Positions 1 to 64,000 of a stretch of 64,000 nucleotides of DNA are shown here, piece after piece; within the stretch, counting starts at the first letter, position 1, and the number at the start of each line of letters is the position of its first letter. Made by a program: the position numbers and the translations under genes. Under the pieces are notes generated by a model. The model was not told the DNA's origin. It searched no databases and was given only the letters and a program-made list of their open reading frames with translations. Source of the stretch: Bacillota bacterium (lineage in GTDB: Bacteria; Bacillota_I; Bacilli_A; RF39; UBA660). The stretch is taken from assembly GCA_015059425.1 (NCBI GenBank), contig SVAM01000002.1, forward strand, positions 1 to 64,000, written 5' to 3'.

Positions 1-1306
1 TATAAGAAGTAAAAAGAAAATATTATTAATTGGAATAATATTATTTTGCGTTAGTGTAACTTTAATATTAGCTACAAGTTTAGCAGCTTATAAAAAAACA
101 ACAACAATTAAAATAGCAGAAGGTACTATAAATTATACTATACCAGATATGAAGATAGTTGCTATTGAAATATGTGATGATTTAGGCTGTCAATCTAGTG
201 ATACTATTCCAACTATTGATGGATATTTTATAGATACAAGATATAGTTATTGTGAATATTATGATCAAAATAAAAATGAAATGATAAGAACTGGAAGTAT
301 TAAATATATAAATAGTAATTTAACGATAGAAGGGTTAACTCATAAAAACTCTAAATGTTATATACAATTCAATACATATTTTCCAGAATCTATAAGTATA
401 AGTGATATAGTTGCGAATGCAGATATAGAGGAAAGAACAGATTTTAGTAAACCATATAGCGTAGTTACTACTAATAAATTATTTAAAACCCAAGACAATG
501 ATGGTGATACATATTATTATGCAGGAAAACCAACAGATAATTATATAAGATTCGCAGATAGGGATTGGAGAATCATAAGAATAAATGGTGATGGTTCTTT
601 AAGAATAATGCAATCTACTCCATATATTTATTATAATTTCACAGAGAATAGCTATGAAGCTTTTTATGACAATTTATTTGACCCTACTTGGAGCAACTTT
701 TCTGGTCTTTATTGGTGGGAACAAGATTTTAATCCATCTGGTAATTTTGTAGTTTCATCTAATTTTTGTAATAATTATGAATTATATGATTATAACAATG
801 AAGTATTATTTAATGAAGAATATAAAAAAGTGTCTTATTCTGGAGGAGGAACTGATATATGGAGTATTGGTATATGGCAAACTAATAAGTATTATTGGGC
901 ATATTCAAAAATTAATAATTATAATCCAACTTTATTATGTGATGAGGCTTATCAAAAAAATAATTCTGTTACTATTTTAACAGCTCATGAGGCAATGTTA
1001 TCTGGTATAACTTTAACTAATAATGGTACATATTTACCAAAAGGTACATTGACATTAGATGCTCATTCATCTGTAGGAACTTGTTGGAAGACGGCCTTAA
1101 ATAATGATTTCCCACCAAATATTTCTATGTGTGATATTTCAGTCTCGAATGGTAATAATTATTTGTATACTATTTCGCCTAAAGATTTTTCTGGGTTAAG
1201 AAGTAGTAATGGCGGAAATGTGTATCCAGTAATAAGTTTAAATAAAGATATTAAATTAACGGGTTCAGGTACAGAAAACGATCCATATGTAGTTGTTGGA
1301 TGGTAA
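1..1306 (+). CDS. Signal-anchored surface protein, paralog family with 'YIRFADRDWRIIRINGDGSLRIM' core (5' end outside the window)
   Basis: Reading frame is open from nt 2 (IRSKKKILLIGIILFCVSVTLILATSLAAYKKTTTIKIAEG...), upstream of the track's ATG at 149. Nt 1-127 are identical to 21126-21252, the N-terminus of the 21112 paralog. Confidence 0.85.
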   Translation, partial: IRSKKKILLIGIILFCVSVTLILATSLAAYKKTTTIKIAEGTINYTIPDMKIVAIEICDDLGCQSSDTIPTIDGYFIDTRYSYCEYYDQNKNEMIRTGSIKYINSNLTIEGLTHKNSKCYIQFNTYFPESISISDIVANADIEERTDFSKPYSVVTTNKLFKTQDNDGDTYYYAGKPTDNYIRFADRDWRIIRINGDGSLRIMQSTPYIYYNFTENSYEAFYDNLFDPTWSNFSGLYWWEQDFNPSGNFVVSSNFCNNYELYDYNNEVLFNEEYKKVSYSGGGTDIWSIGIWQTNKYYWAYSKINNYNPTLLCDEAYQKNNSVTILTAHEAMLSGITLTNNGTYLPKGTLTLDAHSSVGTCWKTALNNDFPPNISMCDISVSNGNNYLYTISPKDFSGLRSSNGGNVYPVISLNKDIKLTGSGTENDPYVVVGW

Positions 1307-1370
1307 TATTAAATTTTTTGAGACATTTTTACTCGACAGTCTCAGGATATAAATTAATATAAATAAAAAC

Positions 1371-1399
1371 TTGACAATTAACATATAATAGATTATAAT
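1371..1399 (+). promoter_or_regulatory. SigA-type promoter for infC operon (TTGACA-17-TATAAT)
   Basis: TTGACA 1371-1376, TATAAT 1394-1399, 17-nt spacer. Confidence 0.75.
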
Positions 1400-1404
1400 G
1401 TAAA

Positions 1405-1530
1405 AGAAATTTAAAGAGGAAAGCGAATATATATTCCACCTGATGAGCTAAAGCACATAGGTAAAAAGCCATAAATAATATAATTATAATATGTCTTTTT
1501 AGGTGGAATATGTATATATTCTACCTTTTT
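1405..1530 (+). ncRNA. L20-type ribosomal protein leader / transcription attenuator of infC-rpmI-rplT
   Basis: ATATTCCACCT (1431-1441) can pair with AGGTGGAATAT (1501-1511). That segment can alternatively pair with ATATTCTACCT (1516-1526), followed by a T tract. Position upstream of infC-rpmI-rplT matches the known Firmicutes L20 leader. Confidence 0.75.
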
Positions 1531-1552
1531 AATTATATGGAGGTGCATTTAT

Positions 1553-2077
1553 ATAGCAAGTGTAAATAAGGAGTTACTAATTAATGAGCAAATTAAAGTT
1601 AGTGAAGTGATGGTTATTGGTCCAAATGGAGAACAAATGGGTCAAAAAAAATTAGAGGATGCTTTAACTTTAGCAAGATATGCAGGTTTAGATTTAGTTT
1701 TAATGAACGAAAATGGTAATATGTCAGTAGCCAAAATTATGGATTACAACAAATATCGTTATGAAAGACAAAAGAAATTAAAAGAACAACAAAAGAAACA
1801 AAGAGAAACTAATAAAGAACTAAAAGAATATCGTTTATCTACAACTATTGATATTCATGATTTTGAAACTCGTGTAAGAAATGCTAAAGATTATTTAGTT
1901 AAAGGGCATCGTATTAAAGCCTTTATAAGATTTAAAGGACGCCAAATGGCTAGACCAGAATTAGGTAAGGATGTATTACTTAGATTTGCAGAAGCTCTAA
2001 ATGAAGTAGCGACTATTGAAACAGAACCTAAATTAGAAGGTAGACAAATGTTTATGCTATTAGCACCAAAAAAATAG
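1553..2077 (+). CDS. infC: Translation initiation factor IF-3, probable AUA start
   Basis: Protein ASVNKELLINEQIKVSEVMVIGPNGEQMGQKKLEDAL...GRQMFMLLAPKK is IF3. GGAGG at 1539-1543 lies 9 nt before ATA at 1553. No ATG/GTG/TTG precedes the conserved IF3 N-terminus in frame. Confidence 0.85.
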   Translation: MASVNKELLINEQIKVSEVMVIGPNGEQMGQKKLEDALTLARYAGLDLVLMNENGNMSVAKIMDYNKYRYERQKKLKEQQKKQRETNKELKEYRLSTTIDIHDFETRVRNAKDYLVKGHRIKAFIRFKGRQMARPELGKDVLLRFAEALNEVATIETEPKLEGRQMFMLLAPKK

Positions 2078-2092
2078 TAGGAGGAAATTATT

Positions 2093-2287
2093 ATGGCAAA
2101 GAGCAAACAAAAAACTCATAAAGCAAGTAGTAAAGTTTTAACTAAGAAAAAAAATGGTACATTAACATACAAACAAAGTAATGGTAACCACAAAACAAAT
2201 AAAGATTCATCAAAACAAGTACGTCAAAGAAGAAATAAAGGCGTATTAGCTAAAGGAGAAGCTAGCAGATTAAAATCTGTTATCTAA
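2093..2287 (+). CDS. rpmI: 50S ribosomal protein L35
   Basis: 64-aa basic protein between infC and rplT; KSKQKTHKASSK. Confidence 0.9.
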   Translation: MAKSKQKTHKASSKVLTKKKNGTLTYKQSNGNHKTNKDSSKQVRQRRNKGVLAKGEASRLKSVI

Positions 2288-2302
2288 TTAGGAGGGTAGA
2301 AC

Positions 2303-2845
2303 ATGACAAGAGTTAAAGGCGGAACTGTTTCTAAAAACAGAAGAAGAAAAGTATTAAAAGAAGCTAAAGGTTACTTTGGAAGTAAACATAGATTATATAA
2401 AACTGCTCAAGAACAAGTTTTCCATAGTGGAGCATATGCTTATCGTGATCGTAAACAAAATAAGAGAAACTTCAGAAAATTATGGATAACAAGAATTAAT
2501 GCTGCATGTCGTTTAAATGAAATTAGTTATTCTAAATTTATGAATGGTTTAGCAAAAGCTGGTATTGAAATTAATCGTAAGATGTTATCTGAAATGGCTA
2601 TTAATGATGCAGCTGCATTTACAGAATTAGTAAATCTTGCTAAAGCTGCATTAGATGGTAAAACTGTAAAAACTACTGCTAAAAAAGAAACTAAAAAAGT
2701 TGAAGAAAAAATTGTAGAAACTAAAGAAGAAGCTAAAGATTATAGTAAAATGACTTTAGCAGAACTTAAAGCTGTTGCTAAAGAGCAAGGCATCAAAGGT
2801 TTTTCTACAATGAAAAAAGACGAATTACTTGCTAATTTAAAATAA
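2303..2845 (+). CDS. rplT: 50S ribosomal protein L20 with C-terminal SAP/Rho-N-like extension
   Basis: L20 core [38 protein letters not shown]..., then lysine/glutamate-rich linker and '[34 protein letters not shown]'. Confidence 0.9.
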
Positions 2846-2854
2846 GTTAAACTG

Positions 2855-2879
2855 AGGCACTAAGGTGCTTCTTTTTTTG
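2855..2879 (+). terminator. Intrinsic terminator after rplT
   Basis: AGGCAC-taag-GTGCTT followed by a T-rich tract. Confidence 0.7.
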
Positions 2880-2915
2880 TAATATATATGATATAATTTT
2901 TTACAGGTGAATATT

Positions 2916-3446
2916 ATGAAAATTTATTTAGTTGCAGGTAAATCTGGTTCAGGTAAAGGTGAAGTAGCAAAAATTATTGAAGAATATTATACATCTATAG
3001 GTAAAAAGGCAATTATAACTGAATATAGTAAATATATAAAAATGTATGCTAAGGAAATAATTAATTGGGATGGTAGTAATCCTAAACCGCGAAAATTTTT
3101 ACAAGATTTAGGTGTTACAATTAGACATAATATGGATATGCCATTATTTTTTGTAAATAGAATGATTGATGACATAAAAGTGTATAGTTTATATTATGAT
3201 GTTGTAATAATTAGTGATGTTAGATTACCTGAGGAAATTGAAGAATTAAAAAAAATATATAAAGATGTATGTTCAATGTATATAATTAATCAATTTGAAC
3301 CTAGTAAATTATCTTTAGAAGAGCAAATGCATCCAACAGAAACTGCATTAGAAAATTATAGTGATTTTGATATAACTATAACAAATGATAATATAAATGT
3401 TTTAGATAATAAAGTAATAGAATTTTTAGAAAGTAGTGAATTTTAA
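2916..3446 (+). CDS. P-loop nucleotide/deoxynucleoside monophosphate kinase-like protein
   Basis: N-terminal VAGKSGSGKGEVAKII Walker A; DVRLPEEIEEL motif. ATG at 2916 preferred over GTG 2907. Confidence 0.6.
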   Translation: MKIYLVAGKSGSGKGEVAKIIEEYYTSIGKKAIITEYSKYIKMYAKEIINWDGSNPKPRKFLQDLGVTIRHNMDMPLFFVNRMIDDIKVYSLYYDVVIISDVRLPEEIEELKKIYKDVCSMYIINQFEPSKLSLEEQMHPTETALENYSDFDITITNDNINVLDNKVIEFLESSEF

Positions 3447-5197
3447 TGAATTTAAAAGATGAATTTATAAAATATTTTGTAAGCCAAGGACATGTACAAA
3501 TACCTAGTGCTCCTCTAATACCTGAAAATGATCCGTCAGTATTATTTAATACTGCAGGAATGCAGCCATTAATACCTTATTTAATGGGTAAAAAACATCC
3601 TGAAGGAACAAGATTATGTGATTATCAAAAATGTGTTCGATTAACGGACTTAGATAGTATTGGAGATTTAACTCATCATACATTTTTTGAAATGTTAGGT
3701 AACTGGAGCTTAGGAGATTATTTTAAAAAAGAAAGTATTGGTTTTAGTTTTGAATTTTTAACTAAAGTTTTAAATATACCAGTAGAAAAACTGGCTGTTA
3801 CAGTTTTTGAAGGTAATGAAGATATTCCAAGAGATGAGTTTGCTGCAAACTGTTGGAAAGAATTAGGTATAAGTGAAGATAGAATTGCGTATTTAGGAGT
3901 CAAAGACAATTTCTGGATAGCTGGTGAATCTGGCCCTTGTGGTGGAGATACAGAAATATTTTATTTTAGAAGTAATGATGAAATACCGTCAAAGTTTGAT
4001 CCAAATGATGATAGATGGGTTGAAATATGGAATAACGTATTTATGGAATATAATAAAGCAGAAGATGGTACTATTACAGAACTACCTCAAAAAAATGTAG
4101 ATACTGGAATGGGGCTTGAAAGAGTTGTAGCAGTATTAGAAGGTGTAAATGATAATTATAAGACTTCTATTTGGAAAGAAATAATTGCGGAAATTGAAAG
4201 AGTTAGTAATAAAACATATGAAGGCAACGAAGTTAGTATGCGTATTATTGCTGACCATATTAGAACTAGTGTATTTATTAGTGCGGATCATGCTGGCATA
4301 AAACCTAGTAATACAGATCAAGGTTATATTTTAAGAAGATTAATTAGACGTGCAGTCCGTCATGCTAAAAAGTTAGAAATTAACACAAATGAAAATTGGA
4401 TGGAAAGTATTGCTTTAGAAGTAATAAAAAAATATGAAAATTATTATTCTGAAATAAAAGATAATAAAGAAGTCGTTTTAGAAGTTTTAAAGAATGAAAA
4501 TATTAAATTCAATCGTACTTTAGAAAAAGGTTTAAGAGAATTTGATAAATTAATTAAAAATTTAAATAGTGATACTATTGATAAAGATATAGCATTTAAA
4601 TTATATGACACATATGGTTTTCCAATTGAATTAACAGAGGAAATGGCAAGTGAACATGACTTAAAAGTAGATGCTCAAGGTTTTAAAGAAAAATTTAAAG
4701 CGCATCAAGAATTATCTAGAACAGCAAGTGCTGGTAAGTTTAAAGGTGGGCTATCTGGTACTGGAGAAATGGAAACAAAATATCACACTGCTACGCATTT
4801 ACTTAATGCTGCTTTAAAAATTGTAGTAGGTGATGGAGTTCATCAAAAAGGAAGCAATATTACGTCAGAAAGAATGCGTTTTGATTTTTCTTGTGATCAT
4901 AAATTAAGTGATGAAGAAAAACAAAAAGTAGAAGAATTAGTGAATTCTTGGATAAAAGATGATATATCAGTTACAATGGAAACTATGAGTAAAGAAGAAG
5001 CTGTTAAAAGTGGTGCAGAAGCAATGTTTATTGAAAAATATGCTGATATTGTAAATGTTTATAGTATTGGTGATATATCAAAAGAGATTTGTGGTGGACC
5101 TCATGTTAAAACAACTGGAAAGCTTGGAACATTTAAAATCAAAAAAGAAGAAGCTAGTAGTGCTGGTGTAAGAAGAATAAAGGCTATTTTAGAATAG
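3446..5197 (+). CDS. alaS: Alanyl-tRNA synthetase, short form (catalytic + editing domains, no C-Ala/DHHA1)
   Basis: Class II AlaRS signatures (FNTAGMQPLIPYLMG, FFEMLGNWSLGDYFK, GESGPCGG). Editing motifs HTATHLL and CGGPHV. Ends at 583 aa. Confidence 0.9.
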   Translation: MNLKDEFIKYFVSQGHVQIPSAPLIPENDPSVLFNTAGMQPLIPYLMGKKHPEGTRLCDYQKCVRLTDLDSIGDLTHHTFFEMLGNWSLGDYFKKESIGFSFEFLTKVLNIPVEKLAVTVFEGNEDIPRDEFAANCWKELGISEDRIAYLGVKDNFWIAGESGPCGGDTEIFYFRSNDEIPSKFDPNDDRWVEIWNNVFMEYNKAEDGTITELPQKNVDTGMGLERVVAVLEGVNDNYKTSIWKEIIAEIERVSNKTYEGNEVSMRIIADHIRTSVFISADHAGIKPSNTDQGYILRRLIRRAVRHAKKLEINTNENWMESIALEVIKKYENYYSEIKDNKEVVLEVLKNENIKFNRTLEKGLREFDKLIKNLNSDTIDKDIAFKLYDTYGFPIELTEEMASEHDLKVDAQGFKEKFKAHQELSRTASAGKFKGGLSGTGEMETKYHTATHLLNAALKIVVGDGVHQKGSNITSERMRFDFSCDHKLSDEEKQKVEELVNSWIKDDISVTMETMSKEEAVKSGAEAMFIEKYADIVNVYSIGDISKEICGGPHVKTTGKLGTFKIKKEEASSAGVRRIKAILE

Positions 5198-5249
5198 ACT
5201 TTATTTTTATTTTATGATATTATTAAGTAGAATAGAAAAGGTGAGACTT

Positions 5250-6329
5250 ATGACTATACTTAGTATTGGAAAATGTACTTATGATATAATTTGCCCTGTA
5301 GATGAATATCCAGTTGAAGGTACTAAATATTTATTAAATAGTAATGTAGAGTGTGGCGGAGGGACAGCGTCTAATATTGCTTATTTATTGGGTAAATGGG
5401 GAGAAACATCATATATAGCAGGTGTAATAGGTTCTGATGATTATGCTACTAAAATAACTAAAGAGTTTCAACAGGCATTAGTTAAAACTGATTATTTAGA
5501 AACAGCCTATAATACTGCTACTCCTATTTCAATATTAATAGTTAATAAGAAAAAAGCTACTAGAACTCGTTTTGATGTTGTAAGTGCATCACAGCCAGGT
5601 CTAAAAAAAACAGATTATGCTATTAAACCTGATTTAATATTTACCGATGGTAAAGATTATGCCGCAGCTGTAAATGCATTAAATAAGTTTCCAAATGCTA
5701 TAAGTATAATTGACGCAGGAACTGTAGATAGAGATATGCTAGAGTTATGTAAATATGTTAAATATATAGTGTGTTCTAAATATTTTGCAGAAACCGTTAC
5801 AAATTTAAAAATAGATTATGATAATTCAAATAGCTTAGTAAATGTATATAAAAAATTAAAAAATAGATATCCTAACAATAACATAATTATTACTTTAGAA
5901 AATATGGGAGCTATGTATACTATTAATAATGAAATAAAAATAATGCCTGGTATTAAAACTGAAGTCGTAGATCCAAGTGGTGCAGGAGATATTTTTAGAG
6001 GTACATTTGCATACTGTTTAGTTAATAATTTTGATATAGAAAAAGCAATAACATATTCAAATATTGCGGCTGGTTTATCAGTTGGTAAAATTGGTATACG
6101 AACTTCAATACCTACTATTAAAGAAGTAATAAGTTATTATAATAAAAAATTTAATATTGTTACTCCAATAGAGGAAAAAAAAGAAGAAGTTAAACCGGCA
6201 AATTTACTTCCTGATATACCGGATGCTAGTAGTGTTATTATACCAGAATATAAAAAAGACGTTAACACTGATTTTGTTATTGGAAATAAAACTGTTTCTA
6301 GTGTAGGAGAAAGTAATGTTCAGCAGTAG
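5250..6329 (+). CDS. PfkB-family sugar/nucleoside kinase
   Basis: GGGTASNIAYLLGKWG and DPSGAGDIFRGTFAYCL motifs. AGGTGA RBS upstream of ATG 5250. Confidence 0.8.
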   Translation: MTILSIGKCTYDIICPVDEYPVEGTKYLLNSNVECGGGTASNIAYLLGKWGETSYIAGVIGSDDYATKITKEFQQALVKTDYLETAYNTATPISILIVNKKKATRTRFDVVSASQPGLKKTDYAIKPDLIFTDGKDYAAAVNALNKFPNAISIIDAGTVDRDMLELCKYVKYIVCSKYFAETVTNLKIDYDNSNSLVNVYKKLKNRYPNNNIIITLENMGAMYTINNEIKIMPGIKTEVVDPSGAGDIFRGTFAYCLVNNFDIEKAITYSNIAAGLSVGKIGIRTSIPTIKEVISYYNKKFNIVTPIEEKKEEVKPANLLPDIPDASSVIIPEYKKDVNTDFVIGNKTVSSVGESNVQQ

Positions 6330-6579
6330 ATCTCCAGTATTAAATGTTCATGGTGAAACTAGAGATACTGTAGTATTTGTTTTAAATGATTTTATTAATG
6401 ATAATGTAAAATTAGAAAATGAATATATAGGTGTTATACATGGAATAAGTTCTAATATACTAAAAAATAGAATTCATGAATTGTTGAAATGCAATAGAAA
6501 TGTAGATTCGTTTAGGATAAATATATGGAATCCGGGTATGACTATTATTAAATTAAAAATTAAAGCTAATCTTAATTAG
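6316..6579 (+). CDS. Small stand-alone Smr-domain-like protein
   Basis: LNVHGETRDTVVFVLNDFI...IGVIHGISSNILKNRIHELLK...NPGMTIIKLKI follows the Smr domain pattern (LDLHG, HG.G...L, G.T). Overlaps the upstream gene by 14 nt. Confidence 0.55.
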   Translation: MFSSRSPVLNVHGETRDTVVFVLNDFINDNVKLENEYIGVIHGISSNILKNRIHELLKCNRNVDSFRINIWNPGMTIIKLKIKANLN

Positions 6580-6588
6580 CTTTTTTCT
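6564..6588 (+). terminator. Intrinsic terminator overlapping the end of the Smr-like CDS
   Basis: AAGCTAAT-ctt-AATTAGCTT + T tract. Confidence 0.7.
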
Positions 6589-6597
6589 TGACGCAAA

Positions 6598-6627
6598 TTT
6601 GACATTTTGATAAAAATATGCTAAAAT
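6598..6627 (+). promoter_or_regulatory. SigA-type promoter 1 of duplicated pair
   Basis: CAAATTTGACA-17-TAAAAT. Confidence 0.5.
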
Positions 6628-6751
6628 TATAATAATTAATAAGGGGTTAATAAATAAAAAAATTAATTTTTTTATTAAGAAATATGCGATATAAGAAATC
6701 GACAAGAAAAGTCAATATATAATTTGAAGAATATATGACTTTAACACAAAT

Positions 6752-6780
6752 TTGACATTTAGACAAAAATGTGATATAAT
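6752..6780 (+). promoter_or_regulatory. SigA-type promoter 2 of duplicated pair
   Basis: CAAATTTGACA-17-TATAAT; spacer resembles that of promoter 1. Confidence 0.6.
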
Positions 6781-6810
6781 GTAATTGTAGTTGAAATAGG
6801 GGGTTAAATT

Positions 6811-7230
6811 ATGAAAGGTTATGTTTTAGATTATATTAATGAAAACGAATTTAAAAAATTAGAAAGAGCTTTAAAAAAATATAATATGTTAGCTTTTAAA
6901 AAGTTAAACTTTGATTATTATCCATCACTTAGAAATGGTAATTTTGTAGGAGAGCTTATTAGTACAAATAAAAAAGAAGGTACTGAAAAATATGAACTTA
7001 AATTACCTAGCGATAAAATGTTTGCGGCTGTACATGGTGAAGTTAAATTATATTATACTGTATATGTTAAAGAAGGAACTATACTGTTAGATACTATTAC
7101 TCCAACAGATATTTTATTAGAAGGACATATGAGTGAACTTACAACTTATAAAGGTGTAATGATATCTAAAGCTAATGCATCTAAAGATAAATTCAAAATT
7201 GATTTATTAAATATGTTACATGGTGAGTAA
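6811..7230 (+). CDS. Conserved-looking hypothetical protein
   Basis: 139-aa ORF with GGGGG-type RBS and good upstream promoter; no family recognised. Confidence 0.65.
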   Translation: MKGYVLDYINENEFKKLERALKKYNMLAFKKLNFDYYPSLRNGNFVGELISTNKKEGTEKYELKLPSDKMFAAVHGEVKLYYTVYVKEGTILLDTITPTDILLEGHMSELTTYKGVMISKANASKDKFKIDLLNMLHGE

Positions 7231-7254
7231 CATATTTTTTAGAAAAGAGATTTT

Positions 7255-8064
7255 ATGAAAAGATTTAATAGATTTAAAGCAAAAGATAGTAAAGCAATTT
7301 TTACTACTAAAGCTATGGGAGCTGTAAGATTAAGAGGTTCTTTTGCTATACAAGATTATCTTATTACTAATATTCTTGCAACAAATAAATATTGGGTCGA
7401 TTTAATTCATACTGAATATACTGATGAAGATATTGTTCATACATTTTTAATAAATACCGATAAAAGGACTTTATTTATTAAATGTTGTAAAGATAAAATT
7501 AGCATTCATTTTAGAAATATCACTCTAGAATATGCATTTGATTATGTTGGGATTGATTCCTATTGTACTAATTTAATAAACCAACAAAATAGATTTACGG
7601 AAAAAATGATTAATATTGAGTATCCAAATAAAAATCAATATATGATTATTGAAATTATATTTAATAGTAAAAAATTTGTTTTTAAAACAATTTATGATAC
7701 TACTGAGAATTATTCTACTGATTTATTGAGAACAATAAGTTTTAATAGCTCTATTATGGATTTAAAAAAATTTTTCATGGATAATTTTTATATAAAACAA
7801 AGTAATTATGAAAAAGGAAATGATACAATAATTTCTATATATGAACTTATAAATGGAGAATATGTAATTAAAGATGAACTTACAATTATAGATGGACACG
7901 TTATAAACTATTTATTAAGTTCTATAAAAGATAATGTAATTATAAGTGCTAAAGGAGAAGTTAGTGGAAAGCCAGAGATAACAATAATGAATTATACTCC
8001 TAGTAATATCGATTTAACAAAAGAAGCAAATCAATTACTTGTTAAAATAATGGGTTTAAAATGA
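7255..8064 (+). CDS. Hypothetical protein
   Basis: 269-aa ORF co-directional with 6811; no recognised motif. Confidence 0.65.
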   Translation: MKRFNRFKAKDSKAIFTTKAMGAVRLRGSFAIQDYLITNILATNKYWVDLIHTEYTDEDIVHTFLINTDKRTLFIKCCKDKISIHFRNITLEYAFDYVGIDSYCTNLINQQNRFTEKMINIEYPNKNQYMIIEIIFNSKKFVFKTIYDTTENYSTDLLRTISFNSSIMDLKKFFMDNFYIKQSNYEKGNDTIISIYELINGEYVIKDELTIIDGHVINYLLSSIKDNVIISAKGEVSGKPEITIMNYTPSNIDLTKEANQLLVKIMGLK

Positions 8065-8137
8065 TATTTTAAATCCTTTTTAGTTTATTTATTTACTTAA
8101 AGATTATACTTTGGTAAAATAATGGTGGTGATTTATT

Positions 8138-8890
8138 ATGTTGAAAATGAGTGATTTAACTGTTAGTGCAGATGATAAGATTATTTTAAATAATTTAAAT
8201 TTGGATATAAATGACGGAGAAATACATGTTTTAATGGGACAAAATGGAACTGGTAAAAGTACTTTATCTAAAGTTTTAATGGCTCATCCTGATTATAAAA
8301 TATTAAAGGGAAATATTATATATAATGATAATGTTCTTAATAATTTAGATACTACTAGTATTAGTAGATTAGGTTTTTTCTTATTAAGTCAAAATCCTGT
8401 AGAAATAGAAGGTATAACTAATTCTGAAATGTTACGTAATGTTTTAAGTGAAATTAATAATGAAAAAGTTGATATATTTAAGTTTAATAAAAAGTTAACT
8501 GAAGTTTGTAATATAATTGATATGCCAAAAGAGTATGTTCATAGAGATATTAATTTTAATATGAGTGGTGGCGAAAAGAAAAAAAATGAATTATTGCATT
8601 TATTTATGTTAGAACCTAAATTTGTAATATTAGATGAAATAGATTCAGGACTTGATATTGATGCTTTAAAAGTAGTAGGTACTTCTTTAAAAAAATATTA
8701 TGATTTATATAAACCATCAATTTTAATAATTACACATCATGCAGATATCTTAAAATATTTTGATGATTTTAAAGTTCATGTATTAAATAATGGTAGTATT
8801 GTAAAAAGTGGTAATAAAGATCTAATAAAAATAATAGAAAAAATAGGATTTAAGGCTAATGCTATTAATGGGAATGATATAAATGAATAA
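8138..8890 (+). CDS. sufC: Fe-S cluster assembly ATPase SufC
   Basis: ABC ATPase: GQNGTGKSTLSKVLM Walker A, MSGGEKKKNELLHL signature, FVILDEIDSGLDIDAL. Confidence 0.9.
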   Translation: MLKMSDLTVSADDKIILNNLNLDINDGEIHVLMGQNGTGKSTLSKVLMAHPDYKILKGNIIYNDNVLNNLDTTSISRLGFFLLSQNPVEIEGITNSEMLRNVLSEINNEKVDIFKFNKKLTEVCNIIDMPKEYVHRDINFNMSGGEKKKNELLHLFMLEPKFVILDEIDSGLDIDALKVVGTSLKKYYDLYKPSILIITHHADILKYFDDFKVHVLNNGSIVKSGNKDLIKIIEKIGFKANAINGNDINE

Positions 8891-9551
8891 ACTATCAGTG
8901 GAAGAGGATATAAAAAGTATTACTAGTGGAGAATATGAATTAGAATTTTATAAGAATATAGAATTAAATATTGATGGTAATGTTAAAATAAGCAGCTTAA
9001 ATAATCATGATTTAAAAATTAATTTAAATAGAGATTCTATAGTTAAATTAGAAAGTATTTATTTGCTAGATAAAAATATAAATATTGATGTAAATATATA
9101 TGATAATGTGGTTTTAGATTATAATGTATTAATAATTAATAATGGTAAAAATAAATTTAATGTAAATTTAAATATGTTAGGTAATAATAGTGATGTTAAG
9201 ATAAAATTGAGAACTATTAATAAGAATGATGAAAGCAATATCGATATAAATTGTAACGGTTTGATTGAATGCAATACAAAAGATAATAAGTTATTGGAAG
9301 ATTTAAAAGGTTTAATTATAAATGAAGGAGTTATAAAAATAAGTCCTAATATAAAAGTTTTAACAAATGAAGTAGAAGCTAATCATTTAGTTACTATTGG
9401 TTCGTTCGATAAAGCTGAAATGTTTTATTTGAAAACTAAAGGCTTAAGTAATAAAGGTGCAAAGAAATTACTAATTGAATCTTTTGTAACAAGTATTATA
9501 GATGATATAAATAGAGAAAAAATAAAAATGGAGGTGAAAAATATTGAATAG
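8883..9551 (+). CDS. Reduced SufB/SufD-family scaffold (222 aa)
   Basis: C-terminal ANHLVTIGSFDKAEMFYLKTKGLSNKGAKKLLIESFV is the SufB/SufD signature. Located between sufC and sufS. Confidence 0.75.
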   Translation: MNKLSVEEDIKSITSGEYELEFYKNIELNIDGNVKISSLNNHDLKINLNRDSIVKLESIYLLDKNINIDVNIYDNVVLDYNVLIINNGKNKFNVNLNMLGNNSDVKIKLRTINKNDESNIDINCNGLIECNTKDNKLLEDLKGLIINEGVIKISPNIKVLTNEVEANHLVTIGSFDKAEMFYLKTKGLSNKGAKKLLIESFVTSIIDDINREKIKMEVKNIE

Positions 9552-10740
9552 AGAAGATTTTCCTCTTTTAAAAAATGATATAATATATTTTGATAATAGT
9601 GCTACTAGTTTAAAACCAAAATGTGTTATTGATAAAATGAATGATTATTATAGTAATTATTCTGCAAATGCTCACCGTGGTGATTATGATTTGTCATTTA
9701 AAGTAGATCAAGAATATGAAAATACAAGGGAAATTGTGAAAAATTATATTAATGCAGAATATTTAGAAGAAATAATATTTACAAGTGGTACAACTGAAAG
9801 TTTAAATATGATTGCATCAGGTTTTTTTGGAAATTTATTAGAAGCTGGTGATGAAATACTAATAACAACTAGTGAACATGCATCTAATATCCTTCCTTGG
9901 TTTAGATTAGCTAATAAATTAGGTGTAAAAGTAAATTATATACCTTTAGATGATAATTATTATGTAACTCTTGATAATATAAAAAAAATGGTAAAAGCAA
10001 ATACTAAATTAATAAGTTTAGCTGGTATAACTAATGTTATAGGAGATTTAAGACCAATTAAAGAAATAACAAAATTTGCGCATCAAAATAATATATTTGT
10101 GGTTGTAGATGCTGCTCAAATGATACCTCATGAGAAAGTTGATGTTAAAGATTTAGATGTTGATTTTTTAGCATTTTCTGGCCATAAAATATGTGGACCT
10201 ACAGGTATAGGAGTATTGTATGGAAAACTTGAATTATTAGAACATTTAGAACCTATTAATTTGGGAGGCGGAATGAATGAATCTTTCGATTCTCCAGAAC
10301 AAACATATTTAAAACCATTGCCTACTAGATTAGAAGCTGGTACTCAAAATATTGCAGGAGTAATAGGTTTAGGTGAAGCAATAAAATATATTGATAAAAT
10401 TGGTATAGAAAAAATTAAACAATATGAACATGAATTAAGAAAATATTTAATTGATAAGTTATTAAAGATAAAACATATAGATATTATTAATTTAGAAAGT
10501 GATAGTGGCATAGTAGCTTTTAATGTAAATAATATTTTTAGTCAAGATGTAGCTTATTATTTAAATAAATATAATATTTGTGTTAGAGCTGGGAATCATT
10601 GTGCTAAAATTTTAAAATCTAGTGTTGGAGTTACAAATACAGTAAGAGTTAGTTTATATTTTTATAATACCTATGAAGAAATAGATAATTTAATTGAGTT
10701 ATTAAGTGATTATGATAAAATACTAAGAGAGATGATTTAA
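9544..10740 (+). CDS. sufS: Cysteine desulfurase SufS (TTG start)
   Basis: DFPLLKNDIIYFDNSATSLKP, FSGHKICGPTGIGVLYGK, RAGNHCA. Confidence 0.92.
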   Translation: MNREDFPLLKNDIIYFDNSATSLKPKCVIDKMNDYYSNYSANAHRGDYDLSFKVDQEYENTREIVKNYINAEYLEEIIFTSGTTESLNMIASGFFGNLLEAGDEILITTSEHASNILPWFRLANKLGVKVNYIPLDDNYYVTLDNIKKMVKANTKLISLAGITNVIGDLRPIKEITKFAHQNNIFVVVDAAQMIPHEKVDVKDLDVDFLAFSGHKICGPTGIGVLYGKLELLEHLEPINLGGGMNESFDSPEQTYLKPLPTRLEAGTQNIAGVIGLGEAIKYIDKIGIEKIKQYEHELRKYLIDKLLKIKHIDIINLESDSGIVAFNVNNIFSQDVAYYLNKYNICVRAGNHCAKILKSSVGVTNTVRVSLYFYNTYEEIDNLIELLSDYDKILREMI

Positions 10741-11166
10741 ATGGATGAAGAATTAAAAAAAGAAATAATAATGGAAAATTATATGCATCCTACTAATAAA
10801 AAAAGAATAGATAATAAGGGTTATATCAAAGTGAATACTGCAAATGCATCTTGTATCGATAATATTGATATTTATATAAAAATCAATAATAATATTATCG
10901 AAGATGTAGCATTTGATGGAGAAGCATGTGCTATTTCTATTTCTTCTACATCTATTATGATAAATAATCTTATTGGGAAAACACTTAGCGAAGCTCAAAA
11001 TTATATTAAAAATTTTTATAATATGTGTGATGGTAAAGAATATGATGAAAATATTTTAGGTGAAGGGGTAGTATATTCAAATATATATAAGCAGGGAAAT
11101 AGAAAAAGTTGTGCCACACTTCCATATAAAGGATTAGAAAAAGTTATTTTAGAAAATCTAAAGTAA
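10741..11166 (+). CDS. sufU: SufU-like Fe-S assembly / sulfur-relay protein
   Basis: NHP-like N-terminus, NASCIDNI, GEACAISISSTSIM, KSCATLPYKGLE cysteine motifs. Confidence 0.88.
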   Translation: MDEELKKEIIMENYMHPTNKKRIDNKGYIKVNTANASCIDNIDIYIKINNNIIEDVAFDGEACAISISSTSIMINNLIGKTLSEAQNYIKNFYNMCDGKEYDENILGEGVVYSNIYKQGNRKSCATLPYKGLEKVILENLK

Positions 11167-11284
11167 CTTTTTTAAATTTTAAAATGTAAATTAATATAAT
11201 TTAGTTATTATTTAGTTGCTATTTTTAATCTATTATTTTATAATTATATTAGAATAAAAAATTATATGATAAAGGAAGATTTAA

Positions 11285-12889
11285 ATGAAGAGAAATGGTA
11301 AATTATTATTAATCATATTATTATTAGTATTAGTAGTTACAATAGGTATATCTTATGCTTATTTTATAATAGGAGTTAATTTTAATGTAGATACTGATGA
11401 AAATTATGGTAAAGCACCTGGACTTTTAAAAGTTGATTATAATGCAGGTACAAGTGCGTTAACTGCAAACGGTATAATGCCTGGAGATAGCATTAGTAAA
11501 GATTTTAGTGTAACAGTAACTCCTACAGATAGAGTAACTGTTACTTATGTCATAAAAATTGATATAGATACTAATACGTTTAAAAAATGTGATGATACTA
11601 CATGGCTAGATTTTGAAAATGAATGTATAAAGAATGCAAATGAATTAGTATATACATTAAAAGATGATAAAGGTATCATTATAGCTAATGGATATTTAGA
11701 AGGTAAAACTGGTGATATAATAATCGAAAAAAAAGAAAAAAAAGTTACTGCAAAAACTACATATAATTATAATCTAACTTTAGAATTTAAAGATACTGAT
11801 GCTGATCAAAATCACAATGTTAATGCAACATTTATCGGAAATTTAATAGTTGAATTTGCAGACAAAAATATAAAATTTGATAATAATTTATATGGTAATA
11901 AATATATATTAGCTAATACTACATTACAAACAGATGATCCGGATTTTTCAAAAACAAGCTGCACAAAAGGAACAAATATTGGTGGAGATTGTGGTGAAGA
12001 AACAGTAGGTTTATATAAATGCATAATTAAAGAAGATGGCAAATGTGCCAAACAAGATGAATTAAGTAGTTTGGATACTACAAGTTTAAATACAACATAT
12101 TATTATCGTGGTGATGTAGATGATAATTACGTAGAATTTGCAGGCTTCTATTGGAGAATAATCAGAATAAATGAAAATGGTTCACTAAGAATGATATATC
12201 AAGGAAGAGCAAAAGATGATGGCAAAAAATTAGAAATACAAAAAACAGGTAGTGAAACTCGACTGGCTGTATCTAGTGCATTTAATACAGATTACAACCG
12301 AGCCGAATATGTAGGATTTAAATATGAATTGGAAAATGCACATGGAACAGATAAGAAATCTACTATATTAAGTGCATTAGAAACATGGTATACAAAAGAA
12401 GATAATGAACTACAAAATTATGAAGAATACTTAGATACAGAATCAGGGTTCTGTGGAGATAGAAGTCTAGCAATTGGTCCAGGTATTGGAACAGCAACAA
12501 CACAATATAGAGCACTACGAAGAATGATGAGCGGTGCACCATCATTTAAGTGTTCAGATAATGAAAGTGATTTATACAAAACAAAGATAGGGTTAATAAC
12601 AGCGGATGAAATTGTATATGCTGGAGGTATATATTGGGGTAGTAATTTAGATGGGGCTAGTAATTTTAGTTATTACTTATATACAGAAGTTTCGTGTTGG
12701 ACGCTTACGCCGAGCCACTTCAATGAGACGAGTGCGCTTGCGCTTGCGTTTGCTATGTTCCCTGAAGGTATTTTGTACTATGATTACATAAATCGCTCGT
12801 ATGGTATCCGTCCAGTTATAAATTTGTCAGCTGAAAATCTGTCAATTTCTGGAAGTGGTACTATAAATAATCCATATGTCATTTCATAA
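11285..12889 (+). CDS. Signal-anchored surface protein with hypervariable C-terminal patch (candidate DGR-type target)
   Basis: N-terminal MKRNGKLLLIILLLVLVVTIGISYAYF. Core FAGFYWRIIRINENGSLRMIYQGRAKDD...NTDYNRAEYVGFKYELENAHGT shared with the 21112 gene. C-term CWTLTPSHFNETSALALAFAMFPEGILYYDYINRSYGIRPVINLSAENL. Confidence 0.85.
   Translation: MKRNGKLLLIILLLVLVVTIGISYAYFIIGVNFNVDTDENYGKAPGLLKVDYNAGTSALTANGIMPGDSISKDFSVTVTPTDRVTVTYVIKIDIDTNTFKKCDDTTWLDFENECIKNANELVYTLKDDKGIIIANGYLEGKTGDIIIEKKEKKVTAKTTYNYNLTLEFKDTDADQNHNVNATFIGNLIVEFADKNIKFDNNLYGNKYILANTTLQTDDPDFSKTSCTKGTNIGGDCGEETVGLYKCIIKEDGKCAKQDELSSLDTTSLNTTYYYRGDVDDNYVEFAGFYWRIIRINENGSLRMIYQGRAKDDGKKLEIQKTGSETRLAVSSAFNTDYNRAEYVGFKYELENAHGTDKKSTILSALETWYTKEDNELQNYEEYLDTESGFCGDRSLAIGPGIGTATTQYRALRRMMSGAPSFKCSDNESDLYKTKIGLITADEIVYAGGIYWGSNLDGASNFSYYLYTEVSCWTLTPSHFNETSALALAFAMFPEGILYYDYINRSYGIRPVINLSAENLSISGSGTINNPYVIS
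12686..12811 (+). other. Candidate hypervariable region (VR-A) in surface-protein gene
   Basis: 42 codons. Aligns with 22267-22386: 28 of 40 aligned codons differ, 26 non-synonymously, between near-identical flanks. Contains a cttgcg tandem duplication relative to VR-B. Confidence 0.55.
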
Positions 12890-13094
12890 ATGACATATGG
12901 AAAGACAATGAATATATGAAAGAAAGTTGTTGCAAAATGACTCCACATTTTGTAACTGCATAGCATATTTTACTCAGAAACATATAAAAAGATGTTTTTT
13001 TTGCCTGCCAAACTTGTTTGTCGGCTAGGGGTAAAAATTTAATGTCTTAGTTATGAGAACAGTATTATCTTAACGAGATTTAAAAATAATATTT
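12872..13094 (+). repeat. Conserved 3' block copy A (hairpins 12872-12900 and 12929-12956; 50-mer 13045-13094)
   Basis: Same order of elements at 22447-22674. CCATATGTCATTT-cat-AAATGACATATGG is a perfect 13-bp stem. The 50-mer TCTTAGTTATGAGA(A/G)CAGTATTATCTTAACGAGATTTAAAAATAATATTT has one mismatch between copies. Confidence 0.8.
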
Positions 13095-13136
13095 GAATAA
13101 AAACTTGTATAAATTCTTGCTTTATGGTATATTATA

Positions 13137-13341
13137 AAAGTAAAGCGAAAAAGAAGCTAAGTAATATATTGTTTTATATAGAGAGTTCATGGTTGGTGGG
13201 AATGAATTAAAAGAATATATGAAATCTACTTCTTTAGTGGAGCTAATACCTCCCGTGTAAGTTGCGTTAAAACTAATAAAGTAATATAAAGGATGGTACC
13301 GCAGAATTTGCTCCTTGCAAAGGCTGTGGTTTTTATTTTTA
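13137..13341 (+). ncRNA. T-box leader upstream of serS
   Basis: AAAGGATGGTACCGCAG T-box/antiterminator sequence. ACCGCAG...CTGTGGT terminator stem followed by TTTTTATTTTT. Immediately upstream of serS. Confidence 0.85.
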
Positions 13342-13357
13342 GAAAGAAGGATTATAA

Positions 13358-14644
13358 ATGATTGACATTAAATTAATAAGAGAAAACAGGGAATTTGTAA
13401 AAGAAAATATTAGAAAGAAATTTCAAGATGAAAAATTACCTATAGTAGACGAAGTATATGAACTTGATATTAAGTTTAGAGAGGCTAAGTCTAAGGCAGA
13501 TACTCTACGTAGCGATAAGAATAAAAAAAGTGGAGAAATAGGTCTTTTAATGCGTGATAAGAAGATTGAGGAAGCGGATGCAATAAAGGCTTTAATAGCC
13601 AAAATGAATGATGAAATCATTGAACTTGAAAAATTAGAAGAAACATTAAGTGAAGATATAAAAAATAAAATGATGGTTATACCTCAAATTATCGATGATA
13701 GTGTTCCGATTGGTAAAGATGACAATGAAAATGTTGAGTTGCAAAAATACGGAGAACCGGTAGTGCCTAACTATAAAATTCCTTATCATGCTGAAATATG
13801 CGATAAATTTAGCGGGTTAGACAAAGAAAGTGCTGGTAGAACTAGTGGTAATGGTTTTTATTATTTAATTGGTGATATAGCAAGACTTCATAGTGCTATG
13901 TTATCATATGCTAGAGATTTTATGATAGATAAAGGGTTTACATATGCAGTACCACCATTTATGATTAGAAGCGATGTGGTTACAGGAGTTATGTCGTTCG
14001 CAGAGATGGATGCAATGATGTATAAAATAGAAGGTGAAGATTTATTCTTGATTGGTACTAGTGAACATTCTATGATTGGTAAATTTAAAGATCAATTAGT
14101 TAAAGAAGAATCACTTCCTATTGCAATGACTTCATATTCACCATGTTTTAGAAAAGAAGTTGGAGCTCATGGTTTAGAGGAGAGAGGAATTTACCGTGTA
14201 CACCAATTTGAGAAACAAGAAATGGTTGTGTTATGTAAGCCTGAAGAAGCAATGAATTGGTATAATAAAATGTGGAGTTACACTGTAGAATTCTTTAGAA
14301 GTTTAGATATTCCTGTAAGAACTTTAGAGTGTTGTAGTGGAGATTTAGCAGATTTAAAAGTTAAGTCATGTGATGTTGAAGCATGGAGCCCTAGACAACA
14401 AAAATATTTTGAGGTTGGTTCATGTTCTACTTTAGGAGAGGCTCAAGCAAGAAGACTTGGAATACGAGCTAAAGGCGAAAAAGGAAATTACTACGTTGCG
14501 ACTTTAAATAATACAGTATTAGCTACTCCTAGAGGGTTAATCGCATTCTTAGAAAATAATTATAACGAAGATGGAAGTGTAAATATTCCCGAAGCATTAA
14601 GACCTTATATGGGTGGTAAAGAAAAGTTAATACCAAAAAATTAA
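13358..14644 (+). CDS. serS: Seryl-tRNA synthetase
   Basis: MIDIKLIRENREFVKENIRKK..., LIGTSEHSMIGKF, REVGAHGLEERGIYRVHQFEKQEMV. Confidence 0.95.
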   Translation: MIDIKLIRENREFVKENIRKKFQDEKLPIVDEVYELDIKFREAKSKADTLRSDKNKKSGEIGLLMRDKKIEEADAIKALIAKMNDEIIELEKLEETLSEDIKNKMMVIPQIIDDSVPIGKDDNENVELQKYGEPVVPNYKIPYHAEICDKFSGLDKESAGRTSGNGFYYLIGDIARLHSAMLSYARDFMIDKGFTYAVPPFMIRSDVVTGVMSFAEMDAMMYKIEGEDLFLIGTSEHSMIGKFKDQLVKEESLPIAMTSYSPCFRKEVGAHGLEERGIYRVHQFEKQEMVVLCKPEEAMNWYNKMWSYTVEFFRSLDIPVRTLECCSGDLADLKVKSCDVEAWSPRQQKYFEVGSCSTLGEAQARRLGIRAKGEKGNYYVATLNNTVLATPRGLIAFLENNYNEDGSVNIPEALRPYMGGKEKLIPKN

Positions 14645-14645
14645 T

Positions 14646-14675
14646 TTGAATGATGAAAATCATTCTTTTCTTTTT
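14646..14675 (+). terminator. Intrinsic terminator after serS
   Basis: GAATGAT-gaaa-ATCATTC + TTTTCTTTTT. Confidence 0.7.
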
Positions 14676-14725
14676 AGACTTTATAAATAGTAATTTATAA
14701 GTTATAATTTATTTAGGTGGCTTAT

Positions 14726-15355
14726 ATGGAAGTAACAATAGATGGCAAAGAACGCAATGTAATAATAAATAAGAAAAAAATTAAAAATATATATTTTAGA
14801 TTTGATGAAGAATTAAATTTAGTAATAAATGCTAATAAGTATATAACTGAAAAAGAAATAATAAATTTAATAAATAAAAACAAAGAATCTTTAGAAAAAA
14901 TGCTAAAAAAAATAGAAAGAAAACAAGAGAAAAATAATGAGTTTTGGTATTTAGGTAATAAATATGATATAATTTATAATGATTTAGTTAGAAATATAGA
15001 TTTTCAAAATGGTACTATTATTTGTAAAGATAAAAATACATTAGATAAGTTTATAAAAAAACAAACTAAAGAAATATTTGAGATTGAAGTAAATAATTTA
15101 AGAAAAATTATAAAACCTCCTAATTTTGCTTTAAAAATAAGAAAAATGAAGTCTAGATGGGGAGTATGTAATTATAAATTAAAAACTATTACTTTAAATT
15201 CTGAATTAATAAGATATAATATAGAGAATTTGAGATATGTAATAGTCCATGAAATGTGTCATTTTTATCATCATGATCATAGTAAAAAGTTTTGGAATAT
15301 GGTAAGTATATATTATCCTAATTATAAGCAAGCTAGAAAGGAATTAAGAAGTTAA
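14726..15355 (+). CDS. YgjP/SprT-like zinc metallopeptidase-fold protein
   Basis: RKMKSRWGVCNYKLKTITLNSELIRY...VIVHEMCHFYHHDHSKKFWNMV (HExxH). Confidence 0.8.
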   Translation: MEVTIDGKERNVIINKKKIKNIYFRFDEELNLVINANKYITEKEIINLINKNKESLEKMLKKIERKQEKNNEFWYLGNKYDIIYNDLVRNIDFQNGTIICKDKNTLDKFIKKQTKEIFEIEVNNLRKIIKPPNFALKIRKMKSRWGVCNYKLKTITLNSELIRYNIENLRYVIVHEMCHFYHHDHSKKFWNMVSIYYPNYKQARKELRS

Positions 15356-16089
15356 TGAAAATAGAATCAATTAATAATGATAAAGTAAAAACTTGGTCTA
15401 AATTAAAAGAAAAAAAGTATCGCGATTTAAATAATATGTTTATTATAGAAGGAGACCATTTATTAAATGAAGCGTTAAAAAAAGGAGTAGTTTTAGAAAT
15501 AATTTCTACAGATAAAACTTGGGAATCTTCTAATCTTCCTTTCTACGAAGTTACAGATGCGATTATGAAAAAATTATCTAGTCAAATAACACCTTCTAAA
15601 GTTATTGGGATATGTAAAAAACTAGAAACTAAAGAAATTAGTGGAAATGTATGTATTTTGGATAATATTCAAGATCCTGGTAACTTAGGAACTATAATAA
15701 GAAGTGCGATTGCATTTAATATAAACACTATATTAATGAGTAATGATACAGTTGATTTATATAACGAAAAAGTAATTAGAGCTAGTGAAGGTATGATATT
15801 TAATTTAAATTATCAAAAAGGTAGTTTGAATGAAATGATTACCGAGTTAAAAAATAAAAATTATAAAATATATGGTACTGATGTAAATAAAGGAAAATCT
15901 TTAAAAGAAGTCGTTTTTGATAGTAAGTCCGCTATAATTATTGGTAATGAAGGTAAAGGAATGAATGAACAGTTACAACCATTATGTGATAATTTAATAC
16001 GTATCCCTATAAGTAGTAATTGTGAAAGTTTAAATGCCGGGGTTGCAGCTTCAATAATATTTTATGAGATGGAAAGAATAAATATATAA
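15355..16089 (+). CDS. TrmH/SpoU-family RNA 2'-O-methyltransferase
   Basis: LDNIQDPGNLGTIIRSAIAF, IIIGNEGKGM, IPISSNCESLNAGVAASIIFYE. Confidence 0.9.
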   Translation: MKIESINNDKVKTWSKLKEKKYRDLNNMFIIEGDHLLNEALKKGVVLEIISTDKTWESSNLPFYEVTDAIMKKLSSQITPSKVIGICKKLETKEISGNVCILDNIQDPGNLGTIIRSAIAFNINTILMSNDTVDLYNEKVIRASEGMIFNLNYQKGSLNEMITELKNKNYKIYGTDVNKGKSLKEVVFDSKSAIIIGNEGKGMNEQLQPLCDNLIRIPISSNCESLNAGVAASIIFYEMERINI

Positions 16090-16091
16090 CA

Positions 16092-16418
16092 ATGGAAAAT
16101 CAAATAATTAATGAATTTGAAGCTTGTAATTATGTTAAATGTGCATTACAAAATATTGGTTTGTGGGATAATATAACTTATAAAAAGAACGAAGAATCAA
16201 ATGTGTGGGTTTTTAGTGGTTATATTGAATATAAGAATAAACCACACAAAATAATAAAAGTGGTTGGAACATCATTATTTATCAAACTATTAAAAATTGG
16301 GTTTGAAGTTAAAAAGGGTATACCAGTTAATTATGTTGATTTAATTAATAGAGAGACACTGAAATTTAAGATTAAATATAGTTTAATTGATCCTTATTGT
16401 CGTAAAAGAAAGAGATAG
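16092..16418 (+). CDS. Hypothetical protein
   Basis: 108-aa ORF in a tight operon between a SpoU methyltransferase and rimM. Confidence 0.55.
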   Translation: MENQIINEFEACNYVKCALQNIGLWDNITYKKNEESNVWVFSGYIEYKNKPHKIIKVVGTSLFIKLLKIGFEVKKGIPVNYVDLINRETLKFKIKYSLIDPYCRKRKR

Positions 16419-16426
16419 TGATTTTA

Positions 16427-16918
16427 ATGGAATATGTATATATTGGTAAAATAGTTAATACTCATGGAATAAAAGGTGAAATAAGAATATTAAGTAATTT
16501 TGATAAAAAAGAAATAGTATTTATGCCTGGATTCAAAATATACATAGGAAATACTAAAGAAGAAAATATAATAATTAGTTATCGTAAACATAAGAATTTT
16601 GATATGGTTAAATTAAAAGGAATTGACGATATAAATGAAGTTCTTAAATATAAAGGATTTAAAGTATATGTGAATAGAGATGATTTAAATTTAAATAATA
16701 ATGAATATGTTTTAGATGATTTACTTAGTTTGAATATAATAAGTAATAATAAAAATTATGGAATAGTAGAGAATATATTTGATAATAATGGTAATGTTTT
16801 ATTAGCAATAAAATTTGAAAAAAATTATTATATACCTTATAATAGTGATTATATAAAAGAAGTTGATTTACAAAATAAAATTATTTATGTGAATAATGTA
16901 GAGGAATTGATATTATGA
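16427..16918 (+). CDS. rimM: Ribosome maturation factor RimM
   Basis: YVYIGKIVNTHGIKGEIRILSNFD; adjacent to trmD. Confidence 0.85.
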   Translation: MEYVYIGKIVNTHGIKGEIRILSNFDKKEIVFMPGFKIYIGNTKEENIIISYRKHKNFDMVKLKGIDDINEVLKYKGFKVYVNRDDLNLNNNEYVLDDLLSLNIISNNKNYGIVENIFDNNGNVLLAIKFEKNYYIPYNSDYIKEVDLQNKIIYVNNVEELIL

Positions 16919-17580
16919 GATTTGATATTTTAACTCTTTTTCCAAACATAATAGAATCTTATATAAATGAAAGCATAATAAAAAGAGCAATTAACAATAA
17001 ATTAATTGAAGTCAATATAGTTAATATAAGAAATTATACATTGCTTAAAAATGGACAAGTTGATGATACTCCATATGGTGGTGGAGCAGGTATGGTATTA
17101 ATGTGTGAACCAGTAGTAAGAGCGATTGAATCTGTAAAAAAAGAAGATACAAAAGTATATTTATTATCACCACAAGGTAAAGTTTTTAATGATAAAATTG
17201 CAGAAGAATTAATTAATGAATGTAAACATATTGTTTTAGTATGTGGACATTATGAAGGTTTTGACGAAAGAATTAAAAACTTTGTTGATGGTGAGATTAG
17301 TATAGGTGATTTTGTTTTAACAGGTGGTGAACTTCCTGCTTTAGTAATATTAGATACAGTATCAAGGTTTATTCCTGGAGTTATAGCAAATGATTCTTTT
17401 AATAATGATTCGTTTAAAAACAATTTATTAGATTATCCAGTTTATACTAAGCCTCGGGAATTTAGGGGGTTAAGTGTTCCTGAAGTGTTATTAAGTGGAA
17501 ATCATAAAAAAATTAAGGAATATAGAGAAAGTGAACAAATAAGAGTCACAAAAGAAAAAAGACCAGATTTATTAAAGTAG
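16915..17580 (+). CDS. trmD: tRNA (guanine-N1)-methyltransferase
   Basis: MRFDILTLFPNIIESYINESIIKRA, DDTPYGGGAGMVL, GHYEGFDERI, ISIGDFVLTGGELPA. Confidence 0.95.
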   Translation: MRFDILTLFPNIIESYINESIIKRAINNKLIEVNIVNIRNYTLLKNGQVDDTPYGGGAGMVLMCEPVVRAIESVKKEDTKVYLLSPQGKVFNDKIAEELINECKHIVLVCGHYEGFDERIKNFVDGEISIGDFVLTGGELPALVILDTVSRFIPGVIANDSFNNDSFKNNLLDYPVYTKPREFRGLSVPEVLLSGNHKKIKEYRESEQIRVTKEKRPDLLK

Positions 17581-18042
17581 GTGGTAGTGGTGAAAAGTTT
17601 TATAATAAAAGAATTAGATGAAGATTTAAAAATTGAAGATTTTGAATTAAAAAGTTCTGGATTTAAATATAAAATTAAGAATAATAATGATTTAGGAGTT
17701 AAAGAAATTACTATAGTAAGCCCTGATATAGTAAGTGATTTAGTATCTCATAATTTTGATAAGAAATATAAAAAAATCTTAGAATTTTATTTTAATTCTT
17801 TACAAGATGAAGATACTACCGAAGGTAATTTATTATTAGCATTAGATGAAATAACAAGACTTAGAAATACTTTAATAAAAAAATATAATATTTATGTAAA
17901 AAGAAAAGTGTTAGAAAAATTATTAAAAAAACTTAAAATATTAGAAAACGAAATTCGTTCAAAAATAATTGATTTTAAACTCATAAAAGAAACGCTATTG
18001 GGTTATAATAATAACATTGAAGAGAAAAGTAAGGGTAGATAA
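17581..18042 (+). CDS. Hypothetical protein
   Basis: 153-aa ORF directly after trmD; no family recognised. Confidence 0.55.
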   Translation: MVVVKSFIIKELDEDLKIEDFELKSSGFKYKIKNNNDLGVKEITIVSPDIVSDLVSHNFDKKYKKILEFYFNSLQDEDTTEGNLLLALDEITRLRNTLIKKYNIYVKRKVLEKLLKKLKILENEIRSKIIDFKLIKETLLGYNNNIEEKSKGR

Positions 18043-18051
18043 AATTTTCTC

Positions 18052-18080
18052 TTGAAAAATTATAAAAAATAAGTTATAAT
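18052..18080 (+). promoter_or_regulatory. SigA-type promoter for tRNA-Arg (TTGAAA-17-TATAAT)
   Basis: TTGAAA 18052-18057; TATAAT 18075-18080. Confidence 0.7.
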
Positions 18081-18100
18081 GAGTAACAGCTGGTAGTTAT

Positions 18101-18177
18101 GACTCCGTAGCTCAGCTGGATAGAGCAATCGCCTTCTAAGCGATCGGTCAAGTGTTCGAATCACTTCGGAGTCACCA
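18101..18177 (+). tRNA. tRNA-Arg (TCT), CCA encoded
   Basis: GACTCCG...CGGAGTC acceptor stem; anticodon loop CTTCTAA in ATCGC/GCGAT stem; GTTCGAATC T-loop. Confidence 0.95.
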
Positions 18178-18186
18178 TTAAGATAA

Positions 18187-18212
18187 ATACTCGGTTTAAT
18201 CCGAGTTTTTAT
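18187..18212 (+). terminator. Intrinsic terminator after tRNA-Arg
   Basis: ACTCGG-tttaat-CCGAGT + T tract. Confidence 0.75.
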
Positions 18213-18218
18213 TTTGTA

Positions 18219-19160
18219 TTAATTTTCTTTAAAAGTTTCAATTATTTCATTATCAACTTTAAATATAACCTCTTTTACGTTTAGAGTATCTTTTAAAGAT
18301 AAAGAAATAGAATATTTAACTTCTTCTAAAATATCTTTGTTATTAAAATTATTAAAAATTTCATTATTAAATGTTAAGTTTATTTGATTTTCTAAGGTCT
18401 CATAATTTAAAAGTTCTACTGATGAAGCAAGATAACTTATAAGATTAGTCTCATAAATAGGTGAGCTTTTTAACTCTTCAATAATAATTTCAATTTTATT
18501 ATCCTGTTTATTATTAATTTTTGTAACAGGTATATAGTATGTTAAATCTTCTTCTTTACCAATGTAATAAATTGTAGTTTTTGATAAATCCTTAATACTT
18601 GTAATATCATATACTTTATTTATCCCGTAATTTCTATCTAATATATTTGGCAGAATTAAATTAGTTTGAGGTAATTTAATTAGTTTTTCATTTTCTACAA
18701 AAATTATTATTTGTTTTACTTCAGGTAATTCTGTTAAAGTATAAACTATTGCTTCTATTAACTTTTCTTCATTTTCTTTTGGCACGTTTAAAAATTCTTT
18801 AGAAAAATTAATTTTTAATAGATTATTATTTAATGATAATTCTAAAATTTTTGTATTTTTAGGTATTATAGCTTTAAAATTTTTAGGAATGTATTCTGAT
18901 TTTTCACTATCCATAATTAAAGCGTTAAGTAATTCTTTTATTTTATCTATAGTATCTTCAGTTTTAATAACTAAATTAGTTCTAATTACGTAATTATCTT
19001 TATTTATCAGATAAATGGGACTAGTATTAACCGAAACATAGGTGGTGGTTTGTTTAATCTCATTTAAATTATTTGTATCGGGAAAAAAATATAAAATACT
19101 TACAATTATCAAAGCTAGTGAAGCAGTAATAATTCTTCTTAAAGCGGATTTTTTAAGCAT
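18219..19160 (-). CDS. gerM: GerM-like sporulation/germination lipoprotein (two GerMN-like repeats)
   Basis: Signal anchor, then ...ELSLNNNLLKINFSKEFLN...EAIVYTLTELPEVKQIIIFVEN and a second similar repeat with INLTFNNEIFNN...VKEVIFKVDN. Confidence 0.7.
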   Translation of the reverse strand: MLKKSALRRIITASLALIIVSILYFFPDTNNLNEIKQTTTYVSVNTSPIYLINKDNYVIRTNLVIKTEDTIDKIKELLNALIMDSEKSEYIPKNFKAIIPKNTKILELSLNNNLLKINFSKEFLNVPKENEEKLIEAIVYTLTELPEVKQIIIFVENEKLIKLPQTNLILPNILDRNYGINKVYDITSIKDLSKTTIYYIGKEEDLTYYIPVTKINNKQDNKIEIIIEELKSSPIYETNLISYLASSVELLNYETLENQINLTFNNEIFNNFNNKDILEEVKYSISLSLKDTLNVKEVIFKVDNEIIETFKEN

Positions 19161-19234
19161 TAATATCACCTAATTAATATATACGATATAAAATACATTT
19201 TTAGAATTAAAAAATCTCCAAAAGGAGATTTAAA

Positions 19235-19441
19235 TTATAGAGTTATTTCACCTAATTTGAGTAATTCTACTACAGCACTTGCGCGACCTTTAACTTCTAA
19301 TTTTTGGATAGTATTAGATATATGATTTCTAACAGTTTTTTCACTTATATTAAGTTTTTTTGCTATTTCTTTTGTAGTCTTTCCTTCTACTAATAATGTA
19401 AATATAACTTGTTCTCTATTAGTTAAAATACTTCTTTTCAC
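19235..19441 (-). CDS. gerE: LuxR/GerE-type HTH regulator
   Basis: LTNREQVIFTLLVEGKTTKEIAKKLNISEKTVRNHISNTIQKLEVKGRASAVVELLKLGEI; 68 aa single HTH like GerE, next to other sporulation genes. Confidence 0.75.
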   Translation of the reverse strand: MKRSILTNREQVIFTLLVEGKTTKEIAKKLNISEKTVRNHISNTIQKLEVKGRASAVVELLKLGEITL

Positions 19442-19517
19442 GCATATCTTCCTTTCATAATTATACTATTTCTAGTGTATTTTATGAGATATGCTTAAAT
19501 TTGGTTAAAATACTGGC

Positions 19518-20012
19518 CTAATTATCAAATTTTACAGTAATGTACATATTAGTATCATATAGACTTTGAATACTCCTAATTATATTATTTGCAAGTTTAC
19601 TGTCATGTGTTTTACTAGCAACTGTTATTTTTATATTTGTTCCATTAATGCTTACAACTGAATCTAATTTATAATTTTCTTTAATAATTTTTTCTATTTC
19701 TTCTTTTTTACTTTCGTTTTTGTTCATATTTTGAAGTTCATTATAAGCATCATTTTTTTCTTGTAGGCTTGATGTATTGCTAAGTAATATGTTTTGTAAT
19801 TCTTCTAATTTAGCAACATAAGCTTCTTCTTCAGCTACTTTTAATGCAACTAAAGTATCTGATTCACTTATTACTAATTCAGTAGCTTCATTATTTGTAC
19901 TTGATACATTTAAAGTAGATAAAGTATCATTAGACATAGATAAATAATAAATACTTAAAACCATTATTAATGAAAAAAGGGTTATAAACCATAAGTTTTG
20001 TTTGTTAATCAT
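19518..20012 (-). CDS. SpoIIIAH-like protein
   Basis: N-terminal KQNLWFITLFSLIMVLSIYYLSM, coiled region, C-terminal ring-building-like domain; located with gerM/gerE. Confidence 0.55.
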   Translation of the reverse strand: MINKQNLWFITLFSLIMVLSIYYLSMSNDTLSTLNVSSTNNEATELVISESDTLVALKVAEEEAYVAKLEELQNILLSNTSSLQEKNDAYNELQNMNKNESKKEEIEKIIKENYKLDSVVSINGTNIKITVASKTHDSKLANNIIRSIQSLYDTNMYITVKFDN

Positions 20013-20117
20013 AAAATTTATCCTTTCGTTTACATTAAAATATATGTAATAAGGAATATTTTATGTTATATTTGTTTATTTTTTAATATAATGTTATAAT
20101 TATGATGAGGTTAAGAT

Positions 20118-20867
20118 ATGAAAGAAATATTAGTTTATGGATTTATGATTTTTATATTTTGTTCATTTTTTGGCTATTTTTTAGAAGTGTTTTGGGTTTA
20201 TTTAGGAACTAAAAAATGGGTTAATAGGGGATTTTTATGTGGACCAGTAATACCAATATATGGCCTTGGTGCCTTACTTATATTTTTTTGTTTATTAAGA
20301 TATTATAATGATCCAGTGGTTATATTTGTCTTTGGCGTTATTATTACAAGTGCATTAGAATATTTTGTCTCATTTGTAATGGAAAAAATTTTTCATAATA
20401 AATGGTGGGATTATAGTAATGAAAAATATAATATTAATGGTAGAATATGTTTAAGAAATTCGTTGGCTTTTGGCGTATTATCATTAGTTATAATTTATTT
20501 TCTAACACCAATATTAGCTATAATTTTTGATTTATTTAGTTTTAAATTTTGGAGTATTACAGCTTTAGTTACCTTTATTTTAATAATTATAGATTTTATA
20601 TATTCTGTACGAGTTGCCTATAACTTAAGAAATAGAATTATTATAGTAGAAGAACTTAAAAATGAAAAAATAAATATGATATCTGCTATATTTGAAAAGA
20701 AATTAAAAGAATTAACTAAGGAATTTAAAACATTCCCTAATAGACTTTTAAAAGCTTTCCCATATTTAGAAAATGAATATCATAACAGTTTTGAAATTAT
20801 GAAGAAAATTCGTGAACAAGAAAAAGATAGAAGAAAAAAGTTAAAGACAAAATTAAAAATAAAATAA
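20118..20867 (+). CDS. CmpB-like multi-pass membrane protein ('putative ABC transporter permease' family, PF06541-like)
   Basis: FFGYFLEVFWVYLGTKKWVNRGFLCGPVIPIYGLGALLI...WWDYSNEKYNINGRICLRNSLAFG; paralog at 37111. Confidence 0.7.
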   Translation: MKEILVYGFMIFIFCSFFGYFLEVFWVYLGTKKWVNRGFLCGPVIPIYGLGALLIFFCLLRYYNDPVVIFVFGVIITSALEYFVSFVMEKIFHNKWWDYSNEKYNINGRICLRNSLAFGVLSLVIIYFLTPILAIIFDLFSFKFWSITALVTFILIIIDFIYSVRVAYNLRNRIIIVEELKNEKINMISAIFEKKLKELTKEFKTFPNRLLKAFPYLENEYHNSFEIMKKIREQEKDRRKKLKTKLKIK

Positions 20868-20883
20868 AATATAAGTAAATTTG

Positions 20884-20912
20884 AGCAGATATGTAAAAAT
20901 ATCTGTTTTTAA
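20884..20912 (+). terminator. Intrinsic terminator
   Basis: CAGATAT-gtaaaa-ATATCTG + TTTTT. Confidence 0.75.
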
Positions 20913-20931
20913 ATGTTTACTAATAGACAAG

Positions 20932-20959
20932 AAGTTAAATATATGGTATATTTTAAATA
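20932..20959 (+). promoter_or_regulatory. 28-nt upstream element shared with the decayed paralog at 47508-47535
   Basis: AAGTTAAATATATGGTATATTTTAAATA is identical at both loci. Confidence 0.6.
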
Positions 20960-20980
20960 TCATAGGAAGGAAGTTAAGAA

Positions 20981-21115
20981 ATGAGAAAGATTTTAAGAAC
21001 TTCCCAACAGTTTGCTAAAAATGCATCTGGGGAGGGGCTATTTAAGTTAAACACTCAGATAGTATCTAGGCAAAATAACTTTAAGTTACCTTTAAATATA
21101 GAGGTGACAAAATGA
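20981..21115 (+). CDS. Unannotated 44-aa ORF translationally coupled (ATGA) to the 21112 surface-protein gene
   Basis: AGGAAGG RBS; MRKILRTSQQFAKNASGEGLFKLNTQIVSRQNNFKLPLNIEVTK*; TGA at 21113-21115 overlaps ATG at 21112. Confidence 0.55.
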   Translation: MRKILRTSQQFAKNASGEGLFKLNTQIVSRQNNFKLPLNIEVTK

Positions 21116-22464
21116 AATTTGAAACTATAAGAAGTAAAAAGAAAATATTATTAATTGGAATAATATTATTTTGCGTTAGTGTAACTTTAATATTAGCTAC
21201 AAGTTTAGCAGCTTATAAAAAAACAACAACAATTAAAATAGCAGAAGGTACTGTTAATTATATAATACCGGACTTTAAAATGATAGCGTTAAAACAGTGG
21301 AATGAAGAAATTGGAGAATATGAAGATGTTGGTGTAATGCCAAGTGGCAGTGAATATGTTATTTCTGAAGATAGCTATTGTGAAGTATTAGGAGAAAAGG
21401 ATGAAAATGTAGTACTCTATACTGATTCAAAAGGTCAGCATGTAATATCAAATATTCAAAAAAAATCGAAGTGTTATTTATATTTTGAAAAAAGAAGTAC
21501 TGGAAGTAAATATATTTTAGCAAATAGTAAAATGAGAAGTGGAACACCGAATTTTGCAAATACAAGTTGTACATCAGGGTCAAATAATGGTGGACATTGT
21601 AGAGAAGAAACAGTAGGTTTGTATTGTTGGGATATAGATACTAATGAGTCTTGTACATCTTCAAGCGAAAATAAAACATATTTTTATCGTGGAAATGTAA
21701 AAAATAATTATGTAAAATTTGCAGGGTTCTATTGGAGAATAATAAGAATAAATGAAAATGGCTCAATAAGAATGATATATCAAGGTAGAACAAAAGATGA
21801 CTATGGTAATGAATTAGAAATACAAAATGTTGGAGATGAAACTCAACTGGCTGAAACAAGTTCATTTAATACAGATTACAACCGAGCAGAATATGTAGGA
21901 TTTAAATATGAATTGGAAAATGCACATGGAACAGATGATAAGTCGACTATATTAAGTGCATTAGAAACATGGTATGCAAATGAACTACAAAATTATGAAG
22001 AATACTTAGATACAGAATCGGGATTTTGTGGCGATAGAAGTGCCTATACAGATACAAGTGGAACAACAGCAGGTGGGGGTACAGGATCAACTAGAACCTA
22101 TTATGGAACATATACAAGATTATGTACAAATAAAGCACCATCATTTAAGTGTTCAGATAATGGAAATGATTTATACAAAACTAAGATAGGCTTAATAACA
22201 GCAGATGAAGTGGCATATGCTGGAGGTACAAATACGTGGATTAATTATAGTTATTACTTATATACAGGCAATTTGTATTGGACGCTTTCTCCGGGCATCT
22301 TCGACGGTTCGTATGCGAATGTGTTTCTCATGGGCAATACTGGTGGCTTGGACTTCACCCGCGTGCAACACTCGTATGGCGTCCGCCCAGTTATAAATCT
22401 GTCAGCTGATAACCTGATAATTTTAGGAAGTGGATTAGCAATTGATCCATATGTCATTTCATAA
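21112..22464 (+). CDS. Signal-anchored surface protein with hypervariable C-terminal patch (candidate DGR-type target)
   Basis: Same core as the 11285 gene. C-term YYLYTGNLYWTLSPGIFDGSYANVFLMGNTGGLDFTRVQHSYGVRPVINLSADNLIILGSG. Confidence 0.85.
   Translation: MKFETIRSKKKILLIGIILFCVSVTLILATSLAAYKKTTTIKIAEGTVNYIIPDFKMIALKQWNEEIGEYEDVGVMPSGSEYVISEDSYCEVLGEKDENVVLYTDSKGQHVISNIQKKSKCYLYFEKRSTGSKYILANSKMRSGTPNFANTSCTSGSNNGGHCREETVGLYCWDIDTNESCTSSSENKTYFYRGNVKNNYVKFAGFYWRIIRINENGSIRMIYQGRTKDDYGNELEIQNVGDETQLAETSSFNTDYNRAEYVGFKYELENAHGTDDKSTILSALETWYANELQNYEEYLDTESGFCGDRSAYTDTSGTTAGGGTGSTRTYYGTYTRLCTNKAPSFKCSDNGNDLYKTKIGLITADEVAYAGGTNTWINYSYYLYTGNLYWTLSPGIFDGSYANVFLMGNTGGLDFTRVQHSYGVRPVINLSADNLIILGSGLAIDPYVIS
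22267..22386 (+). other. Candidate hypervariable region (VR-B)
   Basis: 40 codons. Overlapping segment 22273-22392 has 65 G/C of 120 by hand count, in an otherwise very AT-rich window. Non-synonymous-dominated divergence from VR-A. Confidence 0.55.
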
Positions 22465-22674
22465 ATGACGTATGGAAAGACGATGAAGATATGAAAGAAA
22501 GTTGTTGCAAAATGACTCCTCATTTTGCAACCGCTTAGCTTTATATTTTTCATCAACAAATAAAATAAGGAATTAACCCGCTGAACTTTGTTTGTCGGCT
22601 GGGCGATTATATAGAATAAAAATATCTTAGTTATGAGAGCAGTATTATCTTAACGAGATTTAAAAATAATATTT
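22447..22674 (+). repeat. Conserved 3' block copy B (hairpins 22447-22475 and 22504-22531; 50-mer 22625-22674)
   Basis: GTTGCAAAATGA-ctcc-TCATTTTGCAAC is a perfect 12-bp stem with 4-nt loop. Same arrangement as 12872-13094. Confidence 0.8.
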
Positions 22675-22694
22675 TAAAATATTGAGTTTTTGAA

Positions 22695-22991
22695 GTGGAG
22701 TTGGTTAATACGAAGAATATAGATAAGTATTTAATGTTAAAGGATAAATATCAAGATTATGTGATATTAATAAAATCTGGTAATTTCTATTATTCTTATT
22801 TAAAGGACGCTTTTATAATAAGGTATTTTTTTAATTATCAAATGCAGGGCAATAGAATAGGGTTTCCGGTTTCGGTGAAAGATAAAGTAATTAAATTGCT
22901 TAAAAATAATAATATAATGATGATATCAAGGATCAAGATGAATTCACTTTGTTCATCCTTGACATCATTTAAAGACTTAATTCCCAATTGA
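22695..22991 (+). CDS. Small MutS domain-I-like protein (possible DGR accessory); start codon uncertain
   Basis: IDKYLMLKDKYQDYVILIKSGNFYYSYLKDAFIIRYFF...GNRIGFPVSVKDKVIKLLKNNNIMMISRI aligns with the MutS N-terminal domain (YLxLKxxxxDxLLxxxxGDFYExFxxDA...GxPxxxxxxYxxxLxxxG). GTG at 22695 or ATG at 22734. Confidence 0.55.
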   Translation: MELVNTKNIDKYLMLKDKYQDYVILIKSGNFYYSYLKDAFIIRYFFNYQMQGNRIGFPVSVKDKVIKLLKNNNIMMISRIKMNSLCSSLTSFKDLIPN

Positions 22992-23083
22992 GTCTAAACG
23001 GGAACTTACTTTTTTAATCAACAGATTAGAGTTTATACTTTAATCTTTTTTATTTTTAAGTTATAATAATAGTGGTGTTTTTT

Positions 23084-24880
23084 ATGAATGCAAAAAATAT
23101 TAGAAACTTTTCAATTATAGCACATATCGATCATGGTAAAAGTACTTTAGCGGATCGTATTTTAGAGTGCACTAATGCGATAGATAAAAGAGAATTAAAG
23201 GAGCAAATGCTAGATAGTATGGATCTTGAACGTGAAAGAGGAATTACTATTAAGTTAAATGCTGTAGAACTTCATACTAAATATAATGGAGAAGAATATA
23301 AATTAAATTTGATAGATACTCCGGGACATGTAGATTTTTCTTATGAAGTTTCACGAAGCCTTGCAGCATGTGAAGGCGCAATATTAGTAGTTGATGCCGC
23401 GCAAGGGATAGAAGCTCAAACTATTGCAAATTTATATCTTGCCTTAAACAATGATTTAACTATTATACCGGTTATAAATAAAATTGATTTACCTAATGCA
23501 AATGTACCTAAAGTTACTGAAGAACTTAAAAGGGTATTTGGTTTTTCTGAAAAAGAAATAGTTTTATGTAGTGGAAAAACTGGTATTGGAGTTCCTGAAT
23601 TAATAGAAGAAATTATTAAAAGAGTTCCTGCTCCAACAATACCAAAAACAGATAAAACAAGAGCGCTAATATTTGATAGTAGATTTGATGCTTATCGTGG
23701 TGTTATTGCTTTAGTAAAAGTTGAAAGTGGAGAATTAAAAGTAAAAGATAAAATTAAAATGATGGCAACTGATTCGGAGTTTGAAATAGTAGAACTAGGA
23801 GTTAGTTCGCCAAAAGAAATTAAAAAAGATGTAATAAAAGCTGGAGAAGTTGGCTATGTATGTGCAAGTATTAAAGATATTTCTAAAGTTCAAGTGGGAG
23901 ATACTATAACTCTAGTAAATAATCCAGCAGAAGAACCTATAAAAGGATATCAACCTATGAAGCCCATGGTATATTCTGGATTATTTCCTGTAGAACCGAA
24001 TAAATTTGAAGATTTAAAAGAAGCCTTAAATAAATTAAAGTTAAATGATGCTGCCTTATCTTTCGAAGCAGAAACTTCTGATGCTTTAGGCTTTGGCTTT
24101 AGAACAGGTTTTTTAGGGTTACTTCATATGGATGTTATAATGACTCGTATAGAACGTGAATTTGGTATTGATATTATTGCTACAAGTCCAAGTGTTATTT
24201 ATGAAGTTACATTAAATAGTGGAGAAGTATTAAATATAGATTCGCCAAATAAAATGCCTGATAGAACTAATATTTCTTATATAAAAGAACCATTTATTTA
24301 TACAAATATAATAGTTCCGAGCGAATATATAGGTCCAATTATGGAGTTATGCCAAGATAAAAGAGGAATATATAAATCAATGGAATATATTGATGAAACT
24401 AGGGTTAACATTCACTATGAAATACCACTTTCAGAAATTGTATATGACTTCTTTGATAAATTAAAGAGTTATACTAAAGGTTATGCTTCATTTGATTATG
24501 AAATATGTGGATATAAAGAATCTAATTTAGTAAAAATGGATATTTTATTAAACGGAAGTATAGTAGATGCTTTATCAGTAATAGTTCATAAAGATTTTGC
24601 TTACCATAGAGGTCGTGCAATAGTAAAAAAATTAAGAGAATTAATTCCAAGGCAAATGTTTGAATTGCCTGTACAAGCAAGTGTTGGTTCGAAAGTAATT
24701 GCACGAGAAACAATTAGCGCTATGCGAAAAAATGTATTAGCAAAATGTTATGGTGGAGATGTCAGCCGTAAAAGAAAATTGTTAGAAAAACAAAAAGAAG
24801 GTAAAAAAAGAATGAAGATGGTAGGCTCCGTAGAAGTGCCACAAGAAGCATTCTTAGCAGTATTAAGCGGGGAGGAATAA
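23084..24880 (+). CDS. lepA: Elongation factor 4
   Basis: [24 protein letters not shown]...[18 protein letters not shown]. Confidence 0.95.
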
Positions 24881-24883
24881 AAA

Positions 24884-25312
24884 GTGGATGGAAAATTAAT
24901 TAGAAAAGTTGCTCTGTTTATTATTGATAATCATACAGTTGAAGAGGCATGCGCAGAATTTAACTTGTCACGAAGCACTATTTTAAAATATTGTAAACTA
25001 GTTAGAACTAAAGGCATATATTTTCATCCTTTAGTAGCAGAACTTTTAAATGAAGCAATGAATAAAAATTTAGAAGAAGGAAGAATAAAAGGAGGCAAAT
25101 CGGGTCATATTGAACACATTTTCACTGATGAAGAAGCCTACGAATTTGCCTTTGAAATATTAGAACAAAACAAGACTATTAGAGAAATAGCAATAGAACA
25201 CAATTCTAACTCTGGAACAATTTATAATTCTATTATGCGATTAAATGATAAAGATTTATTAGAAAAAATACAAGAACATTACAATTCTAGAGGTTCAGAA
25301 TGCAAAAGATAA
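24884..25312 (+). CDS. SpoIIID-like double-HTH transcription regulator
   Basis: FIIDNHTVEEACAEFNLSRSTILKYCKLVRT...EEGRIKGGKSGHIEH, resembling the SpoIIID HTH plus R..GG tail, then a second HTH. Confidence 0.6.
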   Translation: MDGKLIRKVALFIIDNHTVEEACAEFNLSRSTILKYCKLVRTKGIYFHPLVAELLNEAMNKNLEEGRIKGGKSGHIEHIFTDEEAYEFAFEILEQNKTIREIAIEHNSNSGTIYNSIMRLNDKDLLEKIQEHYNSRGSECKR

Positions 25313-26391
25313 AATCAGTGTATATTCATATTCCTTTTTGTAATAGTATTTGCTCTTATTGCGATTTTTGCAAAGTAGTTTATAATCATGATTGGGTAAT
25401 GCCTTACATTAAAAAATTATCTCAAGAAATAGAAAATTGTTATTTAGGCGAAGAAATCGAAACTTTGTATATAGGTGGTGGTACTCCTTCATGTTTAAGT
25501 TTTGTAGAATTAGAGGAATTATTTAAAGTTATAAATAAATTTAATTTAAGTCAAAATGTTGAATTTACTTTTGAATGTAATATATGTGATTTAGAAGAAG
25601 ATAAATTAAAGTTATTATTTAAAAATAATGTTAATCGTTTAAGTGTTGGAATAGAGTCTTTTAATAGTGAAAAGCTTAAATTTATGAATAGAGAATGTGA
25701 TTTTAAAGATGTTAAGAAAAAGATTGCTTTAGCAAGAACTATTGGCTTTAATAATATAAATTTAGATTTAATGTATGCTATACCTAAAGAAACTAATAAA
25801 GTATTAAAAAAAGATTTAAAAAAAATATTAAAATTAAAACCAGAGCATGTGAGTACTTATAGTTTAATTATAGAACAAAATACATTAGTAGGTTTAAATA
25901 AAGTTAAACCTATAGAAGAAGAGCGGGATTCTAAAATGTATGATATTATATGTAAGAAATTAAAATCTAAAGGATATATTCATTATGAAATATCTAATTT
26001 TGCTAAGAAAGGTTATGAATCAAAACACAATTTAACATATTGGAACAATGAAGAATATTATGGTTTTGGTTGTGGCGCAAGTGGGTATGTTGAAGCAATA
26101 AGATACGAGAATACCAAAAGTTTAACAGAATATTTAAAAGGTAATTATGTGAGTTCAAGAGCATTAATGAATAAAGTAGATAATATGGAAAATGAACTTA
26201 TTCTAGGTTTTAGAAAACTAGAAGGAATTAACTTAGAACATTTTTATGATAAATTTGAAGAAAATTTACAAAATATATTTCCGATAAAACCTTTAGTTAA
26301 AAGTGGTGACTTGATTTATAAAAATGGCTATATTTTTGTAAATCCTAAAAAGTTATATATAATGAATGAAATATTAATAAAATTGATTTAA
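25300..26391 (+). CDS. hemW: Radical SAM HemW-like protein
   Basis: VYIHIPFCNSICSYCDFCK; LYIGGGTPSCLS; SVGIESFN. Confidence 0.88.
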   Translation: MQKIKSVYIHIPFCNSICSYCDFCKVVYNHDWVMPYIKKLSQEIENCYLGEEIETLYIGGGTPSCLSFVELEELFKVINKFNLSQNVEFTFECNICDLEEDKLKLLFKNNVNRLSVGIESFNSEKLKFMNRECDFKDVKKKIALARTIGFNNINLDLMYAIPKETNKVLKKDLKKILKLKPEHVSTYSLIIEQNTLVGLNKVKPIEEERDSKMYDIICKKLKSKGYIHYEISNFAKKGYESKHNLTYWNNEEYYGFGCGASGYVEAIRYENTKSLTEYLKGNYVSSRALMNKVDNMENELILGFRKLEGINLEHFYDKFEENLQNIFPIKPLVKSGDLIYKNGYIFVNPKKLYIMNEILIKLI

Positions 26392-26417
26392 GAAAAGTTA
26401 TATTCTTTTCTTTTTTG
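26390..26417 (+). terminator. Intrinsic terminator after hemW
   Basis: AGAAAAG-ttatatt-CTTTTCT + T tract. Confidence 0.6.
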
Positions 26418-26441
26418 TTTACACTAATTTTAGGTGATTAT

Positions 26442-26843
26442 ATGCTAAAAAATTTAGAAATTTTAAATGGAGAATTATCATTAAAATTTGATCCTTTAAA
26501 TACTAAATATACAGTATTTGTAAATAACGATGAAACTGATTTAAAATTAAAATACCAGAAAGAAGAATCCGATAATATATTAATTCAAGGGAATGAACTA
26601 GTAGATAATTATAATGAAGTAGTAATTACAGTTTTTAATGCTGAAGAAAGTATGTCATATTATTTGTATGTTTATAAAAATGATGAGAGTGTAATAAATA
26701 TTGAAAATAATTATTTTAATAAATTAGAAACAGATGTAAATGAGGAAATATCTTCATATGCAGTACCAGTGATATCTTGTATTTGCTTTTTAATTATTAT
26801 TATAGTGTTTGTTATTTTATTTCATAAAAAGCAAAAAGTGTAA
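26442..26843 (+). CDS. Cadherin-like beta-sandwich domain protein with C-terminal TM
   Basis: LKNLEILNGELSLKFDPLNTKYTVFVNNDETDLKLKYQ...YYLYVYKND, then VISCICFLIIIIVFVILFHKK. Confidence 0.65.
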   Translation: MLKNLEILNGELSLKFDPLNTKYTVFVNNDETDLKLKYQKEESDNILIQGNELVDNYNEVVITVFNAEESMSYYLYVYKNDESVINIENNYFNKLETDVNEEISSYAVPVISCICFLIIIIVFVILFHKKQKV

Positions 26844-27023
26844 AGTTTACACTACTATTTAAAAAAAGTAGAATTTGCAGATATTTATGTATGTGTATAA
26901 AAATTTTGCAGATTTGTTAATTTTTGCTAAGCAGATTTTGGCTTTTTAGTAGCAAATTTATTAATATCTGCATTTTGAAAATATAAAATATTTTGTTAAA
27001 ATGCCTTTAGAAAGGAGGATAAT

Positions 27024-27737
27024 ATGCAGAATATTTTATTTTATGTACAAAAATATATTAAAGATATAATTTTATTTTTATTAGTTTTAATTTGCTTTGG
27101 AGTTGTTATTTATAATAATTATTTAAAAGAAGGGAATATAGAAAGTATTGAAACTACATCTTTTGACTACCCGACAAATAATAAAGAATCTGAGCAAGAA
27201 AAATATTTAAATATAGATGTAAAAGGAGCTGTTAAAATTCCTGGTGTATATCAAGTTTCAGAAGGTAAAATTATCAATGATATTATTACATTAGCAGGTG
27301 GATTTAATTCTAATGCATATAAAGATGGAATTAATTTAAGCAAAAAAGTTACTGATGAAATGGTTATTTATATTTATACCAAAGATGAAATAAAAAAGAA
27401 TAACAGTAACAATAGTAATGAAATAAAAATAAGTGATAATGAATGTGTTGTTCCGGATTATATGATATGTGAATGTTTGGAAGAAAAGGAAAGTATTATT
27501 GAAGTTAGTCCTAATGAGATAAATAAGGAAAATAATTCTAATGGTAGTTTAATAAATATTAATTTAGCTACAGTAAATGAACTTACAACATTATCAGGCA
27601 TAGGTGAGTCAAGAGCAAAAGATATAATAAAATATCGAGAAGATAATGGTGATTTTAAAAGTATTACAGAAATAATGAATGTTTCTGGCATAGGTGAAAG
27701 TATTTATGCCAAGATTAAAGATTATATTACAATCTAA
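27024..27737 (+). CDS. comEA: ComEA-like competence DNA-binding protein
   Basis: TM, SLBB-like domain, C-terminal helix-hairpin-helix ININLATVNELTTLSGIGESRAKDIIKYRE. Confidence 0.85.
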   Translation: MQNILFYVQKYIKDIILFLLVLICFGVVIYNNYLKEGNIESIETTSFDYPTNNKESEQEKYLNIDVKGAVKIPGVYQVSEGKIINDIITLAGGFNSNAYKDGINLSKKVTDEMVIYIYTKDEIKKNNSNNSNEIKISDNECVVPDYMICECLEEKESIIEVSPNEINKENNSNGSLININLATVNELTTLSGIGESRAKDIIKYREDNGDFKSITEIMNVSGIGESIYAKIKDYITI

Positions 27738-29799
27738 AATATTTATTATTTTAAGTTTATTGTTTATTTTAAGTTATATTATATTATTTACAAAAATTAT
27801 AAAATATAGTTCGATATATGATGACGGTTTTAATGAAATTACTGGCACATTGATAGAATATAAAATAGATGGAGATAAATTGAGTTTTATATTAAAAGCT
27901 AAAGAAAAAATAACTGGAACTTATTATTTTAAAACATTAGAAGAAAAAATTAATGCAAAGGAAATAATTGAATTAGGTATGAAAATCAAAGTAGCTGGTA
28001 CTGTAAGTGTTCCGAAGAATAATAATATACCAAATACTTTTAATTATAAAAAATTTTTATATAATAAGAAAATATATAAAATAATGTCTGTAAATAAAAT
28101 TGAATTTAAAGAAAAAAATAAGAATTTTGTATATAATATAAAAAATATATTTTTAAAAAGAATAGACAGTTTTAAAAATTGTAAAAATTATATTTATGCT
28201 TTTATTATGGGGGAAAGTGGTTATATAGATAATGATGTTTATCAAATTTATCAAAAGAATGGTGTTACACATCTATTTGCTGTTTCAGGTATGCATATTA
28301 GTTTTTTAGTTGTAGCATTGAATAATATATTAAAAAAATTAAAGTTTAAAGAAATATATATTAATATTTTAATTATAATTTTTTTATGCTTTTACATGTT
28401 TTTAATTGGATTTACGGCATCAGTTGTTAGAGCTTGTTTACTATATATTTTGCTTTTATTTAATCAAAAGCTAAATATAAAATTAAATAATATTACAGTT
28501 TTATATTTGATTTTTATATTTTTAGTGTTGATAGATCCTTTTTTTATATACGATATAGGTTTTATTTATTCTTTTTTAACATCCTTTGGTTTAATGTTAT
28601 TTGGTAAGAAAATTACAGGTAACTATATTCTTAAATTATTAAAAACAAGTACTGTTGCTTTCTTATTTAGTTTGCCTTTAACTCTCTATAATTTTTATGA
28701 GGTAAATCTATTAACAATTATTAATAATATAATAGTAGTACCAATTGTAAGCTTAGTATTATTCCCACTCACATTAATTACTTTTATTTTACCTTTTTTA
28801 GAATCCATTTTAAATATTGGCTTCTTAACATTAGAATTTATAAATAGTATATTAAATAATTTAAGAATAAGTTTAGTAGTTCCTAAAATAAATATAATGT
28901 TTGTAGCAGTTTACTATTTCGGTATGTATAATATTTATAAAGGAAAATATAAATATATATTTTTATTTTTAATGTTAATTATAGTATATAAATCGATACC
29001 ATATATAAATAATTCTACATATTTATACTTTTTAGATGTTGGGCAGGGTGACAGTACAATAATTATTACTGAACATACCAAAGATGTCATATTAATTGAT
29101 ACAGGGGGTAAAATAAATTATGATAGTGAAAGTTGGAAATTAAAAAATAAATCTTATAATTTGTCTGATTATATAATAACTTTATTAAAAAGTTTAGGGA
29201 TAGAAAAAATAAGTACAATGTTGATTACTCATGGAGATTACGACCATATGGGAGAAGCAATTAATTTAGTAAATGATTTTAAAGTAGAAAAAGTAATACT
29301 AAATTGTGGAGAATATAATGATTTAGAAAAAGAATTAATTAATGTTTTGAATAAAAAGAAAATTCCATATTATTCTTGTATTAAAGAATTAAAAATAGAT
29401 GACAATAAATTATATTTTTTGAATAATAATGATTACGGGAATGAAAATGATAATTCAAGTGTTGTTTATACTGAACTTAATAATTATAAATTCTTATTTA
29501 TGGGAGATGCAGGAATAGAAGTGGAAGAAGATTTAATAAAAAAATATAATTTGCAAAATATAGATGTTCTAAAAGTGGGTCATCATGGAAGTAAGACAAG
29601 TTCTAGTAAGAATTTTATTGATGAAATTGAACCAAAATATTCAATAATTAGTGTTGGAAAGAATAACAGATATGGCCATCCAAACAAGGATGTGCTAGAA
29701 AATTTAAAAGAATCTAAAATATATAGAACTGATCAAGATGGAAGTATTATGTTTAAAATTAAAAATAATAAATTAAATATTAAAACATGTAGTCCATAG
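27706..29799 (+). CDS. comEC: ComEC/Rec2 DNA-uptake channel
   Basis: MGESGYID..., HLFAVSGMHISFLV, C-terminal metallo-beta-lactamase LDVGQGDSTIIIT, HGDYDHMGEA. Start uncertain, overlaps comEA. Confidence 0.88.
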   Translation: MPRLKIILQSKIFIILSLLFILSYIILFTKIIKYSSIYDDGFNEITGTLIEYKIDGDKLSFILKAKEKITGTYYFKTLEEKINAKEIIELGMKIKVAGTVSVPKNNNIPNTFNYKKFLYNKKIYKIMSVNKIEFKEKNKNFVYNIKNIFLKRIDSFKNCKNYIYAFIMGESGYIDNDVYQIYQKNGVTHLFAVSGMHISFLVVALNNILKKLKFKEIYINILIIIFLCFYMFLIGFTASVVRACLLYILLLFNQKLNIKLNNITVLYLIFIFLVLIDPFFIYDIGFIYSFLTSFGLMLFGKKITGNYILKLLKTSTVAFLFSLPLTLYNFYEVNLLTIINNIIVVPIVSLVLFPLTLITFILPFLESILNIGFLTLEFINSILNNLRISLVVPKINIMFVAVYYFGMYNIYKGKYKYIFLFLMLIIVYKSIPYINNSTYLYFLDVGQGDSTIIITEHTKDVILIDTGGKINYDSESWKLKNKSYNLSDYIITLLKSLGIEKISTMLITHGDYDHMGEAINLVNDFKVEKVILNCGEYNDLEKELINVLNKKKIPYYSCIKELKIDDNKLYFLNNNDYGNENDNSSVVYTELNNYKFLFMGDAGIEVEEDLIKKYNLQNIDVLKVGHHGSKTSSSKNFIDEIEPKYSIISVGKNNRYGHPNKDVLENLKESKIYRTDQDGSIMFKIKNNKLNIKTCSP

Positions 29800-29811
29800 A
29801 AAGGAGTAAGT

Positions 29812-30702
29812 ATGAATTATTATAACGAGATAAAAAATAAGTTGATAGATAACGAAGTATATTCAAGAGTTAAAGATTACTCGAAAGAAAGACACAAAGT
29901 CATTACATATTTTGAAATTGGTAAATTATTAAATGAAGCCGGAGGTAAATATGGAGATAATATTATAGATGAATATTCTAAAAAATTAGTTATTGAAGTA
30001 GGTAAAAAATATAATAGAAGAACATTATTTAGAATGAAACAGTTTTATAATATGTTTAGTGACGAAAAAGTGTCGCCAATGGCGACACAATTGACTTGGA
30101 GTCATTATTCAGAACTGCTGTCAATAAAAGATATTAACATTGTAATGTATTATATCAATATTACAATAAATAACAATTTATCTAAAAGAAAATTAAGGGA
30201 AAGAATTAAAAATAAAGAATATGAAAGATTACCTATTGAAGCAAAGGATAAGCTTATTAATTGTGAAAAAATTGAAGTAAAAGATTTGGTTCCTAATCCA
30301 ATTTTGATTAAAAATAAAAATAATATAGAAATCATAACTGAAAGAATATTACAAAAGTTAATATTAGAGGATATAGAATCATTTATGAAAGAATTAGGAA
30401 GTTCATTCAGTTTTATTGGTAGTGAATATAAAATTAAAATTGGTGATAGAAACAATTATGTTGATTTACTTTTATTTAATTATGAATATAATTGCTTTGT
30501 AGTTGTTGAATTAAAAGTAACTGAATTTAAGGTGGAATATATTGCACAAGTGCAAAAATATATGAATTATATTGATAAAAATATAAAAGGAGTAACTAAT
30601 GACAGAACAATAGGCATACTTATATGTAAAAAAGAAAATAAATTTGTGATTGAATATTGTTCAGATGAAAGAATTGCTGTTAGAGAATATGAATTAGTGT
30701 GA
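29812..30702 (+). CDS. DUF1016/YhcG-type PDDEXK nuclease protein
   Basis: YFEIGKLLNEAG..YG..II.EYSKKL...FNRRTLFRMKQFY...QLTWSHYSELLSI; C-terminal YVDLLLFNYEYNCFVVVELKVTEFKVEYIAQVQKYMNYID. Confidence 0.85.
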   Translation: MNYYNEIKNKLIDNEVYSRVKDYSKERHKVITYFEIGKLLNEAGGKYGDNIIDEYSKKLVIEVGKKYNRRTLFRMKQFYNMFSDEKVSPMATQLTWSHYSELLSIKDINIVMYYINITINNNLSKRKLRERIKNKEYERLPIEAKDKLINCEKIEVKDLVPNPILIKNKNNIEIITERILQKLILEDIESFMKELGSSFSFIGSEYKIKIGDRNNYVDLLLFNYEYNCFVVVELKVTEFKVEYIAQVQKYMNYIDKNIKGVTNDRTIGILICKKENKFVIEYCSDERIAVREYELV

Positions 30703-30720
30703 TATAATTGATTTAGGAGA

Positions 30721-31074
30721 ATGAATACTATGAATATAGATGTTATTAGAGTTAAAATTTTTGTTACAGTACCATCAGAAAATACACAAGAAGTAAGAAA
30801 TGCAGTTTGTAATGCAGGGGCAGGAATAATTGGTGAATATAGTTATTGTACTACCTGTGTTAAATCATTAGGAACGTTTATACCAAATGAAAATGCAAAA
30901 CCTTATATTGGTGAAAATAATAAATTAGAATTTGTTGAAGAAGATAAATTAGAGGTTATATGTGACATTAAAAATGCTAAGCATGTAATATCAAATCTAA
31001 GAAAAGTACATCTATATGAAGAACCAGCCATAGATATTGTTCCTTTGATTGATGAAGATAGTTTGGTTAAATAA
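30721..31074 (+). CDS. Stand-alone NIF3/YqfO C-terminal-like (CutA-fold) protein
   Basis: KIFVTVPSENTQEVRNAVCNAGAGIIGEYSYCTTCVKSLGTFIPNENAKPYIGENNKLEFVEEDKLEVICD. Confidence 0.7.
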   Translation: MNTMNIDVIRVKIFVTVPSENTQEVRNAVCNAGAGIIGEYSYCTTCVKSLGTFIPNENAKPYIGENNKLEFVEEDKLEVICDIKNAKHVISNLRKVHLYEEPAIDIVPLIDEDSLVK

Positions 31075-31106
31075 GAATTATCAATTATGATAGTTCTTTT
31101 TTTGTT
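31075..31106 (+). terminator. Intrinsic terminator
   Basis: AGAATTATCA-attA-TGATAGTTCT + TTTTTTT. Confidence 0.65.
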
Positions 31107-31127
31107 TTAAATTCGACTTACTTTTTG

Positions 31128-31485
31128 ACAATCACCACATGGAGACTACGATCACATGGGAGAAGCAATTAATTTAGTAAATAATTTTAAAGTAGAGAAA
31201 GTTATGTTTAACTGTGGTGTCTTTAATGATTTAGAAAAAGAGTTAATCAAAGTACTAGATAAAAAATATATTAAATATTATTCATGTATTAAAGAATTAA
31301 ATATTGATAATAATAAATTGTATTTTTTGAATAATAGTGATTATGAAAATGAAAATGATAATTCATCAGTTATTTATACTGAACTTAATAATCATAAATT
31401 TCTGTTTATGGGAGATGCAGGAGTGGAAGTGGAAGAAGATTTAATAGAAAAATATAATTTAAACAATGTTAATAATTATAAATAG
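31128..31485 (+). pseudogene. comEC 3' fragment (partial duplication)
   Basis: HGDYDHMGEAINLVNNFKVEKVMFNCGVFNDLEKELIKVLDKK...FLFMGDAGVEVEEDLIEKYNL duplicates comEC 29233-29560. Upstream frame disrupted; no own start or N-terminal domains. Confidence 0.85.
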
Positions 31486-31579
31486 ATAAATTGAAAGAAT
31501 TTATTAAAATTTACACTTTTTAAATTCTTAATATATATCTTTCAATTATTTAATGATATAATTAATTAAGTGAGTAGTT

Positions 31580-32521
31580 ATGAAAATATATTTAATAAAC
31601 GGAGAAAGTTATTTATTAATAAATGAGAAAATAAATGAAATAGTAGGAGATAGCAAAAATGTCACTACTTTTGATTTAGTTGCATCTGAATTACAAGATG
31701 TAATTTTAGAAGCTGGTTATTTTTCTATGTTTGAAGAAGAAAAATTTATAATTGTAAAAAATGCAAATTTTTTTTGTGGAGATAAATTAAAAGATAGTGA
31801 TACTGAATTATTATTAAACTATTTAGCACAACCAAATGAAAATTCTATTATTATATTTATATGTAATGGCAAATTAGATTTAAGGAAAAAAGTTACTAAG
31901 ATAATTAAAGATAAGTATTCTTTAATATCTATACCAAATTTAAAATATTATGAAATAGAAAATAGAGTAGCAGAATTTTTAAAAAAAGAAAATTTTACTA
32001 TAGATAAAGATACAATTAAATATATAGTTGCTAATAGTTTAAACAATTATGATGTGGCTATGAGTGAAGTTAATAAAATAACTTTGTATTATAGTGAACC
32101 TTGTCGCATAAGTAGAAAAGATGTAAATAATATAGTTGCAAAATCAATAAATACTAATAATTTTTTATTTGTTGATGCAATTGTAGATAATGATTTAGAA
32201 AAAAGTCTAGAATTATTTAATGATTTAAAAATAATGAAAGTAGAACCTACTATTCTAATATCTTTAATTGCTAGGGATTTTAGAATTATGTTAAATATTA
32301 AAAATTTACTAGCCCAAAACAAACGAGAATATGAAATAATGAATGAACTGGGTTTATTAGATTGGCAGTTAGAAAAGTATTTAAATAAAATATTTCCATA
32401 TAAAATAAAAGAATTAGAAAATATTTTGCTTAATTTAGCAAAGTTGGATTTAGATATAAAAAGTGGTAAAGTTGATCGTTTTATTGGATTAGAATTATTT
32501 ATATTAAATATATGCGGGTAA
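31580..32521 (+). CDS. holA: DNA polymerase III subunit delta
   Basis: MKIYLINGESYLLINEKINEIV...DNDLEKSLELFNDLKIMKVEPTILISLIARDFRIML. Confidence 0.8.
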   Translation: MKIYLINGESYLLINEKINEIVGDSKNVTTFDLVASELQDVILEAGYFSMFEEEKFIIVKNANFFCGDKLKDSDTELLLNYLAQPNENSIIIFICNGKLDLRKKVTKIIKDKYSLISIPNLKYYEIENRVAEFLKKENFTIDKDTIKYIVANSLNNYDVAMSEVNKITLYYSEPCRISRKDVNNIVAKSINTNNFLFVDAIVDNDLEKSLELFNDLKIMKVEPTILISLIARDFRIMLNIKNLLAQNKREYEIMNELGLLDWQLEKYLNKIFPYKIKELENILLNLAKLDLDIKSGKVDRFIGLELFILNICG

Positions 32522-32524
32522 ACA

Positions 32525-32552
32525 AAAAATGGCTAAATGCCATTTTTAATTT
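32525..32552. terminator. Bidirectional terminator between convergent holA and rnhC
   Basis: AAAATGGC-taaat-GCCATTTTT. Confidence 0.7.
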
Positions 32553-33456
32553 TATCTTTATTTTTAAAATTCATTTTAGCTATATGGTTTAATTTATCAA
32601 AACCGTATTTTTTAGCTATTTCAATACCAATTTCATTAACAGATGTACCAGCACCTTTAGGAATAGGAATATGTAATTCATCACTTAGTTTATCAATTTC
32701 TTTTAAGAAAATATATCTTGATATGATAGAAGCAGCAGCAACAGAAAGACACTTATCTTCCGCTTTAGTCATAAATGTTATATTAGTTACTTTTTCATGT
32801 GCTTCTTTAATATGTTCATAATACTTAGTGGGATAAACAAATTGATCGACTACGATTTTTTCGTATTCATATCCCTTATTTTTCATATTAACTAAAACTT
32901 TATTATGAAGTATTGCTTTAATTTTATTCATATTTAAGTTTGCACTATAATTTTTATTGTAAGCCTCATTAGTTAAGATAAAAGTAGAATAAGGAATGTT
33001 TTTAATAATTTTAGGAGCTATTTTTTTAATTTTATCATCAGTTATTTTTTTAGAATCTCTAACGCCTAAATCTGTTAAGAAAGAAATATTTTCTTTTGAT
33101 ACATAAGTTGCAGTAACTACAATTGGACCAAAGAAATCGCCAGTACCAACCTCATCTGAACCAATAGAACTTACATTAATAAATACCTTTTTATCATCTT
33201 TTTTTTCTTTTTCTTTGCCAGTTGTATCTATTATTCTACCATTTTTTATACGTTCCTCTTCAATCCAATAACTAGCTTCAATATCTGCGCCTATACCTTG
33301 AAACATAACTTTACCTGATTCATATAATGTAGTTACGCAATCAAAATCTTTTACTTGAAATAATGAATATGGAGGATTTTTAGGTTCCATTCTGTCTTTG
33401 TAAAATTCTATCATTAACGGTTTTATATTATCGCTCACTTTAAATACTATAGTCAT
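32533..33456 (-). CDS. rnhC: Ribonuclease HIII
   Basis: SSIGSDEVGTGDFFGPIVVTA, DSKKITDDKI, VAAASIISRYIFLKEI. Confidence 0.92.
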   Translation of the reverse strand: MTIVFKVSDNIKPLMIEFYKDRMEPKNPPYSLFQVKDFDCVTTLYESGKVMFQGIGADIEASYWIEEERIKNGRIIDTTGKEKEKKDDKKVFINVSSIGSDEVGTGDFFGPIVVTATYVSKENISFLTDLGVRDSKKITDDKIKKIAPKIIKNIPYSTFILTNEAYNKNYSANLNMNKIKAILHNKVLVNMKNKGYEYEKIVVDQFVYPTKYYEHIKEAHEKVTNITFMTKAEDKCLSVAAASIISRYIFLKEIDKLSDELHIPIPKGAGTSVNEIGIEIAKKYGFDKLNHIAKMNFKNKDKIKNGI

Positions 33457-33541
33457 TTTTTCACCTCTATAAAATTATAATAACATATATTGCTTTATTT
33501 TTCAAAAATAATAGTATATAATTATAATAGGAGTTGATATT

Positions 33542-34267
33542 ATGATGGTAGTAGATTATATTTTATTAATATTTTTATTATTTGGTGTATTATTAGGGTT
33601 TAAAAAAGGAGCAATTAAATCTTTAGTAGCTTTGGTTGGTACAATAGCAGTAGTTGTTATTTCATATTTATTAAAAGATATGGTAGCAGAAGTATTATTT
33701 AAATATGCACCGTTTTTAAATTTTTCTGGTGAGTGGGAAGGGCTAGTAACACTTAATATACTTTTATATGAAGCTATTGCTTATATCCTTGTTTTTCTTG
33801 TTTTATTAAGCGTTTTATCGATATTTTTAAAGATATCTGGAATTATTGAAAAGATACTAAAATTTACTATTATCTTGGGTATTCCGTCTAAAATTATTGG
33901 AGCTGTATTAGGTTTATTTGAAGCGTTAGTATTTAGTTTTATAGTTTTATTTGTGCTTGTACAATTTAATGGAACAAATAAATATGTTATTGAAAGTAAT
34001 GTAGCTAATTTTATTCTTAACAAAACACCATTTATCGGTAATATGGCAAATGATACATATGATGCAATAATGGATATAAATGAATTGAATCAAAAGTATA
34101 AAGAAAATAAAGATGTTGATTATCAAAATAGAGAAATATTAAGCATTATGCTGAATTACAGAGTAATAACACCAGAACTAGCTCAAGAATTAGTTAATGA
34201 TAATAAATTGGTTTTTGCGGGAGCGCAAACTATACTTGATACTTTTAAGGAGGATAACAATGGTTAA
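33542..34267 (+). CDS. CvpA-family membrane protein
   Basis: MMVVDYILLIFLLFGVLLGFKKGAIKSLVALVGTIAVVVISYLL. Confidence 0.75.
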   Translation: MMVVDYILLIFLLFGVLLGFKKGAIKSLVALVGTIAVVVISYLLKDMVAEVLFKYAPFLNFSGEWEGLVTLNILLYEAIAYILVFLVLLSVLSIFLKISGIIEKILKFTIILGIPSKIIGAVLGLFEALVFSFIVLFVLVQFNGTNKYVIESNVANFILNKTPFIGNMANDTYDAIMDINELNQKYKENKDVDYQNREILSIMLNYRVITPELAQELVNDNKLVFAGAQTILDTFKEDNNG

Positions 34268-34550
34268 GTATTTAAAAAATGAAAATTTAAAAGATGTTAT
34301 AACTGATGGGATATGGATAGTAGATTTTTATGCTGATTGGTGTGGCCCATGTAAAATGTTAGGACCAGTACTAGAGCAATTAGAAAATAATGTTTTAAAA
34401 GTAAATGTAGATAGCCATGAAGATTTAGCAAAGGAATTTGGAGTTATGAGTATTCCAACAATATGTTTTTTTAAAGGCGGAGAATTAAAGCATAGAAAAA
34501 TAGGCTTTATTAATAAAACAGAGATAGAAGATATAATTAATAAACTATAA
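34260..34550 (+). CDS. trxA: Thioredoxin
   Basis: WIVDFYADWCGPCKMLGPVLEQL...GVMSIPTICFFKGGE; ATG at 34260 after AGGAGG. Confidence 0.92.
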   Translation: MVKYLKNENLKDVITDGIWIVDFYADWCGPCKMLGPVLEQLENNVLKVNVDSHEDLAKEFGVMSIPTICFFKGGELKHRKIGFINKTEIEDIINKL

Positions 34551-34597
34551 GAGAAAATAATTTTTCTTTTTTTGTTTATACTAATTTTAGTGATAAT

Positions 34598-35401
34598 ATG
34601 AAAAAGAAAAATTATATAATAAGAACTGATTTAGCATTACATAATACCAAATTAAGATTTATAAATAGTTACAAAATAGATGGAATAGAAATAAAAGAAT
34701 TTATTAATAATAGTTATAATTTTACAGATATAGTATTTGAAAATATAGAAAATACATATAATAAAAAGTTATTAATTAAAGTTTTAGTAAAAGAATTAAA
34801 AAAGTATTTAAAAAAATATAATTTAAATAAAAAATGTTCTGTTTTAGTAGTGGGATTAGGTAATGTAAAAATAACCAGTGATTCTTTAGGACCTTTAACT
34901 CTTAATAACGTTATAGCTACTTCACACTTAGAATATTTTAATATAAATAATAATTATAGAAAAATTTATAAATATACTCCTGGTATTATGAAAGATACTG
35001 GTTTAATGCCATTTCAAAGTATAAAGGCTTTAATTAATGAAATTAAACCAGATTTTTTAATAGTAGTTGATTCTTTAATAAGTGATAATATTAAATACCT
35101 TAATAAAGTAGTACAAATCACAGATATTGGAATAACCCCTGGAAGTGGAGTAAGTAACTATCAAGAAGAAATAAGCATAAATACACTAAACATACCTATA
35201 ATTGTTGTAGGAGTTCCTACTGCGATTGAAGCTTTAACCATTGTTAAAGATGTATTAAACATAAAAGAAAAGAAAATTTATTTTAATGAAGGATATGATT
35301 TTATATTTTCGACTAAAGATACAGATTTAATTATAGATGATTTAAGTAAAATAATTGGAGAGGTAATAAATAAAAGTTTGAATAATTTCAAAAAGATTTA
35401 A
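34598..35401 (+). CDS. gpr: Germination/spore protease GPR
   Basis: IRTDLALHNTKL...VLVVGLGNVKITSDSLGPLTLNNVIATSHL...PGIMKDTGL...DIGITPGSGVSNYQEEISINTLNIPIIVVGVPTAIEA. Confidence 0.88.
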   Translation: MKKKNYIIRTDLALHNTKLRFINSYKIDGIEIKEFINNSYNFTDIVFENIENTYNKKLLIKVLVKELKKYLKKYNLNKKCSVLVVGLGNVKITSDSLGPLTLNNVIATSHLEYFNINNNYRKIYKYTPGIMKDTGLMPFQSIKALINEIKPDFLIVVDSLISDNIKYLNKVVQITDIGITPGSGVSNYQEEISINTLNIPIIVVGVPTAIEALTIVKDVLNIKEKKIYFNEGYDFIFSTKDTDLIIDDLSKIIGEVINKSLNNFKKI

Positions 35402-36689
35402 TAGTAATATCTGTATAATAATGATTAAGTATTTCTAAATAATTCCATCCGTTTTTTGCATATTCATTAGCACCATATTGACTCATACCAACGCCATGAC
35501 CATAACCTCTTGTTGTAATACTTACATCACTTTCATTTAACGTAATATCAAAATCCGTACTTCTAAGGCCTAATAAAGTTCTAAATTTTACACCGTCATA
35601 TGTATTATTATCTATAATAATTTTATTTACTCGATTACTAGAATTTTTTTCAATAATTATATTTGATAATGGTGTAATTGGGATTTTAAGTTTATTACTT
35701 ATTTCTTCATATGAAAAAGAGACAGTTCTAAGATAACTCGAAACGTTTATATCAAATTTACTTTCAACTGATTTTAAATAAGGATAAGAACCAAATACAG
35801 CGATAGAATCTTCAGTATATCCATTACTAGTAGAGTGATAAAAGGCATTTATCAAAGAATTATTGTAATAGATTACCAGCCCTTTAGTACTTTTGACTGC
35901 TTGTTTAATTTTCTCATAATATGTTTGATAGTTATTTCCCCACATACTTTTTAATTCGCTATCATCTTTATATGCTTGTGTGTTAATTGTATCTGTTAGT
36001 ATTATATTATCATTTATTGCTTTCATGGCATATGTTCTAGCAGCGATAGCTTGAGCTTTTAATGCTTCTATATTGAATGATGCAGGCATTTCAGCGGCAA
36101 CTACTCCAACTAAATATTCTTCAAGTTCCATATAAAGAATTGTGCCATTACTTCTTTTTATACTAACCATTTGAGTATTTGCTGTAGTTTTATCTTCATT
36201 TTTAATATTTTGACTTATTTCTTTTTTTGTATTATTAATTTTGCTTTCTTCAAGTTCTGGTTTATCTTCATTATGTGTTTTGTTTATATTTATATTACTA
36301 AAATTATTGTTAGAAATATTTGAATTAGTTTTACTTTCAATAGATTCATTTTCAATTATAAAATCTTTTGTATTTTCAATTATATTATTATAATTATCAA
36401 AATTATCTTCTAATGTTAATACACTAGTAGTATAATTGTAATCTGTACTAAGATTTTTTTTATCTAAGAGAGGGGCAGATAGTAGACAAGTGCCTAAAAT
36501 TATACCGCTTGCTATCAATACAATTTTTTTACCATTAAATATTATATTATTATTTTTAATATAATTATTTATTTCTTTATTTATAGTTGTTTTACTTTTT
36601 GATAATATAGCAAATTCTGTATCTAAATTTAAATATAAATATAATATTTCTTCGTTATTTATCTTTTCAATTTCATATCCATAAAACAT
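35388..36689 (-). CDS. spoIID: SpoIID/LytB-domain protein
   Basis: LEEYLVGVVAAEMPASFNIEALKAQAIAARTYA...YHSTSNGYTEDS...TTRGYGHGVGMSQYGANEYAKNGWNYLEILNHYYTD. Confidence 0.88.
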   Translation of the reverse strand: MFYGYEIEKINNEEILYLYLNLDTEFAILSKSKTTINKEINNYIKNNNIIFNGKKIVLIASGIILGTCLLSAPLLDKKNLSTDYNYTTSVLTLEDNFDNYNNIIENTKDFIIENESIESKTNSNISNNNFSNININKTHNEDKPELEESKINNTKKEISQNIKNEDKTTANTQMVSIKRSNGTILYMELEEYLVGVVAAEMPASFNIEALKAQAIAARTYAMKAINDNIILTDTINTQAYKDDSELKSMWGNNYQTYYEKIKQAVKSTKGLVIYYNNSLINAFYHSTSNGYTEDSIAVFGSYPYLKSVESKFDINVSSYLRTVSFSYEEISNKLKIPITPLSNIIIEKNSSNRVNKIIIDNNTYDGVKFRTLLGLRSTDFDITLNESDVSITTRGYGHGVGMSQYGANEYAKNGWNYLEILNHYYTDITIKSF

Positions 36690-36746
36690 AATAACTCACC
36701 ATTATTAGTTTTTTTAAAATAAAAAAATTTATCCATAAAAAAAGCC

Positions 36747-37043
36747 TTATTTGTTTTTTAAGGCAATTTTATTTAATACATCTAGTTTAATTCTATATCT
36801 TCCTATTAAAAACACTAATGATGCGGTTAATAAAGTTATAGCCATTATAAGAGTTCCAATATCTAATTTATCACCACTAAAGGCATCGATAAAAAGATAA
36901 ACCGAAAATGCGCTTCCTAGAATAAAATATATAAATAGTTTAATAAATCTTTTATTTAAATCAGTTCCCTTATATTCTTTTTGATAAATATCTTTGATTT
37001 TCTTTTTATCATCATTACTCAAAGTAGAATAATATTTTTTCAT
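36747..37043 (-). CDS. Small membrane protein, hypothetical
   Basis: 98 aa, two predicted TM stretches. Confidence 0.55.
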   Translation of the reverse strand: MKKYYSTLSNDDKKKIKDIYQKEYKGTDLNKRFIKLFIYFILGSAFSVYLFIDAFSGDKLDIGTLIMAITLLTASLVFLIGRYRIKLDVLNKIALKNK

Positions 37044-37110
37044 ATATACACCTCTAAAAATATTTTAACACATTTAAAATAAATTTACATTAAAATTTTA
37101 TCATGCTATA

Positions 37111-37785
37111 ATGTTTAATATTAAAGGAGTTAATTCTATGAAAAATGATAATAAACCAAAAGCTAAAGAAGTAATGTGGTTATTTACAATAGGATGTATT
37201 CTTGGTTTTATATTAGAAACTTTATGGTATTTTGTTAAAAATGGCATTTGGATTAATAAACAAGGTTTATTATATGGTCCATTTAAACCAATCTATGGTA
37301 CAGGCTTAGTTTTAATAGTATTTTTAATGTATAATTTTAAAAATAAAAATATATTTTGTAAGTTTGGGCTAGGGGTGATATTAGGAAGTCTTTTTGAATA
37401 TTTTTGTAGTTTATTTCAAGAATTTGCTTTAGGTACTTCTACTTGGAATTATTCTACATTTAAATATAATATTTCTGGTAGAATATATTTACCGTACTCT
37501 ATTGCATGGGGTTTAATAACATTGGTGTGTACTCAATATTTATATCCATGTTTTAAAAAACTGTATTTGAAAATTCCTGCAGAATTATCTAAAATTTTAA
37601 CAATTATTTTAACTGTATTTATGTCTTTTAATATTATTATAACTACTCTAGCTACATACAGATATTCTGATCGTGCAACTAATAAAGATACTAACAGTTA
37701 TGTATTTAAAACTATAGATAAATTATATCCAGATGCGTACATGCAAGATAAATTTCCAAAAATGCAAATATTAGAGAAACAATAA
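37111..37785 (+). CDS. CmpB-like membrane protein (PF06541-like), paralog of 20118
   Basis: LGFILETLWYFVKNGIWINKQGLLYGPFKPIYGTGLVLI...TWNYSTFKYNISGRIYLPYSIAWG. Confidence 0.7.
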   Translation: MFNIKGVNSMKNDNKPKAKEVMWLFTIGCILGFILETLWYFVKNGIWINKQGLLYGPFKPIYGTGLVLIVFLMYNFKNKNIFCKFGLGVILGSLFEYFCSLFQEFALGTSTWNYSTFKYNISGRIYLPYSIAWGLITLVCTQYLYPCFKKLYLKIPAELSKILTIILTVFMSFNIIITTLATYRYSDRATNKDTNSYVFKTIDKLYPDAYMQDKFPKMQILEKQ

Positions 37786-37866
37786 AATGCAAAAAAATTA
37801 AAAAATTGTAAATTTAGTATTGCGTTTTACTAAAATTATGTTATAATTAAATAGCGTTTAAGAGAT

Positions 37867-37942
37867 GTCTCCTTAGCTCAGCTGGTAGAGCAACTGACTC
37901 TTAATCAGTGGGTCTAGGGTTCGAATCCCTAAGGGGACACCA
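37867..37942 (+). tRNA. tRNA-Lys (CTT)
   Basis: GTCTCCT...AGGGGAC A CCA; anticodon loop CTCTTAA. Confidence 0.95.
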
Positions 37943-37958
37943 ATAAAATGTTAACCTT

Positions 37959-38035
<77 letters not shown>

Positions 38036-38044
38036 GTTATTTTT

Positions 38045-38121
38045 GGCCAGTTGGTGAAGCGGCTTAACACACTGCCCTTTCACGGCAGCATTCACGGGTT
38101 CGAATCCCGTACTGGTCACCA
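38045..38121 (+). tRNA. tRNA-Glu (TTC)
   Basis: GGCCAGT...ACTGGTC A CCA; anticodon loop CTTTCAC. Confidence 0.95.
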
Positions 38122-38130
38122 AATTGATTA

Positions 38131-38160
38131 TAAACTCTGTAATTGTTACGGAGTTTTTTT
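38131..38160 (+). terminator. Intrinsic terminator after tRNA cluster
   Basis: AACTCTGTAA-ttg-TTACGGAGTT + T tract. Confidence 0.8.
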
Positions 38161-38208
38161 CTATAATTTGAATTTCTATGCTATAATTATAAACATGAGG
38201 TGGGTTTT

Positions 38209-39006
38209 ATGTTTGAATTAATTCCATACGTAGAAGAAATAATTACCAGAAAAAATGATATTCCTAAAAATGGTATTGTTTATAGTGATGAGAAACCTGT
38301 AAAATCAGAAGAATATTATATTAACCAAGTTACGATATTAAAAGATGAATATCTTGATATGTGTATAAAAACTATTCTTGAATGTAATCCGTTTGTTAAA
38401 TTTTATGAAATTAGATATTCTAAAGGAAATAAAGTTTTATATTTTATTGCAGATAGTGATATAGACCGTTTAAAGTGGTTACACATATCTTCTAACCCTG
38501 ATTTTTTGATACATAATTTTAATTATGAAGTAGTAAGCCAATTAAAAAGAGTTATGGATGCACCCTTTAACTATAATATTGAAGATATATCGCTTTTAGA
38601 TGTTTATAATTATTGTGTTAATAATAATATTGGATATTCAGAGAAGTGGGATAGGGATTCTATATTTGCTTGGGACTTTTTTACCAGTGAATTTACAGGA
38701 ATAAAAGTTGCAATAAACAGCATGCATATTGTTATTAGAAGTGTATATTCTGATTTTTTTAATATAAGATATCATATTCTGGGAAATCATCTTGTTAGTT
38801 ATTCTACAGATTCACTTGATGTAATAAAGCTATTAAAAAGTAATGAAGAAGCAATAATTAAGAATATTTATGTTAAAATTAAAAAATGTCCAGAGTTTAT
38901 GCAAGATGATTTACATAAAATTAGAGCTTCACAATTAAACCAAGAACAAAATGTAAATCAAAACAAGAATAATCGTTCAGTATTAAGAAGAGTTAAATTA
39001 AAATAA
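38209..39006 (+). CDS. Hypothetical protein
   Basis: GAGGTG RBS before ATG 38209; no recognised family. Confidence 0.65.
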   Translation: MFELIPYVEEIITRKNDIPKNGIVYSDEKPVKSEEYYINQVTILKDEYLDMCIKTILECNPFVKFYEIRYSKGNKVLYFIADSDIDRLKWLHISSNPDFLIHNFNYEVVSQLKRVMDAPFNYNIEDISLLDVYNYCVNNNIGYSEKWDRDSIFAWDFFTSEFTGIKVAINSMHIVIRSVYSDFFNIRYHILGNHLVSYSTDSLDVIKLLKSNEEAIIKNIYVKIKKCPEFMQDDLHKIRASQLNQEQNVNQNKNNRSVLRRVKLK

Positions 39007-39055
39007 TTAAAATTTCAGCGTAACAGCTGAGTTTTTATTTTGCGTAAAAAAAAGC

Positions 39056-40024
39056 TTACTTTTCAATAAAGTAAGCATAATATTCATCAAAAGTAATATT
39101 ATTATTGTGAATGTAAGTTGCCACTTCATCTCCGACATAACGCCAATGCCAAGATTCTGCAGCAAAACCTGTAATAGCTTCTTTTCCTTCTTCGTATCTT
39201 TCAATGAAACCATATTTATAAGCATTATTATTAAGCCATATATGAGCAGAGGAATCTTTAAAATTAGAAGTATTAGTGTGCTCTTTACTAAATATATCAA
39301 GTGATAAACCAGTTTGATGCTCTGAATATCCAGGACGAGCTGCAATAGAATCGGCATAGGTTGTACCATTTGAATTTTTATAGTCATCATATACTTCAGT
39401 TTGTGATTTATAATCGCGATAACTAGAATTTATAATTAAATAAATATTTTCTTCGTAAGCAGCATTCCACATATTTTTAAAAGCTTCATATACTTCACTC
39501 CTTATTTTGTGATTACTTCCATAATAATATTTATTATTAACTGTAACTAAATCGGTAGGTTCATAATCACTATTTAAATGATAAAACTTATTTACTAATA
39601 ACAAATGATCTTTAGAAATATCTGTATCAATGTCATGATCGTAAAATTCATAATCATTATTTGTATTTACTATAGCAACTATATCAGTTGAAGAAGTAGC
39701 ATTATTTTCTGTATGATAATTTAAATAACGATCTAAATTTTTCTTCAAATAATATTTTTCATTAAATAAATTTAGTAAAAAATTATTTTTAGAAACATTA
39801 AATAAGGTTTCAATTTCTTTTTGTTCTAAATTATTTTCTAAAAGTTCAATTTCTTTTAAAGTATATCCAACTTGCAATAATTTATATTCATTGGTTTTTT
39901 TATACTGAATATCCTTATAAATATTTATTCCTGCGTAAATTCCTATTACTATAAATATAAATAGAACTAAAACTATCCAGACTTGTTTTTTAACTTTTAA
40001 TCTATTCTTTTTCAAAATTATCAC
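39056..40024 (-). CDS. VanY/DacB-type D-Ala-D-Ala carboxypeptidase
   Basis: IINSSYRDYKSQTEVYDDY...ARPGYSEHQTGLSLDIFSKE...YGFIERY...ESWHWRYVG. Confidence 0.9.
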   Translation of the reverse strand: MIILKKNRLKVKKQVWIVLVLFIFIVIGIYAGINIYKDIQYKKTNEYKLLQVGYTLKEIELLENNLEQKEIETLFNVSKNNFLLNLFNEKYYLKKNLDRYLNYHTENNATSSTDIVAIVNTNNDYEFYDHDIDTDISKDHLLLVNKFYHLNSDYEPTDLVTVNNKYYYGSNHKIRSEVYEAFKNMWNAAYEENIYLIINSSYRDYKSQTEVYDDYKNSNGTTYADSIAARPGYSEHQTGLSLDIFSKEHTNTSNFKDSSAHIWLNNNAYKYGFIERYEEGKEAITGFAAESWHWRYVGDEVATYIHNNNITFDEYYAYFIEK

Positions 40025-40116
40025 CTATATTTATTATAACCAGAAAAATAGTATTTGACAAATTAAATTTCTCGCGGTAATATTTTATTGTAAAGTATTA
40101 AGTAAAGGGTGTACAT

Positions 40117-40476
40117 ATGGAGACTAATAGAATTATATTAAGTTATTGTAAGAACTTCGATAAAATTATAAATACAGATTTTTTAGAAGATGATACGTTA
40201 TCGCTTCAATTAGTAAAAATATATAAAGATTTTATTTTTAAAATTGATATAAACAACGAATTAGATGTTGCAAAAGTTAAAGAACTTGATAAAACTATGT
40301 GTAAATATGTAGATGATTATTTCTTTAGAAAAACACTTCAAAAAGAAATTTTAACAATAAAAGTAAAAAAGAGTGCCGGGGATGTAATAAGAACTATAGT
40401 TGATAGTATTATTAGTATATTTAAAAAATACGAAGAAGATTCGACAAGAAAGATTTATATATCAAGATGGATTTAA
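40117..40476 (+). CDS. Hypothetical protein
   Basis: 119-aa ORF, RBS AAGGGTG upstream. Confidence 0.55.
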   Translation: METNRIILSYCKNFDKIINTDFLEDDTLSLQLVKIYKDFIFKIDINNELDVAKVKELDKTMCKYVDDYFFRKTLQKEILTIKVKKSAGDVIRTIVDSIISIFKKYEEDSTRKIYISRWI

Positions 40477-40493
40477 ATTTAGTAGGAGGGTTT

Positions 40494-41033
40494 ATGGATA
40501 ATATAGAAAATTTAGAAAATTGGGAACTTTATATAAGCGTTATTAAAAGAATTAATAATAGACTTTTAAAAAGTAATTTTGCTTTGGGTAAGGAAACAGA
40601 AATAGTTTTATTTTTAAAAGATATGAAAGCAAGATTGCTAAGAATGGTTATGAATAATAGTGAATTTACTAACTTTGGAATTATAAGCTCATGGAACGAA
40701 AAAGACTCTGTTCAAAAATGCGGTTTATTAATAGAAGTTATGGAAATAAATGATGATCAAGAGCTAGTATTTATAGTTATAGATATTGATACAGGTAATA
40801 TTTGTCTTAAAAATGATAGTGGGTATCCTATACCTAGCGCAATGGTTAATGGAAAAACTTTGATATCAGATTTTAAAGTAGAAAGAGAATTTGAAGTTCA
40901 TTCAATACCGAATTTAGTAAATATTCCGTTATTACCTGGAGAAGAATATAATTATTATAAAATTTTTGATTATTTAAGAAACAACCAAAAAGTATTTGCA
41001 GAGTTTTTAGAAACAACACATCATACAAGATAA
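40494..41033 (+). CDS. Hypothetical protein
   Basis: AGGAGG before ATG 40494; no recognised family. Confidence 0.55.
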   Translation: MDNIENLENWELYISVIKRINNRLLKSNFALGKETEIVLFLKDMKARLLRMVMNNSEFTNFGIISSWNEKDSVQKCGLLIEVMEINDDQELVFIVIDIDTGNICLKNDSGYPIPSAMVNGKTLISDFKVEREFEVHSIPNLVNIPLLPGEEYNYYKIFDYLRNNQKVFAEFLETTHHTR

Positions 41034-41112
41034 TAAATAAGCACAAACGTGTTTATTTTTTTAATTAATTTTGATATAATGAAAAAAGAAAATGCTAGAA
41101 ATGAGTGATAAT

Positions 41113-41760
41113 ATGAATTTTTTAGATAAATTTGGTATAAAAATAGATAATTTAGATTTAATAGAGGAAGCCTTAACTCATAGTAGTTATTCTAATGAAC
41201 ATAACACTAAAAATTATGAAAGATTAGAATTTTTAGGTGATGCTGTTTTACAACTTATTACAAGTGAGTATTTTTATAGGAATTTTGATGCAAAAGAAGG
41301 GGAACTATCTAAAATAAGAGCTAGTTTTGTTTGTGAAAGTGCTCTTGCTCAATATTCAAAAGATGTTGGTATCGATAAACATATTAAAGTGGGAAATGGT
41401 CAAATAAAAAATATAAATGATACAATTATTGCTGATTGTTTTGAAAGTGTTTTAGGAGCAATTTATTTAGATAAAGGTTTTGAGGTTGCTAAAAAATATG
41501 TGTTAGAAGTATTATCGCCACATGTTAATGAACACCATATATTTTTAGGTGATTATAAATCAAGATTACAAGAAATGGTTCAAACTGATAAAAAGTCATT
41601 AGAATATCGTTTAGTATCAGAAACAGGACCTAGCCATGATAAAACTTTTGTATATGAAGTTGTAATTGATAATATTGTTTATGGTAAAGGGATAGGTAAA
41701 AGTAAAAAAGAAGCAGAACAAGAAGCTGCTAAAAATGCCTTAGAAAAAAGTGTTAAGTAA
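41113..41760 (+). CDS. rnc: Ribonuclease III
   Basis: NYERLEFLGDAVLQLITSEYFY; DCFESVLGAIYLDKG; dsRBD C-terminus. Confidence 0.93.
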   Translation: MNFLDKFGIKIDNLDLIEEALTHSSYSNEHNTKNYERLEFLGDAVLQLITSEYFYRNFDAKEGELSKIRASFVCESALAQYSKDVGIDKHIKVGNGQIKNINDTIIADCFESVLGAIYLDKGFEVAKKYVLEVLSPHVNEHHIFLGDYKSRLQEMVQTDKKSLEYRLVSETGPSHDKTFVYEVVIDNIVYGKGIGKSKKEAEQEAAKNALEKSVK

Positions 41761-41772
41761 AGGAAGATAATA

Positions 41773-44712
41773 ATGCATTTAAAAAGTATTAGAGCATTTG
41801 GTTTTAAATCATTTGCAGATAAAATAGATTTAGAAATAAAAGATGGTATTACAGCGATAGTAGGCCCAAACGGATCAGGAAAAAGTAATATAGTTGATGC
41901 AGTACGTTGGGTGTTAGGTGAGCAATCAGTAAAATCTTTACGTGGGTCTGATACTATGAGCGACGTAATATTTTCGGGTTCCAAAACAAGACCTGCTCAT
42001 AATAGGGCATATGTTTCACTTGTTTTTGATAATAGTGATCATTATTTAAATAGTGAATTTAAAGAAGTAGAAATAAAAAGGGTAATTTATAATACTGGAG
42101 AAAACGAATATTATATAAATAATAGTAAAGTAAGACTTAAAGATGTAACTGATCTTTTTTTAGATACTGGTGCCGGTAATGATTCTTTTAATATTATATC
42201 TCAAGGCAGTGTATCAGATATAATTAATAGTAAACCTGAAGCAAGACGTGTAATATTTGAAGATGCTGCAGGTGTTTTAAAATATAAAAAACGAAAAGAA
42301 GTAAGTTTAAAAAAGTTAGAAAAAACTAAAGAGAATTTATTCAGAGTAAAACTAGTAATAGATGAACTAGAAAAAAGCGTTATGCCATTAAAAAAACAAA
42401 GTGAAGTTGCTAAAAAATATTTAAGTTTAAAAGATGAATTAAAATCAATTGAAATAGCTTTAATAGCAAGCGATATAACAAACATCAATATTGATTATAA
42501 AAAGATTAAAACTGAAATAGAAACTTTACAAAAGGAATTATCAAAAATAACTTCAAATAATACGGAAGATAATACTAAACTTGAAAAATTAAAATTGAAG
42601 CATTTAAAATTAGAAGAAGCTATTACTGTTAAAAATAATGAATATGTCGGCTTAACAGAGAATCTAGCTAGTTTAGAAGCTGAAAAATTAGTTACGATGG
42701 AACGCAAAAAATATGATACTAATAAAGACAAAATAGAAGAAGCTTTAATAAAACTTAAAGAAGAACAATTAAATATTAAAAAAGAAATAGCAACAGAAAA
42801 AGCGAAGCTTGATGATATAATTAGTGATATTAAAGAAAAATCTATCGAAAAAGATAAATTAGATAATATGGTTATAACTGAAAAAGTTAAAAGAACTAAT
42901 TTAATAACTAAAATAAATGATTATTCTAAAGAAATATTAGTTTTAGAAAATAAAATTGAAATATTAGATGATAATATTAAAAATAATTCAAAAATGCCAA
43001 ATGGTGTTCGAAGTGTTTTAAATAATATGAGACTTACTGGTGTTCATAATACTATTGGTAATTTAATTGAAAATGAAAATATGTATAGTGTTGCTATAGA
43101 AACAGTTCTAGGTAGTTCATCAAACTTTTTGGTAGTAGATGATGAGGCGGCTACTAAAGAATGCATAGATTTCTTAAAAATTAATAAATTAGGTAGAGCT
43201 ACGTTTTTTCCGCTTAATATTATTAAAGCTAAATCAATGAATGAATTAGATATAAATAAAATAAAATTTCATAAAGGTTTTATTAATATAGCAAGTTCAC
43301 TTGTTACTTATGATAAAGAATATGATAATATAATAAAAAACCAATTAGGAAATGTAATCGTAGTAGATAATATTGATTCTTTAAATGAAATAGGTAAAAT
43401 ATTAGATTATAAGTATAGAATAGTATCTTTAGATGGAGAAATATTATATTCTGGTGGTTCTATTGCTGGAGGATCTTCTAAGAATAATAGTGTGTTAAAT
43501 GATAAATTATTACTAAATGAAATGCAAGAAAAGTTGGAAATTACAAAATTGGAATTAGAAAGAATTAATAAAGAATATAGAGATTTTAATAATAATTTTA
43601 ATATTTTGGAGTTAAAAGAAACAGAACTATCTAAACAATTAATTAATCTAAATGAAATATTAAATACAAGAACTAATAAAATACGTAGTTTAGAAGAAGC
43701 ATTAAATAAAAAAGAACTTGAAATAAAAGGTAACGAAGATATGGGTAATAATACTTTAGATGAAAAACTTTTAAACATTTTAGAAGAGGCAAGTTTAGTT
43801 GCAAGTGAAAAAGATATTGCACTAGAAGAATTAAATAAATTAAAGAAAATTAAATCTGATTTAGCATTAGAAATTAATGAAGTAGAAAGTAAATATCACA
43901 AAACTAATACTGAATACAACAGAATTCAAAATGATTTAAAAGATAAGGAAGTTAAGTTAGGAAAATATGATGTTAAATTAGATAATTTATTACTTGAATT
44001 ATCAGAAAATTATTCATTAACTTATGAATGTGCATGTAGTAACTATGAACTTGAATTACCTGAAGAACTTGCAAGAACAAAAGTGGACTTGATAAAAAAG
44101 GATATTTTTAAACTTGGAGAAGTAAATATTGGTGCGATTAATGAGTATGAACGAGTTAGCGAAAGATATAATTTCTTAATAAAACAAAGTGAAGATTTAG
44201 AAGAATCAAGTTCTGAACTTACTAATATCATAAATGAAATGGATAAAATAATGATTGAACGTTTTAAAGAAACTTTTGCTAACATTAGTAAAGAATTTAA
44301 TCAAGTATTTAGGAAATTATTTAAAGGTGGATATGGAGCTTTAAAATTAACTAATCCAAATGATATACTAAATACTGGTATTGATATTGAAGCAGAACCG
44401 CCAGGAAAAAAATTAAATTCCATTGCACTTTTATCAGGTGGTGAAAAAACATTAACGGCAATCGCTGTATTATTTGCCATACTAAATGTTAAACCAAGTC
44501 CATTCTGTGTACTTGATGAGGTAGAAGCAGCACTTGATGAAGCAAATGTTGATACTTTTGGTAAATACTTACAAGAAAAGAAAGAAGTAAGTCAATTTAT
44601 TTTAATAACTCATAAAAAAAGAACTATGGAATATGCAGATGTTTTATATGGTATAACTATGCAAGAATCTGGTGTAAGTAAAATTGTTAGTGTAAATTTA
44701 GAAAATATGTGA
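41773..44712 (+). CDS. smc: Chromosome segregation protein SMC (compact, 979 aa)
   Basis: GPNGSGKSNIVDAVRWVLGEQS; LLSGGEKTLTAIAVLFAIL; CVLDEVEAALDEAN. Confidence 0.93.
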   Translation: MHLKSIRAFGFKSFADKIDLEIKDGITAIVGPNGSGKSNIVDAVRWVLGEQSVKSLRGSDTMSDVIFSGSKTRPAHNRAYVSLVFDNSDHYLNSEFKEVEIKRVIYNTGENEYYINNSKVRLKDVTDLFLDTGAGNDSFNIISQGSVSDIINSKPEARRVIFEDAAGVLKYKKRKEVSLKKLEKTKENLFRVKLVIDELEKSVMPLKKQSEVAKKYLSLKDELKSIEIALIASDITNINIDYKKIKTEIETLQKELSKITSNNTEDNTKLEKLKLKHLKLEEAITVKNNEYVGLTENLASLEAEKLVTMERKKYDTNKDKIEEALIKLKEEQLNIKKEIATEKAKLDDIISDIKEKSIEKDKLDNMVITEKVKRTNLITKINDYSKEILVLENKIEILDDNIKNNSKMPNGVRSVLNNMRLTGVHNTIGNLIENENMYSVAIETVLGSSSNFLVVDDEAATKECIDFLKINKLGRATFFPLNIIKAKSMNELDINKIKFHKGFINIASSLVTYDKEYDNIIKNQLGNVIVVDNIDSLNEIGKILDYKYRIVSLDGEILYSGGSIAGGSSKNNSVLNDKLLLNEMQEKLEITKLELERINKEYRDFNNNFNILELKETELSKQLINLNEILNTRTNKIRSLEEALNKKELEIKGNEDMGNNTLDEKLLNILEEASLVASEKDIALEELNKLKKIKSDLALEINEVESKYHKTNTEYNRIQNDLKDKEVKLGKYDVKLDNLLLELSENYSLTYECACSNYELELPEELARTKVDLIKKDIFKLGEVNIGAINEYERVSERYNFLIKQSEDLEESSSELTNIINEMDKIMIERFKETFANISKEFNQVFRKLFKGGYGALKLTNPNDILNTGIDIEAEPPGKKLNSIALLSGGEKTLTAIAVLFAILNVKPSPFCVLDEVEAALDEANVDTFGKYLQEKKEVSQFILITHKKRTMEYADVLYGITMQESGVSKIVSVNLENM

Positions 44713-44717
44713 TATAA

Positions 44718-44747
44718 TAAAACCCTCATGAAAAAAGGAGGGTTTTT
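44718..44747 (+). terminator. Terminator-like hairpin whose 3' arm contains the downstream Shine-Dalgarno
   Basis: AAAACCCTC-atgaaaaaag-GAGGGTTTT; GGAGGG lies 8-9 nt before ATG 44750. Confidence 0.55.
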
Positions 44748-44749
44748 CT

Positions 44750-45106
44750 ATGGATTATGTAAATAATTTTTTGAACATATATTATAGCGAAGATAAAGAT
44801 ATGAAAATATATGAGATATTTATTAATTTTGCATTTAATGAAATATCAAGAAGAATGAATACAACTACAAGTATTACCGATATAATTAAATCATTTCAAA
44901 GAATTGGCATTAATAATGATATAAATGAATTATTAAATAATATGATAAACTTTGTTAAAATGGAAAATTTAAGCAGATTATTAAGAGAAAATTTAAATCA
45001 TGAGCCATTAGTTTTAATTTTAGAAGATTATGCTAATAAATATTGTAACATTAATAATTTTCCTAAAAAAGAAATTAATGATGAAACTATAAATATGTCA
45101 AGATAA
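44750..45106 (+). CDS. Hypothetical protein
   Basis: 118-aa ORF with strong RBS; no recognised family. Confidence 0.55.
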   Translation: MDYVNNFLNIYYSEDKDMKIYEIFINFAFNEISRRMNTTTSITDIIKSFQRIGINNDINELLNNMINFVKMENLSRLLRENLNHEPLVLILEDYANKYCNINNFPKKEINDETINMSR

Positions 45107-45130
45107 ACTGTTTTGTAACAGTTTTTTTGA
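45105..45130 (+). terminator. Intrinsic terminator
   Basis: AACTGTT-ttgt-AACAGTT + T tract. Confidence 0.75.
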
Positions 45131-45351
45131 CGATTTGCATTTTTAATTATTATATAAAATGAATATATTAACAATGAATAATAATATCAAACAGATGACC
45201 CAGTTAGTGAATTTTATAAATATATAAATTATTTGGAATATATTAAAGTAAATAAAAAGTTATTAAGGTATGCTATGTAAGATTGTGTTAATTGTCAAAG
45301 ATGAACAATTTGGAAGAGCTGGCAACAAAGTACATAGTTTTGCAAGAAAAA

Positions 45352-45376
45352 ATAAGTAGAGATCTACTTACTTTTT
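45352..45376 (-). terminator. Intrinsic terminator after def
   Basis: AAGTAGA-ga-TCTACTT with T/A tracts on both sides. Confidence 0.6.
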
Positions 45377-45937
45377 TTATATTTCACGATATTTATCAGC
45401 ATCTTTAAATGGATTTTTAGGATCAATTTTATCTACAAAGAGTATTCCGTTTAAATGATCTATTTCATGTTGAAAAGCAATACTAATATCTTCTCTAACT
45501 CTAATTTTAAATTTATTTCCCTCTAAATCTTGTGCTTCAATAGTAATTCTGGCAAATCTCGGAACAATGCCATCAACTTCACGATTAACACTTAAACAAC
45601 CTTCACCTTCACCAACATAAATAATTTCTTCGCTATGACTAATTATTTTTGGATTAATTAAAATATAATCTTTAAAACTTCCATCTTCTAATTCTTCGAC
45701 TATAACAAATATTCTTTTAGGAATTCCGATTTGAATATAAGCTAGACCCATACCAGCCCTTAGATCATATTTTTTAGCATATTTTTCTATTTGGCTCATT
45801 TTTAAATATGTAATCATAGCTTCAATAGTTTGTTTAGTATCATTACTTAAAGGAAATTCTACATCATTACTAATTGTTCTTAAAATTTTATCACTTTCAT
45901 CCAATATTTTTATATTTGGTAATTTCATATTGTTCAC
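45377..45937 (-). CDS. def: Peptide deformylase
   Basis: GMGLAYIQIGIPKRIFV, GEGCLSVNRE, FQHEIDHLNGILFVDKI. Confidence 0.92.
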   Translation of the reverse strand: MNNMKLPNIKILDESDKILRTISNDVEFPLSNDTKQTIEAMITYLKMSQIEKYAKKYDLRAGMGLAYIQIGIPKRIFVIVEELEDGSFKDYILINPKIISHSEEIIYVGEGEGCLSVNREVDGIVPRFARITIEAQDLEGNKFKIRVREDISIAFQHEIDHLNGILFVDKIDPKNPFKDADKYREI

Positions 45938-45992
45938 CCCAAGCTGAGCAATATTTTACCACAAAATAAATTAAAAAGGAAGAAAAATCTTC

Positions 45993-46181
45993 CTAGTTAT
46001 TATTTCCGCCAAAGCTCCAGCCAGCGCCAATTATTATTACAAGTAGAATGAATAAGACTATCCATATAGCAGCTCCGATGCCATAGCCACTTGTATATCC
46101 TGCATATCCTCCAGTATTACAACAAGGTTGGTATCCACCATAACCGCCACCATAGTAGCCATTATTTCCATAATAATACAT
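45993..46181 (-). CDS. YjcZ-like small Gly/Tyr-rich membrane protein
   Basis: YYGGGYGGYQPCCNTGGYAGYTSGYGIGAAIWIVLFILLVIIIGAGW. Confidence 0.65.
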   Translation of the reverse strand: MYYYGNNGYYGGGYGGYQPCCNTGGYAGYTSGYGIGAAIWIVLFILLVIIIGAGWSFGGNNN

Positions 46182-46313
46182 ATTTATACCTCCTTTATGT
46201 ATCTATTATAGTTTACTCAAGTTAGCACACTTTTGACATTAAAAACTATTAATTTTTAAAATTTCTTTTAAATAATAATTATGTATGATAGAATTAGAGT
46301 AGGGTGAAGAGAC

Positions 46314-47477
46314 TTGAAGAAGCTGTTATCTAAAATGGACATATGGTTACTTATATTGATGCTTATATATAGTTTGTTTGGACTTATAATGATATTTTCG
46401 TCATCAAGTGTGTCAACTGTACTTAGGTATAATGTACCTCAATATCATTTTTTTGTAAGACAAGCAATATTTTTAATAGCTTCATTTATAATTGGTTTTT
46501 TAATTATTATTAGATTTCCAACAAGTAAATATAAGTATTTTACAACACTTGCTATAGCAGGTATTATAGTAGCACTACTTGGATTATTTGTTTATGGTAG
46601 AATTACTAATAATGCTCGTTCTTGGTATGATATAGGTCCTTTTGCTTTACAGCCTAGTGAGTTTGCTAAATCTATTATTATTATATTTTTAGCAGTTTCT
46701 TATTCAAAATTAGATAAATTAAAAAACAATAACATAGCAATGTATTTTATTCCTGTTGCTATATCTTTAATTGTTGCTATATTAATAGCATTACAACCAG
46801 ATTTTGGTACATTTGCAATACTTGGAGGTATAGTATTTTTTGTGTTTATAAGTATTCCTAATGTTCAAACTAATATCTTAAAAGTATTAAAATTTGGAGC
46901 AATAGGCTTAGTAGTAGCAGCTTTAGCTATCCTTTATAGTGGAACTGAAATATTTAATTCTAGACAATTACAGCGTTTTCAATTTAGAAGTCCATGTTCT
47001 AGATATATAGAGGATACTGGGTATCAAGTATGTAACGGATTTATTGCAATTCATAACGGTGGTCTATTTGGAGTAGGACTAGGTAATAGTAGTCAAAAAT
47101 ATTTATATTTACCAGAAAGTCATACAGATTTTATATATCCAATTATCGTAGAAGAGTGGGGTGCTATAGTAGGAGTATTAATAATTATAGGATACATGGT
47201 AATGCTTTATAGGATTTTAAAAATAGCTAGAGAAGCAGAAAATTTAAGATTAAGTATTTTAGCTTATGGAGTATTTTTGTATTTATTATTCCATATTTTA
47301 ATTAATCTTTTAGGAGTATTAGCACTTATTCCACTTACCGGAGTACCATTACCATTTCTAAGTTATGGCGGCTCATTTACTATTAATGTAGTAATTATGT
47401 TATTTGTAGTTCAACGAGTAAATATCGAAAATAAAACTTTAAAGAACAAAAGAGAAATGGCAAGTATTACAAATTAA
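46314..47477 (+). CDS. FtsW/RodA/SpoVE-family SEDS glycosyltransferase
   Basis: ALQPSEFAKSIIIIFLAVSYSK, LPESHTDFIYPIIVEEWG, TGVPLPFLSYGGSFTINVVIMLFVVQRV. TTG or internal ATG start. Confidence 0.9.
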   Translation: MKKLLSKMDIWLLILMLIYSLFGLIMIFSSSSVSTVLRYNVPQYHFFVRQAIFLIASFIIGFLIIIRFPTSKYKYFTTLAIAGIIVALLGLFVYGRITNNARSWYDIGPFALQPSEFAKSIIIIFLAVSYSKLDKLKNNNIAMYFIPVAISLIVAILIALQPDFGTFAILGGIVFFVFISIPNVQTNILKVLKFGAIGLVVAALAILYSGTEIFNSRQLQRFQFRSPCSRYIEDTGYQVCNGFIAIHNGGLFGVGLGNSSQKYLYLPESHTDFIYPIIVEEWGAIVGVLIIIGYMVMLYRILKIAREAENLRLSILAYGVFLYLLFHILINLLGVLALIPLTGVPLPFLSYGGSFTINVVIMLFVVQRVNIENKTLKNKREMASITN

Positions 47478-47507
47478 AGAAACTTTTAGTTATTAATAAT
47501 TGATTAT

Positions 47508-48061
47508 AAGTTAAATATATGGTATATTTTAAATAGTATGATTGGAGCATAGACTATGAAATTTGTGCAAATCTAGGACTTGAGATGAAATATTATCATT
47601 ATTATTATAGCGCAAATGCTTTAGCAAATTATAAAGCACCTTCATTTAGTATTTATAAAATTAAATATTTAGATACTGTACAAAATGACTTAAATATCGG
47701 GAATGCTGATTTAATTTATCCTATAGGTTCAATAACAGCAGATGAAGTAATCTTTGCTGGTGCAACAATTAATAAAAATAATTTTTCTTATTATTTGTAT
47801 AATGGATATAATGATAATGCCACATATAGTCTTAATGTTGATTATCAAAATATGAATGATAATGGTCGTTGGAATGTAACATATGGTAGCGAACTTTATG
47901 CTGCTAGTGGTGATTTAACTATTGCCGGATCTTGCAGTCATGATATTCATGTTCGTCCCGTTATAAATCTTAAAGCTAACACTTCTTTAACTGTCAATGA
48001 TACATCATCAAATTATGGAACATGGGACAATCCATATATTGTAGTAGACACAGAAAATTAA
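47508..48061 (+). pseudogene. Decayed C-terminal remnant of the surface-protein family with conserved upstream element
   Basis: 28-nt element identical to 20932-20959, ATGAAATTTG start context, then only the C-terminal part APSF...IGSITADEVIFAGATINKNNFSYYLYNGY...VRPVINLKANTSL...WDNPYIVVD. Confidence 0.6.
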
Positions 48062-48071
48062 AGGAACTAAT

Positions 48072-49379
48072 TTAAATAGTTTCTTTTTTATATATAATTT
48101 TATTTATATATTTAAAACATAAAAATACTATAATTATTATATCTATTATTTCAGCAATAACTAATGCATACATTCCTATATGTGATAATGATAATATAGA
48201 CATGGTTATAAGTTTAGTAATAATAGCTGTTAGTGTAATATACATGCATGTTTTAGCTTTTCCAACCGCTTGTAATACACTTTGTAAAGGGCCTTCTAAA
48301 TAAAACAATACAAAGAATGGAGCAAGAATCTTAATATAATTAGATCCGTTCGTGGTGTTGTATAATGTAGTAAGTAAATAATCTCTAAATATATAAATGG
48401 TTGTAGAAAATATTAAACCTACAATAAATGATAATATAAGCGCTTGTTTAAATCTACGTTTAACCATGGTTATATTTTTTTCATAATAAAATCTAGATAT
48501 TTCGGGAAGTAGGGAAGAAGATATAGCTTGTATAAAAAAAGATGGCATAGCAAGTAAACTTATAGAATATGCATTATAAGCACCATATTCATTTAATATA
48601 TAATTCATAGAATAGCCATTTAATAATAATAAATTAGTAAGTATAATTGGTTCAAAGAAAAAACCAATATTTCCTATTAATCTTGATGATACAGTAGGTA
48701 ATGATATACTTAATATTTCTTTAGCAGTGTTTGTATCTGGTTTTAAATCTTCTTTTGAAATTTTAAATTTTTTTGGAGCAAATAAAAGGAATGTAATTAT
48801 GGAACTAAGTTCTGATGCTATGCTTATTAAAATTAGTCCTATGACAGAATAAACAACTCCTTTATCTACTAGCTTTGGAATAATAAGAAATATCAAAAGT
48901 ATTCTTACTATTTGTTCAATTATATTTGATATAGTATGGGGTAACATTTTTTGTTTGCCATAAAAATATCCTTTTAAAATACTTGAAATAGATACAAAAG
49001 GGAAGGTTAATGCCATAGATAAAAGAAGAATACTAGCCCGAGGCTCATGGAGTAAATTATTTGCAATAAAATCCTTTGTAAAATATATAATTATAATAAC
49101 TAAAATATTTAAAATTAAAGTAATTATAGTAGCATTAGAAAGTATTTTAATACTTCTTTTTTTATTTTCACTAATTAGTTTAGATATTACTATAGGAAGG
49201 GATAATGTTGCGATAGTAAGAAGTAATGAATAAGTAGGCATAACTAGTGAATATAAACCAATTGCATCATTACCAACCATTCTAGTGTAAATAATTCTTA
49301 TTAAAAAACCGAGCATTTTAGTTATTAAACCACCTATCATAAGGATAAAGGTAGCAGTAAAGAATTTATTTTTAAGCAT
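48072..49379 (-). CDS. SpoVB/MurJ-like MOP-family flippase
   Basis: FILMIGGLITKMLGFLIRIIYTRMVGNDAIGLYSLVMPTYSLLLTIATLSLPIVISKLISE. Confidence 0.8.
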   Translation of the reverse strand: MLKNKFFTATFILMIGGLITKMLGFLIRIIYTRMVGNDAIGLYSLVMPTYSLLLTIATLSLPIVISKLISENKKRSIKILSNATIITLILNILVIIIIYFTKDFIANNLLHEPRASILLLSMALTFPFVSISSILKGYFYGKQKMLPHTISNIIEQIVRILLIFLIIPKLVDKGVVYSVIGLILISIASELSSIITFLLFAPKKFKISKEDLKPDTNTAKEILSISLPTVSSRLIGNIGFFFEPIILTNLLLLNGYSMNYILNEYGAYNAYSISLLAMPSFFIQAISSSLLPEISRFYYEKNITMVKRRFKQALILSFIVGLIFSTTIYIFRDYLLTTLYNTTNGSNYIKILAPFFVLFYLEGPLQSVLQAVGKAKTCMYITLTAIITKLITMSILSLSHIGMYALVIAEIIDIIIIVFLCFKYINKIIYKKETI

Positions 49380-49459
49380 AAAATCTCCTCTTTAAAAATG
49401 TGTATAAATATTATATAATTAATATATATGATAATTAATTTAATTTAGGAGTTGATTTT

Positions 49460-49747
49460 ATGGATAAGGAAATAAAATTTAGAAGTTTACAAGAATTATA
49501 TGATAGAATATTACCAGCTTTAAAATCAAAAACTCGTGAATTAAATAAAAAAGGTTTTAATTATATTCATGAAGAAGATATATGGAACTTTTTAAAAACT
49601 TATAAATGGACAAGTTCAAGAGATCTTGATTTAGCAGCCATGGTTAATGATATATTTAATCTAAATGATAAAGAAATAGATGAATATGTTAGAAATGAAA
49701 TAAAAGGCTATAGAAGAACAGTAAATAGTGATGATTTTTTGAAATAA
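49460..49747 (+). CDS. ComN-like post-transcriptional regulator
   Basis: LQELYDRILPALKSKTRELNKKGFNYIHEEDIWNFLKTYKW...DLAAMVNDIFNL. Confidence 0.65.
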   Translation: MDKEIKFRSLQELYDRILPALKSKTRELNKKGFNYIHEEDIWNFLKTYKWTSSRDLDLAAMVNDIFNLNDKEIDEYVRNEIKGYRRTVNSDDFLK

Positions 49748-49816
49748 TAACATGATATATAATAATATTTTGAACTTGTAAGATTTTCTTGTAAGTCCTT
49801 AGAAAGTAGGCTAAAT

Positions 49817-50455
49817 ATGGAAATATTAAAAGATAAAAATAATGGTAACTATATTAAAAATTCAAATCCAATCGAAAGGTTTGAGAAAATAGAAAATGAA
49901 ATATTAGTATTTTATATGAAATATAACCACTTAAAAAACATATATAGGCAAGGATGGCTAAAAGTAAGAATAGGTCTAGAACATAAAGATAAATGTGAAT
50001 CTATCGCGGATCATTCATTTTCAGTTGCACTTCTTGCTTTAACGATAATCGAAAAATATAATTTAAATTTAGATGTTTTAAAATGCCTTAAAATGGGAAT
50101 TATTCATGAATTAGGTGAGGTATATGCTGGAGATTATACACCATATGATAATATTACAAAAGACGAGAAACATATTAAAGAAAAAGAAGCTATATTAAAA
50201 GTATTAGAAACTTTAGATGAAAACAATGATTATTTAGAAATATGGGAAGAATTTGAGAAATTAGCTACAGAAGAAGCTAAATTTATAAAAAATGTTGATC
50301 AACTTGAATTTCTATTGCAAGCCTGCGCATATGGATATGATGCAGTATATTTTGAAAGCTGTTTAAATAGTATAACTGACCCTTATTGCAAAGAAATAGC
50401 ATTATCTGCAATAGAAACAACAAAAGGGAATAAAATGCCAAAAGTAATAGGTTAA
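49817..50455 (+). CDS. HD-domain hydrolase (YfbR/HDDC2-like nucleotidase)
   Basis: HKDKCESIADHSFSVALLALTI; MGIIHELGEVYAGD. Confidence 0.8.
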   Translation: MEILKDKNNGNYIKNSNPIERFEKIENEILVFYMKYNHLKNIYRQGWLKVRIGLEHKDKCESIADHSFSVALLALTIIEKYNLNLDVLKCLKMGIIHELGEVYAGDYTPYDNITKDEKHIKEKEAILKVLETLDENNDYLEIWEEFEKLATEEAKFIKNVDQLEFLLQACAYGYDAVYFESCLNSITDPYCKEIALSAIETTKGNKMPKVIG

Positions 50456-50490
50456 ATAATACTTTAATAAATAGACAAGAGGAGATATAA

Positions 50491-52644
50491 ATGGAATACG
50501 AACTTAGTAAAATGACATTTGAAGAATTATATGAGAAAATTAAAAACAATATAAAAGATACTGATGAGTTAATTAAAATAAAAGAAGCGTATAATTATGC
50601 TTTTGAAACTCATAAAGAAATGAAAAGATTAACTGGTGAAGATTATATTAAGCATCCTTTGGAAGTTGCTAATATTTTAAATGATTTAAACGTGGATGCT
50701 ACAACTATTATTGCAGCTTTACTGCATGAAGTAATAAATAATGGTGATAGAGAAATAAGTGAAATTAAAGAATTATTTGGGGATACTGTTGCTACTATAG
50801 TGGATTCTATAACTAAAATTAATAAATTAGAATTAGTTGATGATAGTGAATCTAGTGCATTATATTTAAGAAAAGTTTTAGTAGGACTCGCTACTGATGT
50901 AAGAGTTTTATATTTAAAACTAGCAGATCGTTTGCATAACATGCGAACTAATTATGTTATTAGTCCTAAAAAACAAAAGAAAAAAGCTTATGAAACTCAA
51001 GCGGTATTAATACCTATTGCCCATCGTTTAGGAATTAATTCTATTAAAAGTGAATTAGAAGATTTATGCTTATATTATACTAAACCAGATGTATATAAAG
51101 ATATTTTAGATAAATTAAATGAAAGTAAAAAAGAGTTACAAGAAGATTTAAATGAAATGAAAGAAAGTGTTACTGAAATATTATCAGAACAAGGCCTTAA
51201 ATTTAAAATTAAAGGTCGTGTTAAAAGTGTTCATTCTATTTATAATAAACTTAGTACTGGTAGAAAATGGAATGATATATATGATATCTTAGCATTAAGA
51301 GTAATACTTGATAAAGTAAGTGATTGTTATATGGCAGTAGGGTTAGTTCATTCTAAATATAGACCTATTCCTAAAAGATTTAAAGATTATATAGCAATGC
51401 CAAAAGCTAATATGTATCAAAGTTTACATACGACAGTATTTGGTATAGATGGTCATTTATTTGAAATTCAATTTAGAACATATGAAATGGATGAATTTGC
51501 AGAAAAAGGTATGGCATCACATTGGTCTTATAAAGAACATGGTACTAAAAAAGCTCAAAATATCATGGAGCAGAAATTAGAAATGTTTAGAAACTTAATT
51601 GAAACTAATGAAAATGTAGATGATGATGCTTTTCAAGTTGATGTTAATAGCGATATGCTTGCCGAAATGATTTATGTATTTACACCGAAAGGTGATGTTA
51701 TTGAGCTTCCAAATGGAGCAACACCTGTTGATTTTGCTTATCGAATTCATTCTAATGTTGGAGATAAAATGGTTGGAGCTATAGTAAATGATGCCATTGT
51801 ACCACTTAATCACAAACTTGAAAATAATGATATAGTTAAAATCAAGACTAATAGTAATGCTACTCCTAATAAAGATTGGTTAAGTTTTGTTAAGACTAGT
51901 CAAGCTAAAAATAAAATTAAATCTTATTTTAGCAAAAAAGAAAGAACATTCATGATTGAAAAGGGTAAGGACATATTAGAAAAAGAATTACGTAAGAGAA
52001 AACTTGCTTTTAATGAAGTTATGAATGATGAAAATTTAAAGAAAATATTAAAAGATTTAAAGTTAGAAGATTTAGAAGATGTATATTTATCTATAGGAAC
52101 ATTAAGATACACTGCAGGTTATATAATTACTTTAACTAGTGATTCTAAAGAAAGTGTTGAGGATGCTTTAATTGAAAAAGTTAATAATAAAATAGCTTTT
52201 GAAAAAAATTATAAGAATGATATTATTGTAGCAGGTATGGGAGATCTACTTGTAAATATAGCTAACTGTTGTAAACCAGTTAAAGGTGATGATATCATTG
52301 GTTTTATAACTAAAGGACAAGGTATTACAGTACATAAATGTGATTGTGTTAATGTTATAGGGAAATCAGAAAGATTAATTGATGTAGCTTGGAACAATGA
52401 ATTAAACTCAGAATATTTAAGTGATTTATATATCGAAACCTTAAATGATAAGAATTATATAACAGATATAATCGCTGCTTTTACAAAAAGAAATTTATAT
52501 ATAGATACATTTAAAACGAAAGAATATGTAGATAATTATATTTATGAAGTTACTTTGAAAGTAAAAAATAAAGAAGAAATAGACAGAATTATTTTGGATT
52601 TAGAAATGCTTTCATATGTTTCATCAGTTAAAAGGAGTAAATAA
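50491..52644 (+). CDS. rel: Bifunctional (p)ppGpp synthetase/hydrolase Rel
   Basis: YIKHPLEVANIL, KLADRLHNMRT, YDILALRVILDKV, TGS domain VFTPKGDVIELPNGATPVDFAYRIHSNVG, ACT tail. Confidence 0.95.
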   Translation: MEYELSKMTFEELYEKIKNNIKDTDELIKIKEAYNYAFETHKEMKRLTGEDYIKHPLEVANILNDLNVDATTIIAALLHEVINNGDREISEIKELFGDTVATIVDSITKINKLELVDDSESSALYLRKVLVGLATDVRVLYLKLADRLHNMRTNYVISPKKQKKKAYETQAVLIPIAHRLGINSIKSELEDLCLYYTKPDVYKDILDKLNESKKELQEDLNEMKESVTEILSEQGLKFKIKGRVKSVHSIYNKLSTGRKWNDIYDILALRVILDKVSDCYMAVGLVHSKYRPIPKRFKDYIAMPKANMYQSLHTTVFGIDGHLFEIQFRTYEMDEFAEKGMASHWSYKEHGTKKAQNIMEQKLEMFRNLIETNENVDDDAFQVDVNSDMLAEMIYVFTPKGDVIELPNGATPVDFAYRIHSNVGDKMVGAIVNDAIVPLNHKLENNDIVKIKTNSNATPNKDWLSFVKTSQAKNKIKSYFSKKERTFMIEKGKDILEKELRKRKLAFNEVMNDENLKKILKDLKLEDLEDVYLSIGTLRYTAGYIITLTSDSKESVEDALIEKVNNKIAFEKNYKNDIIVAGMGDLLVNIANCCKPVKGDDIIGFITKGQGITVHKCDCVNVIGKSERLIDVAWNNELNSEYLSDLYIETLNDKNYITDIIAAFTKRNLYIDTFKTKEYVDNYIYEVTLKVKNKEEIDRIILDLEMLSYVSSVKRSK

Positions 52645-53078
52645 TGAGAGTATTAGTACAAAGAAGTAAAAAAAGTAATGTTAAAGTAGATAATAAAGTA
52701 GTGGGTAGTATTAGTTCAGGCTTAGTTTTATTAGTAGGTTTTACTTATGGTGATAGTGAAGAAATTATTGATAAAATGATAAAAAAAATAATTAATCTAA
52801 GAATATTTGATGATGAAAATGGTGTAATGAATAAATCAATATTAGATTATGGTGGCGAGATACTATCAATTAGTCAATTTACTTTGTATGCTGATACTAA
52901 AAAAGGTAATAGGCCATCATATATAAATGCATTAAAAAGTGATGAAGCTACTATTTTATACGATATCTTTAATAAAAAAATAAAAGAATATATTAATGTT
53001 GAAACTGGCGTATTTGGTGCTGAAATGGAAGTTAATATTATTAATGATGGACCAATTACGATAATGTTAGAGCTATGA
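52644..53078 (+). CDS. dtd: D-aminoacyl-tRNA deacylase
   Basis: MRVLVQRSKKSNVKVDNKVVGSI...SQFTLYADTKKGNRPSY...VETGVFGAEMEV. Confidence 0.93.
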   Translation: MRVLVQRSKKSNVKVDNKVVGSISSGLVLLVGFTYGDSEEIIDKMIKKIINLRIFDDENGVMNKSILDYGGEILSISQFTLYADTKKGNRPSYINALKSDEATILYDIFNKKIKEYINVETGVFGAEMEVNIINDGPITIMLEL

Positions 53079-53662
53079 TTATGAATAATGCATTATTAGA
53101 AGAAGCTTTAGTTGACAAAAGTGAAAAACTAGGAATTGATTTGAAACTTTTAGCTTACAAATTTGCTTTAGAATATAAAAAATATTTTTCGTGGGCCAAA
53201 CTCAAAAGAATGGATTTTAATAAATTAGATACATTCAAGGATACAAGGCTTGATTTAACTAAAAATCATACTTTAACGGTTGCAGAAAAGAAAATATTAG
53301 CTTTTAATGATGTTTATCATTTAAATTATGATGCATATACATATATTGCAATTAATTTAAAAGAAGAAGTTAAAGAAATTGTTATAAATTCTAAGCCTAA
53401 AAAAATAATATGCCATTTGGATATTTATAATTTAATTGAAAATATCAAGGAAGAGTACGGTTTAAAAATATATTTGGAAGGGTATTTAGAATATAGAAAA
53501 GAATTATATGTAAAATCTTTAATATATAATTATATTTATTGTTTGTTGTTAAAAGATTCAGCTACAGAATATGATTATGCTGTAGCAGGTATGTTTAAAA
53601 ATGCTTATTTTGATATAATTTCTATTTATGAGAACACTTTAGACAAAAAAATGGCTTTGTAA
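53075..53662 (+). CDS. Hypothetical protein
   Basis: 195-aa ORF overlapping the dtd stop; no family recognised. Confidence 0.55.
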   Translation: MIMNNALLEEALVDKSEKLGIDLKLLAYKFALEYKKYFSWAKLKRMDFNKLDTFKDTRLDLTKNHTLTVAEKKILAFNDVYHLNYDAYTYIAINLKEEVKEIVINSKPKKIICHLDIYNLIENIKEEYGLKIYLEGYLEYRKELYVKSLIYNYIYCLLLKDSATEYDYAVAGMFKNAYFDIISIYENTLDKKMAL

Positions 53663-53747
53663 AGCGAATTTTCTTTACAAAGTCTTTTATTTTTGTTATA
53701 ATGCATCTTACCGTCTTAAAAACGGATAGAAAAAGGAGGGATTTTTT

Positions 53748-54383
53748 ATGATAAAAAATCTAAATAAAAGTGTGAGTAGTATTGAAGAATTGTTGTTGTT
53801 TTATAATAAATATTTAGCATTAGATAATGATGAAGTATTTTTACTAAATTTAGTAACTAATATGACTAATACATTTAATGCTAAAATACCTACAGAGAAG
53901 GAACAAAAAGTATATGAAATTCCTTTAGAAGAACTAAAATATAATGAAATGGATTTTGCAAATATGAGTATGTTTGCTCGTAAATGTGTCAATTTCTGGG
54001 ATACAGCAACTATTACAATTAGTAATTTATGTGAAGTTAAAATTAATAGTATTGGAAATATTTTAGAGATTAATTCTATAAATCCAGAAATGCAAAATTT
54101 TAATAATTCAGATATTTTTAGTTTTTTAGAACATTTTAGTTATTTAGAAGGTGCTGATAAAGCAAAAAAAGATTTAAATAATGTAATTATTCAAAATGTT
54201 TTAGCTTCTAAAATATATAAAACTGTTAGTGAACAAGTAAGAATTACTAAAGGAATATATGCTTCAAATGCATTTAGATTAATTAATTATGGAATAATAA
54301 ATTATGAAAATACGATTGCTTCAAGATTAGAAAATAAAGAGCAAATAAATCATGGATTTTCACGTGTTAGATCACAAAGATAA
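53748..54383 (+). CDS. Hypothetical protein
   Basis: 211-aa ORF with AAGGAGGG RBS. Confidence 0.6.
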   Translation: MIKNLNKSVSSIEELLLFYNKYLALDNDEVFLLNLVTNMTNTFNAKIPTEKEQKVYEIPLEELKYNEMDFANMSMFARKCVNFWDTATITISNLCEVKINSIGNILEINSINPEMQNFNNSDIFSFLEHFSYLEGADKAKKDLNNVIIQNVLASKIYKTVSEQVRITKGIYASNAFRLINYGIINYENTIASRLENKEQINHGFSRVRSQR

Positions 54384-54385
54384 TC

Positions 54386-54414
54386 TTGACTATTTACACA
54401 TTTTATACTAAAAT
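54386..54414 (+). promoter_or_regulatory. SigA-type promoter of hisS T-box transcript (TTGACT-17-TAAAAT)
   Basis: TTGACT 54386-54391, TAAAAT 54409-54414. Confidence 0.65.
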
Positions 54415-54424
54415 ATTAATATAA

Positions 54425-54632
54425 TATTTTTCTAAGGAAAACCGAGTAAATTTAGGTTTAACTTTAAAGAGAGGGCTAGGTGCTGTGAAAGCCTAAAGTT
54501 TAATAAATTGAAAGACAGTTTCCAATATTAGAAAACGCATATGTTTGCGATAAAAATAGAAAGAGTACTTAGTAAAGTAAGGTGGCACCGCGCATATTTA
54601 TGCGTCCTTACGTATTGCTAAGTTTTTTTATT
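54425..54632 (+). ncRNA. T-box leader upstream of hisS-aspS-asnS
   Basis: TAAGGTGGCACCGCGCATATTTATGCGTCCTTA T-box motif with terminator and T tract, directly before hisS. Specifier codon not resolved by eye. Confidence 0.85.
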
Positions 54633-54649
54633 TATAAGGAGGAAAGAAA

Positions 54650-55915
54650 ATGATTATTAAACCAAAAGGAACTTATGATATTTACGGGAGCGATGCTAAA
54701 TACTATAACTACATTAATAGTTTATTTAGTACTATAGCAGAATATTATAATTATAAATTTATAAGAACGCCTATATTTGAATCTAGTGAATTGTTTCATC
54801 GTACTGTTGGAGAAACAAGTGATATAGTATCTAAAGAAACATATGACTTCGTGGATCGTGGCGAAAGGAATGTTACTTTAAGACCTGAAGGCACTGCTGG
54901 TGTAGTTCGCTCTTATATTGAAAATAAAATGTATGGAGAAGTAAATCAACCGATAAAACTATATTATTCAGGACCAATGTATCGTTACGAAAGACCTCAA
55001 GCAGGAAGATATAGAGAGTTTACACAATTTGGGGTTGAAGTATTAGGAAGTGATTTACCTATTCAAGATGCTGAGGTAATAAGTTTAGCTTACCGTGTAT
55101 TAGAAGAAATGGGTATTGATAATATAACAGTTAAGATTAATACTTTAGGAGATGCTGAATCGCGTGTTAATTATCGTGAAGCTTTAGTTAAGTATTTAGA
55201 ACCACACATTAATAATTTATGTCCTGACTGTCAAAATAGATTTAAAACTAATCCATTAAGAATACTGGATTGTAAAGCGGATAAAGATAGTGATATTTTA
55301 AAAAATGCACCATCTATACTTGATTACCTAAATGAAGAAAGTAAAAATAGATTTGATAAAGTATTAGAATACTTAACTATTTTAGATGTAGATTACGAAT
55401 TAGATTCTAATATTGTTCGTGGTTTAGATTATTATAATCATACTGTATTTGAACTAGTTACAGATATGCCTGAACTTGGAAATGCTAGTACTTTAGGGGC
55501 TGGTGGAAGATATAATAATTTAGTTGAGAACTTAGGTGGGCCATCTACTCCGTGTGTAGGATGGGCATGTGGTGTTGATAGACTAATGATTATCTTAAAA
55601 GAATTAAATAAAGATAGCGAGATAACTGATAATGTGGATGTATATGTTATGGCTGTTAATGATGAAGAAAGACTTACTGCAGCACGTTTAGTTCAAGATT
55701 TACGTTGGAGCGAATTAAAAGTGGAATATGATACTTTAGATAGAGGATTAAAAGCTCAGTTTAAAGCAGCGGACAGAATAAACGCTAGACTATTAGTTAT
55801 ATTAAATAGTGAAGAGTTAAACAAAGGTATTATTACGGTAAAAGATAATCTAACTAAAGAAGAAGTTAAAATAGATGAAAACGAAATAATAGATTATATT
55901 ATTAGTAATTTATAA
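54650..55915 (+). CDS. hisS: Histidyl-tRNA synthetase
   Basis: KPKGTYDIYGSDAKYYNYI, LRPEGTAGVVRSYIE, VRGLDYYNHTVFEL. Confidence 0.95.
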   Translation: MIIKPKGTYDIYGSDAKYYNYINSLFSTIAEYYNYKFIRTPIFESSELFHRTVGETSDIVSKETYDFVDRGERNVTLRPEGTAGVVRSYIENKMYGEVNQPIKLYYSGPMYRYERPQAGRYREFTQFGVEVLGSDLPIQDAEVISLAYRVLEEMGIDNITVKINTLGDAESRVNYREALVKYLEPHINNLCPDCQNRFKTNPLRILDCKADKDSDILKNAPSILDYLNEESKNRFDKVLEYLTILDVDYELDSNIVRGLDYYNHTVFELVTDMPELGNASTLGAGGRYNNLVENLGGPSTPCVGWACGVDRLMIILKELNKDSEITDNVDVYVMAVNDEERLTAARLVQDLRWSELKVEYDTLDRGLKAQFKAADRINARLLVILNSEELNKGIITVKDNLTKEEVKIDENEIIDYIISNL

Positions 55916-55924
55916 GGAGTTAAT

Positions 55925-57652
55925 ATGGAAAATATTTATAGAAATATATATTGTGGAGATTTAAGAAAAGAACATGTTGGTAAGACTGTAAAAGTAGCAG
56001 GATGGATAAATTCTATTAGAAATTTGGGTAGCCTAGTATTTTTAACTTTGAGAGATGAAACTGGATTAGTTCAAGTTATAAGTGAAGATGTAGAACTATT
56101 TAATGATATTACTAGGGAATCTACTGCTGCTATTGAAGGTGTAGTAAGAATGAGAAGCGATATTAATCCAAACATGCCGACTGGTGAAATTGAAATTGTT
56201 TTGGATAGTATTAAAATTCTTGGTAAATGTATGAATGTTTTACCATTTGAAGTTAATAGAAGTAAAGATGCTAGTGAAGAAGCAAGATTAAAATTTCGTT
56301 ATTTAGATTTAAGAAATCCTTTAGTGCATGAAAAAATAGTATTTAGAACTAAAGTTATTGAATTTTTAAGGAATACTATGAAATCATTAGATTTTACAGA
56401 AATTTCTACTCCTATAATAACTGCTAGTTCACCTGAAGGAGCAAGAGATTTTGTTATACCTTCAAGAAATTATAAAGGAAAATTTTATGCGCTACCACAA
56501 GCACCTCAAATTTACAAGCAATTATTAATGGTATCAGGTTTTAATAGATACTTTCAAATAGCGCCATGCTTTAGAGATGAAGATTGCCGTGCAGATCGTA
56601 CCTTAGAATTTTATCAATTAGACTTAGAAATGAGTTTTGCAACTGAAGAAGATGTATACCAAGTTGGTGAAAAAATCTTCTATGATACATTTACGAAATT
56701 TGGAAATAAAGAAGTTAGCCCAAGACCATTTAGAAGAATAGCATTTAAAGAAGCTATGGAAAAATATGGTTCTGATAAACCAGATTTACGTAATCCTTTA
56801 ATTATTGAAGACATTACAGAAATATTTAGTAATACAAGCTTCAATGGTTTTAAAGAAAAAATAGTAAAAGCTATTAAAGTAAATAGTTGTGATAAGCCAA
56901 ATTCGTGGTATAAGAAATTAGAAGAGTTTATAAAAGAAAAAGGAGCTCAAGGTTTAGCGTACATTAAAGTTGAAGAAAATGAGCTTAAATCAACTATAAC
57001 AAAATTCTTAAGTGTTGATGAAATAAATGGATTAAAAAACACTTTAAAATTAGAAACTGGCAATGTTGTATTTATTTTAGCAGGCGATAAAAAAGTAGTT
57101 AAATATTCAGGAATCTTAAGAAATAAATTAGGGGAAGAATTAGAACTAATAGATAATAATAAATTTGAATTCTGTATAATTAATGATTTCCCAATGTTTG
57201 AATATAATGAAGAAGAAGAGAAATGGGATTTTGGGCACAATCCATTTAGTATGCCAAAAGGTGGTTTAGAAGCTTTAAGAAACGGTGATATTGAAAATGT
57301 TGTTGCGCATCAATATGACTTTGTATGTAATGGCTGTGAAATGGCTTCTGGAGCAGTACGTAATCATGATATTGAAATTATGAAAGAAGCTTTTGCTATC
57401 GCTGGTTATGATGAAGAAGTAATTAAGAATAAATTTAGATCACTATATACTGCATTCCAATTTGGAGCACCTCCTCATGCTGGTATGGCTCCTGGTATTG
57501 ATAGAATAATAATGCTTTTGACTGATGAAGAAAACTTAAGAGAAGTTCAAGTATTCCCACCAAATGTATCGGGTATGGATTTACTTATGGGTAGCCCAAA
57601 TGAACTTGATGAACGTCAATTAAGAGAATTACATATTAAAATTAGAGATTAG
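55925..57652 (+). CDS. aspS: Aspartyl-tRNA synthetase
   Basis: VKVAGWINSIRNLGSLVFLTLRDETGLVQV; FRDEDCRADRTLEFYQLDLEMSF; GAPPHAGMAPGIDRI. Confidence 0.95.
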   Translation: MENIYRNIYCGDLRKEHVGKTVKVAGWINSIRNLGSLVFLTLRDETGLVQVISEDVELFNDITRESTAAIEGVVRMRSDINPNMPTGEIEIVLDSIKILGKCMNVLPFEVNRSKDASEEARLKFRYLDLRNPLVHEKIVFRTKVIEFLRNTMKSLDFTEISTPIITASSPEGARDFVIPSRNYKGKFYALPQAPQIYKQLLMVSGFNRYFQIAPCFRDEDCRADRTLEFYQLDLEMSFATEEDVYQVGEKIFYDTFTKFGNKEVSPRPFRRIAFKEAMEKYGSDKPDLRNPLIIEDITEIFSNTSFNGFKEKIVKAIKVNSCDKPNSWYKKLEEFIKEKGAQGLAYIKVEENELKSTITKFLSVDEINGLKNTLKLETGNVVFILAGDKKVVKYSGILRNKLGEELELIDNNKFEFCIINDFPMFEYNEEEEKWDFGHNPFSMPKGGLEALRNGDIENVVAHQYDFVCNGCEMASGAVRNHDIEIMKEAFAIAGYDEEVIKNKFRSLYTAFQFGAPPHAGMAPGIDRIIMLLTDEENLREVQVFPPNVSGMDLLMGSPNELDERQLRELHIKIRD

Positions 57653-57666
57653 AAAGGATAATTAAA

Positions 57667-59034
57667 ATGGATTTAAGAGATTTATTTAGAAATATAGAAG
57701 AATATGTAGGAAAAGAAATTACTATACAAGGTTGGATAAGAAATCATCGTGATGGAAAAAACTTTGGGTTTATCGATTTTTCTGACGGTACTTGTGGGGA
57801 GCATTTACAAGTAGTATATGAAGATATATTAGATAATTTTAAAGAAATAACTAAATTTTCTTTAGGAAGTGCTATCGAAGTTACTGGAACTCTTGTAGAA
57901 TCTCAAGGGACTCAAGATTATGAATTAAAAAGTACTAAAATAACTCTTTTAGGTAGTTGTAGTGAAGATTATCCTTTGCAAGCAAAAGGGCGTCCTACAA
58001 GAGAGTTTCTAAGAGAAATAGCATATTTAAGACCTAGAACTAATTTATTTCAAGCTGTATTTAGAGTAAGAAGTATTGCGGCATATGCAATACACAAATA
58101 TTTTCAAGAAAGAGGCTATGTATATTTTCATGCTCCACTTATTACGGCCAGTGACTGTGAAGGAGCAGGGGAAATGTTTCAAGTAACAACACTACCTTTA
58201 GATAAATTAAAAGGTGAACCAGATTATTCTAAAGACTTCTTTGGTAAAATGACTAACTTAACAGTAAGTGGTCAATTAGAAGCAGAAACATTTGCTATGG
58301 CTTATAAAAAAACTTATACTTTTGGGCCAACTTTTAGAGCAGAAAATTCAAATACAAAAACACACGCATCAGAATTCTGGATGATTGAACCAGAAATAGC
58401 ATTTTGTGATTTAGATGGTGATATGGATATTATGGAAGATATGCTTAAATATGTAGTTAAGTATGTTTTAGATAATGCTAAAACTGAAATAGAATTTTTT
58501 GATAAATTTGTAGAAAAAGGATTACTTGATAAACTTAATAAATTAGTAAATAGTAGTTTTGTTAGAATTGATCATGAAGAAGTTATTAAAATATTAAAAG
58601 AAGCTCCAGTTAAATGGGAGTTTACACCAGAATATGGTGAAGATATAGCAAAAGAACATGAAAAATATATAACCGAATATTTTAATGGACCAGTATTTAT
58701 TAAAAATTGGCCAAAAGATATAAAAGCATTTTATATGAAACAAAATGCTGATGGTAAAACTGTTGCGGCAGTAGACCTTGAAGTACCAGGCGCAGGAGAA
58801 CTTATGGGTGGATCTCAAAGAGAAGAAAATTATGAAAAATTAAAATCTAGAATGATAGAAATGGGACTTGAGCCTGAATCTATGGATTGGTACTTAAATT
58901 TAAGAAAATTTGGAGGATGTGTACATTCAGGTTTTGGTATGGGCTTTGAAAGATTACTTATATATCTAACAGGTGTAGATAATATTAGAGATGTAATACC
59001 ATATCCTAGAACTCCAAAAACTTGTGAATTTTAA
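57667..59034 (+). CDS. asnS: Asparaginyl-tRNA synthetase
   Basis: ITIQGWIRNHRDGKNFGFIDFSDG; TFRAENSNTKTHASEFWMIEPE; FGGCVHSGFGMGFERLL. Confidence 0.95.
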   Translation: MDLRDLFRNIEEYVGKEITIQGWIRNHRDGKNFGFIDFSDGTCGEHLQVVYEDILDNFKEITKFSLGSAIEVTGTLVESQGTQDYELKSTKITLLGSCSEDYPLQAKGRPTREFLREIAYLRPRTNLFQAVFRVRSIAAYAIHKYFQERGYVYFHAPLITASDCEGAGEMFQVTTLPLDKLKGEPDYSKDFFGKMTNLTVSGQLEAETFAMAYKKTYTFGPTFRAENSNTKTHASEFWMIEPEIAFCDLDGDMDIMEDMLKYVVKYVLDNAKTEIEFFDKFVEKGLLDKLNKLVNSSFVRIDHEEVIKILKEAPVKWEFTPEYGEDIAKEHEKYITEYFNGPVFIKNWPKDIKAFYMKQNADGKTVAAVDLEVPGAGELMGGSQREENYEKLKSRMIEMGLEPESMDWYLNLRKFGGCVHSGFGMGFERLLIYLTGVDNIRDVIPYPRTPKTCEF

Positions 59035-59056
59035 TTGATTTATAGTGGGTATTTTT

Positions 59057-60034
59057 ATGAAAATAGAAAAATATTATGAATTAACTGATGAAAACAATGA
59101 AAGTAGACTTCTAATAAGTCTTGAAAACATTGAAGATTTATCTATTGCATTATCTGATGTTGTAGTAGTAAGAGATAAAAAAGATGAATTAAATACACGT
59201 AGACGCTTAAATTTTATTAATGGTTACTTAGTATTGAATGATAATTCTTTTATGAATTTGAAGGGAGAAATAAATACATTTCCTAATGTACGAATAATAT
59301 ATCCTTTTAACTGTGATAGAGCAAATGTTAAAATTCTTGATAAATCTAATAATTTCGGTTTTATAGATCAACACGGAAATATTATTTTTAATGGTGCTAC
59401 AAGCACTAAACCATTTTCTTGTTCTTTAGCTCCAGTACAGTTATTATATGAAAATGGATGTACTTATTGGACTTATATCGATAAAGATGGAAATATAGCT
59501 ACTGATGAAAGATTTATTGCTGCTGATGTATTTATAAATGGTGAAGCTTTAGTTTTTGATAGTGATAATAAATGGAAAAAGATAAATACAAATTTTGAAG
59601 TAATTAAAGAAGAATCTGATATTTCTAAGGATGATTTATTTGATTTTCAAACTTTAAAAAATATCAATCGATTATTTAAAATAGATAATGTAGATGTTTA
59701 TGCTTATAGCACTTTTAAAGATAAAAATCAGGATATTACTAAATACTCAATAAGTTTTAAAGATAATGCTTTAGGAATAAAAACTGGTATGTTTATTGAA
59801 GCAATGGTTAAAAGGTTTAATCTAACATTAACAAGTACTTCTTTAGAAAAAAGATTTATTGAAACTATTGAAAAGGTTTCTGAATTAGGGGCATTTCTAC
59901 TTTTAAATACTGATAATTTTGAAGTAAAAGAAGCTAAAGTAAGAGAAGGTTATAAATTAATAGATGATGAAGGAAGATTTATAATTACGTTTGATGAAGA
60001 AGATAAGGAAATGGTAAGAAAAAGAATTAAATAA
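59057..60034 (+). CDS. Hypothetical protein with WG-repeat-like segments
   Basis: NNFGFIDQHGNIIFNGA...TYWTYIDKDGNIATDERF; ATG at 59057. Confidence 0.6.
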   Translation: MKIEKYYELTDENNESRLLISLENIEDLSIALSDVVVVRDKKDELNTRRRLNFINGYLVLNDNSFMNLKGEINTFPNVRIIYPFNCDRANVKILDKSNNFGFIDQHGNIIFNGATSTKPFSCSLAPVQLLYENGCTYWTYIDKDGNIATDERFIAADVFINGEALVFDSDNKWKKINTNFEVIKEESDISKDDLFDFQTLKNINRLFKIDNVDVYAYSTFKDKNQDITKYSISFKDNALGIKTGMFIEAMVKRFNLTLTSTSLEKRFIETIEKVSELGAFLLLNTDNFEVKEAKVREGYKLIDDEGRFIITFDEEDKEMVRKRIK

Positions 60035-60054
60035 AATAATTAAGGAGGACAAAA

Positions 60055-60351
60055 ATGGGTAAGTTCACAAAAGAAATGGTTGATGATTTAGCAGATAAAC
60101 TATTAATTGGTTTAACTGAGGAAGAAAATAAAATGGTTTTAGATGAATTTGAAATAATTGATAAAACTATTGATATGATAAATGAAATAGATGGTATTAA
60201 AAATATTGAACCTATGACTCATGCTTTAGATGATTTTGAATTTGTGCTACGCGAAGATATTGCAAAAGAATCTATTAGTGTTGAAGATGCTCTTAGAAAT
60301 GCTGGAGCTACCGAAGGTAGAGAAATTGAAGTACCAAAGGTGGTGGACTAA
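60055..60351 (+). CDS. gatC: Asp/Glu-tRNA amidotransferase subunit C
   Basis: Position before gatA; DGIKNIEPMTHALDDFEFVLREDIAKES. Confidence 0.85.
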   Translation: MGKFTKEMVDDLADKLLIGLTEEENKMVLDEFEIIDKTIDMINEIDGIKNIEPMTHALDDFEFVLREDIAKESISVEDALRNAGATEGREIEVPKVVD

Positions 60352-61799
60352 TGAATAAAAGTATTAAAGAACTTCATGAATTATTAATTAATAATGAAAT
60401 AACTAGTGAAGAATTAATTAAAGAATCATTAGAAAAGTCAGAAATTGTTCAAGAAAAATACAATGCTTTTGTTACTATTTGTCATGATGCAAAATCAAGT
60501 GCAATAACAGATGAGTTAATATCAGGCATCCCATTTGGAGTCAAAGATAATTTTTCTACTAAAGGAGTACTATCTACGGGTTCTTCTAATACACTAAATA
60601 ATTATGTACCGTTTTTTAATGCTACTGTAATTGAAAGATTATTTAATAAAGGTGCCGTTATGGTAAATAAAACAGTTTTAGATGAATTTGGAATGGGTGG
60701 CACAGGAACTACAGGCCATACCGGAACTGTTTTAAATCCATGGGATAAAACCAGAATGTGTGCAGGTTCATCTGCAGGTTCAGCTTGTGCTGTAGCAGCC
60801 GGTGTATATCCGTATGCTTTAGGTAGTGATACAGGTGACTCAATTAGAAAACCAGCAGCATACTGTGGTATTGTTGGATATAAACCAACTTATGGAATGT
60901 TATCACGTTATGGTCTATTTCCTTTTGCTTCAAGCATGGATCATGTTGGAGTGTTATCTCGTAGTGTAGAAGATGCTGCAATTGTTGTAGATGCAATGAA
61001 AGGTATAGATGAAAATGACATGACTACTTGGGATTCTAGTCATATTAACTTAACTGAATCTTTAACAGGTGATGTTAAATGTAAAAAACTTTTTTATATA
61101 AAAGAATTGTGTGATATTAATAATTATGATAATCCTAGTGATGAATTAAAATTACATTTAGAAAATTTTAATAAAACATTAGAATTATGTAAAGATTTAG
61201 GTGTTGAAGTTAAAGAAGAATCAGTTGATCAAAAAGTATTAAATGCAATAGACTCAGTATATGTTGTTTTATCTTGTGCTGAGGCAACAAGTAATATGTC
61301 TAATTTAACAGGAATAATATTTGGCCCACGCGGAAATAGTACGAATATTACAGAAATGATGAAAGAACATAGAACTAAAGGTTTTTCACCATTAATTAAA
61401 AGACGTTTTGTAATTGGTTCATATGTATTACAAAGTGAAAATCAAGATAGATATTTTAAGAATGCCCAAAAACTAAGAAGATTAATAGTAGATATTATGA
61501 AAAAATTCTTTAAAGAATATGATGGATTAATATTGCCTGTTGGAACAGGGCCTGCTAAAACATTAGTTGGCGAAGCAGATAAACTTGATAATAATACTTC
61601 TGCTTTAGATGAACATTTGCAAATAGGCAATTTTGGTGGTTTTCCATCTATTACTATACCTAATGGCTTTGTTAATAATTTACCGGTAGGAGTAAATATT
61701 ACAGGCAATTGTTATGATGATGCTAACGTTTTAAATATAGCTTATGCTCTAGAATCTAAAATGTCATACAAAGGTCAAATTGCTAAGGAGGTTAAGTAA
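60351..61799 (+). CDS. gatA: Asp/Glu-tRNA amidotransferase subunit A
   Basis: GIPFGVKDNFSTKG, RMCAGSSAGSACAVAAGVYPYALGSDTGDSIRKPAAYCGIVGYKPTYG. Confidence 0.92.
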   Translation: MNKSIKELHELLINNEITSEELIKESLEKSEIVQEKYNAFVTICHDAKSSAITDELISGIPFGVKDNFSTKGVLSTGSSNTLNNYVPFFNATVIERLFNKGAVMVNKTVLDEFGMGGTGTTGHTGTVLNPWDKTRMCAGSSAGSACAVAAGVYPYALGSDTGDSIRKPAAYCGIVGYKPTYGMLSRYGLFPFASSMDHVGVLSRSVEDAAIVVDAMKGIDENDMTTWDSSHINLTESLTGDVKCKKLFYIKELCDINNYDNPSDELKLHLENFNKTLELCKDLGVEVKEESVDQKVLNAIDSVYVVLSCAEATSNMSNLTGIIFGPRGNSTNITEMMKEHRTKGFSPLIKRRFVIGSYVLQSENQDRYFKNAQKLRRLIVDIMKKFFKEYDGLILPVGTGPAKTLVGEADKLDNNTSALDEHLQIGNFGGFPSITIPNGFVNNLPVGVNITGNCYDDANVLNIAYALESKMSYKGQIAKEVK

Positions 61800-63229
61800 T
61801 GAAAAAACAAATCGCTGTTATTGGTTTAGAAATGCACTGTGAGTTAAAAAGTAATTCAAAAGTTTTCTCTGGTGCTAAAAATTCGTACTCCGAAACTCCT
61901 AATGTAAATATTTCAGCTATTGATATGGCATTTCCTGGCACACTACCTGTAGTTAACAAGAAGTGTATTAAAGATGCTTTAAAGATAAGTTTAGCTTTGA
62001 ACTGTAAACAACCGGAATATATGTATTTTGACCGTAAAAACTATTATTATCCAGATTTACCTAAAGGGTATCAAATTACCCAAATGGATTCACCGGTTGG
62101 TGTGGATGGCAAAATTGAAATAGAAGTAAATGATAAATTAGTTCCTATTTATATCCACGACGTTCATTTAGAAGAAGATACAGCAAGCTTAGATCATTAT
62201 TTTGATACTTCTACAATTGATTATAATCGTGCTGGAGTACCATTATTAGAACTTGTTACAGAACCTTGTATGCATACAGCCGAAGAAGCAGTTGCTTTTT
62301 TAGAACATATAATTAATGTATATAAGTATCTTGATGTATCCGATGCTGATACTAAAAAAGGTCAAGTTAGATGTGATGTTAATGTGTCAATTATGGATGA
62401 AGATTCTGAAGATTTTGGAACTAAAGTTGAAGTTAAAAACGTTAACTCTTTAGGTGGTGTTTTTAATACAATTAACTATGAAATAAAAAGACAAACTGAG
62501 CTAAAAGAAGCAGGAAGATATAATGAAGTAGAGCAAGAAACTAGACGTTGGGATGAAGAAACACAGTCTACAATTAGAATGCGCAGTAAAGTTGATGCTA
62601 TTGATTATAAATATTTTGTTGAACCAAATCTACCTAAATTTAAAATTAGTAATGAATGGTTAAAAGAAATAAAATTAGAAATTCCAAAACTTCATTTAGA
62701 AAGAAAATATAATTATATAAATAATTATGGGTTAAGTAGTTATGATGCTGGAGTTTTAGTAAAAGATAAAGTTATATCTGATTATTTTGAAGAATGTATA
62801 GATTTAGGAATAGATGCTAAAACTAGTGCGAACTGGATTACTACACAAATACTTGGGTACATTAATAATAATGATATTAATATAAGTGATTTATATTTAA
62901 CTCCTAAAAGATTAAAAGATTTAACTGATTCTGTAAATAAAGGAGATATAAGTTCTAAACAAGCAAAAGAAATATTTAATAAAGTTATTGAAGAAAAGAA
63001 GGAAGTTAAAGATTTTATAACTAAAGATAATGCTCAAATAAGTGACAGAACAGAATTAGAAATTATTATTGATGAAATACTAAGTAATAATACTAGTCAA
63101 ATAGAAGAATATAAAAATGGTAAAACAAATCTTTTTGATTATTTTGTTGGTCAAGTTATGAAAAATACTAGAGGTAAAGCAAATCCTGTATTAACTAAAG
63201 AAATTTTAACTGATAGATTAAATGGATAG
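61799..63229 (+). CDS. gatB: Asp/Glu-tRNA amidotransferase subunit B
   Basis: VIGLEMHCELKSNSKVFSGAKNSY; YYYPDLPKGYQITQMDSPVG; RCDVNVSI. Confidence 0.95.
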   Translation: MKKQIAVIGLEMHCELKSNSKVFSGAKNSYSETPNVNISAIDMAFPGTLPVVNKKCIKDALKISLALNCKQPEYMYFDRKNYYYPDLPKGYQITQMDSPVGVDGKIEIEVNDKLVPIYIHDVHLEEDTASLDHYFDTSTIDYNRAGVPLLELVTEPCMHTAEEAVAFLEHIINVYKYLDVSDADTKKGQVRCDVNVSIMDEDSEDFGTKVEVKNVNSLGGVFNTINYEIKRQTELKEAGRYNEVEQETRRWDEETQSTIRMRSKVDAIDYKYFVEPNLPKFKISNEWLKEIKLEIPKLHLERKYNYINNYGLSSYDAGVLVKDKVISDYFEECIDLGIDAKTSANWITTQILGYINNNDINISDLYLTPKRLKDLTDSVNKGDISSKQAKEIFNKVIEEKKEVKDFITKDNAQISDRTELEIIIDEILSNNTSQIEEYKNGKTNLFDYFVGQVMKNTRGKANPVLTKEILTDRLNG

Positions 63230-63288
63230 GACATTTGTGTTTTATCTTTTTTTCTGCTATAATATCTGATACAAAAGAGGGTTAATCT

Positions 63289-63831
63289 ATGGATAGAGAA
63301 AATGTTATATTTCTAGATTTTGATGGGGTAATAAATAATAATATGGAGGATGTAACATTAACTTGTGTAATATTATTAAAAAATATAATAAAAAAGTATA
63401 ATGCTAAAGTTGTTGTTATTTCTTCAATCCTTGGAAATGGTACAAATAAAAAGAAAAAGAATATTACTGTTTTTTTGAATAATTTAGGTATATATAATAT
63501 AGATTTTATTAATCCAAATTTAGAAGGTGATATCTATAATAAAAAAATATTACCAAGATTAGTTGGGATAATTGATTATTTAAGAAAACACCCTAATATA
63601 AATTATTTAATAATAGATGATGAATTTGAAAGTGATTATCAATTATTGGGTTTTAATCATTTAAAAACAGAAATGTGGGAAGGTTTAAAATGCAAGGATT
63701 ATTATAAAATATCTTTTGAAGAGGCAGATTTAGAATGTTTAAAAGAAATTATATATGAAAATAGAGAATTAACTGAAGAAGAAAAAGTTATGAATAACTT
63801 AATAAATGTGTTAAAATTAATTAAAAAGTGA
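63289..63831 (+). CDS. HAD-like hydrolase
   Basis: NVIFLDFDGVINNN; KVVVISSI; YLIIDDEFE. Confidence 0.7.
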   Translation: MDRENVIFLDFDGVINNNMEDVTLTCVILLKNIIKKYNAKVVVISSILGNGTNKKKKNITVFLNNLGIYNIDFINPNLEGDIYNKKILPRLVGIIDYLRKHPNINYLIIDDEFESDYQLLGFNHLKTEMWEGLKCKDYYKISFEEADLECLKEIIYENRELTEEEKVMNNLINVLKLIKK

Positions 63832-63840
63832 GGTATTAAT

Positions 63841-64000
63841 ATGAACTTTATAAAAAGAAATATGAAAAATATAATAATAATTGTTTTAAGTGTTTTATTT
63901 TTACTTGCCTGTGTAGTTATTTATGTTTTAGCGAATAAAAATAATTTAAGCAATGAATTAAAAACTATTACTGGTTCGGTAATTATTGCGGATAAGTCTT
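63841..64000 (+). CDS. Membrane-anchored protein, truncated by the window end
   Basis: MNFIKRNMKNIIIIVLSVLFLLACVVIYVLANKNNLSNELKTITGS...; open to the window end. Confidence 0.6.
   Translation, partial: MNFIKRNMKNIIIIVLSVLFLLACVVIYVLANKNNLSNELKTITGSVIIADKS

Follow-up and report, generated by a model that had tools for sequence, protein, structure and literature searches.

The window considered here, by which the whole analysed stretch of 64,000 nucleotides of DNA from a Bacillota bacterium (GTDB lineage RF39; UBA660) is meant, raises the question of what has rewritten a short patch near the 3' ends of two related genes, A and B (Table 1). An earlier note, made from the sequence alone, described the patch as divergent and mostly non-synonymous and took it for a candidate target of a diversity-generating retroelement (DGR), that is, for a variable repeat (VR) rewritten from a template repeat. 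A and B are paralogs, with 70% amino-acid identity across their C-terminal 254 residues; a third close paralog, C (72% amino-acid identity), lies on another contig (C11:2666-3436). Gene A comprises an N-terminal hydrophobic segment, a feature which by sequence is common to the targets, and a variable C-terminal domain, and has a weak, below-cut-off match to Peptidase_M73/camelysin-like proteins. There are about 19 paralogs of the family in the genome, and the remaining ones, where the region was extracted, are AT-rich or more diverged at the position of the patch.

Table 1. Positions in the window of the target genes, their variable repeats and the elements recalling the DGR operon
Feature	Position	Strand	Basis or remark
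Target gene A (534 aa)	11285..12889	+	Own-genome paralogs; alignment with DGR-associated targets of relatives
Variable repeat VR-A	12698..12811	+	TGGACGCTT... up to GxRPVINL
Conserved 3' anchor of VR-A, around CGT CCA GTT ATA AAT	12812..12829 (approximate limits)	+	Same position where template repeats diverge
Leader-like element TCTTAGTTATGAGAACAGTATTATCTTAACGAGAT	13045..13079	+	Stands ahead of the DGR operon in relatives; follows gene A here, with no operon
Target gene B (450 aa)	21112..22464	+	Own-genome paralogs; alignment with DGR-associated targets of relatives
Variable repeat VR-B	22279..22386	+	
Second operon leader-like copy	22625..22659	+	After gene B
Truncated MutS-domain-I-like ORF (98 aa), left over from the gene that opens the DGR operon	22695..22991	+	22704-22934 similar to the L083 gene

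A codon alignment of the 31 codons between WTL and GxRP confirmed the divergence: 22 codons differ between A and B, 21 of them non-synonymously, and the 41 nucleotide differences fall at codon positions 1 and 2 in 31 cases and at position 3 in 10; the counts made by hand in the earlier note over a slightly longer stretch (28 of 40 codons, 26 non-synonymous; 37 of 50 nucleotides) give the same picture. Every pair among A, B, and C differs in 22 of the 31 codons (19 to 21 non-synonymously). Nucleotide identity of the VRs is 0.56 (A-B), 0.61 (A-C), and 0.56 (B-C), whereas the 190-200 codons upstream reach 0.84-0.90 and those downstream 0.79-0.88; the VR is the most divergent stretch, matched by no window of equal length elsewhere in the genes, with an AT-rich loop at about residue 386 coming near in the A-B pair (0.59). 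This second loop, beginning at about residue 386 of gene A (window 12440-12540), is length-variable and strongly diverged among A, B, and C, and looks like ordinary loop variation. The G+C content of the patch, called GC-rich from the outset, is indeed 0.46-0.57; elsewhere in the gene it is about 0.30, and over the window as a whole 0.256. Of all 111-nucleotide windows, just 0.5% and 0.16% are as GC-rich as the patches of A and B, respectively, and GC3 is 0.52-0.68 within the patch versus 0.11-0.14 outside. In this genome, localised non-synonymous variation is seen in a variable repeat placed 3'-terminally in its target gene.

As to the limits of the patch, VR-A proper begins at about 12698 and not at 12686 as had been proposed, while its proposed end, 12811, holds, and the conserved GxRPVINL is indeed the 3' boundary in A, B, and the copy on contig C11. 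The opening motif TGGACGCTT occurs in the window only at 12698 and 22279, with 0.03 occurrences expected by chance. A search of the whole genome with a longer anchored pattern revealed a third copy of the patch, VR-C, at C11:3248, in a target paralog; the earlier note had proposed looking for a third copy next to a reverse transcriptase (RT). Template repeats of relatives diverge at the anchor (GTGCGCCCA/ATATCC versus CGCCCA/GTTATAAAT, the slash marking the point of divergence), which could make the anchor the IMH-side flank. Upstream of target B lies a small ORF (MRKILRTSQQFAKNASGEGLFKLNTQ..., window 20981-21114) with a GGGGAGGGG tract, and beside a template gene in another genome of the genus (G019; L134 3618-3760) there is a comparable ORF containing nine consecutive G; the small ORF could encode a slippage-prone (phase-variable) leader peptide.

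The C-terminal domain of the target was modelled by AlphaFold2 with moderate confidence (pLDDT 77, pTM 0.84). The sole significant Foldseek match of the model is a Thomasclavelia IgA peptidase (E 1e-4, TM 0.34); the next tier, not significant at E 0.5-3, contains many C-type-lectin domains, including the C-terminal domain of Legionella Lcl. The domain is likely a ligand-binding surface domain, and the C-type-lectin fold that had been envisaged for it is weakly suggested by those second-tier matches.

The genome of the window (G000; 1.148 Mb, 18 contigs, 95.68% complete) was searched for the machinery. Its assembly contains a single RT matching PF00078, a retron RT of the Ec107-like type with a QGAPTSP motif at C9:52770 (L001 1348-2298; C9:~52.6-53.6 kb), followed directly downstream by a gene which we take to be ychF; similar retron-type RTs recur across the genus. 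A DGR-type RT (GxxxSQ motif, Y-x-DD) was not found in the assembly, nor was a template, whether by a patch pattern allowing three mismatches, by an Asn-rich translated query at E<=10 (all matches of which lie within long target ORFs), by the pattern of the template trailer or by a trailer covariance model. The earlier note had held that lack of an RT or template repeat in the genome would refute a DGR; taken literally, this is what the assembly itself offers, and the relatives were therefore needed to decide, whose evidence supports a DGR.

Members of the same target family also occur near DGR-type RTs in other Bacilli, where loci were gathered with a profile of the genus RTs; four of the targets were aligned with A and B. 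In thirteen such loci the VR recurs once more downstream, at a distance of between a few hundred bases and about 2 kb. The template partner in these 13 VR/template pairs was picked by plain identity, all bases counting alike; template adenines account for 186 of the 211 mismatches, the VR itself seldom has adenine at a mismatch (7/211), and in nine pairs the mismatches are exclusively at adenines. Adenine-specific mismatches, the defining signature of DGRs, are present within the window's own protein family.

Within the genus, a set of 36 genomes was examined, the RTs being checked by motif: the RT locus was retrieved from 19 relative genomes, 18 of which have GLPIGN[ML]TSQ, and YMDD is present in those examined for it. 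The RT gene closes an operon in the order leader element (TTAGTTATGAtgGGCAGTATTATCTTAACTACA), MutS-domain-I-like gene, bAvd (PF22296), RT. The intact MutS-I-like protein matches PF01624 with 29.2 bits (cut-off 20.6), and PF22296 scores 40.2 bits in L069 (cut-off 40) and 36.1 in L083; the genus Avd also matches phrog_3206, 'Avd protein of DGR'. The MutS-like (MSL) accessory of DGRs was reportedly defined in a 2018 survey. Self-comparison, where it was carried out, revealed no template near the RT of this operon, the exception in the genus being a phage-like locus of G014 (L075, G014:C2), which represents a second DGR type with a classic cis template (RT 7919-8992, template/VR pair ~9802-10439; about 20 of 21 mismatches at template adenines). 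Template-free self-mutagenesis, suggested by the lack of RT-adjacent templates, was dropped as an explanation once the Asn-rich query had revealed templates in trans.

These templates are short non-coding copies, TCTCCGTATAACTTTAACGGCAGTAATGCTAACGTGTTC...AACAACAACAACGTGAACAACACGAATGGTGTGCGCCCA, located away from the operon, with GGTTAATCTA ahead of them and AATATCC plus a conserved trailer behind, and they stand singly or in arrays with a spacing of ~290-350 bp. The best trans pairs, found in G027 and G028 with template and VR on different contigs, involve the freshest VRs and have 16 of 17, 17 of 18, and 17 of 18 mismatches at template adenines; with the other, more drifted VRs of these two genomes included, 45% of template A positions are mismatched versus 13-23% at other bases. 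Trans pairs of G020 have 23 of 25 and 27 of 31 mismatches at template A. The template of the G020 pairs (L136) belongs, like its counterpart in G019 (L134), to a second class, and both rank among those nearest to the window VRs. Since the window VRs have no template in their own assembly, the adenine test had to be made against these templates of another species: VR-B and VR-C are mismatched at 62-65% of A and at about 20-23% of other sites (Fisher p 2e-5 to 4e-5), and VR-A at 61% of A and 32% of other sites (Fisher p 0.004). The earlier note had cautioned that several third-position T/C differences do not in themselves argue for adenine-specific mutagenesis. Templates of one genome in the genus differ from one another at non-adenine sites, and multiple such templates per genome can explain third-position T/C differences; several of the third-position differences seen here need either multiple templates or drift after loss. 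The DGR reading of the patch is supported by these relatives, in which the same family carries the same patch in the same place alongside a DGR RT, Avd, and templates, with the mismatches at template adenines, and by homology with their targets VR-A, VR-B, and VR-C are best read as DGR variable repeats. We infer that they, too, were made by adenine mutagenesis.

The Asn-rich query yields 11-75 target or template matches per genome where an RT was checked by motif, as against 8-12 in the three genomes that have neither RT nor templates (Mann-Whitney p 0.006), counts that mix targets with templates and depend on assembly quality. G020 holds two DGR RTs (G020:C28 and G020:C57; L070, L072), one of them adjoining ABC-transporter-like genes, and the two may work on different template classes.

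When 47 trailers are aligned, they fold into a shared structure in which the conserved TATCC of the template end pairs with GGATA in a closing helix, followed by two hairpins and a long terminal stem-loop, often with T-runs after it; in 25 of the 31 pairs, at least one sequence shows both partners changed in a compensatory way, and no matching family was found in Rfam. The simple trailer pattern occurs in 32 of the 36 genus genomes. The covariance model detected 25 copies in G030 (about 13 in one C20 array), 20 in G003, 14 in G028, and four in G019. In G025 and G033 it detected four apiece, of which the weakest are marginal, and in G000, G015, and G023 zero. Among 118 genomes sampled from 117 genera of the family, strong trailer matches were confined to the window's genus (G017); two further genera gave weak matches. 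Between 3 and 13 template RNA genes stand in tandem in the arrays of L139 (G028:C16), L138 (G026:C15), L149 (G021:C13), and G030:C20:22682-26093. In G025 and G033 template RNA genes are present and a DGR RT was not found in the assemblies, a state reflecting either incomplete assemblies or intermediate stages of loss.

In relatives the operon sits between a MYG1-like gene and a small gene followed by a lipoprotein gene. The genome of the window keeps the MYG1-like, small, and lipoprotein genes in this order (L206) with the operon absent between them, and in G015 and G025 the DGR genes are likewise absent between the MYG1-like and lipoprotein genes. What the window retains, apart from two leader-like elements, is the truncated MutS-domain-I-like ORF, 56% identical to the intact gene of L083 over 77 residues (E 3e-25) and cut off at about 80 homologous residues. 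The gene after it is presumably lepA; lepA was sought as a neighbour of the relatives' operons and was not found there. RT and templates are jointly absent from G015 and G023, the same as in the genome of the window. In a tree of MYG1 (one gene, several open forks, midpoint root) G025 groups with G026, and because G000, G015, and G025 are kept apart in it, the DGR losses in these three look independent. The window VRs are very probably DGR variable repeats and, as the operon and the templates are missing from the assembly and a truncated MutS-I-like gene is left, most likely the relict products of a lost DGR; we infer that the machinery is truly lost and not merely unassembled.

It is rather unlikely, if by no means negligible, that an intact, active DGR operates here, with its operon and templates in the unassembled ~4% of the genome, on a collapsed or unbinned contig, or on an unbinned plasmid or prophage. 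The completeness of 95.68% in 18 contigs and the ability of repeated template cassettes to break assemblies speak for it, as do the VRs, which are still strongly GC3-rich, arguing for recent activity and for room for the machinery in the missing ~4%. Yet the syntenic site of the operon is assembled and empty, the MutS-I-like gene is truncated, there are zero template RNAs versus up to 25 dispersed copies in relatives and just three GC-rich VRs, a search of viral contigs with target B found no related target, and G015 and G023 share the joint absence of RT and templates.

Other explanations do without a DGR. Ordinary diversifying selection with recombination among surface-protein paralogs, needing no retroelement, is quite improbable: the GC3 jump is limited to the patch, no donor of the VR segment was found in the genome, and the relatives' patch matches templates nearly everywhere except at adenine sites, although some 19 paralogs are available for recombination and the AT-rich loop near residue 386 of gene A diverges strongly as well. 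The GC-rich patches might instead have been imported ready-made from other species by recombination at the conserved flanks, as their G+C content, foreign to the gene, and the missing home template would allow; this is very improbable, since exact-pattern scans of genome and viral collections with the window VR found no outside copy, the first 24 bases of the VR match exactly only in the window's own genome within the genus, and the three VRs are all mutually different. That the retron-type RT writes the patch is scarcely credible despite its being the only RT found in the assembly, and it was rejected as the mutator by motif and family: it is a canonical retron RT, the same type coexists with true DGR RTs in relatives, and nothing ties it to the patch.

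For the relict DGR the following mechanism may be proposed. The ancestral RT-Avd complex, co-encoded in an operon with the MutS-I-like accessory, would copy short template RNAs, the products of template genes that lie apart in other places of the genome, with misincorporation opposite template adenines during copying, and the cDNA would replace the 3' ends of surface-protein genes up to the GxRPVINL anchor. Asn codons (AAY) would become random NNY codons, and the C, G, and T positions of the template would persist as islands. From the assembly of the window's genome the operon and all template genes are missing; a truncated MutS-I-like gene is left, and the VRs would be relicts.

DGRs as such, MSL-type accessories (PMC10053308), remote targets, and relict targets are already known. 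With the cis DGR of the Bordetella phage BPP-1 (mtd, avd, TR, RT) the system shares RT, Avd, adenine-specific transfer, and a VR at the 3' end of the target; unlike in BPP-1, the template of the genus is not beside the RT where searched, there are many template genes with structured trailers of their own and dozens of chromosomal targets, and RT, Avd, and template are absent from the window genome assembly. DGRs with an accessory MSL (MutS-like, PF01624) have been mentioned (PMC10053308), and the genus similarly combines a MutS-I-like accessory with Avd and RT, whereas the window keeps only a truncated copy. One machinery serving several remote targets, as well as degraded DGR loci, are features shared with the multi-target or trans-acting DGRs of Trichodesmium (18 TR/VR loci; PMC8867640) and Thiohalocapsa PB-PSB1 (PMC10907252) and with multi-TR predictions (PMC6642488), from which the genus differs in scale and organisation: its genomes of ~1.2-1.5 Mb have as many as 25 template RNA genes and as many as 75 matches to targets or templates, and its templates are independent RNA genes in arrays. 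Treponema denticola isolates lacking RT and TR keep target genes, which were regarded by the authors as remnants of a lost DGR (PMC4891356); like the window genome, they combine remote surface-protein targets with relict targets devoid of RT and TR, and they are a direct precedent for the probable loss described here, although in T. denticola the templates lie with the RT in a core module, in contrast to the stand-alone trans template RNA genes and the operon with a MutS-I-like gene in the window's genus. Independent template-RNA genes with a conserved trailer on such a scale were not found described in the literature searched, outside of which lies much subscription literature.

This genus of small-genome gut Bacilli probably runs a dispersed, fully trans-acting DGR composed of one MutS-I-like/Avd/RT operon and up to ~25 stand-alone template RNA genes (each beginning in a promoter-like sequence and ending in a covarying structured trailer, and many of them arrayed in tandem), by which dozens of surface proteins per 1.2-Mb genome would be rewritten into a combinatorial, antibody-like repertoire, and the window genome would be the decayed end state, with VRs left after repeated independent losses. 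Such trans templates and targets would escape DGR surveys in which repeats are sought close to the RT (as in PMC8144416). What is seen in the genus points to templates that can turn into structured RNA genes of their own, detached from the RT, with one enzyme serving many templates and targets, and thereby makes testable how template RNAs are recognised (through the covarying trailer), how templates and targets are paired, and what becomes of hypervariable surface repertoires after the loss of the mutator.

Follow-up and report, generated by a model that had tools for sequence, protein, structure and literature searches.

The GC-rich patch near the end of a surface-protein gene in the window (the whole stretch of DNA analysed here, 64 kb, G000:C14:1-64000) is very probably the variable region of a gene targeted by a diversity-generating retroelement (DGR), and we infer that this region, VR-B, was itself written by a DGR. 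The genome, G000, is a draft of 1.15 Mb (95.7% complete, 18 contigs); judging from this assembly the DGR has likely been truly lost from it, and the GC island is most likely a recent fossil that has so far kept its composition instead of drifting to that of the host. A family of dispersed template-RNA genes in the congeners is a more surprising result than the patch itself. We consider it probable that the DGR of this genus of gut Bacilli is a two-part trans system, in which one MSL-Avd-RT operon (RT, reverse transcriptase) serves multicopy autonomous template-RNA genes, often arranged in arrays and each with its own -10 box, template (TR) and conserved scaffold, to rewrite tens of surface-protein paralogs, and that the system was lost in some lineages, including that of the window, with fossil variable regions (VRs) kept.

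Results

A sharp GC island in a surface-protein gene

The first-pass annotation had drawn attention to 65 G/C bases among the 120 nt at 22273-22392, amid sequence of about 30% GC or less. A base count gave exactly this figure, against 29.9% GC for the remainder of the gene (21112-22464, island left out) and a mean of 25.6% across 120-nt windows of the 64 kb. At only four places in the window are at least 56 of 120 bases G or C: the patch at 22273-22392, the tRNA cluster at 37.9-38.1 kb, a stretch at 60.7-60.9 kb, and a second patch, VR-A, at 12684-12819. When the gene's own codons were shuffled, a 40-codon block like the island arose roughly once in 20,000 trials (p ~1e-4). The excess lies mainly in codon position 3, where the island has 67% GC and 5% A while the rest of the gene has 14% and 47%, so amino-acid composition alone does not explain it. 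The edges are sharp and coincide with the variable codons, as had been described, with a 30-nt GC profile of 20% at 22240-22269, 53% at 22285-22314 and 33% at 22390-22419. Also as described, two ORFs overlap the patch, one of 101 aa on the minus strand (22254-22559) and one of 63 aa on the plus strand (22205-22396), and both look like spurious by-products of it.

The gene itself (21112..22464, plus strand) is of DGR-target type and encodes a 450-aa protein with an N-terminal signal/anchor and a putative C-terminal DUF6273/C-type-lectin-like domain. VR-B, which is the GC island, occupies 22285..22395 (plus strand) near the C-terminus, a position at the 3' end of the gene. An AF2 model of residues 130-450 (the C-terminal 321) reached a pLDDT of 95.4; its fold matches were all weak and comprised DUF6273 phage proteins, the Legionella Lcl CTD and C-type lectins (E ~1). 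The predicted domain weakly resembles DUF6273 proteins and, with less certainty, domains of the C-type lectin kind. The nearest named relatives found are gut MAGs, namely uncultured Bacilli bacterium of the 'Lapin' series and one uncultured Mycoplasma sp.

About 20 paralogs of the target gene are present in G000 and about 70 in the congener G003. The expectation that every family member would carry an island did not hold: it was found in only 3 of the ~20 G000 paralogs (C14:21112, C11:2429 and, with VR-A, C14:11870) and, among 27 VRs examined in G003, in few. The members without an island are consistent with lapsed targets whose composition has returned by drift to that of the host. In G003 (L210-L239), the ~70 paralogous target genes occupy a genome of 1.5 Mb, and most of the VRs examined there are AT-rich and apparently lapsed. 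The window also holds a truncated paralog of the family at 47585-48061, of which only the C-terminal part is present.

A truncated DGR operon follows the patch

The 3' flank of VR-B carries several elements on the plus strand that recur elsewhere. Hairpin 1 (22446..22476), a candidate target-recognition hairpin, spans the stop codon with a 14-bp stem (DNA fold z=-6.2), and a counterpart lies behind VR-A at 12871-12901. Hairpin 2 (22504..22531), of the CAAAATGACTCCTCATTTTG type, has a 12-bp stem (z=-7.7) and recurs both behind VR-A and behind a verified templated target in the congener G019 (L128). We rejected the hairpin as a universal target mark, as it showed no clear enrichment (13/33 after GC-rich VRs vs. 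14/44). Further downstream, a remnant of the DGR operon leader (CTTAGTTATGAGAGCAGTATTATCTTAAC) at 22610..22677 has DNA homology to the leader that stands before MSL in congeners; its motif lies at 22621, and a second copy is found behind VR-A at 13041-13097.

Directly downstream of the patch gene lies a truncated MutS-like (MSL) DGR accessory gene (22695..22991, plus strand). By tblastn, its homology at 22713-22934 corresponds to residues 2-75 of the 135-residue congener protein and then ends, with 47-57% identity and E-values down to 2e-25, and the ORF matches Pfam MutS_I (1.8e-6) above the cut-off. Published DGR surveys name an MSL class of accessory proteins, to which a short protein with MutS domain I, encoded next to Avd and RT, would belong; in the window, only residues 2-75 of ~135 are left of it. 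No Avd was found in the window or in the loci examined from its own genome, and RT is likewise absent beside the MSL remnant. The truncated operon ends at the downstream neighbour lepA (23072..24880, plus strand). lepA is present in 36/36 congeners, and the window locus is the only one among the lepA loci examined with an MSL remnant; an apparent remnant at lepA of G022 was rejected as an AT-rich chance match.

The second island-bearing paralog in the window (11285..12889, plus strand) carries VR-A at ~12684-12819 with 58/120 G/C, and the 3' flanks of VR-A and VR-B are ~82% identical over 299 columns. The 3' side of the VR-A gene (island and hairpins within 12684-12957, leader copy at 13041-13097) has both hairpins and the leader copy, yet no MSL before the next gene. 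A T-box-like leader (GGTGGTACCGCAG) at 13130-13320, below the Rfam gathering threshold, precedes the gene at 13358; a search of Rfam over the window returned tRNAs only. Elsewhere in the window, a 300-nt direct repeat (29230-29529 and 31138-31437) is 85% identical over two copies 1.9 kb apart.

DGR machinery is missing from the G000 assembly and kept in most congeners

No DGR RT was found in the G000 assembly. The sole RT detected, at C9 (C9:52770; L001 1348-2298), is of retron type (PADLOC RT_Ec107-like, 3e-127; NCBIfam retron St85 just below the cut-off), and we rejected it as the diversifier, being unrelated. Several congeners have similar short RTs in frames of ~310-330 aa. In most congeners the DGR operon is kept in the order MSL-Avd-RT, with MSL first. 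Their Avd matches Pfam bAvd and PHROGs 'Avd protein of DGR', with NCBIfam below cut-off, and their RT matches RVT_1 and has the motifs LPIGNMTSQ and YMDDF.

The DGR RT is absent from G000, G015 and G023, and TR units, as defined below, are absent from the same three genomes. G015 and G023 are possibly further recent DGR losses. GC-rich VRs are present in both (L258, L264, L253 and L274 in G015; L250 and L260 in G023), without DGR RT or TR units. A fourth genome, G029, has no TR units but carries a DGR of a second type, which has an RT of its own. This second lineage occurs in the genus at L087, L096, L101, L106, L108 and L284, with a different RT and, where a TR was found, with the TR near the target. 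A single loss event was rejected, as a lepA tree leaves the four genomes without TR units ungrouped and G029 has the second DGR type.

Template-RNA genes are dispersed through the congener genomes

A self-scan of 20 congener DGR operon loci for the adenine rule found a TR only in the second DGR type, in G014. When 36 genomes of the genus were searched by pattern, many non-coding, AAC-rich TRs were recovered. With a covariance model of the 3' part, 32/36 genomes had 1-26 TR units each, with none in G000, G015, G023 and G029; in G000 the scaffold had no match at E<=0.1. The units lie apart from the RT operon and frequently form tandem arrays, such as four in ~1.1 kb at G026:C15. In G003, RT is on C50, and the listed TR units are on C7, C9, C3 and other contigs.

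Each unit has the same layout: a TATAAT box, 6-7 nt, GGTTAATCT, a spacer, a TR of ~100 nt and a conserved 3' RNA of ~70 nt whose terminal AGATTAAYC pairs with the 5' start to form a closing stem. Exact TATAAT was present in 45/65 units against 8.6 expected from shuffling, at nearly always equal spacing. The three scaffold helices were 99.1% paired across 21 sequences, with 6 double-changed pairs compared to 1.5 after shuffling and 0-2 for slid controls. In 67 TRs, A made up 0.40, 0.40 and 0.02 of codon positions 1, 2 and 3, respectively, with GC3 of 0.62 and overall GC of 47%. The scaffold had no exact pattern match in IMG/VR viral contigs.

A diverged TR scaffold is also found in other genera of the family, including 10 copies in G137. 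At L296 and L298, both from other genera, the scaffold stands directly behind RT and the gene order is RT-TR-target (preceded by Avd in L296), and the TR/VR pairs differ at 15/36 A against 0/71 other sites and at 20/38 A against 2/69 other sites, respectively. This classic order suggests that the scaffold is part of the DGR template RNA and that the cis layout is probably ancestral, in which case dispersal would be derived.

Templates and variable regions differ at adenines

Three TR/VR pairs, each from a single congener genome, together differed at 38/92 template adenines and at 0/192 other bases. The individual counts were 17/39 A and 0/74 other in G019 (L128), 13/35 A and 0/60 other in G026 (L116), and 8/18 A and 0/58 other in G003 (L211 with L208). 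The G003 pair spans contigs, with the template on C7, the target on C11 and RT on C50, an arrangement that favours action in trans. GC was 47-56% in the VRs for which a TR was matched, compared to a median of 40% for the unmatched VRs collected.

VR-B could be compared to the genus consensus TR, its own template not having been found. The segment 22288-22389 aligned to the consensus without gaps. At codon positions 1-2, 22/33 template-A sites were changed compared to 6/35 non-A sites (p=3.5e-5); 14/15 AAY codons kept C or T in position 3, and 13/15 A-free codons kept their residue. Overall, 21/68 non-A sites differed, and many position-3 sites differed from the consensus. No TR compatible with VR-B at <=3 mismatches was found in G000, and the search for a direct parent at this threshold across G000 and 35 congeners yielded none, the best congener TRs still differing at 17-19 non-A sites. 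Because an exact parent was not found and position-3 differences are many, VR-B probably descends from a diverged TR which has since gone missing. The islands of VR-A and C11 aligned poorly end to end with known TRs.

Discussion

The first-pass annotation had proposed that the patch was copied from a template with its own composition. The core of this idea is well supported by the gap-free alignment of congener non-coding TRs and by active TR/VR pairs that differ only at template adenines; the composition, in turn, is not purely that of the template, because adenine randomisation contributes some GC too. In the ancestor, a DGR RT, with Avd and probably the MutS-like protein, would have copied a non-coding template RNA; misincorporation would have occurred at template adenines, and the cDNA would then have replaced the 3' end of the target gene. 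The template design, with A only in positions 1-2 of AAY codons and none in position 3, would give a high GC3, and A-to-N changes would raise GC further. The TR composition (47% GC, ~2% A in position 3) and the randomisation of adenines together account for the GC island. In congeners, the separate dispersed template-RNA genes would be served in trans by one RT operon. As RT and all templates are absent from the G000 assembly, Avd appears to be so too, and MSL is cut short beside the patch, a recent fossil is the best reading of the island.

We consider it unlikely that a DGR is still active in G000, with its RT operon and templates merely absent from the draft assembly. Some of the 18 contigs carry paralogs at their ends, RT and TRs could sit in the gaps, and the GC of VR-B (0.56) equals that of templated VRs. 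However, RT, Avd and every dispersed TR unit would all have to be missed together, when more fragmented congeners yield up to 26 units; the MSL gene beside the patch is truncated, and G015 and G023 also lack both components. The sharp compositional edges could alternatively reflect DNA brought in from a GC-richer phage or plasmid donor by ordinary recombination, but we think this very improbable: the island is collinear in codon frame with congener templates and shares the codon-position bias of the TRs, and congener islands match TRs of the same genome at every non-A site.

Gene conversion or cassette shuffling among the ~20 paralogs could draw on many copies with shared flanks and near-identical 5' ends, and we give it a similarly slight chance of maintaining the variability of the patch. 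Most paralogs lack the island and none shares its VR, the closest DNA matches that the genome offers to the patch region reach 77% and 73%, and the adenine-centred pattern would be left unexplained. Least probable of all is that codon usage or mRNA structure came under local selection in a gene that evolved with its host, as the island occurs in only 3 of ~20 paralogs, at homologous positions and with different residues, its GC3 stands far above the background of the gene, and the adenine-only differences in congener TR/VR pairs speak strongly against such selection. A DGR-written variable region, now most likely a fossil, is therefore the reading we prefer.

DGRs are usually described as one RT adjoining one TR. 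The DGR of Bordetella phage BPP-1 (mtd-avd-TR-brt) has in common with the genus an error-prone RT with Avd, randomised template adenines and a VR at the 3' end of the target. BPP-1 requires a hairpin downstream of its VR (PMC3240598), and the window has candidate hairpins behind the VR; in BPP-1 TR RNA, a spacer flanks the 3' side (PMC12875486). Whereas BPP-1 has one TR, adjoining RT, the genus has many dispersed TRs, each of them with a separate promoter and a conserved 3' scaffold; in addition, an MSL gene stands ahead of Avd, RT and TR are unlinked, and the genome of the window has neither. Treponema denticola has remote targets, and orphan 'core' targets in strains without RT/TR after DGR loss (PMC4891356) are like those inferred in G000, but multicopy template-RNA genes are not described there. 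In the multi-DGR genome of Thiohalocapsa PB-PSB1, targets are best explained by TR/RT acting in trans (PMC10907252), but the templates belong to DGR loci and a free-standing TR gene family is not described. Survey records with several TRs exist (PMC6642488). We found no open-access description of free-standing multicopy template-RNA genes, which in itself does not prove novelty; the dispersed genes look like a new form of DGR.

If this reading is correct, template RNAs that stand alone, each with a promoter and a conserved scaffold, would reveal how RT locates a template in trans, and would offer a portable means of steering DGR mutagenesis with many templates. The GC island would become a visible mark of recent DGR writing, by which active and lapsed targets could be found and DGR loss dated. 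For the organisms themselves, the system would show how one enzyme can sustain a large and variable surface repertoire in a small gut bacterium.
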